Positions 1 to 64,000 of a stretch of 64,000 bases of DNA are shown here, in pieces (within the stretch, counting starts at the first letter, position 1; each line of letters starts with the position of its first letter). Position numbers and translations under genes: made by a program. The notes under the pieces were generated by a model, which was not told the origin of the DNA, made no database searches, and worked only from the letters and a program-made list of their open reading frames with translations. Source of the DNA: Peptococcaceae bacterium BICA1-7 (lineage in GTDB: Bacteria; Bacillota; Desulfotomaculia; Desulfotomaculales; Desulfocucumaceae); NCBI GenBank assembly GCA_000802095.1, contig JUEB01000004.1, positions 1-64,000 of the forward strand. Direction: 5' to 3'.

Positions 1-269
1 GTGCTGCAGGAAGCCTCCACTGTCAACGAAATCGCCGCTAAGTATGGCATAAGCCCGGTGGTGATCAGCCGCTGGAAAAGCGAGTTTTTGGAACGAGCTG
101 CCGAGATATTTAAGAAAGGTCCCTCCTTAGGGAAAAGGAACTGGAAGAAAAAAATGAACGAGTGGCTCAGTTAGAGCGTAAAGTCGGTAAGCTCACCTAT
201 GAGGTGGACTGGCTCAAAAAAAAATCTGAAGAAATCCTCGGACCAGATTGGAAGAAAAGATCTCGTTGA
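1..269 (+). pseudogene. IS3-family OrfA, partial and frameshifted
   Basis: The frame open at base 1 reads a helix-turn-helix segment (NEIAAKYGISPVVISRWK) typical of the DNA-binding OrfA of IS3-type transposases, then hits a stop at 172-174. The expected continuation (leucine-zipper-like KELEEKNERVAQLERK, then KLTYEVDWLKKK) is in another frame and ends at the TGA at 267-269. A frameshift near 118-125 therefore destroyed the gene. The 5' part lies outside the window. An A9 run at 217-225 near the end of OrfA resembles the slippery site used for OrfAB fusion in this family. Confidence 0.75.
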
Positions 270-654
270 CCGAAATAATCCCCAAATCAGCGTCAAGCGT
301 CAGGCCGAATTGTTAAACATCAATCGCACCAGCGTATACCGCCAGCCCCCTGAACAGAAGCCCTTCTCTGATGAGGATTTATTTGTGATGCGCCGGATCG
401 ATGAAATCCACACGGCTCATCCCTGGGGTTATCGAACTATCACACTGATTCTGAGACGGGATGATTATCTACGGATTAACCGGAAAAAAGTTCGCCGAAT
501 GATGCGGGAGATGGGGATTTACACCATTTATCCCAAACCCAATCTGAGCAAGCGGTTTCATGCCCAGTATGTTCGGCCTTATCTGCTGAGAAATCTGACC
601 ATTGACCACCCGGCCCAAGTCTATTATGGCAAGCATCATAACGAAGTTGCTTGA
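199..654 (+). pseudogene. IS3-family OrfB (integrase), truncated
   Basis: The N-terminal half of an IS3-type DDE transposase is readable: the QAELLNINRTSVYRQP start region, the HTH_21-like segment RRIDEIHTAHPWGYRTITLILRR, and the linker ending TIDHPAQV. In intact relatives the next residues open the catalytic core (W-x-x-D-I-T-Y). Here similarity stops at about base 620 and unrelated sequence follows, so all three catalytic acidic residues are missing. The element cannot move by itself. Its abrupt end abuts a decapitated methyltransferase gene, which suggests insertion followed by deletion across the junction. Confidence 0.8.
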
Positions 655-699
655 AAATACAAACACGGAAAGGAGGATAACTTACATATTTTTTCCGTG

Positions 700-1225
700 T
701 CTTGACAATGGGGGGCATTATATTAAGTCAAACTTATCAGTAGCAGATGCAGAGAATTTACCGTTCGCGGAAAACTCTTTTGATATTGTTTATTCTTATG
801 GTGTATTACATCATACTCCCAGTACAGCAGATGCAATACAAGAGGTTAAAAGAGTTTTAAGGCCGGGTGGTAAAGCTAGAATTATGATTTATCATAAATA
901 TTCTTTTGTAGGATACATGCTTTGGTTTAGGTATGCTTTATTAGCAGGTCATCCGATGAGAGATTTTAATTATATTTATTATAGTTTTTTAGAAAGTCCA
1001 GGTACCAAGGCCTATACAGTTAAAGAAGCTCTGATGATGTTTCAAGGGTTTTCATCACTCAAAGTTTGGACAAAATTAAGTATTGGTGATCTGATAAAGG
1101 GGTCAGTAGGACAGAGACATGAAGGGATTGCATTATCTGTGGCAAAAATGATATGGCCAAGATGGTTGATAAAGCGCTTTTTTAAACACCATGGGTTGTT
1201 GTTGATGATTGAGGCTGTAAAATAG
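700..1225 (+). pseudogene. SAM-dependent methyltransferase, 5'-truncated
   Basis: The readable protein contains the second half of a class I methyltransferase: VADAENLPFAENSFDIVYSYGVLHHTP (motifs II/III, with the acidic and LHH signature), then EVKRVLRPGGKARIMIYHKYS (post-motif loop) and a long C-terminal region with SPGTKAYTVKEA. The glycine-rich SAM-binding motif I at the N-terminus is absent, because the IS3-type fragment sits directly upstream. Such enzymes are common in surface-polysaccharide clusters, but the substrate cannot be told. Base composition is AT-rich compared with the rest of the window. It could be expressed only as a non-functional fragment. Confidence 0.7.
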
Positions 1226-1293
1226 TATCCAAATATAATTATAAGTTGTTAACTGAAATAAATAGCATGAGAATAAATTATAGGATTTAAAGA

Positions 1294-1503
1294 GTGCTTA
1301 TATTGCTGTATTTTACTATGCCTCATATTAGTACTAAGGTGTACAGTTTTGATAGAACAATTTCTTTCTTCTATATTACAATCCCTTTAACAGCAAGAGA
1401 TTTAGCTGGCCTATATGAAAATTGTTTTCAAGCTCTTGCAGCAGGACTTTCATCTTGGAATCATAAAATTTTTACTCTTGACACTTCTATTTTTATAAAG
1501 TGA
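1294..1503 (+). CDS. short ORF of unknown function
   Basis: A 69-codon open frame starting with GTG lies in an AT-rich gap. The translation (central segment LTARDLAGLYENCFQALAAG) matches no family I recognise, there is no good ribosome binding site, and the codon use gives no strong signal. It may be a decayed gene fragment left by the rearrangements on both sides. Treat as doubtful. Confidence 0.2.
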   Translation: MLILLYFTMPHISTKVYSFDRTISFFYITIPLTARDLAGLYENCFQALAAGLSSWNHKIFTLDTSIFIK

Positions 1504-1623
1504 TCTCCCTGATTGTTGTGATAGTACTAGCTCAACATAGCAGGGGTTGCCAGAATATTAATGGTTTTTGTGTTTTTTATAGCTCCTTCAACACACAGTT
1601 TGGAGGGATTAATAATAAGCGCC

Positions 1624-2196
1624 ATGTCTAAAATAGTAAAAAGAAAAAGTATAAAACTTGTTTTGTTACTACTATTATTCATTTTTTTGGGCTTTATTTT
1701 TTTTGCAGGTCAATTTTTGGTTATTGATCAGGCCCCTGAAAAAGCTGATGTAATTATTGTTCTAGGAGGTGCTAATTATAGAGTCAAATATGGTTCCTGG
1801 CTTTATAATAATGGCTATGCAAATCTATTGATATACTCTGGGGTGCGTGGTGAAAATGCGATAAAAATGGCAAATCAGTTGGGTGTCCCCCAAAGTGCAA
1901 TTATTTATGAACAACAAGCGGAAAGCACATATGAAAATGCTCTTTTTTCAAAAGATATTATGATACAAAAGGGTTTTAACTCTGCAATAGTTGTTTCATC
2001 TGATTGGCATATGAGAAGGGTGAAATTAACTTATGAGAAAGAATTCTATGATATGGGCAATATAAAATTGTATTATTGTGCATCTAATGATCCTGATTTT
2101 GACTCTAAATTATGGTGGATCAATAAAAAAAGCTTTAAATATACCGTCACAGAATATATTAAGTTAGCTGGATATTTTGTCACAAAACGTCTTTGA
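1624..2196 (+). CDS. DUF218/YdcF-family membrane-anchored protein
   Basis: The protein has one N-terminal membrane helix (LVLLLLLFIFLGFIFFAG, about residues 13-30). A DUF218 domain follows, with the hallmarks ADVIIVLGGA, AESTYENALFS and VVSSDWHMRR. Members of this SanA/YdcF family are tied to cell-envelope or peptidoglycan functions, but the reaction is not established. I chose the ATG that begins MSKIVKRKS and not the upstream in-frame ATG at 1561, because it places the positively charged stretch directly before the helix. The gene is AT-rich and appears complete at its 3' end. Confidence 0.75.
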   Translation: MSKIVKRKSIKLVLLLLLFIFLGFIFFAGQFLVIDQAPEKADVIIVLGGANYRVKYGSWLYNNGYANLLIYSGVRGENAIKMANQLGVPQSAIIYEQQAESTYENALFSKDIMIQKGFNSAIVVSSDWHMRRVKLTYEKEFYDMGNIKLYYCASNDPDFDSKLWWINKKSFKYTVTEYIKLAGYFVTKRL

Positions 2197-2318
2197 ATAG
2201 TTTTTTAATTGTTTCGAAAAGGTATTTTTTAAAAGTGCAATATTTTGAAATGCCGAGAATTATGATAGTGATCTGTAGAGGGTCAGTGACGGATGCAGGG
2301 TATTAGGTTTGCCGGCAC

Positions 2319-2729
2319 TTATCGGGTCTGTAAATAGTTCTGTGCTTTTACCCTTTGCCAGCAATAATTAGCGAAGGTGTGATTGACTTTATCTGGAAAA
2401 TAGACTGATAGTTGGAGCAGAATCTGGCTCCAGTTTCGAATACGTCCTGTCCATTTTCTGAGAACATCCATGGTGGCCAGGTAGAGCATTTTAAGCAGGG
2501 CGTCTTCTGTCGGGAAGATGCTTTTTCCTTTGGTCACTTTTCTTAGCTGCCTATGATAACTCTCAATCATGTTGGTTGTGTAGATGATTTTCCGGATTTC
2601 CGGAGGGTACTTGAAAAAGGTGGCTATTTCGCCCCAATTTGACCGCCAGGAGCGTATTATGAGGGGGTATTTGCCGCCCCAGGTTGCTTCAAACGTAAGC
2701 GTCAAACGAAGTGTCACATAGACAGCCAA
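2319..2729 (-). pseudogene. IS256-family transposase, C-terminal fragment
   Basis: This is the C-terminal third of a mutator/IS256-type DDE transposase, recognisable by WGGKYPLIIRSWRSNWGEI, FFKYPPEIRKIIYTTN and IESYHRQLRKVTKGK. The glutamate in TTNMIES is the usual third catalytic residue. The N-terminal two thirds with the two aspartates are missing; before the FEATW segment the frame is unrelated. It is an inactive remnant that points toward the AT-rich island. Confidence 0.8.
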
Positions 2730-2820
2730 TAACCACTATGAGAAAATACTCCGAAAAGAGTCGAAAAAGTCTTAAGAGTTTTTCGACCAGGCTTTAAAAA
2801 GTCGAAGGGAGTCCAATCTC

Positions 2821-2940
2821 ATGGATGTGCATAAGATGACGCAGGAATTTCGATTAAAGCAGTGGATCGATACGGTCAAAGAATGTCGCAGTAGCGGGAA
2901 GACAATATAAAGCTGGTGTGAGGAGCGCTCAGTTAGTCAA
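2821..2940 (+). pseudogene. IS66-family TnpA, 5' remnant
   Basis: The frame starting at the ATG reads MDVHKMTQEFRLKQWIDTV, then KECRSSGKT, a stop, and SWCEERS. This is the start of the small IS66-associated OrfA, whose relatives continue WC-x-E-x-x-I-N-x-K-S-Y-Y-YWQ. That continuation (GINLKSYYYWQRKVR) is found 4.5 kb downstream at about 7,440, after the IS3-like insertion. The internal TAA shows additional decay. Confidence 0.6.
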
Positions 2941-2944
2941 TAAA

Positions 2945-3296
2945 TGTCGGCAAATTAGTCAGTTATTCATATGCCTTCGTCCGGTCTATTTGTGGCTGCG
3001 CCAACCAGGCTAGCAAATTACCCTCTCCCTGTAAAGGCCAAGCCCCTTTGGGGTGGTTCCTTCAGAACCAGCCTTGACACGGAGCCTCTAGCAATCCGCT
3101 TTGACAGCCAGGGGCAGCCACTTGGGACCTCCCTCAGGACTATGCGGTCATTTTTGCAATGATACTGATAACGTTCATGCAGTGTTCTTTTCTTAATTTG
3201 CCTTCGCTAAGCTATAATTGCCGGTGCTTTTCCGGCATGGTAATCTGCCGGTGTAATCATACCCAGTGAGGTATGGTAATGCTCATTATTATAACA
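2945..3296 (-). mobile_element. IS3-like element, truncated copy 1 (end plus orfB 3' part)
   Basis: This segment starts with a TGTCGG end and repeats, almost base for base, the terminal region and orfB 3' end of the fuller copy at about 5,829-6,165. The shared part includes the non-coding terminal stretch and the C-terminal codons of the transposase on the minus strand. Similarity stops at about 3,293, in the middle of orfB. It carries the only visible left inverted repeat of the pair; the matching right end is at 7,390-7,414. Confidence 0.7.
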
Positions 3297-3455
3297 AGAA
3301 ATGTATACCAAATTAAGATAAGATTGACGCATGTCATTTTTTATAAGTAAATTATGACCCGAATAATCAATATGGTAGAAAGAGAGGCTTTTTAATGAAC
3401 AAACCCGAGCGTGATGCAGAAGGTGTGTATATAGTGGGGGAGCCTCAAATTTGTT

Positions 3456-4946
3456 TTAACACTTTATAAACTGCTTCTTTTCCTTTTTACAAAGCCGCAT
3501 AATTGTGTCTTTGCCCGTAATCAATGCCACGGGCAACCCCCCCGGTGGCTGCAACCACTGGCCGCTTAAAAAAATATTATCCAAGCCTTTAATGCACCCC
3601 GGGTGGTCCATCATCTTGCCGCGAACGGTGGGTAAAAACGGCATGAACGCGCCCCGGTAGGCATTGCAATACCTTTCGTATGTTTTCGGCGTAGTAACAT
3701 CAAGTACTTTCAGTTTGCCCCCCATACGGGGAAACCGGGTTTCAATAGCCCCAAGAACCTCTTCGCCAATCCTCGCTTTTTCCCGACGGTAAGCCCGGGA
3801 ATCTTTAGCCAGGGCGTGCCAGGCCTCATAATCGAAATTGAATTGGTTGATGCTGCAGGTAATCAGGGTATGGCCATCCGGCGCAAAGGCGGGCTCGTGC
3901 TGATAATGGGTCATTGTTAAATGACTAATTGGCTTTTGATGGACCTTAAAACCAGCAACCGGAAAGCGAAAAGTCCGCGGCAGGTCGCCCACCGTGCCTG
4001 CATAACCCAGCGCCACACGGATTTCCGAGGCCAGCGGATAGTCTTTCGGATTATTAAATCGTTTTTCAAAAGCACTATCGGGGTACTTACCTTTCAGCAG
4101 CCGCTCATAAAACATGTGTGCATCGCAGGCGGCAATGAAATAGTCGGCCCCGAAGGTTTTACCATTGCTGCAGGTTACGCGGCGCACCTTGTTACGGTCA
4201 ATAACCAACTCCACGGCTTCACACCGGGTTTCAATGGTTCCACCCAGGGCCAGATAACGCTCCTCCATACGCATCGCCAGTGCTTTGGAGCCCCCATAAG
4301 GAATAGAAGCCTGCCCCTTGGTGAAGGCCGCCAACGCAAAGAAAACCGACGAGGCGCTGTAACCTTCCGGCAAAAAAGAAGCCAGGGCTTCCCGCAGCGC
4401 CGGGTGCTTAAAGGTTTTAGCGTACTCCGTTAAACTGATCTTGCCGTACTTTTGCATAATTATGCCCGCGTCTTTCATGGCCATCATTAACCTGAATTTC
4501 TCCACAACCGTCATCAAATCCATCGGCTTGGCCACGGGTATTTCAAAGGACTGCAGCTGACAAATGGCCTGGCAAAAATCATTAACAGCCTCTTCGTCTT
4601 GTGGCGATAGTTCAAGCCAGCTGGATTTCAACCGGTTAAGGTCGCGGTAAAAATGCACCGTGACGCCTTCGTGCTCGAAAGCTAAAAAACTTTCGGGATG
4701 AAAAATCTCCACCCCGTCCAGGGCACCAACCGTGGTCCAAAGATCGTGTATCGGGGTTCCTTCTTTGGTTCCCACCAGCCAATGGATGCAGCCATCGATG
4801 TGATAACCTTGCCGGTTCCAACCAGTGCATTCCCCGCCCAAATTATGGTTTTTCTCCAGTATAATACTTTCAAACCCATTTATCCGGGCAAAGATGCCCG
4901 CACTGAGACCGGCGATTCCCCCACCAATAATAACTACCTTTTTCAT
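3456..4946 (-). CDS. FAD-dependent oxidoreductase, phytoene-desaturase/CrtI-like
   Basis: This 496-residue flavoprotein opens with a dinucleotide-binding fold (KKVVIIGGGIAGLSAG, residues 2-17, followed by the ribose-binding Glu in ILEKN) and ends with the conserved FAD-contacting segment LDNIFLSGQWLQPPGGLP. The layout is that of the CrtI/carotenoid-isomerase-like NAD(P)-binding amine-oxidase superfamily; the actual substrate is unknown and need not be a carotenoid. It lies 3 bp downstream of a TetR-type regulator on the same strand, so the two probably form one transcript. The pair is bracketed by IS3-like copies, which suggests it was carried in. Confidence 0.8.
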   Translation of the reverse strand: MKKVVIIGGGIAGLSAGIFARINGFESIILEKNHNLGGECTGWNRQGYHIDGCIHWLVGTKEGTPIHDLWTTVGALDGVEIFHPESFLAFEHEGVTVHFYRDLNRLKSSWLELSPQDEEAVNDFCQAICQLQSFEIPVAKPMDLMTVVEKFRLMMAMKDAGIIMQKYGKISLTEYAKTFKHPALREALASFLPEGYSASSVFFALAAFTKGQASIPYGGSKALAMRMEERYLALGGTIETRCEAVELVIDRNKVRRVTCSNGKTFGADYFIAACDAHMFYERLLKGKYPDSAFEKRFNNPKDYPLASEIRVALGYAGTVGDLPRTFRFPVAGFKVHQKPISHLTMTHYQHEPAFAPDGHTLITCSINQFNFDYEAWHALAKDSRAYRREKARIGEEVLGAIETRFPRMGGKLKVLDVTTPKTYERYCNAYRGAFMPFLPTVRGKMMDHPGCIKGLDNIFLSGQWLQPPGGLPVALITGKDTIMRLCKKEKKQFIKC

Positions 4947-4949
4947 TCT

Positions 4950-5522
4950 CTAATTTCCCTCTCGTTTTAAATTTTGCACAAGTAAGAGAGCCTCTCCCAT
5001 TTCCATCAGCAGCGCTTCAACGTCTTGCTCATCCAGCCAGGACGGCATGTGGCCGTTGGCAACCATAACCGAAAGCCCCAACTGAAAAATGCGCATTTTT
5101 AAAAACAGGCGCTTTCGTTCATCCAAATTCCAACCCCGCATGGATTCATCGTCAGCAAGCGCTTCAACCATAGCATTTTCAACAGCTTCATAAGAATTCA
5201 TGTACGGATTTGGCTGCATTACCAGTTCACGAAAAAGTACCGGGTACTCCCGCGCGAACGCTAAACTGGCTTTCCCGATGTTTTCAAATAAATGAGGTCC
5301 TTTTTGTTGGGCCAGCATGGCATCGGAAACGGCAAAAACACGCTTGACCACAGCCCCAATCAAGTCATCAATTGTGGCAAAGTTTACATAGATTGGCGCC
5401 ACTGAACTCTGCAGGCGTTTTGCCACATTGCGGGCGGTAACTCCTGAAAAGCCTTCTTCTTTGGCAATTTTAAAAGCGGCTTCTACAATATCTTCTTTGG
5501 TGAATTTAGTTTTGGGTGGCAT
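4950..5522 (-). CDS. TetR/AcrR-family transcriptional regulator
   Basis: This protein of 190 residues has a TetR-type N-terminal DNA-binding domain (KEDIVEAAFKIAKEEGFSG, then VTARNVAKRLQSSVAPIYVNF with the recognition helix, residues 9-50). A divergent helical ligand-binding domain follows. It is co-directional with the FAD oxidoreductase and separated from it by 3 bp, so autoregulation of a two-gene operon is likely. A perfect palindrome about 50 bp upstream of the start is the obvious operator. The inducer is unknown. A common role for such pairs is response to a toxic small molecule, but nothing here identifies it. Confidence 0.85.
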   Translation of the reverse strand: MPPKTKFTKEDIVEAAFKIAKEEGFSGVTARNVAKRLQSSVAPIYVNFATIDDLIGAVVKRVFAVSDAMLAQQKGPHLFENIGKASLAFAREYPVLFRELVMQPNPYMNSYEAVENAMVEALADDESMRGWNLDERKRLFLKMRIFQLGLSVMVANGHMPSWLDEQDVEALLMEMGEALLLVQNLKREGN

Positions 5523-5571
5523 AAACCCCCGCCCTTTCTCTTAGAATAAAACAACTGGTGTCATATAACAT

Positions 5572-5599
5572 TTATTATATAACATGTGTTATATAATAA
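5572..5599. promoter_or_regulatory. probable TetR operator, perfect palindrome
   Basis: Two 13-base arms (TTATTATATAACA and its exact reverse complement) are separated by the two bases TG. The site lies about 50 bp upstream of the TetR start codon, in an AT-rich stretch that would also hold the promoter. A further half-site-like ATATAACA occurs at 5,562-5,570. Position and symmetry fit a homodimeric TetR repressor. Confidence 0.7.
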
Positions 5600-5687
5600 A
5601 TAAAAATATCCTATTTGTCAAGAAAAGAGCTTCGTTTAGAATTTGATATCCGGCTTGCTTATTAAAATGGAAAATCTTGCATTAGCT

Positions 5688-5773
5688 AGGGGTCAGGCCC
5701 TTCCTAATTTCCAACTCCCTTATCTACATATACCAATTTTGTAGTTAGTAAGGTTAAGGGTCTGACCCCCTGT
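5688..5773. repeat. imperfect inverted repeat, 86 bp
   Basis: The arms AGGGGTCAGGCCCTT and AAGGGTCTGACCCCCT face each other across about 50 bp of AT-rich sequence. This could be a hairpin (terminator- or REP-like) or the end of a small non-autonomous element. No ORF is associated with it. It lies between the TetR promoter region and the second IS3-like copy. Confidence 0.5.
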
Positions 5774-5995
5774 TTTCATGGGCGCCCGTCTTTCCGGTGC
5801 TCCGGCTTCGCTGCCCGTATTCACGGCAAACTAAACCGTCGTCCGGTCTAGTTGTGGCTGCGCCAACCAGGCTAGCAAATTACCCTCTCCCTGTAAAGGC
5901 CAAGCCCCTTTGGGGTGGTTCCTTCAGAACCAGCCTTGACACGGAGCCTCTAGCAATCCGCTTTGACAGCCAGGGGCAGCCACTTGGGACCTCCC

Positions 5996-6967
5996 TCAGG
6001 CCGCTATGCGGTCATTTTTGCAATGATACTGATAACGTTCATGCAGTGTTCTTTTCTTAATTTGCCTTCGCTGAGCTATAATTGCTGGTGCTTTTCCAGC
6101 ATGGTAATCTGCCGGTGTAATCATACCCAGTGAGGTATGGTAATGCTCATTATTATACCAATCAAAAAAACCATTAAAGTATTCTTGAGCCTGGGCTAAA
6201 CTACTAAACCGCCCCGGGTAATCCGGATAGTTTTTTACGGTACTGAATAAGGATTCTATTTGCGGGTTATCATTGGGTGTTTGCGGCCTGGAAAAGTACT
6301 GGGTTACGCCTAATGTATTGAAAAAGAACCTGGTACTTTGTGACCTCATTTGCGAGCCACGGTCGCTTAACGAACGTGGCAGTGTATTAGACTTGTCCAA
6401 TAGCTTTTCATTTATAATGCCCATGTCCCAAAGGGTCTGGGCACAGTCACTGTCTAATCTATCGCTTACAAACCATGATACGGCTTTTCGGGTGTGGGTA
6501 TCCAACAAAGCATACAGGTAGTAAAATTTATATTTGGTTGTTGTTCTCAAATGGGTGATATCCCAACTCCATAATTGGTTGGGGCCATCGACAATGCCGG
6601 TATCGGGTTTGTTGTGCTTTTCACGGCGCTTGGCATAAACTCCACGGGGACCGTTAATCCCTTTAGCTTTCATGCGCTGCCAGTAGGTAACGTGGGATAT
6701 GTAGTACCCCGTTTGTTTCATGGTTTCGATGCTTAGCAATCGGCAACTGGCGTCGGCCAGTTTCCGACTGGCCAACATTTTGTCTACAATCTCGTTTTCC
6801 GCTGGAGTAAGAGCATTGTATGGTTTACCGGTCTTTTGAGCTGATTTGCGTTCATAGCACCCTTGTTTGGCCAGTATTCGCCATCTTTGAATGCGGCGTT
6901 CATTAATCTGTAATAGTTCACAGGTGCATTTTTGGCTAAGTCCGGCTCTCGTACCCTCATCAACCAA
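5996..6967 (-). CDS. IS3-family transposase OrfB (DDE integrase)
   Basis: The full catalytic region is present: the first Asp in LWSWDITHL, the second in SLSDRGSQ, and the Glu in NDNPQIESLF, with the C-terminal FNGFFDWYNNEHYHTSLG and TPADYH motifs of IS3/IS481-type integrases. The annotated start is a TTG. The frame is open further upstream to the slippery run at 7,039-7,047, so the active product is probably an OrfAB fusion made by -1 frameshifting. All three acidic residues are intact, so the enzyme may be functional. Confidence 0.85.
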   Translation of the reverse strand: MVDEGTRAGLSQKCTCELLQINERRIQRWRILAKQGCYERKSAQKTGKPYNALTPAENEIVDKMLASRKLADASCRLLSIETMKQTGYYISHVTYWQRMKAKGINGPRGVYAKRREKHNKPDTGIVDGPNQLWSWDITHLRTTTKYKFYYLYALLDTHTRKAVSWFVSDRLDSDCAQTLWDMGIINEKLLDKSNTLPRSLSDRGSQMRSQSTRFFFNTLGVTQYFSRPQTPNDNPQIESLFSTVKNYPDYPGRFSSLAQAQEYFNGFFDWYNNEHYHTSLGMITPADYHAGKAPAIIAQRRQIKKRTLHERYQYHCKNDRIAA

Positions 6968-7029
6968 AGCCAGCAGTTCTAATCGCTTTTCACCGCTGAT
7001 ATGAATATTCTTTAGGTTGCCATAAAGGC

Positions 7030-7350
7030 CTATCTGTCTTTTTTTTTAAGTATTGTAAATTCAACCGCCAGATCAGCTAGAGCCTTTTCCTTTTGTTCCA
7101 ATTGGGAAAGCAGTGCGTTGTAATCTTCAGCGCTTACAGGTTCTGTATTCTTTGTTTTCTTACTTCTGCTTTTGAGGCTCTCAATGGCCCCGAATTCTAT
7201 GGTTTCTTCAATTACTCGAAGGTCGGAAAGGTGGAGGCCGTGTTGTCTTAATATCTCACCAACGGGGGCATCTTCGCCCCTGGTTGCAAGATAAATTTCA
7301 AATTTCTTTTTTGCTGTTAGCCGTGGGCGTTTGGTTTTCTTTTCCGTCAT
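7030..7350 (-). CDS. IS3-family OrfA (HTH DNA-binding protein)
   Basis: This basic protein of 106 residues has a helix-turn-helix region (ARLTAKKKFEIYLATRGED then VGEILRQHGLHLSDLRVIEE). Its C-terminal end is heptad-like (LLSQLEQKEKALADLAVEFTILKKK) and probably serves as the multimerisation zipper. It ends just after an A9 run that allows a -1 shift into the orfB frame. It provides terminal-repeat recognition for the transposase. Confidence 0.75.
   Translation of the reverse strand: MTEKKTKRPRLTAKKKFEIYLATRGEDAPVGEILRQHGLHLSDLRVIEETIEFGAIESLKSRSKKTKNTEPVSAEDYNALLSQLEQKEKALADLAVEFTILKKKDR
7039..7047 (-). promoter_or_regulatory. programmed -1 frameshift site (A9G) for OrfAB
   Basis: On the minus strand nine A residues followed by G sit at the end of orfA. 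Reading AAA AAA AAA GAC gives the OrfA stop two codons later. Re-reading one A gives AGA CAG ATA and an open frame running without stops into orfB. This is the standard IS3-family arrangement. Confidence 0.65.
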
Positions 7351-7389
7351 CCCGAACCATCCTTTCTGGTTTTTAGTATCTCACGGGAC

Positions 7390-7414
7390 GACTAATCTGC
7401 CAACACCCCCGACA
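7390..7414. repeat. IS3-like right terminal inverted repeat
   Basis: Read from the outside, this end begins TGTCGGGGGTGTTGG and then AGATTAGTC. The left end at 2,945-2,961 reads TGTCGGCAAATTAGTC, a shorter imperfect match that lacks about eight bases. Both begin with TG, as expected for IS3-type ends. Confidence 0.6.
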
Positions 7415-7419
7415 TTTCT

Positions 7420-7705
7420 TAGCTTAACATACCGGGAGCAAGGTATCAACCTCAAGAGTTACTACTACTGGCAGCGTAAAGTTAGAAGAGCAGCCGGTGA
7501 AAAACTTCCAATGATACCGAATATAGAGCACGGAATTGCAACAACAGAAACTAAGCCGGTATTTGCTGAAATAAAGCTTTCGCAATGCGAGACAGCCTTA
7601 CCGGCGGTAACGCTCCGCCTGAATAATGCGGTCCTCGAAATTCACAATGGAGCAGAGCGCTCAACCATTGAGAATACTCTGCAAGCATTCAAAAGCCTGT
7701 GTTAA
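7420..7705 (+). pseudogene. IS66-family TnpA, 3' part
   Basis: The frame reads REQGINLKSYYYWQRKVRRA and then a variable region ending LEIHNGAERSTIENTLQAFK, which is the C-terminal two thirds of the small IS66 OrfA. The natural N-terminus is missing here and sits near 2,821. The gene was split by the IS3-like structure between 2,945 and 7,414. Its stop lies just upstream of tnpB, as in intact IS66 operons. Confidence 0.7.
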
Positions 7706-7710
7706 TCTAA

Positions 7711-8055
7711 TCACTGCATGCTGAGTATATCTATGTTGCATGCGGATATACGGATATGCGGAAACCCATTGATGGACTTGCAGCATGCGTGCAGCAGAGT
7801 TTTCGGTTAGACCCGTTTTCAAGCAGCCTGTTTCTGTTCTGCGGCAGAAGGAGCGACCGCATCAAAGCACTCTGCTGGGAAGGCGATGGATTTGTACTCC
7901 TGTACAAGCGGCTGGAAAACGGAAAGTTTCAGTGGCCGAGGAACGAAAACGAGGTTAAAAACATTACGCCGCAGCAACTGCGATGGCTGATGGAAGGGCT
8001 TAGTATCGACCAACCGAAAGCACATCGTCCGGTAAGCGGACTGAGTATTCTTTAA
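7711..8055 (+). CDS. tnpB: IS66-family accessory protein TnpB, probably 5'-damaged
   Basis: The product contains the conserved TnpB core: VACGYTDMRKPIDGLAACVQ, SLFLFCGRRSDRIKALCWEGDGF, LLYKRLENGKFQWP and QLRWLMEGLSIDQPKAH. The in-frame sequence is open back to 7,711 and includes family-like YIYVACGYTD before the first ATG at 7,756, but no start codon is visible there. Either the start was lost with the upstream disruption or a frameshift occurred near 7,715. TnpB is needed for IS66 transposition although its molecular role is not settled. Confidence 0.7.
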   Translation, partial: SLHAEYIYVACGYTDMRKPIDGLAACVQQSFRLDPFSSSLFLFCGRRSDRIKALCWEGDGFVLLYKRLENGKFQWPRNENEVKNITPQQLRWLMEGLSIDQPKAHRPVSGLSIL

Positions 8056-8134
8056 CGTCGGAAACCATTGAAAATACTGGTTTTTCTGGCGTTTTTGCAT
8101 TGAGAAAGGCCTCGAAAAATAGTATAATTTAATT

Positions 8135-8900
8135 ATGATGAATGCGACGTTGAACAGGGAAAAAGGCACAGAAACTATCACCATTTCGCGTGCGGAATAT
8201 GAGTCGCTCAAGGCGCAGAACGCAGAGCTTTCACAGCAGATAAAATGGCTGATGGAGCAGATGCGACTTGCCAGGCATAAGCAGTTTGGCGCATCCAGCG
8301 AGAAGAGCGAATATAACCAGAACAATCTGTTCAACGAAGCGGAAGCAACTGCCGACGCTGAAGTCCCAGAACCGGAACTGACGGTTGTTGAGAAACATTA
8401 CCGTAAAAGAGCATCCGCGAACAAGGACAGACTTCCTCCGGATCTACCGGTGGAGACCATAGAACATTTTTTATCAGAAAAAGAGCAATCGTGTCCCGAG
8501 TGCGGGGAAGCTTTGCACATTATGGGCAAACAGATACGGCGAGAGCTTAAACTGATACCTGCCAAAGCAGTCATTGTCGAGCATATCAAATATGTATACT
8601 CATGTCGTGAATGCGAAAAGAAAGCGTGCCATGTGCCAATCATCAAGGCTCCTGTTGAAGAGCCGGTCATCAAAGGCAGCTTTGCTTCACCGGAAGCAGT
8701 AGCGCATATTATGACACAGAAGTTTGTTAGCGGAGTGCCGCTCTACCGGCAGGAACAGGAGTTTAACAGAAACGGCATCCTGCTTTCCAGACAGACTATG
8801 TCCAATTGGCTGATTAAATGCGCAGAGGATTGGCTTGAGCCGATATATGGCAAGCTGCACGAGCAATTATGCGCAAGAGAAGTCCTCCATGCCGATGAGT
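8135..8900 (+). pseudogene. tnpC: IS66-family transposase TnpC, N-terminal part (interrupted)
   Basis: The N-terminal half of the IS66 transposase is intact. It has a leucine-zipper-like segment (SLKAQNAELSQQIKWLMEQM), the RLARHKQFGASSEKSE motif, and a Cys4 zinc-binding segment (CPECGEALH then CRECEKK). The start of the catalytic domain ends in EVLHADE, with the first catalytic Asp. The RIT element is inserted right after this aspartate/glutamate, adding a short foreign tail before a stop at 8,948-8,950. The reading frame resumes at 12,070 with ETTMQVLHEPG. Confidence 0.85.
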
Positions 8901-8922
8901 TATGTGAAGCTTCACATAACTC
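8897..8922. repeat. 26-bp perfect palindrome at the RIT left junction
   Basis: GAGTTATGTGAAG is followed at once by its exact reverse complement, centred on AAGCTT. It overlaps the last tnpC codon and abuts the left terminal repeat. There is no counterpart at the right end, so it is either a left-specific recombination site or a by-product of insertion. Confidence 0.7.
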
Positions 8923-8948
8923 GTCTTATGTGGAGCCATATATTATGT
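8922..8948. repeat. RIT left terminal inverted repeat (27 bp)
   Basis: The sequence begins CGTCTTATGTGGAGCC and is the exact reverse complement of the repeat at the right end of the element. Confidence 0.85.
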
Positions 8949-9066
8949 AGAGTCGATCTTGATTAAGTTGAAAAGCTATGGCATTCCGGGCAATTAAGTC
9001 ATTTTTTTAGAACGACAACTCAACATAATGTTTTGATGTTATCCTCCAAAAAGGAGGTGCATCAAT

Positions 9067-10002
9067 ATGTATAACAAAACCGCAAAGATTCTTCTCAGGT
9101 ATAGTGATTATTTAGATATCCTGGAAGAATACCTGGATCTAGAAGAATTCAGGGACCTGTCACCATTAACAATTTCATCTAAAAGAGTGACAATTACATC
9201 TTTTATGAATTATCTTGGTGACCACAATGTGAAGGACTTTCATAACTGCATTCAAAGAAATGTGACTGGCTACTTGTCTTCCCTTACTAATCTATCTTCT
9301 TCTACCGTCAGCTCACGCACATTTATGTTACGTCACTTTTTTAATTTCTTAAACAGCAGAAACCTTACACTGTTTTCAGGTAATGAGCTGTTTCCGGTCA
9401 TATTTACCAACAAACGTGAACGTATACTTTCCTTTTATTCCATTGAGGAAATCAGGCGAATCGTCTCTGCCATAGATAGAGGTACGCCTTATGGAAAAAG
9501 GGATTTTGCCGTGGTACTGCTGGCTGCAGAACTTGGTATTCGCTCTGGAGACATCATCCGGTTAAAAATGTCAGATTTACATTGGGAACACGATACGATC
9601 GAGTTTGTTCAGTATAAGACTAAAGTTTTCAATCAACTGCCTTTGCTGGAAAATATCAAGTATGCGTTAATTGACTATCTCAAAAATGGGCGTCCAGAAA
9701 GCGACTTCGATTACGTTTTTATAGGCATAAAAAATGGCGGGAAGCCGTTGACTAACACCTGCGTACATCATACGGTTTCTAAATACTTCAAAAAGGCAGG
9801 CGTTGACATATCGGAACGTAAACATGGTCCACATGCTATGCGACATTCTCTGGCCAGTAGCATGCTCCATAACAATACCCCGATGCATGTAATCAAAGAG
9901 GTTTTGGGACATTCAAACATCAATACCACCAGAATGTATCTTAATATTGATGTTGACACCCTTAGAAAATTAGCATTGGAGGTGCCACATGAAACAGTAT
10001 GA
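9067..10002 (+). CDS. tyrosine recombinase, first of RIT trio
   Basis: This phage-integrase-family protein of 311 residues has an N-terminal SAM-like core-binding domain. Its C-terminal catalytic domain shows the first Arg in AELGIRSGDIIRL, HAMRHSLAS (H-x-x-R), GHSNINTTRMYL (His and the nucleophilic Tyr). A strong AAAGGAGGTG ribosome binding site precedes the ATG. Its end overlaps the next gene by 14 bp, so translation is coupled. In RIT elements the three recombinases are thought to act together; the separate role of each is not known. Confidence 0.9.
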   Translation: MYNKTAKILLRYSDYLDILEEYLDLEEFRDLSPLTISSKRVTITSFMNYLGDHNVKDFHNCIQRNVTGYLSSLTNLSSSTVSSRTFMLRHFFNFLNSRNLTLFSGNELFPVIFTNKRERILSFYSIEEIRRIVSAIDRGTPYGKRDFAVVLLAAELGIRSGDIIRLKMSDLHWEHDTIEFVQYKTKVFNQLPLLENIKYALIDYLKNGRPESDFDYVFIGIKNGGKPLTNTCVHHTVSKYFKKAGVDISERKHGPHAMRHSLASSMLHNNTPMHVIKEVLGHSNINTTRMYLNIDVDTLRKLALEVPHETV

Positions 10003-10966
10003 CACCTTCAATTTCCCAGCGACTTACCGCGACATTGCTTTGGAGTATGTGGATTACAAGCATTCCCTCGGATTTAAGTATTCCTATAGCGAACAGGCCG
10101 AAGTAAACCGTATGCTTAGTTTTATATACGCTAATTCAAAATCAGATCCTATACTGGCTTTACAGCCGGAACTGGTTACTGTATATGCATCGAAGAGGGG
10201 CAATGAAAAGGTCCGTAGCCTTCATATAAGACAATCCCATATAAGACAGTTTGCCCTTTTCTTAAACCTGAGAGGCATTCCAGCTTATGTTTACCCAAAG
10301 GAACTGGTTAAAACTACCGAAGACTTTGTTCCGTATATCTTTACCAAAGATGAAATCAATCGGATTCTTCGGGAAGCTGATGTAATTGAGCCTAACAAGA
10401 ATAAGTTTGTAAATACCCCTTATATATATCCTGCCGTAATCCGTATGCTGTACGGATGCGGATTGCGCGTAAGTGAAGCCCTTGCCCTTAAATGTGAACA
10501 CGTTGATCTAGATAACGGAATCCTTGTAATTATGAATGGCAAAAACAATGTGTCCCGTCTGGTTCCGGTGTCTGAATCACTGCGCCAGTATTTATCCATA
10601 TATGATTCAAAGGTTGAAAGAGCTGGAAATCCATACTTTTTCCCCGCGCTCCACAATGAAAGATACGCTTCACTAACCATCCTGAATCAGTTTAGAAGGT
10701 TAGAGAAGAAAGCCGGGGTATCCCAGTTAAGCAATGGAAAGTACCCACGCGTTCATGACCTCAGACATACTTTTAGTGTTCATGCATTGGAGCAGATGAT
10801 TCACAAAGGAATGGATCCTTACTGCTCACTTCCGGTACTTAGTACCTATCTCGGGCACAAGGGTATTGAATCAACGGAAAAATATCTCCGGATGACAAAA
10901 CAGTACTTCATTGACATTTTGCATTTCAGCCACCAAGATGCTGAAAAGATTTTTCCGGAGGTATGA
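9989..10966 (+). CDS. tyrosine recombinase, second of RIT trio
   Basis: This integrase-family protein of 325 residues has a complete catalytic set: LYGCGLRVSEALAL (Arg I), RVHDLRHTFSVHAL (H-x-x-R-H) and GHKGIESTEKYLRM (His/Trp position and Tyr). It begins inside the 3' end of the first recombinase gene and its last codons overlap the third gene by 4 bp (ATGA-type coupling). The tight coupling argues for fixed stoichiometry of the three proteins. Confidence 0.9.
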   Translation: MKQYDTFNFPATYRDIALEYVDYKHSLGFKYSYSEQAEVNRMLSFIYANSKSDPILALQPELVTVYASKRGNEKVRSLHIRQSHIRQFALFLNLRGIPAYVYPKELVKTTEDFVPYIFTKDEINRILREADVIEPNKNKFVNTPYIYPAVIRMLYGCGLRVSEALALKCEHVDLDNGILVIMNGKNNVSRLVPVSESLRQYLSIYDSKVERAGNPYFFPALHNERYASLTILNQFRRLEKKAGVSQLSNGKYPRVHDLRHTFSVHALEQMIHKGMDPYCSLPVLSTYLGHKGIESTEKYLRMTKQYFIDILHFSHQDAEKIFPEV

Positions 10967-11979
10967 CTATGCACAGGAAAGAATTATCTTATTATGTAAG
11001 CAGCTTCTTTACGGAATATCTTGGTAATGAGGCAGGTTTGTCAATCAATACCATAAAGTCATACCGGGATGCATTCATACTGTTTTTTAAATACCTCGAG
11101 GAAACCGGTATCTGCAAGATCAGCAAACTAAAAATGGATACGCTAAATGCAGATAATGTAATCGGATTTCTGGACTGGCTGGAACAGTCAAGAGGCTGTA
11201 GCATCAGTTCAAGAAATCAGCGGCTTGCTGCATTAAAAGCTTTTTGTGGTTATGTTGCACGCAAAAGTTCGGAGGAAAGCGCCCTGTGTCAGGCTGTCTT
11301 AAAAATCCGTGTTAAGAAGGCCCCACAGAAGTCGGTTGATTATCTAAGTCTAGATGCTGTTGAATATCTCCTAAAAATACCCGACAGTCGTTCTTTGCAA
11401 GGTATCCGCGATCTTGCGATGATTGCATTAATGTATGAATCCGGCTGCAGAGTTCAGGAACTTATTAATTTGAGGGTGGGTAACATTGCCTTCCGAAGCC
11501 CAAACACGGTAACCCTTACCGGAAAAGGAAACAAGGCAAGGGTGATACCAATCAGTGCCAACGCTGCGAATATTATTAAAGCTTATCTGAACCCTACCGG
11601 CATTTGCGACACAGCGCATCCAGTGTTTGTCAACAGACACGATAAGCCCTTGTCGAGATCAGGGGTGTCCTATGTCCTCGGCAAATATGGGGACATCGCT
11701 CGTAAAGCCAGGCCAGAATTATATCCATCTAAGCTGCACCCTCATATCTTAAGGCATTCTAAAGCGATGCATCTGCTTGAAAATGGGGTGAACCTAATAT
11801 ATATCAGGGATTTCCTTGGACATTCGTCTGTCACCACAACAGAAATCTATGCAAAATGCAACCCAGAGCTGAAAAGAAAATACATTGAACAGGCAGGTAG
11901 TTTGATTACGGACACGGTTGAAGAATACAGTGAGAGTGAAAAAGAAGCTTTAATTGCCTGGCTACGTAAAAACATCTAA
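10963..11979 (+). CDS. tyrosine recombinase, third of RIT trio
   Basis: This XerC/D-like recombinase of 338 residues has MYESGCRVQELINLRVGN (Arg I), HPHILRHSKAMHLL (H-x-x-R) and GHSSVTTTEIYAKC (His and Tyr). A C-terminal extension of about 35 residues after the nucleophile is acidic and predicted helical. It may serve as a swap segment between partners. A subterminal repeat (ATTATGTTGAGT) and a hairpin (GCCGCC...GGGCGGC) follow within 40 bp of the stop and may terminate the transcript. Confidence 0.9.
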   Translation: MTMHRKELSYYVSSFFTEYLGNEAGLSINTIKSYRDAFILFFKYLEETGICKISKLKMDTLNADNVIGFLDWLEQSRGCSISSRNQRLAALKAFCGYVARKSSEESALCQAVLKIRVKKAPQKSVDYLSLDAVEYLLKIPDSRSLQGIRDLAMIALMYESGCRVQELINLRVGNIAFRSPNTVTLTGKGNKARVIPISANAANIIKAYLNPTGICDTAHPVFVNRHDKPLSRSGVSYVLGKYGDIARKARPELYPSKLHPHILRHSKAMHLLENGVNLIYIRDFLGHSSVTTTEIYAKCNPELKRKYIEQAGSLITDTVEEYSESEKEALIAWLRKNI

Positions 11980-12043
11980 ATAATTATGTTGAGTGGTTAT
12001 GCCGCCAATCCCCCATCTGGGCGGCATGACTGCCGAGGACTTT

Positions 12044-12070
12044 ACATAATATATGGCTCCACATAAGACG
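12044..12070. repeat. RIT right terminal inverted repeat (27 bp)
   Basis: This is the exact reverse complement of 8,922-8,948, ending ...CTCCACATAAGACG. The IS66 tnpC frame resumes immediately after it (GAA ACG ACA ATG). Confidence 0.85.
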
Positions 12071-12850
12071 AAACGACAATGCAGGTTCTTCACGAGCCGG
12101 GAAAATCAGCCCAGAGCAAGAGTTACATGTGGCTATACCGGACAAGTGGAGATACAAATATGCCCATTGTTCTGTACGACTACCAGCCGGACAGAAGCGG
12201 CAAGCGCCCGGCAGCGTTTTTGAAGGGGTTCAAGGGGTATCTGCACACCGACGGATACGCGGGATACCATTCGAATCTGCCGGAAGACGTAGTTATCGTA
12301 GGCTGTTGGTCACATGCCCGCCGGAAGTTTGATGAGGCGCTGAAGGGGCTGGCCGAAAAAGATCGGGAAGGCTCCCTTGCCCAGAAGGGCAAACGATACT
12401 GTGACAAACTATTCAGAATCGAAAAGGAGCTAAAGGACATTTCTCCCCAAGAACGGCAAAAAAAGCGTCAGGAACGGGCCAGGCCTGTGCTTGATGATTT
12501 TTTGACATGGCTGAAATCAATCACCCCCGCACCGAAATCCGGTATAGGCAAGGCGGTATTCTACACTTTAGGTCAGTATCAAGCCCTTCGTCATTGACCG
12601 GAAAAATTTCCTTTTTGCCAATACTGCCCGAGGCGCCGTAAGTAGCGCTGTGATATTCAGCATCATAGAAACCGCAAAGGAAAATGGGCTTAATCCATAC
12701 GCCTATTTGACGTACATATTCAAAGCCGCGCCAAATCTGGACATAGAAGACCCGGAGCAACTGAAGTCGTTACTGCCGAACCATGCGCCTGATTGGTGCA
12801 AAATTTCGAAGTGCGCGGAAAAGGAGAACGCCCATGAGACGGACGAATAT
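12070..12850 (+). pseudogene. tnpC: IS66-family transposase TnpC, C-terminal part with internal deletion
   Basis: The frame resumes with ETTMQVLHEPGKSAQSKSYMW, followed by the second catalytic Asp region (GYLHTDGYAGYH) and the GCWSHARRKFDEAL motif. At about 12,575 GQY jumps straight to KPFVIDRKNFLFANTARGA in a shifted frame. The roughly 18 residues that normally carry N-x-R-A-E-R, with the catalytic Glu, are gone. The remainder continues to NHAPDWCKI. Even without the RIT insertion this transposase would be inactive. Confidence 0.85.
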
Positions 12851-13112
12851 CAATGCGGTTTTAAAGATAATTCGCATGTATCTTGATGGCAAGATCAGCC
12901 GTATCGACCTGACCCTGGATTTTCCGGATGAGCTGGAAAAACGCTATGAGAAGATGCGTTTAGAAGACTGGGAATACTCAGAACTGATTTACGACCGTTT
13001 ATTGGAGGATGGGATATATTGCGGGGACGATCTTTCAGACGAAGATTTCCGAGATCTTATGAAAGGCCAATACAAGGATGTTCTGGATATTGCCAGCGGA
13101 GGATTTGTATGA
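12834..13112 (+). CDS. IS66-associated small hypothetical protein
   Basis: This protein of 92 residues starts at the ATG that reads MRRTNINAVLKIIRMYLDGK, behind a GGAGA-type ribosome binding site. It overlaps the decayed 3' end of tnpC in another frame. The sequence is acidic (DLTLDFPDELEKRY and SDEDFRDLMKGQY) and resembles small accessory proteins found behind tnpC in IS66 elements of Firmicutes. Its function is unknown. The element probably ends a few tens of bases after its stop. Confidence 0.55.
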   Translation: MRRTNINAVLKIIRMYLDGKISRIDLTLDFPDELEKRYEKMRLEDWEYSELIYDRLLEDGIYCGDDLSDEDFRDLMKGQYKDVLDIASGGFV

Positions 13113-13148
13113 TTGGCCGCGTTTTGTCTAAAAGGTCAATTTGTTATT

Positions 13149-13847
13149 TTATATCGAGCCGCCACTGATTGACAAGGTGACGGCTCTTTTGACGCTTACC
13201 TTAGAATAGCTGTAACTGGCCAACCCGTCGGGTTCTTTCCCCTCAAAGTAGGTGGATGTCGTGTCCCAAAACACCATGTCTACCTCGAGGTCAAATAAAT
13301 TCTTGGTCCGCTCAAAAAGGTCAAGCTCTATACTGTCCTTGTTTTCCGAGAGTAGGTCCAGAGATCTGTAAAAGTGGTTTGGCAGCAAATCTAAAAAAGA
13401 TGGGCGGTATACCTCATCAATCCATTTAATTACACCCCGCTTTGACAGTGGGTCACTGATCCTGTTTAAAACCATGGCGTAAACCGCCTCGGCCAGATGG
13501 AAGCTGACATGTGCCTTGGAAAAGTGGCTTTTAAAAATACTATGCAGTCCCAGTTGCTCCCAAAGGTGCCTGAAAATTAAATCCGGGCCCCACTCCCTGG
13601 CACTGTGCACCATGAGTTTCTCAGCTTCGGCCTGAATCCATTTTTTCTTTGAAAACTTAACCAGGCTTGCGACGAGACGATCCAGGCTGCCTTCCTGCAA
13701 ATCTTCAATGCGGCCCAGGTTTAAAACTACCTTCTGGCGCACCTTGTCGTTCTCACGCACTGATTCAACTATCTGTATATAGGTTCTTTGGGAACCATCT
13801 TTGTTGGTAAAAGTTTTTGTTCGTGCATACATGGCACTTTTTACCAC
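13149..13847 (-). pseudogene. IS1634-type (IS4-like) transposase, C-terminally truncated
   Basis: The N-terminal 230 residues of a DDE transposase are present, including YIQIVESVRENDKVRQKVVLNLGR and the catalytic-Asp segment DMVFWDTTSTYFEG followed by GLASYSYSK. The protein then ends in unrelated residues at the junction with the IS66 right end. The remaining catalytic residues are missing. The start is a GTG/ATG region reading MVKSAMYARTKTF; the second Met is also possible. Confidence 0.75.
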
Positions 13848-13975
13848 ATCAACATGTTTATGTCATTAAATACGTTCAAAACGTAGCAGCGCATTTTTGA
13901 GATTTTCAAAAGCTGACCCTTGATTTTACTGGGGTTTTGGTACGAAAACCCTTATAAATCTTACTCAATTTCAAA

Positions 13976-14326
13976 ATGGATGCCCAGAGCCCCATGGCCT
14001 TGATCCTTGGTCAGAGTGAACTCTGGGACAAGTTCCAACTTCAGGCCTATGCCGCCATCCGGCAGCGGATTAACCTTCAGTGTAAATTACTTCACCTGGA
14101 TCGTGCCCAGGTTGGCGAATACATAAAAAGGCACCTTGCTTACGCCGGTGCCGACCATGATATTTTCTCGGACAGTGCTGTTGACGAAATTTTTCGGTTT
14201 TCCAGCGGTGCAGCCAGACTTGTTAACAAGGTCTGCACCCATTGCCTGCTCTACGGTGCACAAAACGGCCGCCGGATCATCGATGACCATATGGTTAAGT
14301 TAGTTGTTCAGGGAGAATTGTCATAA
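13976..14326 (+). pseudogene. transposon-associated AAA ATPase (ExeA/TniB-like), C-terminal fragment
   Basis: The readable part begins with the sensor region (MALILGQSELWDKF, normally IL-V/I-GQ-S/P-E) and continues with LQAYAAIRQRINLQCKL, then VGEYIKRHLAYAGAD and a winged-helix-like end (SSGAARLVNKVCTHCLLYG). This is the C-terminal third of an ATPase that partners with a DDE transposase. Walker A and B motifs should lie upstream but are not there; the adjacent IS1634 fragment replaces them. Confidence 0.7.
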
Positions 14327-14391
14327 TTCTCCCTCCCTCCAAGGGGTGTCTTGGCCATCAATTTAGTCAACTTCTGGATAGTTAACGCCGT

Positions 14392-15288
14392 CTATTTCTG
14401 GTCATTATAGGCTGGCAGTAACAGCTTACTTACTTCCATATGGGGAAAGGATCGATCCTTTATATAGGTTTTTACTCTTTCCTCCCAGAATAGTTGTCTT
14501 TTGTTCTGTACCTGCAATGTGGGAAACGGATTAAGAGCAGAATTGACCGGCCTCCTGGCCGGGGTGGGGAATTCCGCAGAGCTGCAGGGCTCTATTTTTG
14601 TTTTGAGGCTGGCGGCTTCAATTATTGTCTTGGCAAATTCATAGCGGGTGGCGCTGCCGCTGTTGGTGAGGTGGTAGGTGCCGGTGATGCCGGTGGCGGA
14701 CAGGTCGGCTATGCCCCGGGCCAGGTCCGGGACGTAGGTGGGGCAGGCCCTCTGGTCGTCTATAACCTTGATGGAGCTTCGCTCCCGGGCTAGCTTTAGG
14801 ATGGTGGTGGCGAAGTTTTTGCCTCCGGGGCCGAAAAGCCAGCTGGTTCTGATGATGTAGTACCGGCAGCCGGACTCCCGGACGGCCTGTTCTCCCAGTA
14901 GCTTGCTTTGTCCGTAGACGTTAATGGGGTCGGGGGTGTCGCTTACCAGGTAGGGCCTGGGAGAGAGGCCGTTAAAAACATAGTCGGTGCTTATGTGGAC
15001 AAGGGTGGAGCTGAACATCCGGCAGGCCGAGGCCAGCAGCAGGGGGCCCAGGCCGTTTATGGTAAATGCCTCTTCTTTTTCGGTTTCGGCCCGGTCCACA
15101 TCGGTGTATGCGGCGAAGTTAATAACCAGGTGTGGACGTATATCTATCAGGGCTGACTTTACCTGATATTGGCTGGTTATATCCAGTTCCTTCCTGGTCA
15201 GGGGATATACTAAATGATTGCGGCCGGAAAATTCCAGGGCGGCCTGTTTCCCCAGAAAACCGGCGGCGCCGGTTATAAGCACTCTCAT
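14392..15288 (-). CDS. rfbD: dTDP-4-dehydrorhamnose reductase, copy 1
   Basis: This extended short-chain dehydrogenase has the NAD(P)-binding start MRVLITGAAGFLGKQAA and the catalytic STDYVF...YGQSKLLGE (Ser/Thr, Y-x-x-x-K). It has the rhamnose-reductase features WLFGPGGKNF and RACPTYVPDLA. It would reduce dTDP-4-keto-L-rhamnose, the last step of dTDP-rhamnose synthesis. It is nearly identical to copy 2 at 19.6-20.4 kb up to about residue 262. After that the C-terminus differs (LQVQNKRQLFWEERVKTYIK against IKVLGYTPTNW). Behind it only a broken rfbC remains, so this copy is a partial duplicate. It is probably still translatable. Confidence 0.85.
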   Translation of the reverse strand: MRVLITGAAGFLGKQAALEFSGRNHLVYPLTRKELDITSQYQVKSALIDIRPHLVINFAAYTDVDRAETEKEEAFTINGLGPLLLASACRMFSSTLVHISTDYVFNGLSPRPYLVSDTPDPINVYGQSKLLGEQAVRESGCRYYIIRTSWLFGPGGKNFATTILKLARERSSIKVIDDQRACPTYVPDLARGIADLSATGITGTYHLTNSGSATRYEFAKTIIEAASLKTKIEPCSSAEFPTPARRPVNSALNPFPTLQVQNKRQLFWEERVKTYIKDRSFPHMEVSKLLLPAYNDQK

Positions 15289-15465
15289 CGGTCCTTCAGC
15301 TCCCAGTTATAGGGTATGGAGGGCATCCCAGGGGAAAATGTATTTCATCGGGATTTGCGTAGTCATATAGCTCTGTGGGGAAGTTGATGATCATGGAGGG
15401 CTGGTTTCCCTCGGCTGTGAAGCAGTGGTGAACCAGGGGAGGGATTTTTAGCAGGGTGGGGTTTT
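15289..15465 (-). pseudogene. rfbC: dTDP-4-dehydrorhamnose 3,5-epimerase fragment
   Basis: The sequence matches the 3' third of the intact rfbC at 20.4-20.9 kb (loop around the PPLVHH/SMIINFPTELYDYANPDEIHF segment) but with small deletions near 15,325-15,345 that break the frame. Similarity ends at about 15,465, at the T-rich junction before mntA. It is the duplication scar of the rfb operon. Confidence 0.75.
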
Positions 15466-15552
15466 TTTACAGGGTCTGGTGATATTTTGATGATATAATT
15501 TAGTCAAGGTAGTGGCTGTGGTATAATTTAATAAAAATACAAGGTGATGGCT

Positions 15553-16011
15553 ATGTTTAAATATAAAAAAGTAGATCATGATGTTTTAAGTAATATTCCC
15601 GGGCTTATAGAAAAATTAAGCTCAGATTCAGAAATTGCTGCAATTTATCTATTTGGCTCCTATGCTGAGGGAAAGCAAAATATTAACAGTGATATTGATT
15701 TAGCTATTTTACTGGTGATGGAGTTTCCGGCAGACAGGTATTTGGAAAAAAAATTGGATTTACTTGCCCTGGCCGTGTCGGAGTTAAAGACTGATGAAGT
15801 GGATCTGGTGATTCTAAACCAAGCCCCAGTAACGCTAACTTACCAGGTTTTTTGCAAAGGGAAGCTGCTTTGGGGTAAAAAAGAGCAAAAAGGCTGGCGT
15901 GTTTCTTTCCAGGCCAGCGCCTATGACCGGTATTTTGATTTTAAGCCGGTGGAAAAGATATTCCATGAAGGCATGATAAGGAGAATCAGGGAGGGACGCT
16001 TTGGTGGTTAA
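15553..16011 (+). CDS. mntA: MNT-type nucleotidyltransferase antitoxin
   Basis: This minimal nucleotidyltransferase of 152 residues has the active-site motif GSYAEGKQNINSDIDLAIL (GS-x10-D-x-D). I chose the ATG that lies 6 bases behind AAGGTG; a GTG and an ATG just upstream are alternatives. MntA proteins neutralise a HEPN ribonuclease toxin by adding AMP to a tyrosine. The downstream HEPN gene overlaps by 11 bp, the standard order of this type VII-like module. A 3' piece of a second copy lies at 22,361-22,571. Confidence 0.85.
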   Translation: MFKYKKVDHDVLSNIPGLIEKLSSDSEIAAIYLFGSYAEGKQNINSDIDLAILLVMEFPADRYLEKKLDLLALAVSELKTDEVDLVILNQAPVTLTYQVFCKGKLLWGKKEQKGWRVSFQASAYDRYFDFKPVEKIFHEGMIRRIREGRFGG

Positions 16012-16414
16012 CAGGGAAATAATTCAAAGGCGCCTGTCCAAACTGGAGCAATCACTGCGCAAGCTAAAAGATCTGTCCTGTGTTAGCCTGGAGGATTATT
16101 TGAAAAGTGAGGCAATACAGGATCGGGTTGAGCGGAATTTACAGATTGCTGCACAGGCCTGTATAGATATTGGAAGTCATGTTGTTGCCGACAGGGAATA
16201 CCGGACACCTTCCGGTTATGGAGATATATTTAATATCCTGCAGGAAGAAGGCCTGCTGCCTGGTGAATTGGCCGGGGCCATGAAGCAGGTGGCAGGGTTT
16301 CGCAATATTCTGGTGCATGATTATCTGGATGTTGATCTAGTGGTGGTTTACCAGAGTCTGGGGAAAATTGATGATTTCAGGCGATTTGCCCAGTTTGTGA
16401 TAGAGTGGCTGTAA
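16001..16414 (+). CDS. hepT: HEPN-domain ribonuclease toxin
   Basis: This all-helical HEPN protein of 137 residues ends with the signature FRNILVHDYLDVD (R-x4-H-x-Y), which combines the RNase active site and the tyrosine that MntA modifies. Its TTG/GTG start lies in the end of mntA, so toxin translation depends on antitoxin translation. The pair should form a stable oligomeric complex in the cytoplasm. Targets in related systems are tRNAs or mRNAs; nothing here specifies the target. Confidence 0.85.
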   Translation: MVVNREIIQRRLSKLEQSLRKLKDLSCVSLEDYLKSEAIQDRVERNLQIAAQACIDIGSHVVADREYRTPSGYGDIFNILQEEGLLPGELAGAMKQVAGFRNILVHDYLDVDLVVVYQSLGKIDDFRRFAQFVIEWL

Positions 16415-16446
16415 TATGAAACTCCGAAAGGAGTCTTTGAGCTGTA

Positions 16447-16800
16447 TCGGCGTTATATTTCAAGATTGAGCACTTCCTTCATGTATTGTTTTTGATAGGG
16501 CAGGAAATCCACATAGTCGGTCATGGTCCTGGAGGCGAAATTGTAGACAGGTCCTCGTCATTGGAGAATAAAAGTCTGCCGTTTTTGAGTACGTTATAGC
16601 GAAAATCCTGAAGGGTGTTTGTCAGGTTGCAAAGAGAGTATTTTTGTTCTCAGAGCTTAGTACATAAGCTTTTTTTTCTTTATCGAATATATTCCTGGAC
16701 ATTTTTTACATCCTTTTACTTTTCAGTTATGACCCGCTGGATAAATGCATTGTAAATGCTGTTAATATTATACATTTTAATAAGCAGGTAGTCGATACTA
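16447..16800 (-). pseudogene. remnant of a second MNT nucleotidyltransferase
   Basis: On the minus strand this stretch matches the intact nucleotidyltransferase gene at 22,986-23,444. The 3' codons (LPYQKQYMKEVLN-like) lie at 16,447-16,600, and the 5' codons (SRNIFDKEKKAY-like) with the upstream region follow at about 16,600-16,800. The middle part with the GS-x10-D-x-D active site is deleted. It is the mirror image of the gene lost from the other block. Between this remnant and 17,195 I see only a GGACAGGGGACAGGAG repeat unit at 16,860-16,880 and AT-rich sequence. Confidence 0.7.
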
Positions 16801-17194
16801 TTAGCTTATACAGAATATTTTACAGGTCAGGAGACTGCTTACAGGAATGTTCCCGGGGTCGGGGACAGGGGACAGGAGTTTTTTATATCATGTCATGCTA
16901 AAAGGCAATAATTTTGCGTGGATCGCCAGTATGGTAGTTATTATTTCTACCGTATTTATTTGTTGAAAATATCATATACAATTTCAGATAAAAATAAAAG
17001 CGGTGTGAAACATAAGATTCGGTTTAAAAAAGAGAAAGTGTACAGATGCTTTCTGGCAAGGTATTCCGAAGTGAGGGGGTTATGACGCTTTGTACGAAGC
17101 CCCTTTAACATTTAATACCCGGCTTGCACTCGAAATTTGTCCTATATTTTTGTAAAATAGGCTTTAGAGTGAAAAAGTGATGGACGGGGGTTTT

Positions 17195-18790
17195 ATGTTC
17201 ACTATAGCTGACAAAATAATTAAAGCGCTGGCGGAAAATAACCGGGTTTATGAAAAAGGACTGGCCTATTGCCGGGAAAAACGGGTGAGTATTGATGATC
17301 TTGGCGAAGAAGACTTATGTATCTCGGGCAGAGTTTCCGGCAGTGATGAATATGAAGTGGAAGTATGTTTTTCAGCCTCGGGAGAAATAACCGATATGTA
17401 CTGTGACTGCCCAGCTTTTTCCCAGTATGAGGGGGCGTGCAAACATATTGTGGCACTTTTAAAGGATTACCAACAGCAACAAATGGACAGAAAAAAATTA
17501 GCCGCGGCAAAGCCCGGAAACCGTGGGGGTAATTCCAGGCTGGCGGACTATATTTTTGAATATTACGATTACAGCTTGAAAAAATCTTCTAAGAAACCTG
17601 TCAGCCTGGAAATTACTTTGGAAGTGTTTCATGAGATAAGGAATCCCGACCGGAAAGTTGCTTCCTCCCTTTCTTTGCGCATGGGTGAGGACAAACTGTA
17701 TATGGTAAAAGATATCAGGAAGCTGCTTGAGGCTATTGATAACGGTGAAGAAATTGTTTTTGGCAAACAGTTTACATTTGACCCGGCTGTGCACACATTT
17801 TGGTCCGAGGACAAACCAGTAATAGATTTGCTGCTCAAAATACATGAACTGGAAGAAAAAATCAATCAGGATTCCTGGTACTCAAGCTGGCAGAATGGAC
17901 GGGGAAGGCTGTTTCGGGGCAAACAAGTCATTTTAACGTCTTTAATGGCAAAAAGATTTCTCTCTCTGGTAGAGTCAGAAAGGTTTAATGCAAAGTTTTT
18001 TGACGAGGAGTATAAAAATATAAAAATTGTAAAACAGGACATGCCCCTGCTGTTAACCCTTGATAAAAGGAAGGATGATCTGGTTTTGCAGTGGAAAAAG
18101 GTGAGACTTTTTCCCCTGGTGGACACAGGAGAGTACTTTTTTCATGATGGAATAATTTATAAGGTTTCAGAACGGCAAAAAGAATGCCGGATCAAAATAC
18201 TGTCCATATTAACCAGACTGCGTCAGGTATGCTGTCATCCGGCCACCTTCCTGGAAGACTATCAAGGTGACAGCGGGAAGCTATTATATTTGAGAGAAAT
18301 GATGAAAGACGCCGTAAAAAGCGGCCACCGGATTTTACTCTTTTCGCAGTTTACCGGTATGCTGGAAATTATTCGCAAACACCTGGAGAATGAGCAAATA
18401 GCCTATTTTTACCTGGATGGATACACCAAAACGGAAGAAAGGGGCCGCATGGTCCATGACTTTAACAGGGGAGAGTGCGACGCCTTTTTAATATCCTTGA
18501 AGGCCGGGGGCACAGGCTTGAATTTAACCGGGGCCGACATGGTGATCCACTACGACCCGTGGTGGAACCCGGCCGTGGAAGACCAGGCCAGTGACCGGGC
18601 CTACCGTATAGGACAAAAGAATTCGGTCCAGGTTATAAAGCTGATTGCCAAGGGCACGATTGAAGAAAAGATATACGACCTGCAGCAGAAGAAAAAAGCT
18701 ATGATTGAATCGGTGATCAAACCCGGGGAAACAATGCTTTCCAAAATGACGGAACAGGAAGTCAGGGAACTACTCGGGGTCAGGTCTTAA
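17195..18790 (+). CDS. SNF2-family protein with SWIM zinc finger, ATPase lobe deleted
   Basis: The protein starts with a SWIM zinc finger (MYCDCPAFSQYEGACKHIVALL, C-x-C-xn-C-x-H, about residues 66-90). The SNF2-associated N-domain follows, and then the sequence passes at about residue 330 (DNA near 18,175-18,200) directly into ILTRLRQVCCHP and the helicase C lobe (SQFTGMLEIIRKHLE, GGTGLNLTGADMVIHYDPWWNP, DRAYRIGQ). The entire RecA-like first lobe with Walker A and DEXX box is absent, so it cannot hydrolyse ATP in the normal way. Related full-length proteins are roughly twice as long. The frame is preserved across the deletion. I chose the ATG preceded by GACGGGGG; an earlier ATG is at 17,180. 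Confidence 0.8.
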   Translation: MFTIADKIIKALAENNRVYEKGLAYCREKRVSIDDLGEEDLCISGRVSGSDEYEVEVCFSASGEITDMYCDCPAFSQYEGACKHIVALLKDYQQQQMDRKKLAAAKPGNRGGNSRLADYIFEYYDYSLKKSSKKPVSLEITLEVFHEIRNPDRKVASSLSLRMGEDKLYMVKDIRKLLEAIDNGEEIVFGKQFTFDPAVHTFWSEDKPVIDLLLKIHELEEKINQDSWYSSWQNGRGRLFRGKQVILTSLMAKRFLSLVESERFNAKFFDEEYKNIKIVKQDMPLLLTLDKRKDDLVLQWKKVRLFPLVDTGEYFFHDGIIYKVSERQKECRIKILSILTRLRQVCCHPATFLEDYQGDSGKLLYLREMMKDAVKSGHRILLFSQFTGMLEIIRKHLENEQIAYFYLDGYTKTEERGRMVHDFNRGECDAFLISLKAGGTGLNLTGADMVIHYDPWWNPAVEDQASDRAYRIGQKNSVQVIKLIAKGTIEEKIYDLQQKKKAMIESVIKPGETMLSKMTEQEVRELLGVRS

Positions 18791-18879
18791 AAGGGGACTG
18801 GCTGCTTTTTCTGTCTGGGGGTTATAGGGAAATGCCGGTTCTGCATATGTCTAACGAAATATTATCGCTAGTTATGTAC

Positions 18880-18908
18880 TTGACTTAGTCCATGACTTAG
18901 TCTATAAT
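18880..18908 (+). promoter_or_regulatory. sigma-A-type promoter with direct-repeat operator for the Phd/VapC pair
   Basis: TTGACT and TATAAT are separated by exactly 17 bp. The decamer TGACTTAGTC occurs twice, at 18,881-18,890 and 18,893-18,902, covering the -35 box and the spacer. Twelve-base spacing of the repeats would suit binding of the Phd-type antitoxin or its complex for autorepression. A GGAGGTGG ribosome binding site follows. Confidence 0.75.
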
Positions 18909-18931
18909 AATCTTATCGGAGGTGGATAAAT

Positions 18932-19162
18932 ATGCAGGTAAATGTTCATGAAGCCAAGACTCATTTTTCCAAGCTATTGGCGCGGGTAAAAGAGGGCGAG
19001 GAAGTGATCATAGCCAGAGCCGGTGTGCCGGTGGCGCGAATAGTACCGGTAACTGAACGTCCGGCCCGGCGTGTGCCGGGAAGTGCAAGAGGTTGGGTTA
19101 GCATTGCCCCGGATTTTGAAGATCCTCTGCCAGAAACAATTTTAGAGGACTTTGAAAGATGA
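18932..19162 (+). CDS. Phd/YefM-type antitoxin
   Basis: This protein of 76 residues has the Phd-fold start MQVNVHEAKTHFSKLLARVKEGEEVIIARAGVPVARIVP, which forms the dimeric DNA-binding part. Its acidic tail (DFEDPLPETILEDFER) probably wraps the toxin. The gene overlaps the toxin start by 4 bp (ATGA). The antitoxin would bind the PIN toxin and repress the promoter just upstream. Confidence 0.9.
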   Translation: MQVNVHEAKTHFSKLLARVKEGEEVIIARAGVPVARIVPVTERPARRVPGSARGWVSIAPDFEDPLPETILEDFER

Positions 19163-19545
19163 GAGCACTGTTGGATACACATACATTCCTGTGGTGGATT
19201 ACTGATGATAAACGCTTATCGGCCCGTGTTCGGGAAATTATGGGTAACGTGGAAAACCATCTGTTCCTCAGTGCCGCCAGCGGCTGGGAGATGGCTATTA
19301 AAGCCAGACTCGGGAAATTAAGCCTGCCTGACAACCTTGAAACCTTTATTTCCAAACAGCTGTCCGATAATGAAATTCATTCCCTGCCTATTCAGATGGC
19401 TCATGCACTGTATGTTTATGATCTTCCTGATTATCACAGAGATCCATTCGATAAGCTTCTTATAGCTCAGGCCAGGATGGAGAGCATGCCTATCCTGACC
19501 TCTGATCAGCAAATTGTGCGCTATCCGGTAAAGACTATCTGGTGA
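19159..19545 (+). CDS. vapC: VapC-type PIN-domain ribonuclease toxin
   Basis: This PIN-domain toxin of 128 residues has the metal-binding acidic residues in the expected places: LLDTHTFLWW (Asp 5), SGWEMAIKARLGKL (Glu) and YHRDPFDKLLIAQA (Asp). It belongs to the COG3744-like group usually paired with Phd-type antitoxins. It would cleave specific RNAs, tRNA being the usual target for VapC. The gene is complete and translationally coupled to the antitoxin. Confidence 0.9.
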   Translation: MRALLDTHTFLWWITDDKRLSARVREIMGNVENHLFLSAASGWEMAIKARLGKLSLPDNLETFISKQLSDNEIHSLPIQMAHALYVYDLPDYHRDPFDKLLIAQARMESMPILTSDQQIVRYPVKTIW

Positions 19546-19591
19546 GAACACAGGTCCATATTCGGAAGTGGGACTGTGGCAAAAAAGGGCG

Positions 19592-20443
19592 CTAAACAGG
19601 ATTATTGTTTAGGGCTATATATAGCCCAACGCTGTCTACCCAGTTTGTTGGAGTGTAACCCAGCACTTTTATGGATGGGAAAAGGTTAAGAGCAGAGTTG
19701 GCCGGCCTCCGGGCCGGGGTGGGGAATTCAGCGGAGCTGCAGGGCTCTATTTTTGTTTTCAGCCCTGCAGCCTCCACTATTTTTTGGGCAAATTGATAGC
19801 GGGTGGCGCTGCCGCTGTTGGTGAGGTGGTAGGTGCCGGTAATGCCGGTGGCGGCCAGGTCGGCGATGCCCCGGGCCAGGTCCGGGACGTAGGTGGGGCA
19901 GGCTCTTTGGTCGTCCACAACTTTGATGACAGGCCGCTCCCGGGCCAGCTTAAGGATGGTGGTGGCGAAGTTTTTGCCGCCGGGGCCGAAAAGCCAGCTG
20001 GTTCTGATAATGTAGTACCTGCAGCCGGACTCACGGACGGCCTGCTCTCCCAGGAGCTTGCTTTGTCCGTAGACGTTAATGGGGTCGGGTGTGTCGCTTA
20101 CCAGATAGGGCCTGGGGGAGAGGCCGTTAAAAACATAGTCGGTGCTTATGTGTACCAGGGTGGAGCTGAAAATCCGGCAGGCTGAGGCCAGCAGCCGGGG
20201 GCCCAGGCCGTTTATGGTAAAGGCCTCTTCTTTTTCTGTTTCAGCCCGGTCCACATCGGTGTATGCGGCGCAGTTAACAACCAGGTGGGGACGTATATCT
20301 ATGAGGGCTGACTTTACTTGATATTGGCTGGTTATATTCAGTTCCTTCCTGGTCAGGGGATATACTAAATGATCGCGGCCGGAAAATTCCAGGGCAGCCT
20401 GTTTCCCCAGAAAGCCGGCGGCGCCGGTTATAAGCACTCTCAT
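19592..20443 (-). CDS. rfbD: dTDP-4-dehydrorhamnose reductase, copy 2
   Basis: This is the intact reductase of the rfb operon, with the same fold and motifs as copy 1 (TGAAGFLGKQAA; STDYVF; YGQSKLLGE) and a normal-looking C-terminus VLGYTPTNWVDSVGLYI. It overlaps rfbC by 4 bp, so the two are translationally coupled. Together with rfbC and rfbA it makes dTDP-L-rhamnose for surface glycans. The dehydratase rfbB is not in the window. Confidence 0.9.
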   Translation of the reverse strand: MRVLITGAAGFLGKQAALEFSGRDHLVYPLTRKELNITSQYQVKSALIDIRPHLVVNCAAYTDVDRAETEKEEAFTINGLGPRLLASACRIFSSTLVHISTDYVFNGLSPRPYLVSDTPDPINVYGQSKLLGEQAVRESGCRYYIIRTSWLFGPGGKNFATTILKLARERPVIKVVDDQRACPTYVPDLARGIADLAATGITGTYHLTNSGSATRYQFAQKIVEAAGLKTKIEPCSSAEFPTPARRPANSALNLFPSIKVLGYTPTNWVDSVGLYIALNNNPV

Positions 20444-20901
20444 CGGTCCTTCAGCTCCCAGTTATAGGGTATGGAGGGGTCATCCCAGGGGAAATGTATT
20501 TCATCGGGATTTGCGTAGTCATATAGCTCTGTGGGGAAGTTGATGATCATGGAGGGCTGGTTTCCCTCTGCTGTGAAGCCGTGGTGAACCAGGGGTGGGA
20601 TTTTTAGCAGGGTGGGGTTTAGGACTCCCAGGTGGAATATGTTAAGTTTTCCCTCAGTAGGGCTGCCGGTCCTGGAGTCGTACAGCACCACCCTGGACAT
20701 TCCTGATATACAGACGAAGTGGTCCCACTGTTTTTCATGAAAGTGCCAGGCCTTGTATAGGCCGGGGTAGCACATTGTGACGTAGGACTGGGCAAAGCGG
20801 TCAAACTCCGGCCAGTCGCAGCGCAGCATTTCCATAAGGAAGCCCCGCTCGTCGGGGATTATTTTTAGTTGTCTCAACTGTACACCTTGTATAAGTTCCA
20901 A
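20440..20901 (-). CDS. rfbC: dTDP-4-dehydrorhamnose 3,5-epimerase-like protein
   Basis: This cupin-fold epimerase of about 153 residues has PDERGFLMEMLR, the catalytic-His region KAWHFHEKQWDHFVCISG, and PPLVHHGFTAEG. I chose the TTG that lies 6 bases behind GAGGTG; a GTG three codons upstream overlaps that Shine-Dalgarno. It converts dTDP-4-keto-6-deoxyglucose to the rhamno form. It is slightly shorter and more divergent than the classical RmlC, so a related dTDP-sugar epimerase is possible. Confidence 0.85.
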   Translation of the reverse strand: MELIQGVQLRQLKIIPDERGFLMEMLRCDWPEFDRFAQSYVTMCYPGLYKAWHFHEKQWDHFVCISGMSRVVLYDSRTGSPTEGKLNIFHLGVLNPTLLKIPPLVHHGFTAEGNQPSMIINFPTELYDYANPDEIHFPWDDPSIPYNWELKDR

Positions 20902-20975
20902 TATGATCACCTCACTATTTTTTAGCCACGGAGTTGATATTTATTTTTGCAGACGTGCTTTGTATGTCCTTATAA

Positions 20976-21069
20976 AGCCACAGAGGTCACAGAGGACACA
21001 GAGAAAGTGCACAGAGTGAATACAAGAGTGATGTTGGGTACCTCTGTGATCTCTGTGTCCTCTGTGGCT
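20976..21069. repeat. CACAGAGG-family inverted repeat
   Basis: Two 28-base arms made of CACAGAGGT/ACACAGAG-type units face each other across 38 bases (20,976-21,003 and 21,042-21,069). The same unit recurs at 23,618-23,665, 23,785-23,815, 56,555-56,585 and 62,725-62,745. It lies between rfbA and rfbC and would form a long hairpin in the operon transcript. Confidence 0.8.
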
Positions 21070-21100
21070 AAAATAGGACAGTAAGTTAAGGCTTACACAG

Positions 21101-22168
21101 CTAAATTACAACCTCACTGTTATTTCCAAGAAATAAGGTGGTTGAGTCTGTCTTTTTCTTTTTTTGACGTATATTTGCTCCAGCCCCTATTATGCTGTCC
21201 TCCAGGCGCCTTACGCAGCTTATCAGGCAATTCTCCATGATAATAGAATTCTCCACCGCTGTTTCTCTGATGGTGGTATGTCTGCCTATAGAGGTATACG
21301 GCCCAATGAAGGAATCCTGAATACAGCAGTCTTCTCCGATTACTGATGGCCCGCGGATTATGCTGGAGAAAATAGTTGTTCCCGTCCCTATTTGCACACT
21401 GCCTGAAACTTGACTTGCCGGGTCCGTTATTCCACAGTTGCTTAAGGTGGTGGACTCATCCAGTATCAGACGGTTGGCCTCCAGCAGGTCTTCCTTTTTG
21501 CCGGTATCTAGCCACCACCCGCTCATGGGCCGGGCTATAACTTTTTTGCCCATATTGATGAGCTCCTGTATGGCGTCGGTTATCTCCAGCTCCCCCCTGG
21601 GAGAGGGTTTTATTCTATCAATGGCCCTGTGGATTAGGGGGTCAAAAATGTATATTCCGGTCAGGGCAAGGTTGCTGTCTGGATTGGAGGGCTTTTCCAC
21701 CAACTTCTTCACCCTCATGCCCTTATCCACCGTAGCCACCCCGAAGGCCCTGGGGTCCTCCACTTCTTTAAGCAGGATCAGGGCCTGGGGCTTCTGGCCT
21801 AAGAATTGATTTATTAGGTGGCTTACCCCTTCTTTAATCAGGTTGTCGCCCAGGAACATCAGAAAGGGGCTGTTACCGAGGAAAGGCATCCCTGTCTTTA
21901 CGGCGTGGGCCAGTCCCGCCGGTTGGCTCTGCAGTATGTAGGTTATTTGCGCCCCCCATTTTTCACCGCTGCCCAGGGACTGTTTTATCTGGCTGCCAGT
22001 CTCCGGTGATATTACTACACCTATATCTTTTATTCCGGCACTGGTTATCTGTTCGATTGCATAGTGTAAAACAGGTTTGTTGGCCACCGGCGCCAGCTGC
22101 TTTGCTATGGTGTGGGTCAGCGGCCTCAGCCTGGTGCCGGATCCCCCGGCCAGTACGATAGCTTTCAT
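21101..22168 (-). CDS. rfbA: glucose-1-phosphate thymidylyltransferase, long form
   Basis: The nucleotidyltransferase domain starts MKAIVLAGGSGTRLRPLTH and contains MFLGDNL and VEKPSNPDSNLALTGIYIF. A C-terminal left-handed beta-helix follows with hexapeptide-like repeats (VSGSVQIGTGTTIFSSIIRG, CCIQDSFIGPYTSIG). At 355 residues it is the long archaeal/Firmicute-type variant and not the 290-residue RmlA. It makes dTDP-glucose from dTTP and glucose-1-phosphate, the entry to dTDP-rhamnose. The gap between rfbA and rfbC is filled by the CACAGAGG inverted repeat. Confidence 0.85.
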   Translation of the reverse strand: MKAIVLAGGSGTRLRPLTHTIAKQLAPVANKPVLHYAIEQITSAGIKDIGVVISPETGSQIKQSLGSGEKWGAQITYILQSQPAGLAHAVKTGMPFLGNSPFLMFLGDNLIKEGVSHLINQFLGQKPQALILLKEVEDPRAFGVATVDKGMRVKKLVEKPSNPDSNLALTGIYIFDPLIHRAIDRIKPSPRGELEITDAIQELINMGKKVIARPMSGWWLDTGKKEDLLEANRLILDESTTLSNCGITDPASQVSGSVQIGTGTTIFSSIIRGPSVIGEDCCIQDSFIGPYTSIGRHTTIRETAVENSIIMENCLISCVRRLEDSIIGAGANIRQKKKKTDSTTLFLGNNSEVVI

Positions 22169-22360
22169 TATGCACCCCGCGGCTTATATTATAGTGAAGG
22201 GTAATAAACATCCGGATAAGATTAGAGTATGAGTCAGATGGTTTTTGGTTCCAGGGAGAGGAAGATGTTTGAATGGAAATAATTGTGAAGAAGGGGAGTG
22301 GGATTTTTTAGGCAGGAGAAGTATTTGTGGGTTTGATCTGCCGAAGGAGTAATGTTACGT

Positions 22361-22571
22361 AGGTCTGGTGATTCTAAACCAGGCCCCAGTAACGCTAACT
22401 TACCAGGTTTTTTGCAAAGGGAAGCTGCTTTGGGGTAAAAAAGAGCAAAAAGGCTGGCGTGTTTCTTTCCAGGCCAGCGCCTATGACCGGTATTTTGATT
22501 TTAAGCCTGTGGAAAAGATACTCCATGAAGGTATGATCAGGAGAATCAGGGAGGGACGCTTTGGTGGTTAA
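22361..22571 (+). pseudogene. mntA: mntA 3' fragment
   Basis: This stretch is almost identical to the last 70 codons of mntA at 15.8-16.0 kb (VILNQAPVTLTYQVFCKGKLL onward) and stops at the same GGTGGTTAAC. The 5' part with the nucleotidyltransferase active site is missing. Downstream, where hepT should follow, the sequence enters the 3' end of an opposite-strand HEPN gene. It is the breakpoint of the second block. Confidence 0.85.
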
Positions 22572-22996
22572 CTGCTTCCTTTTAGTCCGGCGCGCATTTC
22601 CACCAAAAAACGATCCAGGTCGCCAAGATTATCACAAAGGATGCTGTATAAAAATTCTGTATCCACACCCCAGTAGCGGTGCACCAGCCTGTTCCTGAAC
22701 TTGGCCATTTTCTCCAGGGTAATGGTGAAGTCTTTCGGTATCAGGCCGTTTTCACCCATTATCCTGAATGTGTCGGCATAATCTTCAGGTACCCGCAGGC
22801 TGTTTCCGGCAATTATATGGTTGCAAAGGTCCGTTGCGGCTTCAATGGCAATAATAAGATGGTATTTTGCGCTGGCTACCTTGTGAGGGTCGGAGGAGAA
22901 GCCCAAAAAATCAAGCTGGGATAATTCTTTTAATCGCTGGCAGGCCTCAAGGTACTCCGAAAGGAGTTTTTGCGCTTTGTCGGTGTTATATTTCAA
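22568..22996 (-). CDS. hepT: HEPN-domain ribonuclease toxin, second type
   Basis: This HEPN protein of 142 residues has the toxin signature FRNRLVHRYWGVD (R-x4-H-x-Y). It is clearly paralogous to, but quite different from, the hepT at 16.0 kb. Its start overlaps the upstream nucleotidyltransferase by 11 bp, the same coupling as in the first pair. The two genes form a complete toxin-antitoxin module on the minus strand. Confidence 0.85.
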   Translation of the reverse strand: MKYNTDKAQKLLSEYLEACQRLKELSQLDFLGFSSDPHKVASAKYHLIIAIEAATDLCNHIIAGNSLRVPEDYADTFRIMGENGLIPKDFTITLEKMAKFRNRLVHRYWGVDTEFLYSILCDNLGDLDRFLVEMRAGLKGSS

Positions 22997-23444
22997 GATT
23001 AAGCACTTCCTTCAGGTAGCGTTTTCGATAGGGCAGGAAATCAATATAGTCGCTCATGGTCCTGGCAGCAAAATTAGCAGAGAGATCTTCGTTTTTAGAG
23101 AATAAAAGTTTGCCGTTTTTAAGTACGTTATAGCGGAATGATAGAGGTGCATTATTCAATATCCGGATGTCGAAGGGATAATTAAACATTTTTTCAATTT
23201 CCATTTCCAATGCAATTTCGCGGCGGGTGTACGAGGCTTTATCCCGGGTGGCCTGCTCGTCCATATAAACAGCTATATCTATGTCTCTAAAGGTATCCTC
23301 TGTAAAAAATGAGCCGTGAATATAGGCGAAAGTAATAACCCTGTTTTCCTGAAGGGTGATTGTCAGGTTGTTAAGAAGAGTATTTTTGTTCTCAGAGCTT
23401 ATTATATAAGCCTTTTTTTCTTTATCGAATATATTCCTGGACAT
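22986..23444 (-). CDS. mntA: MNT-type nucleotidyltransferase antitoxin, second type
   Basis: The active-site motif HGSFFTEDTFRDIDIAVYM (GS-x10-D-x-D) identifies a minimal nucleotidyltransferase that should AMPylate and silence the neighbouring HEPN toxin. I start it at the ATG of MSRNIFDKEKKAY, preceded by AAAGGGA. The frame is open for another 78 codons upstream, but that part translates the promoter region and a CACAGAGG repeat and is not protein-like. A deleted copy lies at 16,447-16,800. Confidence 0.85.
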   Translation of the reverse strand: MSRNIFDKEKKAYIISSENKNTLLNNLTITLQENRVITFAYIHGSFFTEDTFRDIDIAVYMDEQATRDKASYTRREIALEMEIEKMFNYPFDIRILNNAPLSFRYNVLKNGKLLFSKNEDLSANFAARTMSDYIDFLPYRKRYLKEVLNLEI

Positions 23445-23903
23445 GTATATACATCCCTTTACTGCGTTATACCCGGTGCATAACTGCATACTATAAATGC
23501 TGTTAATATTATACATTTTAATAAGCAGGCAGTCGATATCAGGCAGTAATTTTGTCATCAGGCGGCATTTCGGTTCTTCATAACATTCTACCCTGAAAGC
23601 ACCTGGGTCTTTATTGGCCACAGAGGACACAGAGGACACAGAGGACACAGAGATCACAGAGAATTTACTCTTTAGCATTACTCTTAGGTCTTAAGCAGAG
23701 TAAAAAATTAGAGTATTTTTGTCAGCCCTTTCCAATCTATTTAATAAAAACCTCATATAGCATTCGAGCAAGTTTTAAAAAAACTCTGTGTCCTCTGTGT
23801 GCTGTGGCTTTAAAAGGACCGCATTTTCAATCTCCTTGGTGGCTGCTTTTGGCAGCCCGGTTGTCTGGATTCTGACTCCTGGCTGCTGGCTTCCTACCGG
23901 GGA
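23445..23903. repeat. intergenic region with CACAGAGG repeats and a stop-anchored repeat
   Basis: This 459-bp gap has no gene. From left to right it holds the divergent leader of the nucleotidyltransferase and a run of GGACACAGA units at 23,618-23,665. AT-rich sequence follows, then the facing unit CTCTGTGTCCTCTGTG at 23,785-23,815. Beside the GT-C stop codon comes a copy of the stop-anchored repeat (GACTCCTGGCTGCTGGCTT, then CCTACCGGGGATTAATGC when read on the plus strand). Confidence 0.7.
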
Positions 23904-25463
23904 TTAATGCTCCGATGGCAGGTAGAGCAGTCCTTTTTCATATACCTTATAGAGCCTCAGGCCGTTTATTTCTTTGGGTTTCTGGTACCAGAGCTCTTTC
24001 CAGCTCCGGTCGGCCTCGGGCATGTGCCAGAGTATGCGGTCGGAGATAAAAAGAGCTCCCACGTCAGCTCTTTTTTGTATCTCAGGGATCATGTCCACAC
24101 TGTAGGGTATCTTGCAGGCGTAGCGGCCTCCGTACCAGCTGACATGGTGGCCCATATCGGTGAGCACCACCTGGCTGTCGGGTACTCTGGCGGATATCTC
24201 GTATAATATGTCCGAGTAGGTGGATCTCTCGGGGGTGTACTTTTCCGGAGGGCCGGGGCTGGTGTAATTATTAAAGGAAAGTAAAAGGATGGCCGCTGCC
24301 GTGACAAGGCCGGGGACGGCTTTCAGGCGGCGGAAGCGGGTCAAGGCCATGCCGGTAAGAGTATAGGTGGCCCCCAGGGCAAAAATTATATAGAAGGGCG
24401 AGAAAATAAGGAATAGCCTGGGTATGAAGTGAATCACCAGGAGCGCCGCCAGTTGGGTAACGTAGCACAGTACTATCAGCGGTCTTATTCCGGTTGCCCT
24501 TTTGGTGAGGGGCAGTATCACAGCCGCCAGGAAGGTTATGAAAATTGCGACCGAAACTCCATTCAGGTCAGGGCTGATAAATGAAGAGGTGTAATCGGCC
24601 CAGTTGGAGGTTATTTTTTCTATAACCTCTCCGGGGTGGCTTTTAAAAAATTCTATTACATTAACCTTTGTAGTGAAGAGGTAAAGGCTGTAGTCGGGAT
24701 AAACCGGTGTGAACATTACCGGCTCGTATTTTTGCAGTGAAAAAAGAGGGCTGCCGAAAATAACGGTATTTCTTATAAGCCAGGGCAGGGTTGTCAGTAT
24801 AAACCCTGCCAGCAGCCTGGCCGGGGGCAGCAGCCCTTCCTTCCGGAAGAGCCACCTGAAAATAAGGAAAAAGGGGATAAATACCAGGGCATTGTACCGG
24901 GCCAGGTAGAAAAGCCCCAAAACTATGCCGGAAAGCCAGTCACCGTAGCTATTTTTAAGAGCACTGGCCGATACCAGAAGTACTGCCAGGGCCATAAGAA
25001 ATATGGACATGGACTCGGTCATCCCGGAGATGCTGTAGTAGAGGAGCTTGGGGGTCAGTGTGTATATAATCACCGACCCCGCCGCCACCAGGGTGCCGAA
25101 CCACTGCCTGGCCAGCAGGAAAATAACCGGGGTGGCGGCGATAAAGAAAAAGCCTGTTCCCAGGGCAGAGGCCTCGTCAATAAAGCCGAAGGCCTTCTGA
25201 AATCCTGCCAGGGCCAGAGGCCATAGGGGTGCCCGCCACATGTCCGGCTGGGGAACCCCATGGTGGGCAAGGCCCAGAGGAGTTATGTACTGGGAAATGA
25301 AGCCCTTTCCCAGGGCCACATTCCGGGCAATACCCGCATAATCCATGGCGTCATTCAGTATAAGCCCGTTGAAATACCTCTGGTAGTACAGGTACCAGAC
25401 GCCGGCGGTGAAGAGCACGGACACAGACAGGCAGATTAGTGTGATGAAGTGTTCTCGCTTCAA
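23904..25463 (-). CDS. GT-C membrane glycosyltransferase (ArnT/PMT-like)
   Basis: This protein of 519 residues has about ten to twelve membrane helices and a long extracytoplasmic C-terminal domain. The first outer loop contains the acidic pair expected for GT-C enzymes (LILNDAMDYAGIARN), followed by MWRAPLWPLALAGFQ. Such enzymes move a sugar from a polyprenyl-phosphate carrier to an acceptor outside the membrane. The nearby UbiA-type enzyme and small EamA transporter could make and flip the donor. Acceptor and sugar are unknown. Confidence 0.8.
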   Translation of the reverse strand: MKREHFITLICLSVSVLFTAGVWYLYYQRYFNGLILNDAMDYAGIARNVALGKGFISQYITPLGLAHHGVPQPDMWRAPLWPLALAGFQKAFGFIDEASALGTGFFFIAATPVIFLLARQWFGTLVAAGSVIIYTLTPKLLYYSISGMTESMSIFLMALAVLLVSASALKNSYGDWLSGIVLGLFYLARYNALVFIPFFLIFRWLFRKEGLLPPARLLAGFILTTLPWLIRNTVIFGSPLFSLQKYEPVMFTPVYPDYSLYLFTTKVNVIEFFKSHPGEVIEKITSNWADYTSSFISPDLNGVSVAIFITFLAAVILPLTKRATGIRPLIVLCYVTQLAALLVIHFIPRLFLIFSPFYIIFALGATYTLTGMALTRFRRLKAVPGLVTAAAILLLSFNNYTSPGPPEKYTPERSTYSDILYEISARVPDSQVVLTDMGHHVSWYGGRYACKIPYSVDMIPEIQKRADVGALFISDRILWHMPEADRSWKELWYQKPKEINGLRLYKVYEKGLLYLPSEH

Positions 25464-25581
25464 ATAATAAACCCTCTCAATTTTATGGTAAAATATTGCA
25501 TTTTATTGTTCACGAAGAGATATACTCTTATTAAATTCTGATATAATATTAAGAAAGAAATCCCGGGGAGGTAAATTTACT

Positions 25582-25788
25582 TTGAGTATAAAAGTAAATG
25601 TAATTATTCAAAGAGAAGAAAACTGGTTTGTGGCCAAATGTATAGAGAATAGTGTAGCATCCCAGGGAAAAACAATTGAAGAAGCCCTGGAAAATCTTAA
25701 GGAAGCGCTAATTCTATATTTTGAAGGGGAGGTTCCGGAAATTGAGACCAGGCAAACTTTCCTTACAACCATAGAGGTAGCGATATAG
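25582..25788 (+). CDS. HicB-family antitoxin-like protein (orphan)
   Basis: This protein of 68 residues has the HicB/UPF0150 fold: KVNVIIQREENWFVAKCIENSVASQGKTIEEALENLKEAL. No HicA toxin gene is adjacent on either side, and there is no C-terminal DNA-binding extension. A GGGGAGG ribosome binding site is present. It may be a solitary antitoxin remnant or have another role. A stop-anchored repeat follows at 25,793-25,856. Confidence 0.7.
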   Translation: MSIKVNVIIQREENWFVAKCIENSVASQGKTIEEALENLKEALILYFEGEVPEIETRQTFLTTIEVAI

Positions 25789-25792
25789 AAAA

Positions 25793-25856
25793 TGCTAATT
25801 ATGAATGAAACTACTGTCGGAATTCAGAATCCAGAATCCAGAATGAGCGGATTCTA
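25793..25856 (+). repeat. stop-anchored repeat after hicB-like gene
   Basis: GCTAATTATGAATG is followed by CTGTCGGAATTCAG and the tandem octamer-like units AATCCAGAATCCAGAATG. The unit then abuts the stop codon of the convergent small transporter gene. Confidence 0.6.
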
Positions 25857-25857
25857 A

Positions 25858-26220
25858 CTACCGTGCCAGTATCCATACCCCCGAAAGTATCAAACCAGCT
25901 CCGAGGACATGTACTGCAGTAATGCTTTCCTTGAAATAAAGACCAGACACCAGGAACACCAGCAGAAATCCTGCTCCGGTCATGACTGGGTAGGCTATGC
26001 TGAGGTTTATCTTGCTTAATACAACGCTGTATGCTGCCAGGGCCAGTCCGAAAAGGGCCACCCCCCCAATGAGAAGGGGGTTTTTTATTGCCTGTATAAA
26101 GGCCTGCAAAAGCGCCCCCTGTTCCAAAATAATAGGGGTATTCCGCATGGCGGCCTTGATCATTATGTTAGCCCCGGCGTTTAATACTATCGCCGCTGTC
26201 AATACGAGATAGATCCGCAT
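25858..26220 (-). CDS. small EamA/SMR-type membrane transporter (ArnE-like)
   Basis: This protein of 120 residues has four predicted helices (residues 2-22, 39-62, 68-92, 98-118), with YSVVLSKINLSIAYPVMTGAGF being the typical SMR/ArnE signature. Members act as dimers, either as drug exporters or, in the ArnE/F group, as flippases of undecaprenyl-linked sugars. Because it lies between a GT-C transferase and a UbiA-type prenyltransferase, the flippase role is the more likely one. That is an inference from context. Confidence 0.75.
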   Translation of the reverse strand: MRIYLVLTAAIVLNAGANIMIKAAMRNTPIILEQGALLQAFIQAIKNPLLIGGVALFGLALAAYSVVLSKINLSIAYPVMTGAGFLLVFLVSGLYFKESITAVHVLGAGLILSGVWILAR

Positions 26221-26260
26221 CTCTTTCTCCTTGAGGTAAATGCCCTCACCTTTATGAATT

Positions 26261-26319
26261 TTGTCTCCTGTCTACCGTCTCCCGTCTCCCGTCTCCTGAC
26301 CGGAGGTATTACCCTTAAG
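26261..26319 (-). repeat. stop-anchored repeat behind the DUF362 gene
   Basis: Read with the gene on the minus strand: CTTAAGGGTAATACCTCCGG, then TCAGGAGACGGGAGACGGG and further GGAGAC units. The core starts 6 bases after the stop codon. Confidence 0.75.
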
Positions 26320-26325
26320 TCCGGC

Positions 26326-27399
26326 TTAGTACTTTCTGAACAACTCTCCCCACCCGGTCTGGGAAAAGGCAGTTATCCTGCTCCGCCCCACCGTTGGATA
26401 CCAGAAGAAGTCGTGGTAGACGTTGGAGGCGAAGGGGGCCCACACCATAAGGGGGCTGTGCAGAAGCATTTTTTCAAAGGGCTTTAAAAAGCCCTTTCTG
26501 ATCATCTGGTCTCCCCATATTACAAAGCTCCGGCTGGCCTTAAACTGAAAATTAACTCCGCTTATATCGTCTCCCACCAGATCAATGTTTTCCATCCTGG
26601 CGTTCCCCAGGCCCTTTTCATCGCATATCCTCAGGTAGGGAATGGACATGGGGTCCATGCCCATCATTTTTGCAGCCACTGCGTCTATGGCCACTGAGTC
26701 CCCTGAGGCCAGTATATAGTCTTTTATATGAGGAATCATGGTCCGGGGCCCGGCCCCGTCACCGGCCACCGTGCCGTCCATGACCGCGAAAATGCCGCTG
26801 TGTATTTCCTTTTGAAGAATCATCAGATCTACCAGTGTTTCATGCATATATTTGTGGCAGTAGTGTCTGACTTCTTTTAAGAGTCCTCCGAAGGAGTTTT
26901 TAATGGCCCCGGTGGTGATGCTGTGGCCGTGTGTTTTTACCGTGGGCAGGTGGAGAACATTTTTGCCCAGAAACATTTTGGGTATAAGTATTCCTTCGGG
27001 GAAAATACTGTCCAGCACCATAAGCTTTGCCTTGGGCTTAAATACCACCCACTCCACCTCCGGCAGCGGGGTAAAGCTCAGGCCGTATTTATTCAGCACC
27101 GGCATCCACTTATTGTTTATAGCGCCCTTTATGGGGTTGGTCACCACGGTTTTGTTTTCCACGGGCAAAAGGGACTCTTTGCTGTAGCCGTCCTCTGTCA
27201 GTGTTTTAACCACTCCCTCCAGCTGCCAGGGCTGGGAGGAGCAGGCCGGAAAGTACTTGGTCCAGGAAAGGTTCAGCTTTATTACAGTATCCCTTTCCCT
27301 GGGCAGGAATTTGCTGTAGTCCGCCAGGCTCATCAGCCTTTGGTAATCTGACAAAACAGCTTCAGGTGAAGTCTTCAGTACGGAAACTTTAGAACGCAT
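26326..27399 (-). CDS. DUF362-domain protein
   Basis: This soluble protein of 357 residues has a DUF362 domain, recognisable by VIKLNLSWTKYFPACSSQP, LHLPTVKTHGHSITTGAIKNSFGGLL and the conserved AVMDGTVAGDGAGPR and DSVAIDAVAAKMMGMDP. There are no ferredoxin-type cysteine clusters. The family's reaction is not established. Its place between the transporter and the prenyltransferase suggests a link to the lipid-linked sugar made here, but this is only positional. Confidence 0.75.
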   Translation of the reverse strand: MRSKVSVLKTSPEAVLSDYQRLMSLADYSKFLPRERDTVIKLNLSWTKYFPACSSQPWQLEGVVKTLTEDGYSKESLLPVENKTVVTNPIKGAINNKWMPVLNKYGLSFTPLPEVEWVVFKPKAKLMVLDSIFPEGILIPKMFLGKNVLHLPTVKTHGHSITTGAIKNSFGGLLKEVRHYCHKYMHETLVDLMILQKEIHSGIFAVMDGTVAGDGAGPRTMIPHIKDYILASGDSVAIDAVAAKMMGMDPMSIPYLRICDEKGLGNARMENIDLVGDDISGVNFQFKASRSFVIWGDQMIRKGFLKPFEKMLLHSPLMVWAPFASNVYHDFFWYPTVGRSRITAFSQTGWGELFRKY

Positions 27400-27460
27400 C
27401 GCTAACCTCCGGTTTTTTCCTAATACTGTATAGGTGGGATTCTCTTTTTTGAAAGTCTCC

Positions 27461-27622
27461 GGTCAGGAGACTACTCAATAGTATTACCCCGGGTCAGGAG
27501 ACAGAAGTCAGTAGATAGAATGGTATTAGACATATGTCCCTCTGTGTAGAAAAAGTATGGAATGCATGCCCATTCTGAATTCTGTATTCTGACTCCTGAC
27601 CGTGAAGAAATGCCCATAAGCA
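27461..27622. repeat. pair of stop-anchored repeat units
   Basis: GGTCAGGAGACT with core CTCAATAGTATTACCCCGGG and GTCAGGAGACAG lies at 27,461-27,515. The opposite orientation follows at 27,570-27,621 (TTCTGACTCCTGACCG, then AAGAAATGCCCATAAGC), ending 4 bases before the stop of the UbiA gene. The two face each other. Confidence 0.75.
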
Positions 27623-27625
27623 TAT

Positions 27626-28474
27626 TTAGTATAAGTTAATAAACGCTGCCCCCATCCACAGCGCCAGGCTTATTTGCAGGGGGCGGTCCTTGATCACTAT
27701 CTCTTCGGGGCTGCCCCCGGAATTGTCCGCATAAACCAGGTAAAGGTAGCGGAAGAGGCCGAATAGCACAAAGGGGACTGATAAAAAAGAACTCAGGCTC
27801 TGGCCGTACTTAAAGGTATAAAGAAAATACGATACTATGGTCGATGTGGTGACTATGGATATCATTTGATCCAGCAGTGGCAACGGGTATGAGTCCAGGG
27901 AGACTCTATGGCTGTTGGCGTTTCCTCCCAGCACTATTTTCTCGCTTCTTCTTTTGCCCAGGGCCAGGAAAAGGGCCAGGAAAAAGGTGCACATTACCGC
28001 CCAGGGGGAAAGGTATATATCTATAACCTCGGTTCCGGCCACCACCCTGAGCACAAAACCGGTTGCTATGGTGAACACATCAAGTATAATTATGTTTTTA
28101 AGATAAAAAGAATAGAGTATCATCAATGCAAAGTATGCTGTTGTAATAATTCCTAGTGCCGATGACAGGGCAAAGGCCGAGTACAGCGCTGCTGCCGAAA
28201 CCAATACCGCAACCGTGGCTGCCCCCCTGACAGTGATCATTCCGGCAGCCAGTGGCCTGTTTTTTTTCCGGGGGTGGTTCCTGTCCTTATCAATGTCAAC
28301 TATATCATTGATAAGATAAACGGCTCCGCTAATCAGGCAGAACACCAGAAAACCTACGGTTACCTTGGCAAGCATGGATATATTCAGCAAGTTCCCGGAA
28401 AAAACTATTCCCACAAAAACAAAAAAGTTCTTGATAAACTGCTTTGGCCGCATGGAAGTCAGATAGTATAGCAC
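27626..28474 (-). CDS. UbiA-family prenyltransferase (decaprenyl-phosphate phosphoribosyltransferase-like)
   Basis: This integral membrane protein of 282 residues has about eight helices and the two Asp-rich motifs of UbiA enzymes: NDIVDIDKDRNHPRKKNRPLAAG (N-D-x-x-D-x-x-x-D, about residue 57) and a second one near DNSGG. The start MRPKQFIKNFFVF and the first motif match the DPPR-synthase branch, which joins phosphoribosyl pyrophosphate to a polyprenyl phosphate. It could supply a lipid-linked pentose for the GT-C transferase nearby. Confidence 0.8.
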   Translation of the reverse strand: MLYYLTSMRPKQFIKNFFVFVGIVFSGNLLNISMLAKVTVGFLVFCLISGAVYLINDIVDIDKDRNHPRKKNRPLAAGMITVRGAATVAVLVSAAALYSAFALSSALGIITTAYFALMILYSFYLKNIIILDVFTIATGFVLRVVAGTEVIDIYLSPWAVMCTFFLALFLALGKRRSEKIVLGGNANSHRVSLDSYPLPLLDQMISIVTTSTIVSYFLYTFKYGQSLSSFLSVPFVLFGLFRYLYLVYADNSGGSPEEIVIKDRPLQISLALWMGAAFINLY

Positions 28475-28737
28475 TGCCCACAGCCTTTCCTTTTATGAGT
28501 ATTTTGTTATAGTTCCCCGAGGTCGTAAAAATAGGCCAACTAAATTTTTTTCGACGGGAAAGACAAAAATTCCTTTAACAGTTAAAGGTGCTTGAATTCC
28601 AGGTCATTCTTTTAAGCCAATTCCGGGCAGAGCAAGATTTTCTGTATAAGGATTATAATGCGGGCTGGAGGAGTGTGAAAAATTGTGGTAAAATGTTTGA
28701 AGGTTTAATATAGCTTGTCAAACGGGATGTCTCCGGT
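28475..28737. other. divergent intergenic region
   Basis: This 263-bp spacer lies between the leftward UbiA operon and the rightward WecG gene. It contains T-rich and A-rich patches and a TGGTAAAAT -10-like box near 28,686 on the plus strand, but no convincing -35. I see no ORF or repeat. Confidence 0.4.
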
Positions 28738-29529
28738 ATGAGAAATGCATCATGTCCGGGTGCTCCGGCTGAAAGGTATGAGGAAGTGAGGATAAAGCTT
28801 CTGGGGGCTTTTATTGACGGGCTGACTCTGGATCAGTTTACGGAGCGGATAGCCTTTTTTATTGAGAGATGCCGTTCCTGTTTTATAATAACCCTTAATC
28901 CCGAGCTGCTTTACCGGTCACAAAGAGAAAGGTCCCTGATGGATATAGTAAACCGGGCGGATCTTGTTACTGCCGACGGTGTGGGCATAGTATGGGCCTC
29001 CCGTACAGCCGGGCAGCCCGTTCCTGAAAGAGTCACCGGAATCGACCTGATGATGCGGCTTCTGCAAAGTGCAGCCAGTCATGGCTGGAGGGTGTTTTTC
29101 CTGGGGTCCTACCCCGGTGTTGCCGAATCAGCCTCTAAAAGGGCTGTTGAGCTGTTCCCGGGGCTGCAGGTGGCCGGATCTTACCACGGTTTTTTTTCAC
29201 AGGAACAAAACTGCCAGGTAGTGGAATTGATTGTGGGCTCAAAAACCCAACTTCTCCTGGTAGCTCTGGGCGCGCCGCTGCAGGAGAAATGGATTGCGGC
29301 CAATTTAAGCTCTCTGGGGAATATAGCAGCCGTTGGCGTGGGAGGCAGCCTCGATGTTTTATCAGGCAATGTGCGGAGGGCCCCCCGGTGGATGGTGAGA
29401 ACGAACCTGGAGTGGCTGGGGAGGCTCCTGATGGAGCCCAGTCGCTGGAAACGCATGCTGGTGTTGCCAAAATTTATGGCGCTGGTGCTGGTGAAATATA
29501 AAATTGGCAAATATTTAGTCTCAAAATAG
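28738..29529 (+). CDS. WecG/TagA/CpsF-family glycosyltransferase
   Basis: This GT26 protein of 263 residues has the family marks TLNPELLYRSQRERSLMDIV, RADLVTADGVGIVWASR, GWRVFFLGSYPGVAE, LLLVALGAPLQEKWI and GVGGSLDVLSG. It adds ManNAc or a related sugar to GlcNAc-diphospho-undecaprenol, the second step of wall-polymer linkage-unit synthesis after the WecA/TagO-like enzyme at 38.6 kb. The ATG gives a 16-residue extra N-terminus; a GTG at 28,786 (VRIKLLGAF) fits the family length as well. CsaB follows, an arrangement typical of SLH-anchoring organisms. Confidence 0.9.
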   Translation: MRNASCPGAPAERYEEVRIKLLGAFIDGLTLDQFTERIAFFIERCRSCFIITLNPELLYRSQRERSLMDIVNRADLVTADGVGIVWASRTAGQPVPERVTGIDLMMRLLQSAASHGWRVFFLGSYPGVAESASKRAVELFPGLQVAGSYHGFFSQEQNCQVVELIVGSKTQLLLVALGAPLQEKWIAANLSSLGNIAAVGVGGSLDVLSGNVRRAPRWMVRTNLEWLGRLLMEPSRWKRMLVLPKFMALVLVKYKIGKYLVSK

Positions 29530-29555
29530 TGTTGCAATAGATTTAATATAGAGGA

Positions 29556-29690
29556 AAAGGGACACACCACAGCGGAAAGGGGACACACCTGCTGAAGCTG
29601 AGGTATTCCTTTGGGAACAGGAATGTCCCCGATCGGTATAATGTTCCCGATCGGTATGGCTTTGGGGGACGGAGGAATGTCCCCAACAGG
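29556..29690 (+). repeat. GGGGACACACC-family repeat after wecG
   Basis: The stretch contains GGGACACACC twice, GCTGAAGCTGAGGTATTCC, two CCCGATCGGTAT units and GGAATGTCCCC twice. The same elements in the same order recur after hpf at 48,059-48,265. Both copies start within 30 bases of a stop codon on the same strand. Confidence 0.8.
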
Positions 29691-29820
29691 AGTAATCTAA
29701 ATAACGGGTGAGAGATACCCTAAACAGGCCCGGATAAAAACCCTATGCGGCCTGGAAAGCAAACAAGCCGGAAAGCCCGCTTGCCGGTCTCTGACACTGT
29801 TCTATCGGGGGATACTTAAA

Positions 29821-30915
29821 ATGCCCAGGGTAGTAATTTCCGGGTATCACGGTTTTAAAAACAACGGTGATGAAGCCATGCTCTACGCCATGCTTAAGGC
29901 GCTGGATCAAAGAATCCAGGGCCTTGAGGTCGTTGTGCTGTCCAAAAACCCTGTTGAGACCCAGGATTTTTTTGGTGTGAGGGCTGTACCCAGGCATGAT
30001 TTACGAACCATTATCGGAGAGATCCGGGGCGCCGACCTGCTTATCAGCGGGGGAGGGGGTCTTTTGCAGGATGTCACCGGCCCCAACAGCATTTTGTATT
30101 ACCTTGGCATAGTATCCCTGGCCAAAATGATGAAAAAGCCTGTTTTCTTTTACGGGCAGGGCATAGGTCCGATTGAGACCCTTCTGGGAAGGACTATGAT
30201 GAGACTGGTGGCCAACCGGGTTGATGTGATTACCGTCAGAGACCGGGAGTCCAGTGATGAGCTTTGCAATCTCGGGGTTGTCCGGCCGTTGGTGGAGGTA
30301 ACCGCAGATCCTGCCCTGGGTCTTGATACAGCTGAGATAGATCCCGGCCCGGGTATTGCTATATTGAATGGCGCCGGCATTCCCACCGGAGACGGCCTGG
30401 TTGGGGTTTCCGTGCGGGGATGGAAGGGGCAAAGCGCTTATAAAACTGTAATAGCCAGGACCTGTGATGACTTGATTGGGAAAGGCAGGAATGTGGTTTT
30501 CCTGCCCATGCACTATCCCGAGGATGTGGCTGCCAGTAAGGAAATAGCGGCAATGATGAAGAATAGTCCCTTTATTGTAGAGAGGCAGCTCAATTTTAAA
30601 GATATGCTGTCATTAATGAAGCAAACCAGCCTTATAGTCGGTATGCGCCTCCATTTTCTTATCTTCGGCTCTCTTTTAAATATACCGATGGTGGGAATAT
30701 CCTATGACCCCAAGGTGGACAGGTTTTTAAGGCTGGCCGATATGCCTTCCGGCGGCACAGTGGAAAACCTTGATTACCAGGAGTTTTCCGCCTGTATAGA
30801 AATGGTTTCAGCCTCAACCGGAGAGTTAAAGGAAAGGCTGGCCCGAAAGGTGGCGCTGCTAAGGCAGGAGGCACTGCGCGGGGCTGACCTGGTGGAAAAA
30901 ATGCTAAAGGGCTAA
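29821..30915 (+). CDS. csaB: polysaccharide pyruvyl transferase CsaB
   Basis: This pyruvyl transferase of 364 residues has a GT-B-like layout: VVISGYHGFKNNGDEAML, then GADLLISGGGGLLQDVTGP, FFYGQGIGPIE, and the C-terminal VGMRLHFLIFGSLLNIPMVGISYDPKV. CsaB transfers pyruvate from PEP to ManNAc in the secondary cell-wall polymer, creating the ligand recognised by SLH domains. An SLH protein encoded at 57.7-59.6 kb is an obvious client. The ATG follows GGGGATACTTAAA; the ribosome binding site is weak. Confidence 0.92.
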   Translation: MPRVVISGYHGFKNNGDEAMLYAMLKALDQRIQGLEVVVLSKNPVETQDFFGVRAVPRHDLRTIIGEIRGADLLISGGGGLLQDVTGPNSILYYLGIVSLAKMMKKPVFFYGQGIGPIETLLGRTMMRLVANRVDVITVRDRESSDELCNLGVVRPLVEVTADPALGLDTAEIDPGPGIAILNGAGIPTGDGLVGVSVRGWKGQSAYKTVIARTCDDLIGKGRNVVFLPMHYPEDVAASKEIAAMMKNSPFIVERQLNFKDMLSLMKQTSLIVGMRLHFLIFGSLLNIPMVGISYDPKVDRFLRLADMPSGGTVENLDYQEFSACIEMVSASTGELKERLARKVALLRQEALRGADLVEKMLKG

Positions 30916-31096
30916 TATCTTTGGTCGGAATCCAGAATTCCGAATCCAGAATGGTCAAGGCATTCCTTTGCGGCAGCAAGGAAGAATTGGTCCTGCATTG
31001 ATATAAGCTGTTTCCGACCCTAAAATATGGCAAGAGAAACTTCTGAATTCTGGATTCTGACTCCTGTATTCAGACCGGAAAGTAATACCTGTAAGC
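30911..31096. repeat. facing stop-anchored repeat units after csaB
   Basis: The first unit overlaps the csaB stop codon (GCTAATATCTTTGGTCGG, then AATCCAGAATTCCGAATCC). The second is in the opposite orientation (CTGAATTCTGGATTCTGACT, CAGACCGGAAAGTAATACC, TGTAAGC). No gene lies between them. Confidence 0.75.
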
Positions 31097-31149
31097 CGTT
31101 GTGGAACTTTTTTTTAATTGTTTCGTCATAGTTATGAGAGGAGCTTTTT

Positions 31150-31620
31150 ATGAGGCTTAAGAAGAACCGGATTTTTGTTGTTATTGCGGTTTCTTTGGGA
31201 ATATTGCTTCTGGGGTCGGCATTGGCCGCGGCTGCAGGGGGTGAGCCCGGCAGCGTGGATGACCCACTGGTGACGCGCAGCTTTGTGGAGTCCCAGGTGA
31301 ACTCCATGGTTGCGGGCAGTGTTGATGAGGCCGTTAAGACATCTGTCGAAAAGTATACCAAGTGGCAGGTGATGGATCTCGCTCCCGGTCAGCGGCTGGA
31401 GGCCAAAGCAGGGACCGAGCTGATTGTGCGGGCCGGTAAAACTGAGCTGGTGGACCCGGTGGGCAGCGGTGTTCCGGATGTTACCGCAGGGACTAATATA
31501 ACCGTGGGAAAAGTTTTGGCCCTCGATCATCTTTTGATCATACCCCGGACGGACGGGAGGGGCATAAAGGCCCTGTCCAAAACAATTGTCATGTACAAGG
31601 GGGAAGTTGAGGTCAAATAG
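31150..31620 (+). CDS. secreted or membrane-tethered protein of unknown function
   Basis: This protein of 156 residues has a signal-peptide-like N-terminus (MRLKKNR then IFVVIAVSLGILLLGSALAAAAGG, likely cut after AAA). The mature part has an amphipathic segment (FVESQVNSMVAGSVDEAVKTSVEKY) and a beta-rich end containing a clear G-T-N-I-T-V-G pattern. I do not recognise a domain. It is 37 bp upstream of the LCP gene on the same strand and has a good GAGAGGAG ribosome binding site, so it probably works with polymer attachment outside the membrane. Confidence 0.65.
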   Translation: MRLKKNRIFVVIAVSLGILLLGSALAAAAGGEPGSVDDPLVTRSFVESQVNSMVAGSVDEAVKTSVEKYTKWQVMDLAPGQRLEAKAGTELIVRAGKTELVDPVGSGVPDVTAGTNITVGKVLALDHLLIIPRTDGRGIKALSKTIVMYKGEVEVK

Positions 31621-31656
31621 CAGCATCTAATCGGCTTCACTGAAAGAGGTGTTTTT

Positions 31657-32943
31657 TTGAGGAGATCTGGATACAAACTCAAAAACAGGGCAAGGCTTGT
31701 TTTTGTTGTGGTTCTTTCGCTAACTCTACTGGCGGGCGGGGGTCTGTATGCCCTTGGGTTTTTTGACGAAGCTCTTTATAATGCCAGAATTATCGATACC
31801 CTTCCGGAGTCCAAGGATAATGTGGTAGAGCGGATAAATATACTGGCGCTGGGTGTGGATGCCCGTAAGGGCGAGGATATGGCCCGGACCGACACAATGA
31901 TGATGCTCAGTGTGGATACCGAAAAAAATCTGATGTCGGTGCTTTCCATACCCCGGGATACCCGGGTGTATATACCCGGGCACGGGTATGATAAAATAAA
32001 CAGCGCCACTCTTTACGGAGGCCCTGAACTGGCCATGAAGACCGTGTCGGACCTGTTGGGGATTCGTATAAGCAAATACGTTTTGACTGATTTCAAGGGG
32101 TTCGAGGATATAGTGGACTCCCTGGGCGGGGTAACCATAGACATTAAGCAGAGGATGTATCACTATGATCCCCAGGACGGAGGGATGTATACTATCGACC
32201 TCAGGCCGGGGGAGCAGCGCCTTGACGGCAAAAAGGCCCTTCAGTACGTTCGCTACCGGGGCTATGCCCTGGGAGACATTGACCGGACCGAGCAGCAGCA
32301 GAAGTTCCTTTCCGCCCTGGCCCGGGAGGCCCTGCAGCCTTCCACCGTGGCTAAGCTGCCCTCCCTGGCAGTCAGTATATACAAGGCGGTGGACACAAAC
32401 TTAAGCCTTACCGAGATGACCAGGCTGGCCCGGTCCGGCAGTAAGCTGACCAATGCCAATATTGTATCCCAGACCCTTCCCGGTAAGTTTCTCGATCTTG
32501 ACGGGGGAAGTTACTGGGAGGTGGAACCCAGCGAGGCCCGTGCCGTTATTGCCGGCATATTGGAAGGGCGTGCCGCAGACAAGGTTGTGCTTGGAACCAA
32601 GACAGTTAATACAGGTAATGGGCTGCCAGCCGAAGGGTTAGAGACCGGCGGGGTTATTCCCCCTCAATCCGGCCAGGAGAGTAATGTGAAAAGTAATTCC
32701 GGCGGCAAAGCGGTGCTGCCGGGGACGAATAACGGGACAGGCAGTAAAAAGCCTCAGGCCGGCGCTTCCGGTGACGTCAGCAAAACAGGAGGCAGTAAGA
32801 GCGGAAGCACCAGTACAACCACTGTAAAAACCCCCAAGAGTACCAAGGTGACCCAGCCACCGGCCTCTATGATTGTCCCGGGAACTATACAGGAGGAAGA
32901 ATCCGATAGTGGGGCCAGTGTGACTATTAAGCCGAGAGGCTAG
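31657..32943 (+). CDS. LytR-CpsA-Psr family wall-polymer ligase
   Basis: This membrane-anchored protein of 428 residues has one N-terminal helix (residues 13-34). The LCP domain (about 60-235) carries the pyrophosphate-binding Arg/Asp residues: ARTDTMMMLSVD, SIPRDTRVYIPG and ALQYVRYRGYALGDIDRTEQQ. A Ser/Thr/Gly/Lys-rich low-complexity tail (about 330-410) follows and probably spans the wall. LCP enzymes move polyprenyl-diphosphate-linked polymers to peptidoglycan, the final step for the secondary wall polymer built by the genes around it. The start is a TTG behind AGAGGTG. Confidence 0.9.
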   Translation: MRRSGYKLKNRARLVFVVVLSLTLLAGGGLYALGFFDEALYNARIIDTLPESKDNVVERINILALGVDARKGEDMARTDTMMMLSVDTEKNLMSVLSIPRDTRVYIPGHGYDKINSATLYGGPELAMKTVSDLLGIRISKYVLTDFKGFEDIVDSLGGVTIDIKQRMYHYDPQDGGMYTIDLRPGEQRLDGKKALQYVRYRGYALGDIDRTEQQQKFLSALAREALQPSTVAKLPSLAVSIYKAVDTNLSLTEMTRLARSGSKLTNANIVSQTLPGKFLDLDGGSYWEVEPSEARAVIAGILEGRAADKVVLGTKTVNTGNGLPAEGLETGGVIPPQSGQESNVKSNSGGKAVLPGTNNGTGSKKPQAGASGDVSKTGGSKSGSTSTTTVKTPKSTKVTQPPASMIVPGTIQEEESDSGASVTIKPRG

Positions 32944-32946
32944 GAT

Positions 32947-33162
32947 GAGCTTAAGGGCCGGTTTTAACGGTCTGAATTCAGAATTCAGAAGCCAGGAGTC
33001 AGAATAATAAGGTAAAAAGGTTTGAATCCCTGGTCCTATAAAAAGTCGGTTTATGTTTTATTGAAAATAGTAAGCCTGCAGCTTTGCTGCAGGCTTGAAT
33101 TTTTTTATATTCTGGATTCTGGCTCCTGGCTTCTGACTTCCGACCGGGAATGGTTACTTATC
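32947..33162. repeat. facing stop-anchored repeat units around a terminator
   Basis: A unit in gene direction follows the LCP stop (GAGCTTAAGGGCCGG, ACGGTCTGAATTCAG, AGCCAGGAGTCAGAATA). The opposite unit (GGCTCCTGGCTTCTGACTTC, GACCGGGAATGGTTACTTA) overlaps the last codons of the convergent ligase gene. The terminator hairpin lies midway. Confidence 0.75.
33072..33106 (+). terminator. rho-independent terminator of the CsaB/LCP unit
   Basis: A 10-bp stem (AAGCCTGCAG and its complement) with a 5-base loop is followed by GAATTTTTTT. It ends the rightward transcript. Confidence 0.85.
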
Positions 33163-34680
33163 AGGTGTTTCCTCAATATGCGGCAGGGACAGTAGAACTC
33201 CGGCCAGGAACCAGAAATAGGTTGCCATCATGGGGACCTCAAATATATTTTCCACGGAATTGTGCAGGGCCACTCCTAAAAGACCTGTAATGAGGGCGGT
33301 AGCCATTAGTTTGAGACTGGGGCAGCCTATCTTTTTATAGGCGGCGTAACCATGCCTGAATACCTCGAATAAAACCCACAGTAGTGCCAGCAGGCCTATA
33401 AGCCCGCTCTCCACAAGTGTTTTAAGATAAAAATTATCCACGTAGGTGCTCCCCGGCACCCTCCTGGCCGCCACCGCCCCTCCGTAGGTTCCGAAGCCGG
33501 ACCCCAGTACCGGGCTGTACAGAAATTTGTTGTAGGCCATTGTCCACAGGGCCAGACGTCCGCCTCTGCTGCTGCTGGCCAGGTAGGCCGGAGAGAAAAG
33601 GTATCCCAGGCGTGCTGCAATACTGGGAACCAGATTTATGGCTGCTGTGGCGGCTGCGGCCAGCAACACCATCAGCCTGGGTTTATACATCAGGCAGAAT
33701 ATGGCTGCGGATGCTCCAAAAGCAAGCCAGGCTCCCCGGGAACTGCTTAAAACAAGGCAGGCCAGTTGGGCAGCCAGAGCCGCCAGATATATAAAACGGC
33801 CCAGGCGGCCGGTGGAATTAAGCATCTGGGCTGCTGTAACCGGAATAAAAAGCAGCAGCAGGCTGCCCAGCACATTGGGGCTGACTACTATGGAGTAAAC
33901 CCTTGACACGCTTCCCTCGGCCTTGTCCACCCAGCTTTCAGGAGTGCTGACCCCTGTAATATACTGGAAAATACCATAGGCTGACACCAGCACTGCAACT
34001 GCAATCAACCCTTTGACCAGGGCATTAAACTGCTTGCGGTTGAGGATAAGATTTGACCCCACCAAAAACCATATCATATATTCCAGGTAAACCCTTAGCC
34101 CCTCTATGGCCAGAGAAATGTTGGGGGACCTCATGAAAAAAAGGAACAGGGTGAACCCCAGGTAGATAAGCAGCGGCAATTCAAGGCCTGTATACCTGTA
34201 TGACAAATGGCCCCTGACGGCCATTTGAACCGGCCAGGCGGCTATTATAAACACCAGCAGCAGCTCATCCCAGCTTCCCGAAACGAAGCCCAGGGCCGGG
34301 ATTTTATCAAATAGAAAATCCAACACCGGATAAGAAATGACCAGCCAGAGGGCTGTTTCCACCCTTATACCGGCAGCCGCCCTGATTATAACGCTTTTAG
34401 ATTGGGCTGCAGGGGTTTTAATACTGTTAAAGAGACTTCCGGAAGCCGACTGTCTTAGAGCCTTTCCCAATGCAGCCAGAGGAGACAGTAAGAGGGCTGC
34501 CAGAGCGCAGGCCCATCTCACCAGGATGGACCCGGTAATGGTTTCCCCGGAGGTATAGGTGGGGCGGGTGCTTATTTTTTTTAAAACAAAGCTTCCTGCC
34601 CCATAATTGGTAACAGCTCCGTAAAAGTATTTCCACACCCTTAATACACTGCTGTTTATAATAATACGGTCCAGTGTCAA
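33154..34680 (-). CDS. O-antigen-ligase-like polymerase (Wzy/WaaL family)
   Basis: This membrane protein of about 508 residues has ten or more helices. Its O-antigen-ligase (Wzy_C) region includes SSSRGAWLAFGASA, followed by a large outer loop with GSGFGTYGG and YVDNFYLKTLVESGLIGLLALL. Such proteins polymerise or ligate lipid-linked glycans on the outer face. I start it at the TTG reading LTLDRIIIN, because GGGAGGTG lies at the right distance; an upstream in-frame TTG would overlap that site. Its 3' end overlaps a dispersed repeat unit. Confidence 0.8.
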   Translation of the reverse strand: MTLDRIIINSSVLRVWKYFYGAVTNYGAGSFVLKKISTRPTYTSGETITGSILVRWACALAALLLSPLAALGKALRQSASGSLFNSIKTPAAQSKSVIIRAAAGIRVETALWLVISYPVLDFLFDKIPALGFVSGSWDELLLVFIIAAWPVQMAVRGHLSYRYTGLELPLLIYLGFTLFLFFMRSPNISLAIEGLRVYLEYMIWFLVGSNLILNRKQFNALVKGLIAVAVLVSAYGIFQYITGVSTPESWVDKAEGSVSRVYSIVVSPNVLGSLLLLFIPVTAAQMLNSTGRLGRFIYLAALAAQLACLVLSSSRGAWLAFGASAAIFCLMYKPRLMVLLAAAATAAINLVPSIAARLGYLFSPAYLASSSRGGRLALWTMAYNKFLYSPVLGSGFGTYGGAVAARRVPGSTYVDNFYLKTLVESGLIGLLALLWVLFEVFRHGYAAYKKIGCPSLKLMATALITGLLGVALHNSVENIFEVPMMATYFWFLAGVLLSLPHIEETPDK

Positions 34681-34819
34681 GCAAACACCTCCCAACAACG
34701 AGATAATTATACACTATACAAAGGAGCATATCCAGACTGTGGTCCCAGGGAAAAACTCCTTGTCGAACGACATTGAAATTGATAAAATAGTTTAAGCAAG
34801 GCAAGGAGGCACACATAAG

Positions 34820-35971
34820 GTGAAGCGTTTACGGGTTCTCCACGTTATTGGCGGGGGCGAATTCGGTGGAGCTGAACGGCATATTCTAAATCTTGCCGCC
34901 GCCATGAAAAAAGACATGGTGGAGGTATTTGTGTGCTGTCTTTTTGCCGATCCCTTTGTTAAGGTGGCCAGGGAGGCTGGTATAAGAGCTCATTCGATAC
35001 CCATGCGCCATAAAATGGACTTTGGAATTGTTACCAAGCTAAGGGACCTGATTATAGAGGAAAAAATTGATATAGTGCACACCCACGGGGTCAGGGCCAA
35101 CCTGGTAGGCCGCCTGTCGGCCCGGATGGCCGGGGTTGAAACTGTGGTAACCACGGTGCACAGCCTCCTGGCCCAGGACTATCCGGATCTTTTCAGCAGG
35201 CTGGCCAACAATTTTATTGAAAGGGCCTCCAGGGGTCTGACCACTCATTTTATTGCTGTTTCCGGTGGTTTGCAAAAGGCTCTGGTGCAGCAGGGTATAC
35301 CTGAAAGAAAGATAACTGTTATATATAACGGACTCAACCCTGATCTTTTCAGGATAGAGGGAGCTGTAGGCCGCTGGCGTCAGAAGGCGGGCTTCAGCCC
35401 CGGTGTCCCGCTGGTGGCCATAGTAGGGCGTCTTCACCTGGTCAAGGGCCACCGCTATTTTTTGAAGGCGGCGGCCGAAATTCTGAAGGAAAGGGCCGAT
35501 GTCCACTTTCTGGTGGTGGGATGTGGGCCGGAAAGGGACAGCCTCGAAGAGTTTACCGGGAAGCTGGGTATTTCTGATCATGTCACCTTTACGGGGTTTA
35601 TTTCTGATGTTTCGGAGCTAATGCCTGACTTAAACCTCCTTATAGTTCCATCCCTCTGGGAGGGCTTTGGACTTACCGCCCTGGAGGCCATGGCGGTGGG
35701 AGTTCCGGTGGTGGCCACTTCTGTGGGTGGGCTTCCGGAGATTGTAGACCACGGCACAACCGGTCTTTTAGTTCCTCCGGCGGATGAGGCCGGCCTGACC
35801 AGGGGAATTACCTGGATGCTGGATCATCCCCAGGAGGCAGTGGAAATGGCTGCTGCAGCCAAGGAAGTGGTGGAACAGAAATTTTCCGCCTCGGCCATGG
35901 CCAGGAAAACAGAGGACCTGTACCGGCGTCTTTTGGAAAAGGAGCAGGATGGGAAAAAGCTTCCTGATTAG
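34820..35971 (+). CDS. glycosyltransferase, GT4 family
   Basis: This GT-B glycosyltransferase of 383 residues has the N-terminal glycine-rich loop LHVIGGGEFGGAERHILNLA, the acceptor region HTHGVRANLVGRL, the donor-site VAIVGRLHLVKGHRYFLKAA, and the E-x7-E-type motif SLWEGFGLTALEAMAVGVPVVAT. Donor and acceptor are unknown. It starts at a GTG 10 bases behind AAGGAGG and is followed after 9 bases by a second glycosyltransferase. Confidence 0.85.
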   Translation: MKRLRVLHVIGGGEFGGAERHILNLAAAMKKDMVEVFVCCLFADPFVKVAREAGIRAHSIPMRHKMDFGIVTKLRDLIIEEKIDIVHTHGVRANLVGRLSARMAGVETVVTTVHSLLAQDYPDLFSRLANNFIERASRGLTTHFIAVSGGLQKALVQQGIPERKITVIYNGLNPDLFRIEGAVGRWRQKAGFSPGVPLVAIVGRLHLVKGHRYFLKAAAEILKERADVHFLVVGCGPERDSLEEFTGKLGISDHVTFTGFISDVSELMPDLNLLIVPSLWEGFGLTALEAMAVGVPVVATSVGGLPEIVDHGTTGLLVPPADEAGLTRGITWMLDHPQEAVEMAAAAKEVVEQKFSASAMARKTEDLYRRLLEKEQDGKKLPD

Positions 35972-35980
35972 GGGGAATGA

Positions 35981-37186
35981 TTGTCAATGAGGGATCTGGC
36001 CGGCCGTGACATTATCTGTATAGGGCCGGTGGACTGGGAACCCATATGGAATCGCTCTCAGCAGCTGATGTCCAGGCTTCCCCACTCTAACCGGATACTG
36101 TACATTGAGCCCCCCGCCACTCTGCTGTCGGCCTTTAAGGACCGCAGCCTCTGGTTTAAATGGCGGCTGTGGGCCAGGGGGGCCAGGAAGAAAACTGAAA
36201 ATATATACCTCTACTCACCGCCGGTGGTGCTGCCCTTCGGGTACATGTATCCATGGGTCAACCGTATAAATCAGCGGTGGATTTTACTTTTTACGGGTAT
36301 GATTGCCCGGAGTCTGGGTTTCAAAAATCCAATTGTGTGGACGTACCTGCCCAATACCCTTTCGCTGGCGGAAGGACTGAATCCCTCGGTGCTGGTATAT
36401 GACTGTGTTGATGAGCATTCGGAGTTTCCGGGGCTTATCAGCAGGGATGCGGTTTTGGAAATGGAAAAAGAGCTTCTGGGACGGAGCGACCTTGTATTTG
36501 CCACTGCCCGGGGGCTTTATGAGGCTAAAAAGAAATTTGCCAGTAATATATACCTTCTCCCCAATGCCGCCGATGTGGTGCACTTCGCTCTGGCGGAGCG
36601 GGAGGAAACTGCGGTGCCCGGGGAAATTGGCAGGCTTCCCCATCCTTTACTGGGATTTATAGGGGTTATTCACCACTGGATTGACCTGGACCTGATAGAG
36701 CATATTGCCCGGTCAAGGCCTGGGTGGACCATTGCCATGATTGGCCCGGTGGGCCCGGGGATACAGGTGGACAGGCTGAACAGCCTGCCCAATGTGCACT
36801 TTTTGGGGCGGAAGAGCAAGGAAGAGCTGCCCGGCTACCTGAAGGCCTTTGATGTCTGTCTCAATCCCTTTAGAAAAAATGTGCTTACCGACCGGGTAAG
36901 CCCCCTCAAGGTGTACGAGTACCTGGCGTCAGGCCGGCCGGTGGTGAGTGTGGACATGCCCGGGGTGCAGGAATTTAAAGAGATTATTGAAATAGCCGGA
37001 GACTATGAGGGCTTCCTTGAGGCGGTGGAAAGGGTGATTGCCACCGACAGCCCCGAGAAAAAAAAGGTTCGCCTGGAAGTAGCGGCCAGTCACTCCTGGG
37101 AAAGCAGGGCGGACTTTATTGCAGACAAGATAGCGGAACTGGAGGAGACAGAAGACAGGAGACAGAAGACAGAAGAAAACACTTAA
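35981..37186 (+). CDS. glycosyltransferase, GT-B type (GT1/GT4-like)
   Basis: This protein of 401 residues has a Rossmann start (DIICIGPVDWEPIWNRSQQL) and a donor-binding C-terminal half: LGFIGVIHHWIDLDLIEHIAR, VHFLGRKSKEELPGYLKAFD, and SPLKVYEYLASGRPVVSVDMPG. It probably forms an operon with the GT4 gene just upstream. A TTG 6 bases behind GGGGG is the likely start; an ATG two codons later is possible. The last residues (EETEDRRQKTEENT) are encoded by GGAGACAGAAG-type repeat units, so the C-terminus has been rebuilt by the dispersed repeat. Confidence 0.8.
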   Translation: MSMRDLAGRDIICIGPVDWEPIWNRSQQLMSRLPHSNRILYIEPPATLLSAFKDRSLWFKWRLWARGARKKTENIYLYSPPVVLPFGYMYPWVNRINQRWILLFTGMIARSLGFKNPIVWTYLPNTLSLAEGLNPSVLVYDCVDEHSEFPGLISRDAVLEMEKELLGRSDLVFATARGLYEAKKKFASNIYLLPNAADVVHFALAEREETAVPGEIGRLPHPLLGFIGVIHHWIDLDLIEHIARSRPGWTIAMIGPVGPGIQVDRLNSLPNVHFLGRKSKEELPGYLKAFDVCLNPFRKNVLTDRVSPLKVYEYLASGRPVVSVDMPGVQEFKEIIEIAGDYEGFLEAVERVIATDSPEKKKVRLEVAASHSWESRADFIADKIAELEETEDRRQKTEENT

Positions 37187-37325
37187 CGGTATGCAAAACT
37201 CCTGTCCTTCGACAGGAGTTTTAAACTATCTATATATCCCCTTTACTGACCTCAGAGCCAGGCATTCAAAAATTGTCTCCTGTATTCTGTCTCCTGTCTC
37301 CCGACCGGAGGTATTGCCCTTAAGC
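37143..37325. repeat. facing repeat units between a glycosyltransferase and DUF4330 gene
   Basis: The left unit (GGAGACAGAAGACAGGAG, then ACAGAAGACAGAAG) lies inside the glycosyltransferase 3' end. The right unit (GTCTCCTGTATTCTGTCTCC, TGTCTCCCGACCGG, AGGTATTGCCCTTAAGC) runs up to the DUF4330 stop codon. The central hairpin is a two-way terminator. Confidence 0.8.
37195..37222. terminator. bidirectional terminator hairpin
   Basis: The 12-bp stem AAAACTCCTGTC pairs with its complement across a CTTC loop. A- and T-tracts on both sides suit convergent transcripts from both directions. Confidence 0.8.
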
Positions 37326-37807
37326 TACTCTTTCACTTCCAGCCTGACAACAGTCCCCTTGAACTCGTAGTCCCTGGATTTTACATAATAGTCCTTGCCC
37401 ACCCTTATGTCCTGCCCTCCCATGGTGATGGTGGCCGAGGACAGCGTGGTGGTCCCGGTATTGGTTACATACACATCCTTGAGGTAGGGGTCTATTGATT
37501 CCACCCTCTGACCCCTGGCATCCACGTTTATTGAATAGCCGGGCTTTATCTGCACATCTTTTACCGTCACATTGGTATAGCTGCTGCCCGATACCATTTT
37601 GTCGCCCACCTTGATGGCCTGGGCCAGATCCGGCCTGATGTGCTGGAGCATTACCTCAAACTCGACATTGACAGTCTTTCCTGCGGCCCCCTGGTGGCTG
37701 AATCTGTAATAGGCCCCGGTGGCCACCAGAAGAATTGCCAGTACTATTATAAGGTCTACTATATTAACCAGCCCGAAAACTTTTCCCTTATCATCTAAGA
37801 GCTTCAC
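37325..37807 (-). CDS. DUF4330-domain membrane protein
   Basis: This protein of 160 residues has an N-terminal LLDDKGKVFGLVNIVDLIIVLAILLVATGAYY (one membrane helix, residues 15-36) and an extracytoplasmic beta-rich domain, the organisation of DUF4330 proteins found near exopolysaccharide genes in Firmicutes and cyanobacteria. The molecular role is unknown. It is transcribed against the glycosyltransferases and ends inside a repeat unit. Confidence 0.75.
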   Translation of the reverse strand: MKLLDDKGKVFGLVNIVDLIIVLAILLVATGAYYRFSHQGAAGKTVNVEFEVMLQHIRPDLAQAIKVGDKMVSGSSYTNVTVKDVQIKPGYSINVDARGQRVESIDPYLKDVYVTNTGTTTLSSATITMGGQDIRVGKDYYVKSRDYEFKGTVVRLEVKE

Positions 37808-38019
37808 TTTAAAATAATTCTCCTTCCGTGTGTTTGGATTCTCATTAATAAAGTATAAGATTTTTTGGGGACAAGGTCAACGAAAGATGCTGACCCTTAT
37901 CGGTTTTGTCAATGAAGGAGATTGTAGCTGCAGTATAGAAAAATGCTTTAAAGCTTTTAATAATGGCAGGGGATGTATGAAAATCCGCCATTGGTCAATA
38001 ATCTTTGTCGGAGGTAATT

Positions 38020-38454
38020 ATGGAAATAAACGAAATTATGAAGGTAATTCCACACCGCTATCCTTTTCTGCTGGTGGATCGGATTGATGAGCTGGAGCCG
38101 GGCAAAAGGGCGGTAGGCATAAAGAATGTAAGCATCAATGAGCCTTTTTTCCAGGGGCATTTTCCCGGTTACCCGGTTATGCCGGGGGTGCTGATAATTG
38201 AGTCAATGGCCCAGGTTGGCGCTGTGGCACTGCTTTCCATGCCGGAAATGGGTAGAAAGCTGGCTCTGTTTGCCGGAATAGACGGGGTCCGTTTCAGGAG
38301 ACAGGTTGTGCCGGGGGATCAGCTTCAGCTGGAGGTAGAAATACTGAAGCTCAAAGGGCCTGTTGGAAAGGGCAGGGGAGTGGCCAGGGTGGGAGGTCAG
38401 CTTGCCGCCGAGGCCGAGCTTTTATTCGCCCTTCAGGATATGAAAAATGAATAA
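38020..38454 (+). CDS. fabZ: (3R)-hydroxyacyl-ACP dehydratase FabZ
   Basis: This hot-dog-fold dehydratase of 144 residues has the active-site [11 protein letters not shown], the catalytic-His loop [23 protein letters not shown] (His and Glu) and [17 protein letters not shown]. It dehydrates 3-hydroxyacyl-ACP in fatty-acid elongation. The ATG behind GGAGG is chosen over an in-frame upstream TTG that overlaps that site. It sits alone among envelope genes, apart from a fab operon, and may serve lipid supply for envelope glycolipids. Confidence 0.92.
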
Positions 38455-38612
38455 ATCAGACGAAATAGTGCGTCTGGTGTAGATTGTTGAACTTGTCCCA
38501 CTGAGCAGGACTTTATTGGCCAGGCCCACTCATTTTTTGCTTTTGTGAAATTGGTCCTTAAAGTGTTAAAATACTCATAGTATGTCTAGCCGAAAGGTTT
38601 GGGGGTAATGAC

Positions 38613-39698
38613 TTGAACCTGATTATAGCCTTTATGGGGGCTTTCCTGCTGGCTCTGGCACTGACCCCCTGGGTCAGGTCTAAGGCTGTTGCCTGGGGAG
38701 CCGTGGATTATCCCAATCAGCGCAAGGTACATAGCGGGGTGATGCCCCGTCTGGGCGGGCTGGTTATTTATACAGCTTTTGTGCCCCTTGCCCTGGTCGG
38801 GTCTTCCTTTGCCATGCCTGTAATTGGCCTGGCCCTGGGGGCTACTCTGATTCTTTTCCTGGGGGTGGCCGATGACATCAGGGGGATTTCCCCCCGTGTC
38901 AAGCTGGCCGGTCAGACCTTGGCGGCCCTGGCGGTGGTGCCCTTTGGGGTAAAGGTTGAGTTTATAACCAATCCGTTTAATAACGATCTGATTAATAACG
39001 ATCCGATTGGTTTGGGAATATTTGCTGTGCCTATTACGGTATTATGGCTGGTGGCCGTGACCAATGCAGTGAACCTTATAGACGGCCTTGACGGCCTGGC
39101 GGGAGGGGTTTCCTGCATAGCCTCCCTGACCATGGCGGCAGTGGCCCTTACCCAGCTTAAGGTCTTTGGCATAAGCAGTCAGACTGATATTATAGCCCTG
39201 TCCCTTATACTGGCGGCCTCCATTCTTGGGTTTATGAAATATAATTTTCACCCCGCCAGCATATTCCTGGGTGATTCCGGATCAATGCTGCTGGGCTTCA
39301 GCCTGGCGGTCATATCTATTATGGGACTTACCAAAAGCACTGCCGCCATATCGGTAATCATACCCATGGTGGTTATGGGAATACCACTGCTGGATACTGT
39401 TTTCGCCATTGTCAGGCGGTTCCATGAAAACCGGCCCATATTTCAGCCCGACAGGGAGCACCTGCACCACCAGCTGCTGGCCCGGGGTTTTTCCCACCGC
39501 CAGGCGGTACTGCTGATATATGCGGTCAGCCTGATTATGGGAGCAAGCGCGGTTATTATGAACCTGCTGACCACCAACCAGGCCATGCTGCTTCTGGTGA
39601 TACTGGCTACTTTGACCCTGTTGGCAGCCAATAGAATAGGAGTTATTAAAAGAATCCCCCCCAAAGGGGAATTAACAAAGCGGTCCTCAAATATTTAG
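38613..39698 (+). CDS. polyprenyl-phosphate GlcNAc-1-phosphate transferase (WecA/TagO/Rgp-like)
   Basis: This protein of 361 residues has about eleven membrane helices. Motifs of the MraY/WecA superfamily are clear: DYPNQRKVHSGVMPRLGG, VADDIRGI (Asp-Asp), NAVNLIDGLDGLAGG, FLGDSGSM and the sugar-recognition DREHLHHQLLARGFSHRQ. It starts envelope-polymer assembly by moving sugar-1-phosphate to undecaprenyl phosphate. WecG/TagA at 28.7 kb would act next. The start is TTG behind a GGGGG site; the ATG five bases upstream is out of frame. Confidence 0.9.
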   Translation: MNLIIAFMGAFLLALALTPWVRSKAVAWGAVDYPNQRKVHSGVMPRLGGLVIYTAFVPLALVGSSFAMPVIGLALGATLILFLGVADDIRGISPRVKLAGQTLAALAVVPFGVKVEFITNPFNNDLINNDPIGLGIFAVPITVLWLVAVTNAVNLIDGLDGLAGGVSCIASLTMAAVALTQLKVFGISSQTDIIALSLILAASILGFMKYNFHPASIFLGDSGSMLLGFSLAVISIMGLTKSTAAISVIIPMVVMGIPLLDTVFAIVRRFHENRPIFQPDREHLHHQLLARGFSHRQAVLLIYAVSLIMGASAVIMNLLTTNQAMLLLVILATLTLLAANRIGVIKRIPPKGELTKRSSNI

Positions 39699-39758
39699 AC
39701 TTACAGGCATTGCTTTCGAGTCATTTCTTTTTTATTCTCTGATAAAAATCCGGATTTT

Positions 39759-39787
39759 CCGCCCTTTTAGAGGGCGGTTTTAGTTTA
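39759..39787 (+). terminator. rho-independent terminator after the wecA-like gene
   Basis: The stem CCGCCCT/AGGGCGG with a 5-base loop is followed by TTTTAGTTT, 60 bp after the stop codon. Confidence 0.75.
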
Positions 39788-39867
39788 TATATGTCGGAAA
39801 TATATGATTAATTACACGAGACAGTTTAGAAAAAATTTTGTATTATGCTATTAAGGGAGGGGTCGGT

Positions 39868-40746
39868 ATGAAAAAAATACGAAAGGCTGTCATTCCTGCC
39901 GCCGGTCTCGGAGTAAGGTTTTTACCGGCCACCAAGGCTCAGCCCAAAGAAATGCTGCCTATAGTGGATATTCCCACCATACAGTACATAGTGGAAGAAG
40001 CTATTTCTTCAGGGATAGAGGACATACTTTTTATCACAGGAAGGTCAAAAAGGGCCATAGAGGACCACTTTGACAAGTCCCCGGACCTGGAGAATCTGCT
40101 CAGGGAGAAAGGAAAAACAGAACTCCTGGAATTGGTCAGGGACATAAGCGAAATGGCGGACCTTCACTATATTCGCCAGAAGGAGCCCAGAGGACTGGGG
40201 CATGCGGTGTACTGCGCCAGAAAATTTATCGGTGATGAGCCCTTTGCTGTCCTGCTGGGGGACGATATAGTCCGGAGCAAGGAGCCCTGCTTAAGACAGC
40301 TTATAAACCTTTATGAAGAAACAGGGGCATCGGTGATTGCCGTGCAGGAGGTTCCTCCGGAGGATGTCGGCAAATACGGTATTATTGATGCGGAAATAGT
40401 TAAAGAGTCAGTTTTCAGGGTAAGGGATTTGGTTGAAAAGCCTGCGCCTGAAAATGCACCCTCCAATCTGGGGGTAATGGGCAGGTACATAATTACACCC
40501 GGCATTTTTGACATTTTGTCCCGTACCGGCCCCGGCGCCGGCGGGGAGATTCAGCTGACTGACGCCCTTAAGGTATTGTGCCGCCAGGAATCCATGTTCG
40601 GCCTGGCCTTCAGAGGACAGAGGTATGATGTCGGTGACAAACTGGGGTATCTCAAGGCAATGGTGGAATTTGCCCTGGACCGGCCCGGGCTGTCGGAACA
40701 GTTTGGGGAGTATCTGAGGGATATAGTAAGAAGACTGTATCAGTGA
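39868..40746 (+). CDS. galU: UTP-glucose-1-phosphate uridylyltransferase
   Basis: This protein of 292 residues has the nucleotidyltransferase start KAVIPAAGLGVRFLPATKAQPKEMLPI, ITGRSKRAIEDHFD, LGHAVYCAR, LLGDDIV and VEKP. It makes UDP-glucose, a precursor for wall glycans and, through GalE, UDP-galactose. The ATG behind GGGAGGGG is preferred over an in-frame TTG ten codons upstream. A small imperfect hairpin (GGAGGCCGG...CCGGGCTCC, then T-rich) follows at 40,781-40,812. Confidence 0.92.
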   Translation: MKKIRKAVIPAAGLGVRFLPATKAQPKEMLPIVDIPTIQYIVEEAISSGIEDILFITGRSKRAIEDHFDKSPDLENLLREKGKTELLELVRDISEMADLHYIRQKEPRGLGHAVYCARKFIGDEPFAVLLGDDIVRSKEPCLRQLINLYEETGASVIAVQEVPPEDVGKYGIIDAEIVKESVFRVRDLVEKPAPENAPSNLGVMGRYIITPGIFDILSRTGPGAGGEIQLTDALKVLCRQESMFGLAFRGQRYDVGDKLGYLKAMVEFALDRPGLSEQFGEYLRDIVRRLYQ

Positions 40747-40860
40747 AAAAAAATTATAAGCTTAAATAAACCGTAAAACAGGGAGGCCGGGAAGTTCCGG
40801 GCTCCTTTTCTTTGGAAAGTTACAGTGTACTTCCCAGTATATATATACTGGGTGAGGTTA

Positions 40861-41760
40861 ATGAAGGTATTGGTAACCGGCGGTGCCGGCTTTATAGGCT
40901 CTAATTTAATAAGGTCACTGCTAAAGTCAGGCTTTAAGGTGTCTGTCCTGGACAATCTCAGTACAGGTAAAATTGAGAATATAGCCGGGGTAAAATTATA
41001 TGAAGGAGACCTTTTGGACAGGGACTTTGTTTGTCAGTGCGTATTCAGGGAAAGTCCTGAGGTGGTTATTCACCTGGCCGCCCAGGCAAGTGTTCCCCAA
41101 TCTCTGGTAGACCCTTCAGCCGATGCCTGTATCAATATTACAGGGTCTGTAAATCTTTTTGAAGCATCCAGGCTTGGGGGCCTCAGAAAGGTGGTTTATG
41201 CTTCCACCGCAGCTATCTATGGAAGTCCCCGTTATCTGCCCCTTGATGAGCAGCATCCGGCACAGCCTCTTTCCGGGTACGGTCTGTCCAAATACACAGT
41301 GGAAAGATATCTTCAGCTGTACCAGTATTTATATGGCCTTGACTATACTGTGCTGCGCTTGGCCAATGTTTACGGCGCCGGCCAGTCTTCCTCCGGAGAG
41401 GGGGGGGTGGTGGCGGTTTTTCTGGACCGTATAATGAGTGGCGGGCAGCCTCTTATTCACGGTGACGGAAGGCAGACCAGGGACTTTATACATGTGTCGG
41501 ATATTGTGGCAGCAATTTCATGTGCCCTGGAAAGGGGCAGCGGGGCAGTATTAAATATAGGCGCCGGGCTGCCGGTAAGCATTAATCAGCTGTTCCGTAT
41601 TATAAAAAAAGAGACAGGCTACGCGGGTAATCCCGCCTTCGCCCCTCCCCGCCCGGGAGATATAAAGGAAAGCTGGTATAACATAAACAGAGCGGCAGTA
41701 GAGCTGAAATGGTCTCCCACAGTCAGACTTGAGCAGGGAATAAGGTTATGCTTATACTGA
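40861..41760 (+). CDS. galE: NAD-dependent sugar epimerase (GalE-like)
   Basis: This extended SDR of 299 residues has MKVLVTGGAGFIGSNLIRSLL, VSVLDNLSTG, YASTAAIYG and the catalytic YGLSKYTVERYL (Y-x-x-x-K), with RDFIHVSDIV near the end. The layout is that of UDP-glucose 4-epimerase or related UDP-sugar epimerases; the exact substrate cannot be read from the sequence. It directly follows galU. The last codons overlap a stop-anchored repeat (GCTTATACTGA...CGGTCAGG). Confidence 0.8.
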   Translation: MKVLVTGGAGFIGSNLIRSLLKSGFKVSVLDNLSTGKIENIAGVKLYEGDLLDRDFVCQCVFRESPEVVIHLAAQASVPQSLVDPSADACINITGSVNLFEASRLGGLRKVVYASTAAIYGSPRYLPLDEQHPAQPLSGYGLSKYTVERYLQLYQYLYGLDYTVLRLANVYGAGQSSSGEGGVVAVFLDRIMSGGQPLIHGDGRQTRDFIHVSDIVAAISCALERGSGAVLNIGAGLPVSINQLFRIIKKETGYAGNPAFAPPRPGDIKESWYNINRAAVELKWSPTVRLEQGIRLCLY

Positions 41761-41944
41761 AACTCTATACGGTCAGGAGACAGGATACAGAATACAGAAT
41801 ACAGGAGACAGAAGTTTTTGTAAGCCCCTCTTCGGAGAACCCTTTTAGGAATGCCCTGGGTATTCTGCTCCTGACTCCTGACTTCTGACTTCTGACTTCT
41901 GTCTCCTGTCTCCCGACCGCAAAGAAATACCTGAAAGCATTAGT
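41748..41944. repeat. facing repeat units after galE
   Basis: The first unit overlaps the galE stop: GCTTATACTGAAACTC, TATACGGTCAGGAGACAGG, then ATACAGAATACAGAATACAG. The opposite unit is long: CTCCTGACTCCTGACTTC, repeated CTGACTTCT units, CTGTCTCCCGACCGC, AAAGAAATACCTGAAAGC. No gene fits between them. Confidence 0.8.
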
Positions 41945-42006
41945 AGTAACCCTTCCGTCCTCCCCTGCATATTATAAAGCCTTAATATTTATGGGGGGGC
42001 CGGATC

Positions 42007-42255
42007 ATGTTTAAAATATCTGATCTTTCCAGGCGGGATTTTGTCAATCTGGCTGACGGATCTAAGCTGGGGGCTATTAAGGATGTTCATATAGACCCGG
42101 CCAGCGGCACGGTTATTGCCTTTGTTCTTCAGGGCTCGCGGCGCTTCAGCCTGCTCTCCGCAGGGAGGGATGTGCTGCTTCCCTGGTCAAAAATAAAAAA
42201 GATAGGTGTGGATACAGTGCTGGTGGACTTGGAGACCTCACACAGGCTGGAGTAA
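42007..42255 (+). CDS. YlmC/YmxH-family PRC-barrel protein
   Basis: This protein of 82 residues has a PRC-barrel fold with the family start MFKISDLSRRDFVNLADGSKLGAIKDVHIDPASGTVIAFVL. Members are restricted to spore-forming Firmicutes and were named from sporulation-linked expression; the function is unclear. It stands alone behind GGGGGG, with a strong promoter for metK just after its stop. Confidence 0.85.
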   Translation: MFKISDLSRRDFVNLADGSKLGAIKDVHIDPASGTVIAFVLQGSRRFSLLSAGRDVLLPWSKIKKIGVDTVLVDLETSHRLE

Positions 42256-42263
42256 TACATTGT

Positions 42264-42292
42264 TTGACATAATTGGTGGCCGATGATACAAT
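42264..42292 (+). promoter_or_regulatory. sigma-A promoter for metK
   Basis: TTGACA and TACAAT are spaced by 17 bp, about 75 bp before the start codon. The leader is short and contains two T9 tracts. I see no SAM (S-box) riboswitch fold. Confidence 0.75.
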
Positions 42293-42366
42293 GAAAGGTG
42301 TTTTTTTCCCACTGCCATTGGGAATCAGGCTGTAAGGGTCATTTTTTTTTACAAGGGGGTTTTTTT

Positions 42367-43557
42367 TTGGCCAGAAGACTTTTTACCTCGGAATCCGTCA
42401 CAGAAGGACATCCTGATAAGATAGCGGATCAGATTTCTGATGCCGTTCTTGATGAAATTATTGCCAGGGATCCCAATGCCAGGGTTGCCTGCGAAACCTT
42501 ATGCACCACAGGGCTGGTCATGGTGGCCGGAGAAATAACCACCCACTGCTATGTTGACATACCCAGAATTGTCAGAGAAACAATACGCTCCATCGGGTAT
42601 ACCAGGGCCAAGTATGGCTTTGACTGTGACACCTGCTCTGTTATGACTTCCATAGACGAGCAGTCTACCGATATTGCCCTGGGGGTGGATAAGGCCCTGG
42701 AGGCAAAGGAAGGCCAGATGAACGACGATGAAATAGAGGCTATTGGCGCCGGGGATCAGGGAATGATGTTTGGCTACGCCTCCAATGAGACGGTGGAGCT
42801 TATGCCCCTGCCCATTGCCCTTGCTCACCGCCTGGCCCGAAAGCTGGCCGAGGTCAGAAAAAGCCGGGAGCTGCCATACCTCAGGCCTGACGGAAAGGTT
42901 CAGGTGACTGTGGAGTATGCTGATAATAAGCCGGTAAGGCTTGACACAGTGGTGGTCTCTACCCAGCACCACCCCAGAATGAGCCTGGAGGAAATACGTC
43001 AGGATATAATAGCCAGGGTGATTAAGCCGGTTCTCCCTCCAGATATGTCTGAAGACAGTGTCCGTTATTTTATAAATCCCACCGGAAGATTCGTCATCGG
43101 GGGCCCCCAGGGGGACACCGGGCTTACCGGCAGGAAGATAATTGTTGATACATACGGCGGTATGGCCAGGCATGGAGGAGGCGCCTTTTCCGGAAAAGAC
43201 CCCACCAAGGTGGACCGCTCAGCCAGTTACGCCGCCCGCTATGTGGCCAAGAATATAGTGGCTGCGGGCCTGGCCGACCGCTGCGAGGTGCAGCTTGCCT
43301 ACGCCATCGGTGTGGCCAGACCGGTCTCGGTGATGGTGGAAACCTTCAACACCGGCAGGGTGCCGGAAGATGTGCTTATTAAGCTGATTCAGGATAACTT
43401 TGATCTAAGGCCTGCTGGAATTATAAAGTCCCTTGACCTGCGCCGCCCAATCTATCTTAAAACAGCTGCCTACGGCCATTTCGGCCGCACCGACGGGGAT
43501 TTCCCCTGGGAAAGAACCGATAAGGCCGAGATACTTCGAAATGAAGCTGGAATTTAG
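42367..43557 (+). CDS. metK: S-adenosylmethionine synthetase
   Basis: This enzyme of 396 residues has the signatures [21 protein letters not shown] (methionine/ATP site), [12 protein letters not shown] and [17 protein letters not shown] (P-loop-like). It makes SAM from methionine and ATP as a tetramer. I chose the TTG reading LARRLFTSE: it matches the family start and follows AAGGGGG with a T9 spacer. Frames further upstream give a non-homologous extension. The T-tract within the ribosome-binding spacer is unusual. Confidence 0.93.
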
Positions 43558-43559
43558 GG

Positions 43560-43746
43560 TAGAATTGGGAGACGGGAGACGGCTAAGTATTCCTTATTTG
43601 ACTGAAAAAAATATATAGGCATAAATAAATGGCCGCCGACAGGCGGCTTTTTATAATGCCTACAAAAAGCCCGGCATGCAAAAACTACTGTCTCCTGTCT
43701 CCCGACCCAGGGTTCATTCCTGTAAGCAGTCTCCTGACCTCAAAGA
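43560..43746. repeat. repeat units around the metK terminator
   Basis: After metK comes AATTGGGAGACGGGAGACGG, then the terminator, then the reverse unit CTGTCTCCTGTCTCCCGACC with CAGGGTTCATTCCTGTAAGC and CAGTCTCCTGACC. The order (unit, terminator, facing unit) is the same as in other gaps. Confidence 0.75.
43632..43652 (+). terminator. rho-independent terminator of metK
   Basis: GCCGCC and GGCGGC pair across GACA and are followed by TTTTT. Confidence 0.8.
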
Positions 43747-43820
43747 ACATCTTCTCCGGCTAAACCATTCACCCTTCGTGCCCGCTATTCATATTTTTAA
43801 GTAACACGGGGGTGATAGTA

Positions 43821-44204
43821 ATGGAGCTGTATATTCTTATAGCAGCTTTGCTGGGCTGGCTGGCATATACTCTGTATTGTGCGGCCCTGCTGCTTGGTAA
43901 GGGGGGAGGACCTGCAGGGGGTAAGGTTTGCGTTTACATGGGCAACCAGGATGATGTTGCCGAGTGGTTTATCTGGTCCATTTACAGAAGTGATGGAGTG
44001 CTTGCCGGCCGTCTGGATTTGGCGGTGGCCGTGGAGTGCTCCGGTGATGATACCGGAAGGATTGTCAGAATACTGTCCGGTGAAAAGGAATTTAGTTTTT
44101 ATGAGGGCGGGGATCTGTCCATGGTCTGCCCTTTGGTGCTGGATGTCCGGGGTATGGATAAAAAAGCCCTTCAGGTGCCGCTAAAATATATCATGAGCTG
44201 TTAG
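43821..44204 (+). CDS. small membrane-anchored protein of unknown function
   Basis: This protein of 127 residues has one N-terminal helix (LYILIAALLGWLAYTLYCAALLLG) and a cytoplasmic or outer domain of about 95 residues with QDDVAEWFIWSIYRSDG and VAVECSGDDTGRIVRIL. I do not recognise the family. The ATG lies behind GGGGGTG. It is followed by the GGDEF gene 86 bp downstream and may be part of the same unit. Confidence 0.65.
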   Translation: MELYILIAALLGWLAYTLYCAALLLGKGGGPAGGKVCVYMGNQDDVAEWFIWSIYRSDGVLAGRLDLAVAVECSGDDTGRIVRILSGEKEFSFYEGGDLSMVCPLVLDVRGMDKKALQVPLKYIMSC

Positions 44205-44290
44205 GCAGTAAGGGATTATATAGTTGGAGCATAAAAGAGGTAACTTTCCCCCTCTGTCGAAAATAATTGTCAGGGGGGGAAATTGCTTAT

Positions 44291-46024
44291 ATGAGCGGGA
44301 CAGGCAGGAAGAGCTACATTCATGCGGCATATTCCCTGACGGTGACAGCGGTGGGGCTGGGGCTTCTGATTATGCTTTTCGGGAGCCTGGACCTGGATAA
44401 GTCCCGTGAGTATGCCGTACTTATTGTGATGGGTATTCTGGTCGAATGGCTGGCTGTCAATTTCCCCCTGGGGCGCCTTTCCGGTAGTTTCTCCTTAATG
44501 TTGGGCGCTCTTCTGATCTATAACCCCAGCGCCTCGGCCTGGATAAGCTCGGTGGCTTTTTTTATAGGAAATGGAATTGCCAACAGGGGCAATTCGGTGC
44601 GCACCTCTGTTTTTAACATGGCTCAGCAGGTGCTGTCACTTTATGGCTCGGTATTACTGTTTGGGATGATATGGAAAAAGAATCTGGAAGGGGTTTTATG
44701 GTCCGGCCCTGTCGGCTTCCTTCAGCTTTTAACATTTATAGCGCTATTCTTTACCATAAACCACGTACTGGTTTACATTTACGCTTACCCAGACCGTAAG
44801 GGCGCCAGGATGCATTCCTGGCAGAACACTCTCAAGTGGGATATATTGAGTTATTTTTTCAGCGCTCCCTTTGGCATAGCGATGGCCGTTCTCTATCAGA
44901 AAACCGGTATTCTGGCGGCATTCCTTTTATTCCTGCCGATACTTACCGTGCAGTACATTTTGGGCCTGTATGTGAGGTCTGAGCTGGTCAACAAGGAACT
45001 TAGGGCGGTATACGAGATAACCAGGAAGCTGGGTTCCGGGGAGGATTTTGGTAAAATACCGGGGCTTTTGCTAAAAGAGATGCGCAGGGCAATTTCTTAT
45101 CATACCGGTGTGGTTTACCTGTGGCAGGAGAAAACCGGCAAGTTTATTTCGTCAGCGGCCTTTGGCCCATACAGGGGGGAGCTGGAGAAGGGCTCTATCA
45201 ATCCCGGAGAAGGGTTTTGGGGCTGGGTGACAGGCAATGGGGAGGCTGAAATAGTTTTTGACTCCAAGATCGATCCCAGGGTAAAGAACGAGCAGGGGCT
45301 TCCCCAGGTCCTCAGGTCCCTCCTGGTTATTCCCCTGGTGGGGGAGGCCGGCACACTGGGCCTTGTAATTGTGGGTGAGAAAAAGGCCATGGCCTTTACA
45401 GAGCAAGATTTATCAGCGGCCATGTCCCTTTGCGGGTCGTTGTCGGCAACCCTTTCCGGGCGGGTGCTGGCAGAAAGGCTGGAAAGATACAGGCTAAGGG
45501 ACCCCATGACAGGACTTTTAAACAGGAGTTCTTTTTACCGGAGTGGCATTCAGTCTTTTGAGGAGATACAGTCCTCAGGAGAAGGGTGTGTTGCCCTTTT
45601 ACTCATGGACATTGACATACTGGGGCACATAAATGAGGGCTGGGGCCAGGAGACCGGGGACAGGATGATCATTGAGCTGGCCAGGATGGTCAGGACACTG
45701 GAAATTCCGGGAGTCAGGGCTGGTCGTTATGGTGACGATGAGCTGGGACTTGTTCTGCCTGGATTTGACGAGCAGAAGGCCGTGGCGCTGGCCGGTGAAA
45801 TAAGGGAAATACTTACTGATTATAATTTTGCCAGGGAATACCCACTGCTCAGGATAAAGGTCAGCATTGGAGTTGCGGCGGGAGGGCCTGAAGAGGCCTT
45901 TGAGAAGTTGGCAGCTGAGGCTGGCCGGGCTCTAAGAAAGGCCAAGAAAGACGGCCGGGACCGTGTTATAGCAGCCTCGGAATTAAAGGGCCGGTATTCC
46001 GGAAGGGGTAGTTGGCTTACTTGA
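44291..46024 (+). CDS. membrane GAF-GGDEF signalling protein
   Basis: The N-terminal half has about seven membrane helices (residues 1-225). A GAF domain follows (about 235-390, with HTGVVYLWQEKTGKFISSA) and a C-terminal GGDEF domain (about 400-560, RDPMTGLLNRSSFYR). The catalytic loop reads RYGDDELGLVLPG where active diguanylate cyclases have GG(D/E)EF, and no R-x-x-D inhibitory site precedes it. Activity is therefore uncertain; it may bind GTP or c-di-GMP instead. The ATG reading MSGTGRKS is chosen over an in-frame TTG. The 3' end overlaps comF. Confidence 0.8.
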   Translation: MSGTGRKSYIHAAYSLTVTAVGLGLLIMLFGSLDLDKSREYAVLIVMGILVEWLAVNFPLGRLSGSFSLMLGALLIYNPSASAWISSVAFFIGNGIANRGNSVRTSVFNMAQQVLSLYGSVLLFGMIWKKNLEGVLWSGPVGFLQLLTFIALFFTINHVLVYIYAYPDRKGARMHSWQNTLKWDILSYFFSAPFGIAMAVLYQKTGILAAFLLFLPILTVQYILGLYVRSELVNKELRAVYEITRKLGSGEDFGKIPGLLLKEMRRAISYHTGVVYLWQEKTGKFISSAAFGPYRGELEKGSINPGEGFWGWVTGNGEAEIVFDSKIDPRVKNEQGLPQVLRSLLVIPLVGEAGTLGLVIVGEKKAMAFTEQDLSAAMSLCGSLSATLSGRVLAERLERYRLRDPMTGLLNRSSFYRSGIQSFEEIQSSGEGCVALLLMDIDILGHINEGWGQETGDRMIIELARMVRTLEIPGVRAGRYGDDELGLVLPGFDEQKAVALAGEIREILTDYNFAREYPLLRIKVSIGVAAGGPEEAFEKLAAEAGRALRKAKKDGRDRVIAASELKGRYSGRGSWLT

Positions 46025-46800
46025 AGATAATTGAAAATATACTGGGAGGTTTTATTGACCTTCTTTTTCCTCCCCGGCGGGTGTGCCCTCTGTGTGGTAA
46101 ATCCCAGGAGGAAAAAAAAATATGTGACAGCTGCCTGAACATGCTCAGAGGGTTCCGGGAAGAGCAGGTGTGCTATAAGTGCGGCAGGTTTTTTCATGTC
46201 CCTGAGGAAGGGCCGGCAGGTGTAGGCCAGGAGGCGGCATACTGCCGGGACTGTATCGGCGGGGGCCGCTCTTTTTTCATGGCCAGGGCGGCGGGACCTT
46301 ATAGCGGAGATCTCAAAAGAGCTGTGCGAAGGTTTAAGTATAGCGGCAGGCGTGATCTGGCCGGTGACCTTTCCGGCATCATGTTTGACAGGATTACCGC
46401 AAACCGGCATTACAACAGGGTTGATGTTATTGCCGCAGTGCCTCTCTCTCCGGGGAGGCTCAGGCAAAGGGGCTATAACCAGGCGGAACTTCTGGCCTAC
46501 GGCCTCTCAGACAGGATGAAGGTCCCGGTGCTGCCTCTTTTGAAAAAAACAAGGGAAACTGCTCCGCAAACATCGCTGGGCAGGCCAGGGAGGGGTGAGA
46601 ACCTCCTGGGGGCCTTTGCCCTTACCGGGGCCGGGGCTTTTACAGGAAAAACAATCCTTTTGGTTGATGATGTGATCACCACCGCCGCCACTTTAAATAT
46701 TGTTTCCGAGACCCTTGTCAGAGGAGGGGCCGGGCAGGTGCTGGGCATTGCGGCGGCAGCGGGCCGGACAGCTGCTGCAAGGGGGAAGGGGGGTATTTAA
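46012..46800 (+). CDS. comF: ComF-family phosphoribosyltransferase-like protein
   Basis: This protein of 262 residues has two N-terminal zinc-binding Cys pairs (CPLCGK, CDSC, CYKCG, CRDC) and a C-terminal PRPP-binding loop TILLVDDVITTAATLN. The middle contains the family motif RLRQRGYNQAELLA. ComF proteins are needed for DNA uptake in competent bacteria and related proteins process damaged-DNA intermediates; biochemical activity is not defined. It starts with TTG (two candidates, 46,012 and 46,021), overlapping the GGDEF gene. Confidence 0.88.
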   Translation: MAYLKIIENILGGFIDLLFPPRRVCPLCGKSQEEKKICDSCLNMLRGFREEQVCYKCGRFFHVPEEGPAGVGQEAAYCRDCIGGGRSFFMARAAGPYSGDLKRAVRRFKYSGRRDLAGDLSGIMFDRITANRHYNRVDVIAAVPLSPGRLRQRGYNQAELLAYGLSDRMKVPVLPLLKKTRETAPQTSLGRPGRGENLLGAFALTGAGAFTGKTILLVDDVITTAATLNIVSETLVRGGAGQVLGIAAAAGRTAAARGKGGI

Positions 46801-47167
46801 AAACTAAAAATGGTGTATTAGTGGTTTGATATTTAAAATGTTTGGGAATATTAAGCTAAAATAACTTTTATTATTATGCTGTGGCAAACAGCGCCGGTAT
46901 TTTAAGGGCAGTTGCCCGGGGGCGCAGTCTTAAGGCAGAGATTTTAGTGTGTTTTTTGTTTTAAAATTGACAATATTGGTTAATGCCGGGGCAATATTGC
47001 GACATTAATTTTTCATTACATACAGGTTAACCACATATTAAAGCCTTTTTATTACAGGTTATTAACAGACTTATCCACATTATCCACAATGGCATGTTCC
47101 ACAGGGGCCTTTTAGTGTTGTTTTTTTTTCGACAGCCGTGTCAAAATGTTTCCGGCACTGGAAACAC
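46801..47167. other. non-coding region with palindromes and DnaA boxes
   Basis: This 370-bp AT-rich gap contains no ORF. It holds two copies of the palindrome CAATATTG (46,971-46,978 and 46,992-46,999, two helix turns apart) and the direct repeat TACAGGTTA at 47,021 and 47,053. A DnaA-box-like TTAACCACA lies at 47,027 and two perfect DnaA boxes in tandem at 47,071-47,088. The density of sites suggests a control region and not plain spacer. Confidence 0.55.
47071..47088 (+). promoter_or_regulatory. tandem DnaA boxes
   Basis: TTATCCACA occurs twice without a gap (47,071-47,079 and 47,080-47,088), each a perfect match to the TTWTNCACA consensus. A one-mismatch copy lies 44 bp upstream. They sit about 80 bp before the cold-shock gene promoter. 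Confidence 0.6.
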
Positions 47168-47196
47168 TTGACTTGAGCTGAAGATTGTGTTAACAT
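47168..47196 (+). promoter_or_regulatory. promoter of the cold-shock gene
   Basis: TTGACT and TAACAT are separated by 17 bp and lie 40 bp before the start codon, so the leader is short and lacks the long cold-box leader of E. coli cspA. Confidence 0.6.
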
Positions 47197-47235
47197 TCAA
47201 GACACCCAGTTTTGAATTTATTAGGAGGAGTGTTT

Positions 47236-47433
47236 GTGCAGGGTAAGGTAAAATGGTTTAGTGCAGCTAAAGGATACGGGTTTATTGAGCGTGATGACGG
47301 GGGTGATGTTTTTGTTCACTTCTCGGCTATACAGGATGAAGGCTTCAAGACTCTCAACGAGGGAGAAAGAGTGGACTTTGACATAGTTGAAGGAGCACGT
47401 GGGCCTCAGGCGGCCAACGTTACAAAAATATAA
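47236..47433 (+). CDS. csp: cold-shock domain protein
   Basis: This protein of 65 residues has the full [35 protein letters not shown] contains both RNA-binding motifs (KGYGFI and VFVHF). It binds single-stranded RNA as a chaperone. The GTG 8 bases behind AGGAGG gives the normal family length. The gene is monocistronic, with its own promoter and terminator. Confidence 0.92.
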
Positions 47434-47440
47434 CAACCCT

Positions 47441-47467
47441 ACCCCAGTATAATACTGGGGTTTTTTT
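47441..47467 (+). terminator. rho-independent terminator of the cold-shock gene
   Basis: The stem CCCCAGTAT/ATACTGGGG with a single-base loop is followed by seven T residues, 8 bases after the stop codon. Confidence 0.9.
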
Positions 47468-47534
47468 AAAAGGTTCCGGACTTATATCTTTCCCGGCTGT
47501 TATTAAAAAAACGGCATGAAAGGAGTGTTGCGGC

Positions 47535-48053
47535 ATGATGGTTCAGATGAGGGGAAGGAACATTGAGATCACGGGAGCTTTAAAGGAATACGTGGAAAAG
47601 CGCCTTGGGAAACTGGAAAAGTATATTGACAACCTTGGAGATGCCCAGGTTACCCTGTCGGTGGAGAGGGATTTTCACCGTATTGAGGTGACCATTCCCA
47701 TCAACGGTATGATATTAAGGGGTGAAGAGGCCACCGGCGATATGTATGCCTCCACCGATATGGTGGTGGAAAAACTGGAAAAGCAGATAGAAAAACACAA
47801 GGGAAAACTGGTAAAGCGTGCCACTAAGGGATCTCTGGATACCAAAAAGACCGCCCAGCCCGAAGAGGATGGCCCCAGGGTGGTCAGGACCAAGAGGTTT
47901 GCCATAAAGCCCATGGATATAGACGAGGCCGTGCTGCAGATGAATTTACTGGGTCACAGCTTTTTTGTATTTTCCAATGCGGAGACCGACCTGGTGAATG
48001 TGGTGTATAAGCGCAAAGATGGAAATTACGGGCTTATAGAGCCGACCTTCTGA
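47535..48053 (+). CDS. hpf: ribosome hibernation promoting factor, long form
   Basis: The N-terminal YfiA-like domain (residues 1-100, NIEITGALKEYVEKRLGKLEKY) is followed by a charged linker and the C-terminal dimerisation domain (VRTKRFAIKPMDIDEAVLQMNLLGHSFFVF). At 172 residues it is the long HPF of Firmicutes that makes 100S ribosome dimers by itself. It starts behind AAAGGAG. It precedes secA and prfB, a gene order common in this phylum. A GGGGACACACC repeat follows its stop. Confidence 0.93.
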   Translation: MMVQMRGRNIEITGALKEYVEKRLGKLEKYIDNLGDAQVTLSVERDFHRIEVTIPINGMILRGEEATGDMYASTDMVVEKLEKQIEKHKGKLVKRATKGSLDTKKTAQPEEDGPRVVRTKRFAIKPMDIDEAVLQMNLLGHSFFVFSNAETDLVNVVYKRKDGNYGLIEPTF

Positions 48054-48058
48054 TAATG

Positions 48059-48265
48059 AATGGGGACACACCAAATAAGGAATGGGGACACACCTGCTAA
48101 AGTTGAAGTATTTCTTTGTGGACAGGAATGTCCCCGATCAGGATGGCTTTTGGTCTCCCCCAATTCCTAATCCCAATTCCCAATTCCGGAATTTAGGGTC
48201 GGAGGAATGTCCCCGATCGGTATGGACACACCTCCCTGATGTGACTGGTTCCGGGGTTGGAGGAA
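48059..48265 (+). repeat. GGGGACACACC-family repeat after hpf
   Basis: GGGGACACACC occurs twice, then GCTAAAGTTGAAGTATTTC, GACAGGAATGTCCCCGATC, an insert of CAATTCCTAATCCC-type units, and GGAATGTCCCCGATCGGTAT. Order and spacing match the copy behind wecG at 29.6 kb; the insert here is extra. Confidence 0.8.
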
Positions 48266-48290
48266 TGTTACTTAAATTGTGCTTTGTGTG

Positions 48291-48320
48291 GGGGCGCACT
48301 GCCGGTGCGCCCCTTATATT
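48291..48320 (+). terminator. hairpin upstream of secA
   Basis: A 9-bp GC-rich stem GGGGCGCAC/GTGCGCCCC with a 5-base loop is followed by TTATATTTT. It probably ends read-through from hpf, about 110 bp before secA. Confidence 0.65.
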
Positions 48321-48428
48321 TTGAACGTTCTTGCAATATACCCGGCTACTCTGATAAAATCTTTTTGTATCAGGTTATCCGGGCTGCTGCTGATAAGCCC
48401 GGTATTATAGAGATGGGTGATAATTTTT

Positions 48429-51059
<2,631 letters not shown>

Positions 51060-51071
<12 letters not shown>

Positions 51072-51325
51072 TACCTGAGGTCAGGAGACTGCTCAATAGT
51101 ATTACCCCGGGTCGGGAGACAGGAGTTGGCCAGGGTATTCCTTATTGTCTCTCTAGTGAACTCGTTCAGCTTTTAGCTGAACGTTGGGGTTTCAGATGCT
51201 GAAAGCTGGGCGTGCAAAACTCCTGTCTCCTGACAGAAAGGAATGCTTATAAGCACCTCCTGTCTCCTGACAGGAAAGAAATACCTGTAAGCAGTCTCCT
51301 GACCGTAAAGGAATGCAGTATTAGC
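51060..51325. repeat. cluster of repeat units between secA and prfB
   Basis: Two units run with secA: GCTCAAGGGTAGTACCTGAG then GTCAGGAG, and GCTCAATAGTATTACCCCGG then GTCGGGAGACAGGAG. Three units in the opposite direction follow at 51,232-51,254, 51,269-51,292 and 51,301-51,325 (for example GACAGGAAAGAAATACCTG with TAAGC). The inward pair AGCTTTTAGCTGAA/AGCTGGG near 51,167-51,210 makes a small hairpin. Confidence 0.8.
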
Positions 51326-51346
51326 AAAAAAAGGGATGTGATTAAT

Positions 51347-52457
51347 ATGTACACGGAACTCAAAAAAGAACTTGAGTCTCTGGAAAAGCGCATAGAAGAT
51401 CTGAGGGTTTCTCTTTGACATCGCTGAAAAGGAGAAACAGATAGATTTTCTTGAGCAGAAAATGATGTCTGCCGGCTTCTGGGACAGCCAGGAGGAGGCT
51501 CAGAAGGTAACCCAGAGCCTTTCCAGCCTTAAGGAAAGGGTGGCCTCATTTTTAAGTCTCAGAAGCCTTTATGACGACACCGGGGTGCTTTTGGAACTGG
51601 GCCGGGAAGAGGATGACGATGAGGTGGCCCTGGAGGTCCAGGAGGATATTAAAAAGCTGGCCCGCCGGATTGAAGACATGGAGCTTGAGGTTTTGCTGGG
51701 CGGTCCCTATGACCGGGGCAGCGCTATTGTAGCCCTTCATGCCGGAGCGGGGGGCACCGAGGCCCAGGACTGGGTGGAAATGCTCATGCGCATGTACATG
51801 CGCTGGGCCGAGGGCCATAATTTCAAGGTCAGCGTGGTGGATATGCTTCCCGGGGACGAGGCCGGGGTAAAGAGTGTTACCCTGGAAATAGCCGGGCAGA
51901 ATGTTTACGGCTACCTCCGGTCGGAAAAGGGAGTGCACCGGCTGGTGAGAATTTCACCCTTTGACGCCGCCGGCCGCCGCCATACATCCTTTGCCTCTGC
52001 GGATGTGCTGCCCGTGGTCAGGGAAGATCTGGACATAGAGGTAAATCCCGAGGACCTGAAGGTGGACACGTACCGCTCCGGGGGGGCGGGGGGCCAGCAT
52101 GTCAATAAAACAGACTCGGCGGTGCGCATTACCCACCTGCCCAGCGGAATAGTTGTGCAGTGCCAGAGCGAAAGATCTCAGATATCCAACCGGAATACCG
52201 CCATGAAGCTATTAAAGTCCAAGCTGCTGGACCTGGAGTTGAAGAAAAAGGAGGAGGAGCTTGCCGCCATGCGGGGAGACCAGATGGAAATAGCCTGGGG
52301 CAGCCAGATAAGGTCCTATGTGTTTCACCCGTACAGCCTTGTCAAGGACCATCGCACAGGGGTGGAAATGGGCAATGTTAACGCTGTTATGGACGGTGAT
52401 ATAGACTCCTTCATATCCTCGTTTTTAAAAGAGAGCGCCAAGACAGCTCAGAGGTAA
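51347..52457 (+). CDS. prfB: peptide chain release factor 2 (programmed frameshift)
   Basis: The first 23 codons (MYTELKKELESLEKRIEDLR-VSL) end at a UGA. A +1 shift at CTT-TGA-C continues the protein as D-I-A-E-K-E-K in the long frame. Conserved parts include ISPFDAAGRRHTSF (SPF tripeptide for UGA/UAA recognition) and the catalytic GGAGGQHVNKTDSAVRI (GGQ). RF2 reads UGA and UAA. It follows secA, as in many Firmicutes. Total length is about 369 residues. Confidence 0.95.
51404..51419 (+). promoter_or_regulatory. RF2 autoregulatory +1 frameshift signal
   Basis: CTTTGAC at 51,413-51,419 is the canonical shift heptamer. An internal Shine-Dalgarno-like AGGG lies just upstream at about 51,404. When RF2 is scarce, ribosomes pause at the UGA and shift to make more RF2. 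Confidence 0.9.
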
Positions 52458-52461
52458 ATAG

Positions 52462-52695
52462 CTAGGGGGCAGTTCCTGTTGGTCGAAGGGGCTTTGGGGC
52501 ATTACCGGATGGTCGGAGGGGCTAAAGGGCAATACCTCCTGTCGGAGACAGGAGAGGGCTGGTAATAATTCTTGTCTCCGACTCTCAGGGAATGCATCTC
52601 GTCCCCTCCGACCAATCGGAAAACACATCCCGGCTCCTCCGACGGATCAGGAATGCATCTTCGGCTCCACCGACCAGTCGGCAATACTTACAAGC
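52462..52695. repeat. repeat cluster between prfB and the CHASE2 cyclase gene
   Basis: Units GGTCGAAGGGGCTTTGGGG and GGTCGGAGGGGCTAAAGGGC follow prfB. Their reverse forms (CGTCCCCTCCGACC, CCACCGACCAGTCGG, CAATACTTACAAGC) lead up to and overlap the stop codon of the convergent gene. In the middle CTCCTGTCGGAGACAGGAG forms a hairpin. It is a diverged version of the stop-anchored family. Confidence 0.7.
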
Positions 52696-54526
52696 TTTTC
52701 TCCACTGAATAAATCTCAACCGGTAACTCAAAGCCTCTTACCGGAACGGCGCCCAGACTGGTGAACTTCCGTCCGGGGCGGCTTTGGTCTAACTGGCTGT
52801 ATGTACTTCCACTGATAATTATCCGTGTCTTAAATTCTTTGTTCATACTTTCCAGCCTGGCTCCCAGGTTTACATCCTCACCTATAACTGTGTAGTCCAT
52901 TCTTTCAGGGCTGCCTATGTTGCCCACCACCACGTGCCCGGTGCTTATGCCCACGCCTATCCCGAGGGTTACCTCTCCCTTCTCCTCCCATTCCCGGTTG
53001 AGTTTTTCCAGGGCTTCCAGCATCTCCAGGCCTGTTTGCACGGCCCTTTCGGCGTGATCGGAGTAGGGTATGGGGGCTCCGAAAAAGGCCATTATGCCGT
53101 CCCCCATATATTTGTCCAGGGTACCTCCGTTTTTAAAAATAACATTGGTCATTTCAGTCAGGTACTGGTTAAGCTTGGCCACCACTTCCTCCGGGGGGCG
53201 GCGGTCGCTGAAGGTGGTAAATCCCCTTATATCCGAGAAGAGCAGGGTAAGGTTTTCCCTTCTGCCTCCCAGCCCCATCATCTCGGGCTGGTCAAGCAGC
53301 TGGCTGACCACCTGGGGTGAAACATAGCGACCGAAAATCATCCTGGTTCTTCTCTTTTCCATTTGCTCCCGAACAAAATTCTCGGCTGTTATACCTATAT
53401 AAGTGAATACCACAAGTATGAGCGGGGCAGCTAAATCTATCCAGTATCGCTGGTAGAGCCAGAAAAGATAAACCCCGGCGCTTAAAATGGCCAATACTGT
53501 CAGGAATCCTCCCAGGCCAATCCAGGGCCCGCGCCTGTAAGTAGTCAGGTATACTGTAACAGCTGCCAGTAGAAGCACCATGAGGTTGACCGGACGCCCC
53601 GCCTTGGTAAAAAAGGTATCTGTAATATAGGTGTTTATAGCGTTGGCGTGTATCTCAACCCCGTTGGTGGGCAGGCTTCCCTTTAAAACCATGTTGCTTC
53701 TGGTAAAGGGAGTGTCAAAATAGTCATGATCAAAGGCTGATGTGGGACCCAGGAGAACTATTTTGTCCCGGAAAGTTTCAGGTTTGAGTTGCCCTTCCAG
53801 AACGTCCACATAGCTGTACGTTTTAAATGTCTCGCCGGGACCCCAGAAGTTTATCAGGCGGTAGGGCTCCTTTTCGTTCAAAGGCAGGCTGAAGCCATCG
53901 CCTTGTAAAACACCATTTTCCAGAGCCAGCTTGTTTGGGTTTTTCCCCTGGGACGAAAGGGCAATGGCCAGGCTGAACCCTGGCACCAGGTGGCCGTTAA
54001 AGTCCACAACCGGCATTATTCTCCTTACCGTGTTATCCATATCGGTATTCATGTTTATATGGCCCATGCTTCCTCTGCTGGCCCTGATAAATTCCTTAAC
54101 CGGAAGAACAGGGGCGGTGTTCACATAGCCCTCCTGATCCCTTCCAAAGCTAAAGGCACAGGCCATCAGCACTCTATTATGGCCCGCTATGGCTTCTGCC
54201 ATGGCACTGTCCTCACCCGGCTGCCTGTAGTTTTCAAACATCATGTCAAAGGCTACAATTTTTGCCTCACTGAGTCTGGCCAGAATTTTGGCATGGTCTT
54301 CTCTGGGGATAGGCTGGCCAAGTTTGGCATAGGAAGGGTCATCTATTCCTACTATAACTATTTGATCCCCGGGGGGAGTCTGTCCCCTGAGATTGAACCA
54401 GGAGTCATAGATAATGTTTTCATACCTTTGAAATACCCCCATCATGGCCAGAGCAGTCACAAGTATCCAGATGGATGCGGCCACTCCGTACCGGGACAGA
54501 TTTCCCATAATATTCAATATGTCCAC
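52688..54526 (-). CDS. CHASE2-domain adenylate/guanylate cyclase
   Basis: This protein of 612 residues has an N-terminal helix, an extracytoplasmic CHASE2 sensor (about 40-300, IVIVGIDDPSYAKLGQP), three helices (about 310-385) and a class III cyclase domain (about 425-600). Metal ligands are present in LLFSDIRGFTTFS and YMGDGIMAFFG. The substrate-specifying Lys (LDKYMGD) and Asp (YTVIGEDVNLGARLE) point to adenylate cyclase, and the transition-state Arg is in LGARLE. It would convert an outside signal into cAMP. The ATG at the 5' end has no strong ribosome binding site; a later Met (MGNLSRYG) is possible. Confidence 0.88.
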   Translation of the reverse strand: MDILNIMGNLSRYGVAASIWILVTALAMMGVFQRYENIIYDSWFNLRGQTPPGDQIVIVGIDDPSYAKLGQPIPREDHAKILARLSEAKIVAFDMMFENYRQPGEDSAMAEAIAGHNRVLMACAFSFGRDQEGYVNTAPVLPVKEFIRASRGSMGHINMNTDMDNTVRRIMPVVDFNGHLVPGFSLAIALSSQGKNPNKLALENGVLQGDGFSLPLNEKEPYRLINFWGPGETFKTYSYVDVLEGQLKPETFRDKIVLLGPTSAFDHDYFDTPFTRSNMVLKGSLPTNGVEIHANAINTYITDTFFTKAGRPVNLMVLLLAAVTVYLTTYRRGPWIGLGGFLTVLAILSAGVYLFWLYQRYWIDLAAPLILVVFTYIGITAENFVREQMEKRRTRMIFGRYVSPQVVSQLLDQPEMMGLGGRRENLTLLFSDIRGFTTFSDRRPPEEVVAKLNQYLTEMTNVIFKNGGTLDKYMGDGIMAFFGAPIPYSDHAERAVQTGLEMLEALEKLNREWEEKGEVTLGIGVGISTGHVVVGNIGSPERMDYTVIGEDVNLGARLESMNKEFKTRIIISGSTYSQLDQSRPGRKFTSLGAVPVRGFELPVEIYSVEKSL

Positions 54527-54704
54527 CCCCCGGTGACATATTCTAGCATATAAGCGCTAAATCCTCTGATATTTCCTTTCACTGCAAAAAAAAAGGAATA
54601 TATTGCTTTAGAAAAGAAATATATTAGTGTATACGGATAGTAAAAGTAATTACAGCCCCGGGCTTGGGAAATGCTACTCATTGAATAATAGTGGGGTGCG
54701 GGCC

Positions 54705-55559
54705 ATGTTCCTGAGATTCTTATTTGAGATTGCCGGGGTAACTCTGGGTGTATTGCTTACCGCCCTGGGGCTCGACATTTTCCTTATTCCCAATAAAATA
54801 GCGGCCGGTGGGGTAAGCGGCATTGCCATAGTGCTTCACTACCTGCTAAGTATCCCGGTGGGCGTCACTATGCTGGCGCTGAACGTGCCTCTTTTTCTAA
54901 TGGGAATTTACCGCTTGGGCCTGAAATTTGGCTTCAGGTCCCTTTACGGCACCATAAGCCTGTCCTTTTTTATTGATGTCCTGGACCCCTTTTTGCCTGT
55001 CGTTACCCACGATCCCCTGCTGGCCAGTATATTCGGTGGGGTCCTGGTGGGGCTGGGACTGGGACTGGTTTTCAGGTTCCGGGGAACAACCGGTGGAACC
55101 GATCTGGCTGCGGCTGTGCTGAGAACATACACCGGGGCCAATGTGGGACAGCTTTTGTTTGTGGTGGATGCAGTGGTGGTCCTGGCGGCCGGATTTGCCT
55201 TTAATTCGTGGGAGCTGGCTATGTACGCCTTTATTACCATCTTTGTGACATCCTGGCTTATTGATGTGGTCCAGGAGGGCTTCAGCTACGCCAAGGCCTT
55301 TTTTATAATATCCGGCCACACCGAAAGCATAGCCGGTGCGGTACTGCATGAAATGGACCGGGGAGCCACGGTGCTGAGCGGGAGGGGGGCGTTTTCCGGT
55401 ACGGAAAGGAATGTGCTGCTGGTGGTGGTCAACCGGGCAGAGGTAACCCGCCTCAAGGATTTGATACTAAGTATTGACAGCCGGGCCTTTGTAATTCTCA
55501 CTGATGCCCACGAGGTGCTGGGAGAGGGGTTCAAGCCCCTGGCCGTCAAAAATAAATAA
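54705..55559 (+). CDS. YitT-family membrane protein (DUF161/DUF2179)
   Basis: This protein of 284 residues has five membrane helices with [21 protein letters not shown] and [20 protein letters not shown] (DUF161 repeats) and a C-terminal DUF2179 cytosolic domain ([36 protein letters not shown]). The family is widespread in Firmicutes without a fixed function; transport is suspected. I chose the ATG reading [12 protein letters not shown]; 26 more codons are open upstream. The transketolase genes follow after 25 bp. Confidence 0.85.
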
Positions 55560-55584
55560 TAATTACATATATCGGAGGTTTTTC

Positions 55585-56421
55585 ATGGAAAGCAGAGAAA
55601 AAGAGCTGGCGGTGTTAAAGGCCACAGCCAATGAAATCAGGCAGGACATAATTAGAATGCTGGGAGCTGCCGGATCAGGCCACCCGGGGGGGTCGCTGTC
55701 GGCAGCGGATATTGTAACGGCCCTTTATTTTAAGTTTATGCGCATTGATCCTGAGAATGTTAAAAAGCAGGACCGGGATCGCTTTATACTTTCCAAAGGG
55801 CACGCCGCTCCGGTATTATATGCAGCGCTTGCTCAAAGAGGGTTTTTCCCGCGGGAAGAGCTGCTTACCCTGAGAAAAGTGGGGAGCCGCCTGCAGGGGC
55901 ACCCCGACATGAAAAAGGTCCCCGGCGTGGATATGTCCACCGGCTCCCTCGGGCAGGGGCTTTCTGCCGCCAACGGCATGGCCCTGGCCGGGAGACTGGA
56001 CGGCAGGGACTACAGGGTATATGTGCTGCTGGGGGATGGAGAGACCCAGGAAGGGCAGGTTTGGGAGGCCGCCATGGCCTCCGCTCACTACCGGCTGGAC
56101 AACCTTACCGCCTTTTTGGACCATAACAGGCTGCAGATAGACGGCCCCATCGAGGAGGTTATGTCTCCTGAGCCTCTGGCTGAAAAATGGATGGCCTTCG
56201 GCTGGGATGTGCAGGTTATCGACGGTCATGACATGGCCCAGATACTGGAGGCGGTGGAAAAGGCTAAAAAGGTAAAGGGGAAGCCCCAGATGATCGTGGC
56301 AGAAACGGTAAAGGGCAAGGGAGTTTCCTTTATGGAAAACCAGGCGGGCTGGCACGGATCGGCCCCCAAGCCCGAGGAAGTCGAGAAGGCTTTGGCCGAG
56401 CTATTGGCTGACAAGCTATAA
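55585..56421 (+). CDS. transketolase, N-terminal subunit
   Basis: This protein of 278 residues covers the thiamine-diphosphate-binding half. It has [61 protein letters not shown] and the Mg-TPP motif [18 protein letters not shown] with DHNRLQIDG. It needs the separate C-terminal subunit at 56.7 kb to form an active enzyme for the non-oxidative pentose phosphate pathway. It starts behind GGAGG. The stop codon is part of a repeat core (GCTATAATTTCTGGTCAG). Confidence 0.93.
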
Positions 56422-56590
56422 TTTCTGGTCAGTAGACAGGAGACTGCTTAATAGCATTCCACCGGGTCGGGAGACTACTCATAAGTATTGCCCCAGGTCG
56501 GGAGACAGGAGTTTTTTTCAGGCTTTATTGTGTGTATATTTTTAAAAAGGATTTTCTCTGTGTCCTCTGTGCGCTCTGTGGTTTAAAAAA
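56414..56590 (+). repeat. triple stop-anchored repeat inside the transketolase operon, plus CACAGAGG unit
   Basis: Three cores follow each other in gene direction: GCTATAATTTCTGGTC (overlapping the stop), GCTTAATAGCATTCCACCGG with GTCGGGAG, and CTCATAAGTATTGCCCCAGG with TCGGGAGACAGGAG. A CTCTGTGTCCTCTGTGCGC unit of the CACAGAGG family comes at 56,555-56,585. The block separates the two transketolase subunits by 263 bp. Confidence 0.8.
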
Positions 56591-56684
56591 ACCTTCATGA
56601 CTGCTTGCAAAATTGTTTTATGCCCTGGGGACAGAGTATTCTTGTGTAAATATTTTTGTATAAAGGAAGATGGGGAGGACCGAT

Positions 56685-57629
56685 ATGACTAAAAAAGTTG
56701 CTACCAGGGAGGCTTACGGCAGGGCTCTGGCTGAACTGGGAAAAAATAATCCCGCTGTGGTGGTGCTGGATGCCGATTTATCCAAATCCACCAAGACCGC
56801 AGATTTTGGCAAATTATTTCCGGACAGATTTTTCAATATGGGTGTGGCCGAGCAGAACCTCATAGGCACAGCGGCGGGGCTGGCCGCCGCCGGTAAGACG
56901 GCCTTTGCCAGCACCTTTGCTGTTTTCGCTGCGGGCCGGGCCTTTGATCAGATAAGAAATTCTGTGGCCTATAACAGGCTGAATGTAAAAATAGCAGCTA
57001 CCCACGCCGGTATTACCGTAGGGGAGGATGGCGGGTCCCACCAGGCCATAGAGGATATAGCCCTTATGAGAAGTCTCCCCAATATGACGGTGTTTGTTCC
57101 TGCGGACGAGGCTGAGACTGCCGGCGCCGTAGAGGCTGCCGCCAAAATGGACGGGCCTGTGTACATCAGGCTGGGCCGGGCCGGAGTTCCCTCTATCCAC
57201 GGCGAGGATTTTCACTTTGAGACCGGTAAGGCGGTGGTGGTCAGGGAGGGCAGGGACGCAGCGGTGATAGCCACCGGTATAATGGTGACCGCCGCCCTGG
57301 AGGCAGCCGGCGCCCTGACCGGGGAGGGCATAGAGGTAAGGGTGATCAGTATGCACACCATAAAGCCCCTGGACATTGATACAATAGTGTCTGCAGCCAG
57401 GGAAACCGGGGCGCTGGTAACAGCCGAGGAGCACAGCGTCATAGGGGGCCTGGGGGGGGCGGTATCCGAGGCGGTCTGTGAAAATTACCCCGTGCCGTTA
57501 AAAAGGCTGGGTGTGCAGGATATCTTCGGCGAGTCCGGCAAGCCCGATGAGCTGCTGGTAAAATTCGGCCTGACACCCGCAGCCATAGCCGACGCAGTCA
57601 GGGAAGTACTGAAAAGAAAAGGCCAATAA
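56685..57629 (+). CDS. transketolase, C-terminal subunit
   Basis: This protein of 314 residues has the pyrimidine-binding domain (PDRFFNMGVAEQNLIGTAAGLAAAGKTAF, with the catalytic Glu in VAEQN), ITVGEDGGSHQAIEDIALMR and the transketolase C-domain (VISMHTIKPLDIDTI, TAEEHSVIGGLGGAVSE). It pairs with the N-terminal subunit at 55.6 kb. I chose the ATG behind GGGGAGG; an in-frame ATG five codons upstream overlaps that site. A terminator follows. Confidence 0.93.
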   Translation: MTKKVATREAYGRALAELGKNNPAVVVLDADLSKSTKTADFGKLFPDRFFNMGVAEQNLIGTAAGLAAAGKTAFASTFAVFAAGRAFDQIRNSVAYNRLNVKIAATHAGITVGEDGGSHQAIEDIALMRSLPNMTVFVPADEAETAGAVEAAAKMDGPVYIRLGRAGVPSIHGEDFHFETGKAVVVREGRDAAVIATGIMVTAALEAAGALTGEGIEVRVISMHTIKPLDIDTIVSAARETGALVTAEEHSVIGGLGGAVSEAVCENYPVPLKRLGVQDIFGESGKPDELLVKFGLTPAAIADAVREVLKRKGQ

Positions 57630-57634
57630 AAGCA

Positions 57635-57665
57635 GAAAAGCAGGGGATTCAACCCCTGCTTTTTC
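57635..57665 (+). terminator. rho-independent terminator of the transketolase operon
   Basis: AAAAGCAGGGG and CCCCTGCTTTT pair across a short loop and run into a T-rich end. Confidence 0.88.
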
Positions 57666-57682
57666 TACAAAAAAATGCCTTA

Positions 57683-57743
57683 ACTATTCTGAATTCTGAA
57701 TTCTGACTCCTGTATTCCGACCGTAGAGAATGTCAGTATAAGC
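57683..57743 (-). repeat. stop-anchored repeat behind the SLH gene
   Basis: Read with the gene: GCTTATACTGACATTCTC, TACGGTCGGAATACAGGAG, then TCAGAATTCAGAATTCAG. The core begins 6 bases after the stop and closely matches the one at galE. Confidence 0.8.
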
Positions 57744-57748
57744 CATTT

Positions 57749-59614
57749 CTAAGTATCCGTCACCCGTATCTCCTTGACTTTGCCATTGTCCAGGTAAAGC
57801 TTTACATCCCAACCGTCCCTGATATCATCCAGCTCTTCTATGTCATACGAGGAGGATGATGTGTCCCTGAAGGTGCAGCTTCTGTTTACCTCCAGCGTAA
57901 ATTCCAGGTCGCTTCCCTGCTCGATGGTGATCTCGTCTCTGTCCTCATCCACCTCGGTAACGGTGCCTTCCACTATTATATCCTCATCGTCCTCCACTAT
58001 TATCTTGGTTACTATGTCATCCTCATCCATTTTAACAGTGACCTCGGTCCCGATCATTATGTCTTCCAGGTCAATATCGTCCCCATCTTTTATAATGTCA
58101 GCGTTTTTGTCCACTTCGTACCTGTCCGAGTCCACATATATGCGGGGGGTTGATCCTGTCCGCAGGTCTGTTACTTTTCCCGTTGCGCTGCTAACCTCGC
58201 TGCCGAGGGCGATTATTTCATCGATCTTTCCGTTGCTGCCCACCTCGAAGGTTATGTCATCGCCGATTTCCAGTTCATCCAGTGAAACCCTGTCATTGCC
58301 CTTTTCTATTCTGGCATTGACCAGAACCTCGTATTCCTTCCTGTTGCCGTTCCTGTCCCTCAGGGTGATGAAGCCATAGAAATCATCAACTCCCCTTACC
58401 TCGGCTTCATTGGAGGTCAGGCTCGCAGTGCCTGTTATGGCTATTTCCCGGGCCTCACCGTTAACCGAAGTAACCTTTACCAGGTCACCGACTTTCAGGG
58501 TGCCAATTGAAACCTGGCTGCTTGATTTAAGAACCTTTGTGTTACTGGACAAACTGAAGCCCTTGACTGTACCGGTACCGGTTTTGACTGCTATATAATT
58601 GGAATTGATAACTGTTACTTCTCCTTCGGTATACTGGGTCTGTTCGGTGATGGTTGCTCCGCTGCCGGAATTGTTGGTATTTCCAGTATTTCCAGTAGTG
58701 CCCGTATTGGTGCTGTTTCCGGTATTTCCGGTATCTGAGGAGGCTTCCATGTACCTGATGGTGGCGTCACTGCCAACTATGGCCAGCACCTTTTCGCCTG
58801 ATCTGAAGTCATCTTTGGTGGTTTCGGAGGTTCCCCTGTAGTACACGGTATTAGAACCCACTAGCCTGGGAATTTGGGTGCCGTCGGACTTTTTAACGGT
58901 GGCCATATCGGTGGCTGTGTCAATCCCCGCAAGGGTGCCGTCTATTATTCTGTCGCTGCCGTATTCAAACCATCCGTTGACGGTGGTTTTAACAATGAGG
59001 GCGGCCATCTGGCCCCTTCTCATGATATCGTTGGGCCCGAATTCATTATTGCCCTGGCCCTGCATTATATCGTTCTGGGAGACATCGGCCACGTAAGGGC
59101 GGTAGGTGGTGGATATATTGTCTGTATCGGTAAAGGAAAGCTTTGCGGGGTCGCCCTTTACCTTCAGCTTGTCCTGCAGGGCCACCGCCACCAGGGCGGC
59201 TACCTCCTGGCGGGTGATGGGGTTGTTATACATCAACTGGCTGACGTAGTCCTTGTGCAGAAGCCCCTTTTGGGTGGCCAGCACCAAGTGGCCCTGGCCC
59301 CAGGTCATTCCCTTGGGGAGGGTGACGCCGCTGTTTTTATAATCCAGGCTTAAGGCCTGACTTTCCAGGCCCATTCCCCGTATGATGATGGCTATTGCCT
59401 CCAGCCTGCTGATAGGGCCATCCGGATTAAAAACGTCTCCAGGGTATCCCTTCATAAGATCCAGTGCGTATGACTGTTCCACTGCCTGTCTTGCCCAGTG
59501 GCTTTTGAGGTCATTGAAACTGGCGGCGCCCGCGGGCAGCAGCGCGGGGGGAGAGAATACAAGCGCAGACGATAGGGCCAGTGTTATGGTACCGCTTATT
59601 ATTCTTTTGATCAT
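57749..59614 (-). CDS. S-layer-homology-domain surface protein
   Basis: This protein of 621 residues has a signal peptide (MIKRIISGTITLALSSALVF...AGAA) and three SLH repeats in about residues 32-215 (FNDLKSHWARQAVEQSYALDLMKGYPG; YNNPITRQEVAALVAVAL; FGPNDIMRRGQMAALIV). An Asn/Gly/Thr-rich linker (about 293-322) and a long acidic beta-rich C-terminal region follow, with repeated V-x-x-D-x-D-E-I-T/I segments. SLH domains bind the pyruvylated secondary wall polymer that CsaB makes. The C-terminal region does not match an enzyme I know. The ATG is preceded by GGAGGGTGCTGAG. Confidence 0.9.
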   Translation of the reverse strand: MIKRIISGTITLALSSALVFSPPALLPAGAASFNDLKSHWARQAVEQSYALDLMKGYPGDVFNPDGPISRLEAIAIIIRGMGLESQALSLDYKNSGVTLPKGMTWGQGHLVLATQKGLLHKDYVSQLMYNNPITRQEVAALVAVALQDKLKVKGDPAKLSFTDTDNISTTYRPYVADVSQNDIMQGQGNNEFGPNDIMRRGQMAALIVKTTVNGWFEYGSDRIIDGTLAGIDTATDMATVKKSDGTQIPRLVGSNTVYYRGTSETTKDDFRSGEKVLAIVGSDATIRYMEASSDTGNTGNSTNTGTTGNTGNTNNSGSGATITEQTQYTEGEVTVINSNYIAVKTGTGTVKGFSLSSNTKVLKSSSQVSIGTLKVGDLVKVTSVNGEAREIAITGTASLTSNEAEVRGVDDFYGFITLRDRNGNRKEYEVLVNARIEKGNDRVSLDELEIGDDITFEVGSNGKIDEIIALGSEVSSATGKVTDLRTGSTPRIYVDSDRYEVDKNADIIKDGDDIDLEDIMIGTEVTVKMDEDDIVTKIIVEDDEDIIVEGTVTEVDEDRDEITIEQGSDLEFTLEVNRSCTFRDTSSSSYDIEELDDIRDGWDVKLYLDNGKVKEIRVTDT

Positions 59615-59852
59615 CTCAGCACCCTCCTGTTATATTCCGTCCTCTATAAAGAGACGCAGCAACAGCTCATAATGTTTCATTTTTTTCCTTTAATGTTATT
59701 GATTTTTCTTTCGCCAAAAAGGTTAAATTCCCTTTTTATTTATTTTATGGGTGGGAAAGGACTTCTTAGGGGGGTTGTCGAAATAGCTTATATCTTCAGG
59801 GCATTTATAGACGTTTGACATTTTATGCGCTGGCTGTAAAACGAGGTGTGCA

Positions 59853-60539
59853 ATGATTAATCTGTATAATGTCACCAAGGTATATACCAACGGCGCCAAG
59901 GCACTCAATGATGTTTCCCTGACCATACAGAAAGGTGATTTTGTTTTCCTGGTAGGACCAAGCGGCGCTGGAAAAACCACCCTTATAAAGATTATTTTCA
60001 GGGAAGAGACTCCTACCAGGGGCCAGGTGCTTTTCTACGGCAAAAATATATCCCGCCTTAAAGGAAGGGAAATCCCGTATCTCCGAAGGAAGATAGGCAT
60101 GGTATTCCAGGATTTCCGACTTCTTCCTCAAAAAAGTGTGTACGAGAATGTTGCCTTTGCCCTGGAGGTTACCGGGGCATCCGGAAAAATAATAAGGGCC
60201 AGGGTGCCGGAGGTTTTGCAGCAGGTGGGCCTGGCTGAAAAGTCCAGGATGTTTCCCTCCCAGCTCTCCGGGGGAGAGCAGCAGCGGGTAAGCATAGCCC
60301 GGGCAATTGTCAATAAACCTGCTCTGCTGATAGCCGATGAGCCTACGGGCAACCTTGATCCGGACACCTCCTGGGGGCTTATGAACCTCTTAAGTGATAT
60401 CAACAAGACTGACACCACCATAATAATGGCCACTCACGCCAGGGAGATAGTGGATTCCATGAAGAGGCGGGTTATTGCCATGTCGGACGGGCGGATCAGC
60501 CGCGACGAGGAAAGCGGGGTGTACAGCAGTGAGCTTTAA
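59853..60539 (+). CDS. ftsE: cell-division ATP-binding protein FtsE
   Basis: This ABC ATPase of 228 residues has Walker [13 protein letters not shown], the Q-loop [18 protein letters not shown], the signature [14 protein letters not shown], Walker [14 protein letters not shown] and the switch His ATHARE. With FtsX it couples division-site ATP hydrolysis to murein hydrolase activation. It overlaps ftsX by 11 bp, and the ribosome binding site is weak (GAGGTG). Confidence 0.95.
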
Positions 60540-61416
60540 CACCCTGGCCTATTACTGGCGGGAAGCTATTAATTCCATTTTCAGGAACACCTGGCTGTCC
60601 ATAGCCTCGGTGGGAACTGTTTCAGTATCACTCCTCATTCTGGGCTTTTTTGCGCTGGCCGCGGTAAATGTCCGGGAGTTTACCCAGGGCATAGAGTCCG
60701 GACTGGAAATAAGGGTTTATCTAAAGGACGGCACACCAAGGGAAAATATAAACGGAATGCAGGCGCAAATAGCCGGTGTCCCAGGGGTTTCACTGGTTGA
60801 TTTTGTATCCCGGGAGCAGGCCCTGGAGGAAATGAAGAACAACTTCGGAGACCGGGGAGATATACTGGAGGGGCTGGATAAAGACAACCCTCTGCCGGAC
60901 AGCTTCAGGGTAAGGGCTGAGAATGCTGACAGCATTCCAGGTCTGGCCGGGCAGCTAATGACCCTAAGCGGGGTGGAGCAGGTAATTTACGGGCATGGAC
61001 TGGTGGAAAAACTTGTTTCGGTTACCCGCTGGGCAAGACTGGCCGGGGCTATAATACTTGGCTTCCTGAGTCTGGCGGCAGTCTTTCTTATTTCCACCAC
61101 CATTCGCATGTCTGTTTTTGCCAGGAGAAAGGAAATAGGCATAATGGTGCTGCTGGGAGCCACCAATTGGTTTGTACGGTTTCCCTATGTGATGGAGGGC
61201 ATGATGCTGGGCCTGGTGGGAGCCGCGATGGCAGGAGCGGTGGTGTATGCCGGCTATATGTCTCTAGCGGGCCATATTACCCAGACACTTCCCTTTATTC
61301 ACCCGGTCACAGACCAGCAGGTGCTGCTGCAGGTGATGGGTGGAATACTGGGCATAGGACTCTTGATAGGTGCTCTGGGCAGCAGCTTTTCTATAAGGAA
61401 GTACCTTAAAACCTGA
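60529..61416 (+). CDS. ftsX: cell-division membrane protein FtsX
   Basis: This protein of 295 residues has one N-terminal helix, a large outer domain (about residues 50-155) and three C-terminal helices. Recognisable parts are [32 protein letters not shown] at the start and the [27 protein letters not shown] core. The GTG start lies within ftsE. FtsX relays the FtsE state to an extracellular hydrolase partner, here probably the next gene. Confidence 0.93.
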
Positions 61417-61441
61417 TTTCCGTAAATGGGGGGATTGTGAA

Positions 61442-62572
61442 ATGACCGGGGGGTCAGGAAAATTCTTGTCAATTATAGTAAGTGTTCTTTTTACGGTTTC
61501 CATGGTGGGGGCCGCTTATGGAGATACACTGGAGGATATGCTGCAGGATACCCGGGAAAAGTTGAACGAGAAGCGTCAGCAGGTTGAAACCGGCAAGAGT
61601 GCTGTTAATAGCTATGCTTCTCAGGTTAGACAGCTGGACCAGACAATAGACGCCAGGGAAAAGCAGATCAATGACCTGGGTCAAAACCTGGATGCCTCCC
61701 TGCAGGATTTAAAGCGGACCGAGGCTGACTTGAAAGAAGCCAGGGAGAGCTACGAGGAAAGCAACAATACTTTCAGGCAAAGGGTAAGGGGCATGTATTC
61801 CTCGGGTAGTATAAGCTACCTGGAGGTGCTGCTTGAGTCAAAGGACTTTGGTGACTTTGTAAATCGCACAGAAATGCTGCGCAGGATTATAAGCCGTGAT
61901 GTTGATCTGGTTAAGGAAATTGACCAGAAAAAGCAGGACTTGCAGAGTCAGAAGAGCAGCCTTGAGGCCAGGAGGGATCAGATTGCCTCGCTGATTAGCA
62001 TGCAGGAGTCAGCCCGGAGTGAGCTGAGGAGCCGCCAGTCCGAGAGGGTGGGCCTGCTGGCAAGGGCACGGCAGGATTTAAACCGCTTTGAGGCCGAGGC
62101 CGATGAGCTGGAGCAGCAGGAGCAGGGAATAATCCAGGAGATGCTGAAAAACAAAACCAGCCAGACATCTCCCTCCAAAGGTACCGGAAGCTTTACCTGG
62201 CCTGTTCCGGGCCATAAAAATACATCCTCCCCCTTTGGGAAGAGGGTTCACCCAATACTTAAAACTGTCAAGATGCATAACGGCATAGATATTCCCGCCC
62301 CCAGCGGGGCCAGCGTCGTGGCGGCCCAGAGCGGGACTGTGATTCAGGTGGGCTATATGAGCGGCTATGGGAAAGTAGTGATGCTGGATCACGGAAATGG
62401 GCTGACCACCCTTTACTCCCACCTCTCGGCCCAACTGGTGTCGGTGGGGTCCGAGGTAGCCAAGGGTCAGGCCATCGCCAAGGTTGGCAGCACCGGTATG
62501 TCCACAGGGCCGCACCTTGATTTCTCAGTAAGAAAGAACGGCACTCCGGTAAATCCAATGGGTTATTTTTAG
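61442..62572 (+). CDS. EnvC-like coiled-coil LytM/M23-domain protein
   Basis: This protein of 376 residues has a signal peptide, a long coiled coil (about 30-240, [20 protein letters not shown] onward) and a C-terminal LytM/M23 domain (about 255-375). The zinc motifs are [12 protein letters not shown] (His, Asp) and LYSHLS. The last motif reads GPHLDFSVR where peptidases have H-x-H, so a metal ligand is changed to Asp. It may therefore be an activator like EnvC or an atypical endopeptidase. It lies 25 bp behind ftsX, the expected position for an FtsEX-controlled factor. Confidence 0.88.
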
Positions 62573-62993
62573 GCTAATAATATTTAATTTCCGGTCGGAA
62601 TTCAGAAGTCAGAATAACTAAGCATTCCTTACCAAAACGGCAGGCAGGACTTTTTCCTCTTTGCCGTTTTTTTATCGTAAATGATGCTAAAACGCTAAAG
62701 CAAATTTGGGGGTCTTCTTTAGCGGAGGGCACAGAGATACAGAGAAATAAATAGTAAAAAACAGTTGCGTTCCAAGAAAACAGCAGATTATCCGGGTAGC
62801 TTTTGGGACTTTAGGGTCGCTATAGGGCCGGTGGAGGGGTTTGAATCCGAGCTCCCGGACCTCCGGCTGAACTGGCTCTATGCTCGTCGCCTAACGGCCT
62901 GCCGGTCGCCTCCAACGCCGCGTCCATGCGTCGATTCCGGCTGCCGTCTGCGTCCCTGCAGCCGGCCCGGCATTCCGTATGGCTCTGTCGCTA
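62573..62993. other. intergenic region with repeat, terminator and GC-rich segment
   Basis: From left to right come a stop-anchored repeat directly after the EnvC-like stop (GCTAATAATATTTAATTTCC, then GGTCGGAATTCAGAAGTC) and a terminator at 62,634-62,672. The latter has AAAACGGCA and TGCCGTTTT, then T7, with an 18-base loop. A CACAGAG unit follows at 62,725-62,745 and a GC-rich segment of about 190 bp in which I see no gene. The group II intron begins after it. Confidence 0.6.
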
Positions 62994-64000
62994 GTGCGCC
63001 ACGAAAGGCGTTGGGCTGCAAGACAGTCCAATAACTATGCTTAGCCAGAAGATGAGGGAAGGCCCCTCGGAGCCGCCATACAGGTGGAGGCTTCAAACCA
63101 CCGTAAGCTGCTGTGGACAAAAGCCATGGTGGTGAGCGTTACGGAAAAGGCGGAGCCAGACTTCGTCAGGTGAGTGCCAATGGAGACGAACAACCGTGAA
63201 CCGCTATTGAAGTGTCGAAAGAGCATTCAGGCGTCATCAAAACCGGGAAGTTGGCGAAAGCCCGGGATAAACCTGGAGGATACCTGTTTACTGTCCAGAT
63301 GGTGACCGGCATGTAGGCGGCGTGAACGTGGCACAGGCTTCGGTTAGGAACGTGGGAACCTACTCTCCGATGACAAGGGAAAACTCCAAGCGGAAGCCCC
63401 GTAAGGACGAAAGTACCAATGCGGAGTAGAGGGGCGGAACAGCCCGTAGTAGTAATGAAGCTCAGTAACTGGAGCAGAGCAAAGGGGCTGTGTTATTCTG
63501 TTCTGAACAAAGGTCAACCTAAGGGGAGGAGCCGATGAACAAAACAAAGCCGTATGAAATCTCCAAGCACGTAGTATTGGAGGCATTCCAAAGAGTAAAA
63601 GCAAACAAAGGGGCGGCGGGAGTAGACAACGAAAGCCTAAAAGCATTCGAGGAAAACCTGGAGAATAATCTCTACAAGATATGGAACCGAATGTCTTCCG
63701 GCAGCTATTTTCCTCCGCCAGTTAAAGCAATTGAAATTCCCAAGAAAAACGGGGGGAAACGCATATTGGGAGTGCCCACGGTAGCAGACCGGGTAGCACA
63801 GATGGTTGTCAAAATATACTTTGAGCCAAAAGTGGAACCATGTTTTCACCCGGACTCCTATGGATACCGTACGGGGAAATCAGCGAAGGATGCATTAGCC
63901 GTCACCCGGCAGCGATGCTGGAAGTATGACTGGGTACTGGAATTTGATATCAAAGGGTTGTTTGACAACATAGAACATGAGAAGCTGATGAAAGCAGTTC
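62994..64000 (+). mobile_element. group II intron, 5' part
   Basis: GTGCGCC at 62,994-63,000 fits the GUGYG 5' end of group II introns. About 540 bases of structured, ORF-free RNA (domains I-III, with many short GC pairings such as GAAGTTGGCGAAAGCCCGGG) follow. The reverse-transcriptase ORF starts at 63,535, in the usual place within domain IV. Domains V and VI and the 3' end lie beyond the window. The intron sits downstream of a terminator, a common landing place for one class of these elements. Confidence 0.8.
63535..64000 (+). CDS. ltrA: group II intron reverse transcriptase/maturase, partial
   Basis: The frame is open to the window edge (155 codons). It reads MNKTKPYEISKHVVLEAFQRVKANKGAAGVDNESL, then YFPPPVKAIEIPKKNGGKRILGVPTVADRVAQ (RT0/RT1), HPDSYGYRTGKSAKDAL and LEFDIKGLFDNIEHEKL (RT2/RT3, first catalytic Asp). 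The YADD box, maturase and endonuclease regions are outside the window. A GGGGAGGA ribosome binding site precedes the ATG. Confidence 0.92.
   Translation, partial: MNKTKPYEISKHVVLEAFQRVKANKGAAGVDNESLKAFEENLENNLYKIWNRMSSGSYFPPPVKAIEIPKKNGGKRILGVPTVADRVAQMVVKIYFEPKVEPCFHPDSYGYRTGKSAKDALAVTRQRCWKYDWVLEFDIKGLFDNIEHEKLMKAV

Follow-up and report, generated by a model that had tools for sequence, protein, structure and literature searches.

RIT (recombinase-in-trio) elements have been known since 2009 and were described from Cupriavidus metallidurans CH34 and pHG1 (Van Houdt et al., Ricker et al.); like the element considered here, they contain three overlapping recombinase genes between terminal inverted repeats. 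One of the RIT copies of CH34 disrupts an IS66 gene and another disrupts radC (PMC2864759). Insertion of a RIT into a transposase of the Tn6049 type and a RIT inverted repeat with an overlapping palindrome (PMC3414803) were also noted previously. Published overlaps of RIT genes are 4–8 bp, and two consecutive core-binding domains are a reported trait of RitA (PMC8138268), given for the RitA protein subgroup and not for the RIT element as such. The target and movement of RIT were tabulated as not tested in a paper of 2023 (PMC10214605).

Among other systems, strand-biased circularizing integrative elements (SE) resemble RIT in having tyrosine recombinases, imperfect terminal repeats and a 6-bp spacer that is passed on (PMC10214605). 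They encode IntA, Tfp, IntB and Srap and have a single joint, whereas RIT has three recombinases and a putative palindromic double core. Elements of the Tn554 family likewise have tyrosine recombinases, target specificity and a 6-bp footprint, but they contain two recombinases and TnpC, and no palindromic module was described for them (PMC10214605). GInts share with RIT clusters of recombinase genes and attL/attR variants and, unlike RIT, contain four conserved genes and cargo and are often inserted at the ends of ssb genes (PMC5385486).

The trio and the ends of the element

In the window, i.e., the whole analysed stretch of 64,000 nucleotides of Peptococcaceae bacterium BICA1-7, the genes ritA, ritB and ritC are represented by three overlapping, apparently intact ORFs at 9067–11979 (Table 1). 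The gene order is A-B-C; ritA overlaps ritB by 14 bp, and ritB overlaps ritC by 4 bp. A good ribosome-binding site, AAGGAGGTG, is located directly 5' of the ritA ATG. All three proteins match Phage_integrase (Pfam) and keep the R, HxxR, H and Y motifs, which bears out the initial annotation of three apparently intact tyrosine recombinases. The SE gene set intA-tfp-intB-srap is absent, only three recombinase genes being present between the repeats, and so is the set TnpA, TnpB and small non-recombinase TnpC of Tn554, the third protein being a full tyrosine recombinase. The element passes on a 6-bp spacer like SE and Tn554, yet belongs to neither.

RitA is of a short form of 311 aa: its residue 13 aligns with residue 116 of RitAs of 416 aa, and it has a single SAM-like domain instead of the two core-binding domains reported for RitA. 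Short RitA was also found in RITs of the IstA-D1 type. For RitC, a C-terminal extension, compared with the trait of an extra C-terminal helix, is visible in the alignment only, without a structure; the protein is ~40% identical to RitC of pHG1 and other Cupriavidus over 98% coverage. In comparison with known RIT, the first ~100 residues of RitA are missing, and the length of the element is 3.1 kb, not ~3.5 kb. Its gene order, catalytic residues, repeats and kinship all identify the element as a RIT, one in which RitA is shortened.

The inverted repeats 8921–8947 and 12045–12071 are perfect over 27 bp and are part of a 34-bp pair (97%), which meets the RIT criterion of terminal inverted repeats of ~28–34 bp. 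The subterminal pair CTCAACATAA/TTATGTTGAG repeats the terminal half-site TTATGTNGAG. Both the 27-bp repeats and the subterminal pair had been reported in the initial annotation and are real; its boundary of 8898–12070 missed the palindromic module of 20 bp on the left. The layout is GATGAG-TTATGTGAAGCTTCACATAA-CTCGTC-element (8926–12066)-GACGAA. The inserted DNA is thus 8900–12072, and its left end, 8900–8925, consists of the 20-bp palindrome and an inverted hexamer. The palindrome represents two copies of the half-site TTATGNNNAG, the same as at the element ends and in the subterminal repeats.

Table 1. Positions of the RIT element, its sites and the interrupted IS66 gene in the window
Feature	Position	Strand	Remarks
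tnpC, 5' part, end ...LHA-DE	8135..8899	+	zf-IS66, DDE_Tnp_IS66; 94% identical to uninterrupted L134
Outer hexamer GATGAG, codons D-E, putative target-side crossover region	8894..8899	+	GATGAA in empty L134, L160; GAYGAR in all close relatives
Palindromic module TTATGTGAAG-CTTCACATAA, 20 bp, half-sites back to back	8900..8919	+	Missing in empty IS66; similar module at 60 RIT loci
Inner inverted hexamer CTCGTC (other strand: GACGAG)	8920..8925	-	
Element proper, 3141 bp, TTATGTGGAG...CTCCACATAA ends	8926..12066	+	
Left terminal half-site TTATGTGGAG	8926..8935	+	
Inner half-site, left, TTATGTAGAG	8943..8952	+	
Subterminal half-site CTCAACATAA	9019..9028	-	
ritA	9067..10002	+	311 aa, short form, without ~103 N-terminal residues of usual RitA
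ritB	9989..10966	+	325 aa, tyrosine recombinase
ritC	10963..11979	+	338 aa, tyrosine recombinase
Subterminal half-site TTATGTTGAG	11984..11993	+	
Inner half-site, right, CTTTACATAA	12040..12049	-	
Right terminal half-site CTCCACATAA	12057..12066	-	
Right hexamer GACGAA, tnpC restart point (DE-TTM)	12067..12072	+	
tnpC, 3' part	12073..12597	+	Frame broken by ~68-bp deletion, ~12575

The interrupted gene and its empty site

The domain DDE_Tnp_IS66 was found on both flanks of the insertion, both belonging to one IS66 tnpC, the frame of which picks up across the insertion as HA-DE-TTMQVL. An uninterrupted IS66 (locus L134), with flanks 94% and 91–92% identical and tnpC open over 541 aa, is present in another genome of the same order; its empty site reads GCC-GATGAA-ACG, with no trace of repeats. 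A further uninterrupted copy, L160, is a paralogue in Sporolactobacillus nakayamae, 94.6% identical to the flank of an interrupted copy in the same genome. The initial placement of the RIT in an IS66 tnpC with a reconstructable target is supported, and the possibility that the repeats belong to tnpC is contradicted by these relatives, which lack them. The uninterrupted IS66 was found only outside this genome: no other IS66 was found in the genome of the window, and the IS66 flank gave no match in plasmids. A search for other RIT copies in the same genome showed none, the element being single-copy. Relative to L134, the window contains a tnpC deletion of ~68 bp near 12575, and removal of the RIT would therefore not restore tnpC. 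The earlier reading missed this second lesion, as well as the coincidence of the site with the IS66 catalytic codon of all resolvable close relatives.

Close relatives and targets of other RIT families

Trios with RitC 82–91% identical to that of the window were found in nine genomes. In related genomes, too, the trio lies between the repeats seen in the window, contrary to the possibility, raised with the initial annotation, that they might be absent around other trios. The site could be placed at seven loci besides the window, namely, L008, L009, L010, L012, L013, L014 and L015, where tnpC flanks the insertion on each side or is preserved to a sufficient extent; the contig of L007 stops at the element, and L011 has downstream tnpC halves on both flanks. 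In all resolvable close relatives, belonging to several genera, the insertion is at the HADE codons in either orientation. The window, L010, L012 and L015 have the element forward, whereas L008, L009 and L014 have it reversed; both orientations are present in S. nakayamae. The palindrome is on the HADE side in every one of them, whatever the orientation of the element.

The second tnpC lesion and the single copy in this genome would be compatible with a decayed relic of a chance insertion at a random IS66 position without any target rule. Recurrence at the same codons in both orientations in close relatives of several genera contradicts this explanation, as does the recurrence of unrelated RIT families, each at its own motif, so that it was rejected as having next to no probability.

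Targets of the RIT families, including that of the window, were placed by Pfam and motif reading. In IS66 they are HA-DE (first catalytic Asp), CWAH and DNN-x-SER; in IS21 IstA, V-DW, PD-NLK and KG-x-x-E (D1, D2, E); in IstB, Walker A and Walker B; in group II intron and other reverse transcriptases, PQ-GG or L-PIG; in IS110, a position adjoining KND; in IS630, DEKSQ (D), at L016 and L019. In tyrosine recombinases, the targets are H-x-L-RH (HxxRH), at L017 and L101, and, at L080, probably the nucleophile Tyr, by motif only; in C5-methylase, GGSP-CQ (PCQ); in amidoligase, SC-GIH. Strawberry notch, ArdC and an AAA_22 ATPase were hit at non-catalytic motifs, as was a methylase at a second motif (NDQGG); together with IS66 CWAH, these targets outside catalytic codons count against the explanation proposed below. 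Most of the motifs are nevertheless catalytic ones, encoded in genes of transposases, ATPases, reverse transcriptases and recombinases; outside IstA, the catalytic assignment is presumed from general knowledge of the families. For IstA, the observed motifs agree with the catalytic residues D124, D187 and E233 and with the neighbouring K126, N188 and K190 (PMC11208146).

Comparison of target arms with element half-sites by eye revealed no clear resemblance, which counts against the same explanation. Target class was tracked by the nearest neighbour in 17 of 20 cases for RitA, 18 of 20 for RitB and 15 of 20 for RitC, which is also the most conserved Rit protein across target classes. RitA or RitB may accordingly be better candidates for target tracking than RitC, a weak preference, the trio evolving together.

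Common plan of RIT loci

Of 398 genomes of the phylum searched with a RitC profile, 48 contain relatives. Loci from plasmids and genomes of Proteobacteria and Actinobacteria were added, and boundaries were set by an automatic caller. The full hexamer-palindrome-hexamer plan was found at 60 RIT loci of several phyla; loci located at the end of a contig or decayed at their own ends, e.g., L068, L072, L079, L124, L126 and L127, did not qualify. The outer hexamer equals the far hexamer in 38 of the 60 loci, versus 0.2% between unrelated loci; the module arms pair at no fewer than 8 of 10 positions in 49; and a structure score of at least 25 was reached by 59, versus 0.5% of decoys. These figures are somewhat optimistic because the caller picked boundaries by fit.

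The end adjoining the palindrome is the left one at 30 loci and the right one at the other 30, so that orientation of the element is free. Fourteen target classes are represented by at least two loci each; within every one of them the side of the module is constant (49 of 49 loci), while orientation of the element varies in ten. As far as sequences can tell, the side of the palindrome is set by the target and the orientation of the element is free.

Many modules are near-perfect palindromes, as would be expected of a folded single-strand site similar to the integron attC hairpin, with one strand of the element as the substrate. Modules with only 5–8 of 10 pairs, nevertheless, are conserved at the outer TTATG/CATAA and variable in between, which is expected of two double-strand half-sites with the consensus TTATGNNNAG, and the element ends carry the same half-site without a hairpin. 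A hairpin site was rejected on these grounds as very improbable.

Proposed mode of movement

That RIT moves is inferred from genomes other than that of the window, where identical copies occupy different sites; several genomes contain two to four such copies. Integration of the window element at IS66 first-catalytic-Asp codons by tyrosine-recombinase recombination, from a double-core circle, is considered probable. The crossover hexamer would be GAYGAR at HA-DE-T of the IS66 transposase. The element most likely moves as a double-stranded circle, the junction of which would comprise the right end, a hexamer, the 20-bp palindrome, the inverted hexamer and the left end. Such a junction would be a near-dyad attachment site, its two cores pointing in opposite directions. 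If the target hexamer recombines with one of these cores, the element would be inserted forward, and if it recombines with the other, in reverse; the side of the target that receives the palindrome would not differ between the two. The middle hexamer would take no part in that integration and would be passed on as a trace of a previous site. Anatomy, empty site, target codons, fixed side of the module, free orientation and the agreement of module polarity with the element were read directly from the sequences, while the circle itself and the assignment of Rit proteins to half-sites are inferred.

A circle with either core usable predicts a fixed module side, free orientation, a flipping palindrome and permuted hexamers. 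The palindrome does turn with the element in five near-identical groups with opposite orientations and an asymmetric module (L075/L077 vs L076; L023 vs L020; L104/L106/L107 vs L105; L087 vs L086; L093 vs L092), and hexamers are permuted between the copies L086/L087 and L105/L106. These groups bear on the alternative that the palindrome was left in the target by a first insertion and that the element later inverts in place between the inverted hexamers. The hexamers beside the element ends are inverted repeats that would permit inversion, and in the more diverged pair L130/L131 the module stays in the target frame with the element reversed, which counts against the circle. In the five groups, found at different sites, the asymmetric module is, however, ordered relative to the element and not to the target, the opposite of what inversion in place predicts, and it travels with copies to new sites; in-place inversion is therefore regarded as unlikely.

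L011 and L019 have two downstream target halves without a module, and L091 has two upstream halves with two modules; in L181 (genome G344), a solo module has an upstream half on either side. Under the circle model, exchange between the module-side core of one copy and another target or copy would give these arrangements. No reciprocal solo module was found in the genomes of L011 and L019. The circle junction was not detected in the assembled contigs of 398 genomes, which counts against the circle, and the intermediate is therefore inferred; three matches to the junction in viral contigs proved to be target sequence resembling a half-site by chance.

The origin of the circle is less certain. 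SE and Tn554 have been proposed to move by strand-biased copy-out/copy-in; if RIT does the same, the donor copy would stay in place and excision would restore no empty site. The 6-bp spacer passes from the donor to the new site, the same 6-bp rule being reported for SE elements (PMC10214605); the native hexamer is mostly module-side (L026, L073, L121–L123), with the foreign one at the far end; and the identical copies mentioned above also fit. In L085, a native-like hexamer is on the opposite side from that in L026, L073 and the strawberry-notch copies, which counts against the double-core circle. Against copy-out/copy-in, RIT has none of the extra proteins Tfp, Srap or TnpC of SE and Tn554, a double core was not described for them (PMC10214605), and static genomes cannot separate copy-out/copy-in from cut-and-paste. 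Copy-out/copy-in thus remains a tentative possibility. It can be combined with the double-core circle and differs only in how the circle originates.

Implications

The ~60 relatives suggest that RIT as a class may home into conserved active-site codons, mostly those of other mobile elements, via an unusual two-way attachment site. It is somewhat likely that RITs are active-site homing transposons, one motif per lineage, all moving from a circle with a dyad palindromic double att. Inteins and homing introns offer an analogy: they insert in codons of conserved active-site motifs, with enzymes unrelated to RIT. They are spliced out and the host gene keeps working, whereas RIT destroys the host gene. 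The target rule, the codon-level target and the double attachment site are not stated in the literature examined, which excludes the RIT papers of 2009 and 2013; since these two key papers were not covered, novelty is provisional. In the same literature, a dyad double att on a 20-bp palindrome has no description for other tyrosine-recombinase elements.

From the comparative rule, the precise targets and junctions, both orientations and the sequence of the circle can be predicted, and an assay can therefore be designed from sequence alone. The need to bind several kinds of half-site offers a natural reason for three recombinases. The rule also suggests that a mobile element can spread by homing to those codons of other mobile elements that are best conserved, inactivating the encoded enzymes in the process.

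Rearranged loci

At locus L091 of genome G344, the recombinase-in-trio (RIT) element is flanked by two upstream target halves, and each of its ends bears a palindrome. The 20-bp palindrome with its hexamers was also found alone in G344, without an element, surrounded by two inverted halves of IstB (L181); this solo palindrome is the reciprocal product predicted by the exchange model. In L011 (IS66) and L019 (IS630), both RIT flanks are represented by downstream halves of the transposase gene, and the palindrome is absent.

Individual copies and the host gene

In L017 one RIT has inserted into the ritC gene of a second, and the interruption falls at the codons for the catalytic HxLRH motif. The ritC of the Sporolactobacillus terrae copy (L012) contains a frameshift, and this copy is therefore probably dead. 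RIT ends and the palindrome are present in three viral, phage-like contigs (L183, L184 and L185), where the half-site-like CATAA terminates the target sequence itself.

The frame of tnpC in the window is broken, independently of the RIT, by a deletion detected by comparison with L134, an uninterrupted IS66. Further transposase-like ORFs beside the window IS66 suggest an insertion-element cluster around it.

Coordinates of the features
Feature	Location	Strand
tnpC deletion, ~68 bp	window 12570-12600	
Transposase-like ORFs	window 5996-7350	minus
Transposase-like ORFs	window 13149-13847	minus
L091	G344:C1:510300-519300	
L181	G344:C1:565111-565130
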